A DNA stretch of 5,358 nucleotides from an uncultured Lachnospira sp. GTDB lineage: Bacteria > Bacillota > Clostridia > Lachnospirales > Lachnospiraceae. This document shows, piece by piece, positions 1 to 5,358 of this stretch. Made by a program: the position numbers and the translations under genes. The notes under the pieces were generated by a model. The model saw nothing but the letters and a program-made list of their open reading frames with translations, was not told where the DNA came from and searched no databases. Position 1 is the first letter of the stretch. Each line of letters opens with the position of its first letter. The stretch covers positions 1 through 5,358 of the forward strand of contig CAAHEK010000269.1 of assembly GCA_900772425.1 (NCBI GenBank), in the 5' to 3' direction.

Positions 1-1562
1 ACGATGTTATCCTTCTGCCAAGATGGTGCAATAAGAATAGATTTGACATCTGAATCCTTCTTGTCCATCTTCTGATAATCTTCACGCATTGAATCCAACA
101 GGCAGTAACCCCATTCAATTATCTTTTTCTTAGGAAGATTATAAACCTTCTCTGTCTCTTCTATCTCTGCCTTGTGATGCTTACCTGTACAGAATACTGT
201 GTCAAAATGGTCCATTGAACCCTTACGCATAGTCATATTCAAACTATCCATACAGTGTGGTATGTAAACATATTCAATATCTTTTCTTATATAACTTCTC
301 TTTATATGATAATTTTCAAGGTCAGGCATTGTCATTACAACAACGTCCGCATCCATCTTCATCATAAGAGTTATAAGCTTCTTTTCGCCTATATAATAAG
401 CTTTGATATGGTCATTTTCTTTTGCCATATCAAACACGGTATCCTCAGGATCACTTGTTATATAATGGATAACTATATTTGTATTTTTAAGTATGTACTC
501 AATTATACCTGCATAATACTTATAAAATCCTTTATTCTCTGAGTAGAAAACAAGGTGTTTATTAACAATTGAGAAAAATCTCTTATAGTCCTGTCTTTCC
601 TTCTTAGCATATGGATCTTTTGTGAAAAGCTTTGTCTTTCCTGAACTTCCACCGATTCCCTCCAAAGCTGCAAGCTCCTGCTTGCTTGCCTCAAGGTCTT
701 CATAATCAACATACTTCTTAGGATTAATAGCCCAGTTAAGAAGGTATAACTGTAAAATTGCAAATAAATTACTTGCTATCCAGTAAAGTGCAACACCGGC
801 AGGAACGAACCAGCCAAGATAAAGAGAAAGTCCAACTGATAAAATCATCATTCCGTATTTATTAAGCTTAGACTGCTCTGCCTGTAATACATTGCTGGCA
901 TTCTGTGCAACGCATAATAACCATGCTGAAAATCCTGCTGCAATAGGAACTATTATATCTATTCCTCCAACCTCAGATGGAACCCAGCTTAAATTAATGC
1001 CAAGGAAGCTCATGTTAAGTCCTTTTATCGACTCCAGAGTTGATGCTATATCAACATTTGCAAACTGTGGCTGTAATGCAAGGAACTGACTTTCATATGT
1101 TCCATTTTTAATATTCTCAACTACAGCAAGCTGAATCGAAGATGATTCAGGATTAGCACCTGTAAGTGAAACAATCAGGTTATTAAAAGCATTTATAACA
1201 TCTGTTGGAAGATGTAAAAGGTAATCCAGCGGATGATAAATAACTGCAACAAGACCAAGTAATAAAATTATCTGAACTGCAAGTGGTATAAGAGATGCCA
1301 ATGGATTATACTTCTCTTTCTTGAAAAGCTTCGACTGCTCATCAGCTACCGCATCTTTATCTCCAAAATGTCTTGTTTTAATCCTGTTAATCTCAGGCTG
1401 CATCTTAACCATTTTGATGGAATTCTTCTGCACCCATATCGATATAGGCAGCAAAACTATTTTACTTATTAATGTGAATAATATTATTGCTATTCCATAA
1501 TTACTTATTATCTTATAGCAAAATGCCATTACATATCCCAACGCACTTGATAAAATATTCAT
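1..1562 (-). CDS. YidC/Oxa1 insertase domain fused to CDP-glycerol glycerophosphotransferase-like domain (3' end off window)
   Basis: One open frame of 520 complete codons with no stop; the C-terminus lies beyond the left edge. Residues 1-280 are a YidC/Oxa1 insertase. TM1 is about 22-44, with NYGIAIILFTLISK and then LLP. A cytoplasmic charged loop carries MQPEINRIK (54-62). TM2 is about 87-108, TM3 about 201-220, and TM4-5 about 236-277 with the family signature FVPAGVALYWIASN (252-265). A charged linker covers about 281-329. From about 330 the sequence resembles TagB/TagF-type glycerophosphotransferases: IPHCMDS with a likely catalytic His436, then DTVFCTGKHH, WGYCLLDS and ILIAPSWQ (509-516). 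Known for the families: YidC inserts membrane proteins; TagB/TagF add glycerol phosphate from CDP-glycerol at the inner membrane face. Inference: an envelope-polymer transferase tethered by, or cooperating with, an insertase module. The ATG at 1562 is preceded by AAAGGG at a 7-nt gap. Lys34 sits where many YidC proteins have the groove Arg. No lipobox is seen. The domain calls are firm; the biological role is not. Confidence 0.9.
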   Translation of the reverse strand, partial: MNILSSALGYVMAFCYKIISNYGIAIILFTLISKIVLLPISIWVQKNSIKMVKMQPEINRIKTRHFGDKDAVADEQSKLFKKEKYNPLASLIPLAVQIILLLGLVAVIYHPLDYLLHLPTDVINAFNNLIVSLTGANPESSSIQLAVVENIKNGTYESQFLALQPQFANVDIASTLESIKGLNMSFLGINLSWVPSEVGGIDIIVPIAAGFSAWLLCVAQNASNVLQAEQSKLNKYGMMILSVGLSLYLGWFVPAGVALYWIASNLFAILQLYLLNWAINPKKYVDYEDLEASKQELAALEGIGGSSGKTKLFTKDPYAKKERQDYKRFFSIVNKHLVFYSENKGFYKYYAGIIEYILKNTNIVIHYITSDPEDTVFDMAKENDHIKAYYIGEKKLITLMMKMDADVVVMTMPDLENYHIKRSYIRKDIEYVYIPHCMDSLNMTMRKGSMDHFDTVFCTGKHHKAEIEETEKVYNLPKKKIIEWGYCLLDSMREDYQKMDKKDSDVKSILIAPSWQKDNI

Positions 1563-1569
1563 AAGTCAT

Positions 1570-1575
1570 CCCTTT
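1570..1575 (-). promoter_or_regulatory. Ribosome binding site of the YidC-transferase fusion gene
   Basis: The minus strand reads AAAGGG, then seven bases, then ATG at 1562. This decides between two ATGs. The other, at 1569, is out of frame with the YidC domain, has no room for this site and soon meets a stop. Confidence 0.7.
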
Positions 1576-1584
1576 CTCTTTAAT

Positions 1585-1609
1585 AACCATGTCTCTTGGA
1601 AAACAGGTT
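1585..1609 (-). other. Possible leader hairpin just upstream of the fusion gene's ribosome binding site
   Basis: The arms AACCTGT and ACATGGTT pair over 7 bp with one bulged T and a 10-nt loop. The structure ends about 10 bases before the ribosome binding site. It could affect translation, but it is short and may be chance. No riboswitch family was recognised. Confidence 0.2.
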
Positions 1610-1628
1610 TCATCTTTGTAAATCATTT

Positions 1629-1657
1629 GTAATATAAATATATTTTTTATTTACCAA
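1629..1657 (-). promoter_or_regulatory. Candidate sigma-A-like promoter (proximal) for the fusion gene
   Basis: The minus strand carries TTGGTA (1657-1652) and TATTAC (1634-1629) with a 17-bp spacer. Each hexamer matches 4 of 6 consensus bases. The surrounding DNA is very AT-rich, so chance matches are expected. The position about 70 bases ahead of the start codon is sensible. Confidence 0.25.
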
Positions 1658-1666
1658 CAATATATT

Positions 1667-1695
1667 ATTGTAACATATTCAAATATATAGGTAAA
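1667..1695 (-). promoter_or_regulatory. Candidate sigma-A-like promoter (distal) for the fusion gene
   Basis: The minus strand carries TTTACC (1695-1690) and TACAAT (1672-1667) with a 17-bp spacer, matching consensus at 4 of 6 and 5 of 6 positions. It is slightly better than the proximal candidate. Its -35 box overlaps one arm of the inverted repeat at 1691-1728, so a terminator there and this promoter would compete for the same bases. Confidence 0.3.
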
Positions 1696-1728
1696 GTTTT
1701 TTTACATTTTCCTTTATACAAACTTTAC
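1691..1728. terminator. 9-bp perfect inverted repeat overlapping the glycosyltransferase stop codon; weak terminator candidate
   Basis: GTAAAGTTT (1691-1699) and AAACTTTAC (1720-1728) are perfect reverse complements around a 20-bp loop. The TAA stop of the upstream gene (1727-1725) lies inside one arm. On the minus strand the stem is followed by only a mixed AT tail (CTATATATTTG). On the plus strand it is followed by six Ts (1729-1734), but no plus-strand gene needs ending here. The stem is AT-rich and the loop long, so stability is doubtful. Confidence 0.25.
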
Positions 1729-3563
1729 TTTTTTAATGTAAGTTCATAATAATAAATTCCGCCCTGGTATGTTGATGCTTCCTTCCTCTCTGAAATATCG
1801 TAGAAATACTGTAATGCATCAAGCGCTTTATCATAGTTAATATCTTCCATAAAATATGTGCAGATAACAAACACTCCTCTATCCTTTAACTGTGTTTCCA
1901 ATATATCCACAATATCCTTATTATAGAATGTATTTACGATATAATAATCGCTCATTTGCTCGGTATCTTCATTACTGTAAAAAACTCTTTTCTGTTTCCT
2001 GCTATCCCAGTTAAGATAATACAATGGGACATTTCCACTAATAAATACTCCACCATCATCATAAAGAATAATGTCCGTGTCATCAGGTGAATACCCTGTT
2101 TCTTTTAACATTTTATCCATAGCTTCATCATAGCAATGATACTGTGTATTATGAATAAGAGATTCTCCATAAACCATAGATGAGTATATATCAGTCATAA
2201 GCAAAGTGTCCATTGTCACGCCGTCAACATTTACAAATACCGCTTTCGACAAAGGATCTATAGTAACAAAGCACTCTGCAAATATAAGTAAAGTCCACAA
2301 TCCCAATGCAGCCTTAGATACCATGCCTGTTCTGACGTTTTCTTTCTTTCTGGCATGGTAAATATATATTGCCTGTTCCATTACATATATTGCAATAATA
2401 TATATAAGTATATCACTTACTATGTTATATCTTACACAGGTCTGTGTTATATATAAATACGAAAACAGCGAATGTGCAGTAAGCGCAGCTGCAATCACAA
2501 CAATTCCATATTTGACATAGCCTTTGTTGTTTTCTTTTAATCTTTTATCTTTATTATGTTTAATTTTTAAATATTTTGAATTTGCAATTATATAAATAGT
2601 TCCAAGTAAAATAACAGCAAGAACTATCCAGTTAAAATTGAGTATGAACTGCTGCTTGAATTTCATGGTTATATATTCTGTATTAAAACCAAAGCAGTCC
2701 ATTCCATTGCTGTTCCACCTGAACATTCCGCCTGTTTTTTCGCCTTCAGAACCATTCCAGTTACTTCCATATGCCCTGAAATAATAAAGCTGAACAAAAG
2801 CAGCAAATAATGTTGTATATAACTTGGAGCTTTTAAATATTTTCTTAATTCCCTGACTCTTATATTCAAAAAGAAGTCTTATAATTTCCCCAACCGCAAT
2901 GCCCGCTACTATTACAAGTCCTGTCTCCTTGGTCTGAAAACAGAATAATGATAATATTCCTGCAAGCACAGCTTTATCATAAACATAACAGCATATTATC
3001 ATAACTACAAACATAGCAAGTGGATAATCCAGATTAATATGTGTTGTAAATGCATAGACAAGAGGAGTTATTGATATGAGTAATGTATAGACGGCACACT
3101 TTGTTTTAGTTGTTGTTCTTGTTATTTTCTGAAGTATTTTATACACGCACCACATTGCGATAAGTGTTAATATTAAACTTACCAATGTGACACCAACTAT
3201 CAGCCTTGGAAAAATCATTTCACCAATAAGATAAACCATCGTAAATAAAGAAGCCGAATGATCGCACAAAGCATAGTATTTTATCATGTCAGCTATGCTT
3301 GTGTAATTAAATCCGTCGAGCGCAAGCCCAAGCCTGTAATAATATTCCCCGGCATCCCACCTTTGTATAAGTGTCATAAATGGAATTCTTGTTATGACTA
3401 TAATAATCATAACTATAAGCATTGCCTTGTTATCTTTAAAAAATGCTGCTATTTTTTCAACTGTAAGATTCTTAAAGCAATCCACAATCACAATAGCAAG
3501 CAGATAAAGATAAACAGGTAAAACAGCATAAGTCCAAATGCAAACGCTGATGAATAATCCCAT
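1725..3563 (-). CDS. GT-C fold membrane glycosyltransferase (ArnT/PMT, GT39-like), probably the main part of a split gene
   Basis: A 612-residue polytopic membrane protein from the first ATG. Family features: a first outer-face loop RWDAGEYYYRL (68-78) with a candidate catalytic Asp70; INLDYPLAMF (176-185), matching the second acidic motif region of PMT_2-type enzymes; and FQTKETG (209-215), like their conserved Lys motif. Hydrophobic segments lie near 7-29, 47-65, 104-146, 157-232, 306-326, 352-373, 382-400 and 418-434. A soluble tail of about 175 residues follows. Such enzymes move a sugar from a polyprenyl-phosphate donor to an acceptor outside the membrane; the acceptor here is unknown. 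The start is doubtful: no Shine-Dalgarno precedes the ATG at 3563, and an in-frame TAA lies at 3575-3573. The first 76 bases overlap the ORF at 3488-3823 in another frame. Taken alone, this ORF would place Asp70 on the cytoplasmic side. It is therefore probably the -1-frame continuation of the upstream ORF. Confidence 0.8.
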   Translation of the reverse strand: MGLFISVCIWTYAVLPVYLYLLAIVIVDCFKNLTVEKIAAFFKDNKAMLIVMIIIVITRIPFMTLIQRWDAGEYYYRLGLALDGFNYTSIADMIKYYALCDHSASLFTMVYLIGEMIFPRLIVGVTLVSLILTLIAMWCVYKILQKITRTTTKTKCAVYTLLISITPLVYAFTTHINLDYPLAMFVVMIICCYVYDKAVLAGILSLFCFQTKETGLVIVAGIAVGEIIRLLFEYKSQGIKKIFKSSKLYTTLFAAFVQLYYFRAYGSNWNGSEGEKTGGMFRWNSNGMDCFGFNTEYITMKFKQQFILNFNWIVLAVILLGTIYIIANSKYLKIKHNKDKRLKENNKGYVKYGIVVIAAALTAHSLFSYLYITQTCVRYNIVSDILIYIIAIYVMEQAIYIYHARKKENVRTGMVSKAALGLWTLLIFAECFVTIDPLSKAVFVNVDGVTMDTLLMTDIYSSMVYGESLIHNTQYHCYDEAMDKMLKETGYSPDDTDIILYDDGGVFISGNVPLYYLNWDSRKQKRVFYSNEDTEQMSDYYIVNTFYNKDIVDILETQLKDRGVFVICTYFMEDINYDKALDALQYFYDISERKEASTYQGGIYYYELTLKK

Positions 3564-3823
3564 TTGGATGCATTAAATAAAGCAGAAACACAGTCATATA
3601 AAAATACCGGAAGTAATCCTGCCGTTATCTGTCTGAATATGCTTTTGAATTTTTCAAAGCCAACCGCAATAACAAGTCCCGATGCACAACACAATACAAC
3701 ATACAGTATAACCATTGTGCCATCATGATTCGCTGCTATTTTATTCCCAAAAATCAGCAAAGCTGATAAAAGGCTTAAACAAAAAACAACTAATTTCCAA
3801 AGGTTTGCCATTAATTTTTTCAT
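3488..3823 (-). CDS. Small membrane ORF, probable N-terminal part of the split GT-C glycosyltransferase
   Basis: A 111-residue frame starting at the ATG at 3823, preceded by GGAGAA 4 nt upstream. An in-frame ATG at 3844 has no ribosome binding site and is less likely. Hydrophobic segments lie at about 11-27, 36-55, 66-83 and 93-111. Charges fit a cytoplasmic N-terminus (MKKLMANLWK) and a cytoplasmic loop FEKFKSIFRQ. The ORF ends at TGA 3490-3488, inside the fourth hydrophobic stretch and 76 bases past the start of the downstream ORF. I recognise no stand-alone family. Joined by a -1 shift to the next ORF, it would give a protein of roughly 700 residues with five membrane segments before the catalytic loop. 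That arrangement satisfies the positive-inside rule. Alternatives are a true small overlapping membrane protein with translational coupling, or a sequencing error. Confidence 0.6.
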   Translation of the reverse strand: MKKLMANLWKLVVFCLSLLSALLIFGNKIAANHDGTMVILYVVLCCASGLVIAVGFEKFKSIFRQITAGLLPVFLYDCVSALFNASKWDYSSAFAFGLMLFYLFIFICLLL

Positions 3824-3827
3824 TCGG

Positions 3828-3833
3828 TTCTCC
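3828..3833 (-). promoter_or_regulatory. Ribosome binding site for the split glycosyltransferase gene
   Basis: The minus strand reads GGAGAA, then four bases (CCGA), then ATG at 3823. It is the only convincing ribosome binding site for either of the two overlapping ORFs. It supports 3823 as the start of the whole coding region. Confidence 0.65.
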
Positions 3834-3865
3834 AAATCATGCATACAAAATGTATATTATATATT

Positions 3866-3894
3866 TATATATCATACACATCCTATATATCATA
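3866..3894. repeat. Short direct repeat in the AT-rich intergenic gap
   Basis: TATATATCATA occurs at 3866-3876 and 3884-3894 on the plus strand, an 11-bp direct repeat with an 18-bp period. It lies within low-complexity TATAT-rich DNA filling most of the gap between the two membrane-protein genes. Chance is a likely explanation. No GC-rich terminator hairpin was seen after the upstream gene. Confidence 0.3.
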
Positions 3895-3904
3895 TATTCT
3901 ACAT

Positions 3905-3934
3905 ATTATATATTTTATAGTTAAACCCTTTAAA
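3905..3934 (-). promoter_or_regulatory. Candidate sigma-A-like promoter ahead of the split glycosyltransferase gene
   Basis: The minus strand carries TTTAAA (3934-3929), an 18-bp spacer and a perfect TATAAT (3910-3905), about 80 bases before the ATG at 3823. The -35 match is 4 of 6. The gap is so AT-rich that a TATAAT could occur by chance, so read-through from the upstream gene remains possible. Confidence 0.35.
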
Positions 3935-3963
3935 ATTTTCCCTCTCAATATATAGACAAACTA

Positions 3964-5358
3964 TTAAAATTTAAAGAAACTAAGATTACCGTTCTCACTA
4001 ACAAGTGGCTTGCTTCCTGTGTAAGTTTCCAATTCTTCCTCAAGTTTTTCTATTTCACCTTCTGTGTAAGCTCTTCTATCTACATAAATTCCGGCAAAAT
4101 CCTGCTCTTTTAGGTATTCTACCATCCTTCTTGTGCTCATCTGAGACACATTCTTATTCCATTTATCTCCGTCTCTTCCTTTAATGGTACCATAACTCCA
4201 GCGGAGTGTATCAGAATGAACATATCCGGTATACAGATGATAATCCCACATATCATTAACAGGTCCTGCCTCAGGATACTGATGATATGGCAACTGATAA
4301 ATCATGCTGCCCGCTTCGACTTCATTTTCTATTTCTGAAACAAAATCAGCATCACTTGTATACTCAACCTCAATTACTGCATAATCAGGTGTTGCAAACT
4401 GTGGAAATCCCTCCCATATGCTGAATACACATGCAAGTCCCACTACGGCTCCTGTTCCGTATACAAAAATGTTTCTCTTGTTTTTATTTTCTTTATACTT
4501 TTTCGCAAAATACTCCAGCAAATGGCTCATAAGCAATGCAACTGTAAGTATGCAGGCATACGCGATAAATATTGATATTCTGCAATATCCTCTTAACATC
4601 GGACTTATAAAGTATGCAAACATTGCTCCAAGTCCGCCAACCGTACCTAGAAGCACCATTGCTATATTAAGCTCGGCAAGAAATCCAATTCTTTTATTAA
4701 TGGCGCTGTCTTTCTTCATAAAAAGATAAACAAGCAGAATAATAAAACCTATCATACCTATTATTCCCAGATATGACATTGAATTTTCTGTTACAAGAAA
4801 TGCATTTTCATTATATATGTCTATATATTTATCATAAATACCATGTCCGTTAACAGGCATAAAAAGCTGTGCTATCTTCATACCATACAGTTCTGACTGT
4901 TCAAAGCCGGCTCTGTCTATGGCTTCTGCATTAACACCGTTCATAAATGTGTATATTTTGCCCGGAATTATGCTTATAACAACAAAAACACAAACAAATA
5001 CTGCAGCGATAACGCCTCTTAAGCCTTGCTTTATTTTACCTGTTTTAGCAAGCTTTGATACAGCTGTCACCATAAATATAAAGCATGTAAAGAATGGATA
5101 ATATGCAATTCCGTTATTAGCAATTAAAAATGTGAATAACAACACTACATAATTAATCTTTCTTTTAAAGAAATCTTTATCCGGAACTAACACATCGTCT
5201 CTTTCATATATCCATATACAGATAAGTATAGACAATGGAACAAAATAACTCTCTGCAAGAACAATATGCCCTACATTTCTGTATAGTATATAAGGAGACA
5301 GTGCAAATACCGCAGAAGTAAAGCTGTTTACCCAGCAATTAACCTTCAGGTTGCGCAT
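3964..5358 (-). CDS. Polytopic membrane protein, probably GT-C-like glycosyltransferase-related (5' end off window)
   Basis: The 464 visible residues end at TAA 3966-3964. The reading frame reaches the right edge. The Met there is only the last codon in view, with no space for a ribosome binding site, so the real N-terminus is probably further upstream. Hydrophobic segments lie near 12-27, 32-51, 69-100, 113-133, 194-214, 227-249, 258-279 and 296-314. A soluble, presumably extracytoplasmic tail follows, about 320-464. Recognisable features are SPYILYRNVGHIVLAESYF followed by a Pro-initiated helix (21-41), RGYCRISIFI (256-265), QLPYHQYPE (355-363) and LRWSYGTIKGR (385-395). From memory, these resemble large uncharacterised membrane proteins related to GT-C glycosyltransferases. 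I cannot name a family with certainty, and YfhO-like proteins are an alternative. The catalytic first loop expected in GT-C enzymes would lie off the window. The same-strand glycosyltransferase downstream suggests a shared surface-polymer role. Confidence 0.7.
   Translation of the reverse strand: MRNLKVNCWVNSFTSAVFALSPYILYRNVGHIVLAESYFVPLSILICIWIYERDDVLVPDKDFFKRKINYVVLLFTFLIANNGIAYYPFFTCFIFMVTAVSKLAKTGKIKQGLRGVIAAVFVCVFVVISIIPGKIYTFMNGVNAEAIDRAGFEQSELYGMKIAQLFMPVNGHGIYDKYIDIYNENAFLVTENSMSYLGIIGMIGFIILLVYLFMKKDSAINKRIGFLAELNIAMVLLGTVGGLGAMFAYFISPMLRGYCRISIFIAYACILTVALLMSHLLEYFAKKYKENKNKRNIFVYGTGAVVGLACVFSIWEGFPQFATPDYAVIEVEYTSDADFVSEIENEVEAGSMIYQLPYHQYPEAGPVNDMWDYHLYTGYVHSDTLRWSYGTIKGRDGDKWNKNVSQMSTRRMVEYLKEQDFAGIYVDRRAYTEGEIEKLEEELETYTGSKPLVSENGNLSFFKF

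Follow-up and report, generated by a model that had tools for sequence, protein, structure and literature searches.

Enzymes that activate phosphocholine or 2-aminoethylphosphonate (AEP) with CTP are encoded next to cell-surface genes in the Lic- and Pnt-type tailoring systems of bacteria, and Rice et al. (2019, PMC6697681) call the steps that follow CTP activation in the tailoring with AEP and related headgroups unknown and mention LicD-like transferases. The terms YidC, insertase, glycerophosphotransferase, TagF, and sulfatase were searched for in the main text of that paper and gave no hit. The loci described below resemble these neighborhoods in the proximity of CTP activation to cell-surface genes but, instead of the LicD-like transferases named there (PMC6697681), carry a single chain that joins a YidC/Oxa1-type domain to a TagF-type transferase. 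Further described relatives are the YidC/Oxa1 insertases such as Bacillus halodurans YidC2 or Bacillus subtilis SpoIIIJ, which end in a short tail where the fusion has a large cytosolic enzyme domain, the TagF/TarL teichoic-acid polymerases (PF04464), and the LtaS/PbgA/EptA group with an alkaline-phosphatase fold. Among titles and the beginnings of abstracts, mainly of open-access literature, we found no description of a YidC-TagF fusion, and as far as we searched the domain pair is recorded in public precomputed annotation apparently without discussion. The enzyme half is hidden because the source names of these proteins, where given, read solely "membrane protein insertase YidC" or "YidC/Oxa1 family membrane protein insertase". 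The fusion and the genes named below as its set make a widespread candidate, in bacteria of gut and rumen, for the late steps of headgroup transfer, and they offer a natural test of whether the YidC/Oxa1 fold can work in lipid transport instead of inserting proteins.

The window (the whole stretch of DNA that was analyzed, 5,358 nucleotides from an uncultured Lachnospira sp.) contains this fusion gene at positions 3..1562 (-). Its ATG start codon at 1560-1562 (-) follows a purine-rich, ribosome-binding-like stretch that can be read off the sequence at 1570..1581 (-), and from there the frame is open for 520 codons down to base 3, where the 3' end is cut by the window edge. Across positions 1-1562 this frame has no stop, compared to 27, 36, 27, 39, and 56 stops in the other five, and the arithmetic of an earlier note on this DNA (1562 = 520 x 3 + 2) was correct. 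The full-length relative P0001 (701 aa) is identical to the window ORF at 516 of 520 residues. Among the 120 homologues listed (of 6941), 117 carry both PF02096 and PF04464, and only PF02096 was found in P0097 (395 aa), P0111 (377 aa), and P0118 (697 aa). We also sampled loci by scanning one genome per species, which gave 180 relatives and 80 loci that were kept; in all 80, including two where a contig end cuts the fusion (L063 and L080), a single open frame covers the query at least to residue 498. The titles of these records include Lachnospiraceae, Solobacterium/Erysipelotrichaceae, Oscillospiraceae, Clostridia, Bacilli, and Candidatus Saccharibacteria, and many of the titles name gut or rumen sites. 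A chance or artefactual joining of two genes by assembly error or frameshift thus has a practically negligible probability because the fused frame recurs in 80/80 kept loci, the complete genome GAM79 included, and both domains in 117/120 listed homologues; we discarded a sequencing or frame artefact on these grounds and regard the one-chain fusion of YidC and a TagF-type transferase as genuine.

The YidC half is readily recognized. PF02096 matches residues 22-276 of the window ORF (735..1499 (-)) with 113.3 bits at a cut-off of 35, TIGR03592 matches P0001 with 107.6 bits (cut-off 84.3), and the five-helix fold with a cytosolic hairpin that marks YidC/Oxa1 proteins is present. In the predicted structure, the YidC half matches B. 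halodurans YidC and the transferase half matches TagF, and the linker between them after TM5 (residues 279-325, 588..728 (-)) has a pLDDT below 50 solely at residues 305-311. When aligned to E. coli YidC, Lys34 of the fusion (1461..1463 (-)) falls on the position of the groove arginine, R366. In an alignment of 195 sequences, which leaves out L063, L080, and the stand-alone YidC L082, all 194 fusions that have a letter at this position read Lys. We had considered this residue as the mark of an altered insertase and rejected the idea: the same column in 19 stand-alone YidCs of relatives reads Asn (6), Lys (6), Arg (4), or Tyr (3), with Asn in the stand-alone YidC of GAM79 itself, and the position is not diagnostic because Lys also occurs in 6/19 of the stand-alone proteins.

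Unlike ordinary YidC/Oxa1 insertases, the fusion is commonly one of two YidCs in its cell. A separate yidC next to rnpA and rpmH, whose presence the earlier note had raised as a point to check, was indeed found: 11 of the 12 relatives' fusion genomes tested encode an additional stand-alone YidC of 279-454 aa, and in GAM79 a separate 431-aa YidC (L084) lies in an rpmH-rnpA-yidD-yidC-jag run (gene names assigned by eye from the translations). The GAM79 fusion gene lies outside this operon, ca. 1.8 Mb away by coordinate.

Of the TagF-like GT-B domain, only the N-terminal half lies inside the window (residues 333-520, 3..566 (-)). PF04464 has no match at E<=0.1 on this truncated piece alone because ca. 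181 C-terminal residues fall outside the window, while on full-length P0001 it matches residues 338-672 with 44.4 bits (cut-off 22.1). The reading in the earlier note of a complete YidC core joined to a glycerophosphotransferase-type domain is therefore supported, with both domains matched on P0001; of the Pfam matches that the note had expected, the window ORF itself shows PF02096, and a search confined to the window could seem to speak against the transferase because that half is only partly inside it. The fusion family has the GT-B fold together with the pair of active-site histidines typical of TagF (H444 and H584); the equivalent residues, H436 (255..257 (-), mapped via the stand-alone TagF L085) and H544, are invariant in 60/60 fusions, and the W-H-G of TagF reads P-H-C in P0001 and L001. 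A first Foldseek search ranked other GT-B enzymes above TarL with TagF absent among the best 50 matches, and a second look matched the transferase domain to the soluble GT-B fold of TagF and TarL. When the complete fusion was compared to PDB sequences, YidC/OXA1L chains and two chance-level chains were returned but no TagF. Compared to TagF/TarL, the fusion scores only 44 bits to the family, associates with the membrane via YidC, and has neighbors that make amine headgroup donors.

To characterize these neighbors, we grouped the genes flanking 76 of the 80 loci into clusters whose representatives were named with Pfam and NCBIfam, and then counted HMM matches at 79 loci (all but L028, which a coverage filter removed) and, as controls, in 36 regions of 20 kb taken from 12 of these genomes; the HMMs were trained on the same loci, so these counts test specificity, not discovery. 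A YIDP transmembrane segment is encoded at 77/79 fusion loci and in 0/36 controls, and the two loci without it are both contigs that end within the fusion gene. Of the 83 stretches matched, 66 lie directly downstream of the fusion on the same strand, overlapping it or at most 90 nt away, and 13 positions are invariant in 20 sequences of the segment. An LtaS-like membrane enzyme is encoded at 62/79 loci (17 have none) and in 0/36 controls. Like members of the LtaS/PbgA/EptA group, this partner has long N-terminal helices (five in the model), an outer domain, and a conserved set of Asp, Thr, and Asp-His; LtaS is its first match among PDB sequences, closely followed by carrageenan sulfatases. YIDP is the constant partner and the LtaS-like enzyme a frequent one. 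The coupling of the insertase domain to one pathway, in the sense of the dedicated substrate proposed in the earlier note, is supported. The same note had suggested adjoining polytopic glycosyltransferases as the partner, but the three ORFs upstream of the fusion in the window have no relative in the collected loci (tblastn, E 1e-4), and we dropped these glycosyltransferase-like genes as candidates for a constant partner.

A third group of neighbors comprises enzymes that would supply activated headgroups. LicC/PntC-like nucleotidyltransferases are encoded at 47/79 fusion loci vs. 2/36 controls, TagD-like cytidylyltransferases at 20/79 vs. 0/36, and one or the other at 56/79 vs. 2/36 (Fisher p 1e-11). 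The 23/79 loci without either include some short contigs, and GAM79 is counted among them because its set lies outside the fetched flank, at a distance of 11-14 kb. CobD-like aminotransferases are present at 26/79 loci vs. 1/36 controls, and BCCT (choline-type) transporters at 4/79 vs. 1/36, which is not significant. The fusion might also be seen as an ordinary CDP-glycerol-dependent teichoic-acid polymerase or primase with a coincidental YidC anchor, given that PF04464 scores over its cut-off, that the fold is that of TagF/TarL, and that TagD-like domains, some fused to an oxidoreductase, occur at 20/79 loci. We consider this very unlikely in view of the prevalence of LicC/PntC-like (47/79) and CobD-like (26/79) genes and of phosphonate genes in a subset of loci; GAM79, for example, has no PF04464 match at E<=0.001 other than the fusion, yet encodes, at 11-14 kb from it, a LicC-like enzyme together with an AEP transaminase and a PEP mutase. 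Because of these gene neighbors, the transferase domain is predicted to use CDP- or CMP-activated amine headgroups instead of CDP-glycerol.

Several of these neighbors are themselves fused. A chain of ca. 604 aa that combines a LicC/PntC-like nucleotidyltransferase with a CobD-like phospho-amino-acid decarboxylase/aminotransferase (L005:2131-3939, L026, L137:9335-11179, and others) may be able to make CDP-ethanolamine or CDP-aminopropanol on its own; among solved structures, its CobD-like half is closest to a threonine-phosphate-decarboxylase-like enzyme (6oux). Such fusions are common where PEP mutase is absent, and the PEP mutase set and the nucleotidyltransferase-CobD fusions may be alternative routes to aminoalkyl headgroups activated with CMP or CDP. 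Elsewhere, a PF01467 cytidylyltransferase fused to a PF01408 NAD-binding oxidoreductase is encoded downstream of the YidC-TagF gene (L038:13622-14932, L050:13203-14522, L074:15625-16926); the L038 gene adjoins a class-V aminotransferase, and the product is perhaps another activated aminoalcohol.

A link to phosphonates can be seen in GAM79, where the genes follow in the order fusion, YIDP gene, three LtaS-like genes, unrelated genes, LicC-like gene, AEP transaminase (PhnW), and PEP mutase. Among solved structures, its LicC-like enzyme is closest to 1jyk, a CTP:phosphocholine cytidylyltransferase (E 2.7e-28), and closer to it than to PntC (6pd1), the Treponema denticola enzyme of Rice et al. 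(PMC6697681). The three tandem LtaS-like genes (L087:13516-18611 (-)) include two of 566 aa each with near-identical N-termini, which suggests a recent duplication. Among 101 genomes drawn around GAM79, 16 carry the fusion (two as split pieces), eight others carry only the stand-alone transferase described below, and 26 encode PEP mutase, which is present in 13/16 genomes with the fusion vs. 13/85 without it (p 4.6e-7). After removal of five genomes already in the locus scan, the ratio is 9/11 vs. 13/85 (p 1.6e-5), and in 8 of the 13 genomes that have both the fusion and PEP mutase, the two genes are on one contig, 1.6-13.7 kb apart. In a first set of 79 fusion genomes (49 + 30; four of them, G001, G002, G045, and G064, also belong to the set around GAM79), PEP mutase scored over the cut-off in only 16 (10/49 + 6/30), nine times on the contig of the fusion at 0.8-31 kb and seven times on another contig, and G054 has a match below the cut-off ca. 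1.2 kb from its second fusion copy. Six proteins encoded at most eight genes from a fusion show the PEP-mutase motif EDKxxxxxNS, and within the fetched loci PEP mutase was found six times vs. never in controls (p 0.17, not significant). Phosphonate is therefore not the general substrate, and we rejected it as the sole headgroup, 63/79 fusion genomes being without PEP mutase over the cut-off. The headgroup probably differs by strain, with phosphonate where PEP mutase is present and phosphocholine or aminoalcohol phosphates where LicC-, CobD-, or TagD-like genes are found.

The fusion belongs to a set of four modules (YidC, TagF-like transferase, YIDP segment, and LtaS-like membrane enzyme) that are permuted among chains. 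This becomes apparent from 11 regions around stand-alone relatives of its transferase (26-29% identity), all of which encode a TagF-like protein that itself starts with a YIDPGTG-type transmembrane segment; LicC/PntC-type nucleotidyltransferases are present in 7/11. A YidC-LtaS-like frame (851-943 aa, YidC first) is the direct neighbor of the stand-alone gene in nine of these regions and next but one in a tenth (L147). All ten frames score over the cut-off for PF02096 and match PF00884 at E<=0.01 (four of them over the cut-off), and in a hydropathy scan each of them has a further 4-6 hydrophobic helices outside its YidC part. In the eleventh region (L146, G054:C51), the YIDP-TagF-like gene stands beside two ordinary LtaS-like genes and no YidC-LtaS-like fusion; the same genome carries YidC-TagF fusions at other sites. 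The N-terminal YIDP segment recurs in 119 among 120 listed database relatives of one YIDP-TagF-like protein. YidC-LtaS-like proteins are likewise common; for one of them 120 relatives were listed, every one with PF02096.

Three arrangements can thus be distinguished: YidC-TagF with separate YIDP and LtaS-like genes, as in GAM79; YidC-TagF with the YIDP segment fused to the LtaS-like enzyme, as in Solobacterium/Erysipelotrichaceae-type loci and L003; and YIDP-TagF with YidC-LtaS-like. The LtaS-like partner, unlike the described LtaS/PbgA/EptA proteins, is therefore fused to YidC or to a YIDP segment in two of the three. The window shows the YidC-TagF chain but none of the partner genes, and its nearest relative among the loci is GAM79. 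By motif, no natural chain among the 79 fusion frames and the 240 proteins P0001-P0240 combines YidC with YIDP. The YIDP segments of the YidC-TagF and YIDP-TagF architectures, compared as profiles, gave an hhalign probability of 27% (P 0.0007), and we speak of alike rather than homologous segments because this match is weak. Alignment A3 covers 10/11 sequences, with L143 left out.

A constant single-helix neighbor would suit a YidC domain that acts as a dedicated insertase for its operon partners (the YIDP protein and perhaps the LtaS-like enzyme) and assembles them all at one spot, with the TagF-like domain still on the cytosolic face. Beyond the presence of YIDP at 77/79 loci and its usual position directly downstream, the short YIDP protein looks by eye like a YidC client, with its N-terminus out, one helix, and a cationic tail. 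It has a leader in some lineages only, i.e., in many Lachnospiraceae loci but not in Saccharibacteria and some Bacilli loci, and a signal peptidase I gene lies near 25/79 fusion loci vs. 1/36 controls (e.g., L001:17503-18096 (-)). By eye, the leader-bearing form resembles M13 procoat and the leaderless form Pf3, two classical YidC clients. On the other hand, Solobacterium/Erysipelotrichaceae-type loci have YIDP on the LtaS-like enzyme, a like segment sits on the transferase in the YIDP-TagF architecture, and these fusions and its very strong conservation make it look less like a passenger than like a working subunit. Furthermore, the separate YidC found in 11/12 genomes should suffice to insert the YIDP protein. 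We therefore regard dedicated insertion as doubtful, though a serious rival.

The earlier note had also suggested that the insertase core is a membrane anchor for the TagF-like enzyme. Such a passive role would fit the soluble GT-B fold of the transferase, the single YIDP helix that could serve as its anchor in the YIDP-TagF architecture, and a groove position that is not special, with Lys also in 6/19 stand-alone YidCs and Asn in 16/17 YidC-LtaS-like chains. It is difficult to reconcile, however, with YidC being placed on an LtaS-like enzyme whose chain already brings 4-6 hydrophobic helices (10/10), and an active role in lipid passage or partner insertion is likelier because an enzyme with its own helices needs no anchor. 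A mere anchor would also hardly account for the phylogeny of the YidC domains. In a tree of 66 of them, including 30 of the 60 fusion domains, the two fusion types form separate clades (support 100/99 and 100/100) that join at different points among stand-alone YidCs, though with long branches for whose joins the tool itself gives a warning; YidC has apparently been recruited twice, separately. The anchor part of the suggestion thus appears quite unlikely to us.

The reading that we prefer, to which we would give somewhat less than an even chance, makes YidC-TagF the cytosolic and trans-membrane part of a machine for decorating the cell surface with amine headgroups, in which the product would pass via the YidC fold to the LtaS-like enzyme. 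The cytosolic TagF-fold domain would take an amine headgroup (AEP, phosphocholine, or similar) from its CTP-activated donor and load it onto an acceptor held in the membrane, presumably a lipid or lipid-linked glycan. The YidC fold might then pass the loaded product across the bilayer like a flippase, and the LtaS-like enzyme outside would make the final transfer. We considered such a connecting role since something must join the two sides of the membrane and YidC is fused now to the transferase, now to the LtaS-like enzyme. E. coli YidC is reported to scramble lipids when reconstituted in vitro, and the tested Oxa1-family members do so in simulations (PMC10491306). Lipid scrambling by a generic YidC does not establish purposeful scrambling by the YidC of the fusion, and we rank lipid passage, itself tentative, above dedicated insertion. 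It is a bolder and to our mind unlikely extension that YidC was recruited at least twice as a dedicated flippase for headgroup lipids, whose YIDP-capped groove would carry the loaded lipid from the transferase to the LtaS-like enzyme and so supply the late step that is missing from the tailoring with phosphonate and phosphocholine in gut Firmicutes and Saccharibacteria and perhaps in Treponema.

The three upstream ORFs of the window all encode membrane proteins. Those at 3488-3844 (-) and 1725-3563 (-) overlap in different frames and may be two genes or the pieces of a single broken one; of the two, the longer is similar to GT-C mannosyltransferases, with PMT_2 scoring below its cut-off. Another membrane-protein ORF at 3964-5358 (-), which runs to the window edge, has no Pfam or NCBIfam match over the cut-off and no relative among the collected loci. 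With regard to distribution, twelve records of 0.7-0.9 Mb titled Candidatus Saccharibacteria carry the fusion (L050, L051, L055-L058, L060, L061, L064, L066, L069, and L073), and in three Saccharibacteria the fusion shares a contig with a divergent stand-alone YidC (G011:C4, G056:C2, and G057:C16). This shared contig argues against mis-binning and suggests that the fusion has been transferred between phyla. The YIDP-TagF-like chain is also found in two proteins labeled Treponema (P0331 and P0341), the genus of T. denticola from which the characterized PntC was obtained.
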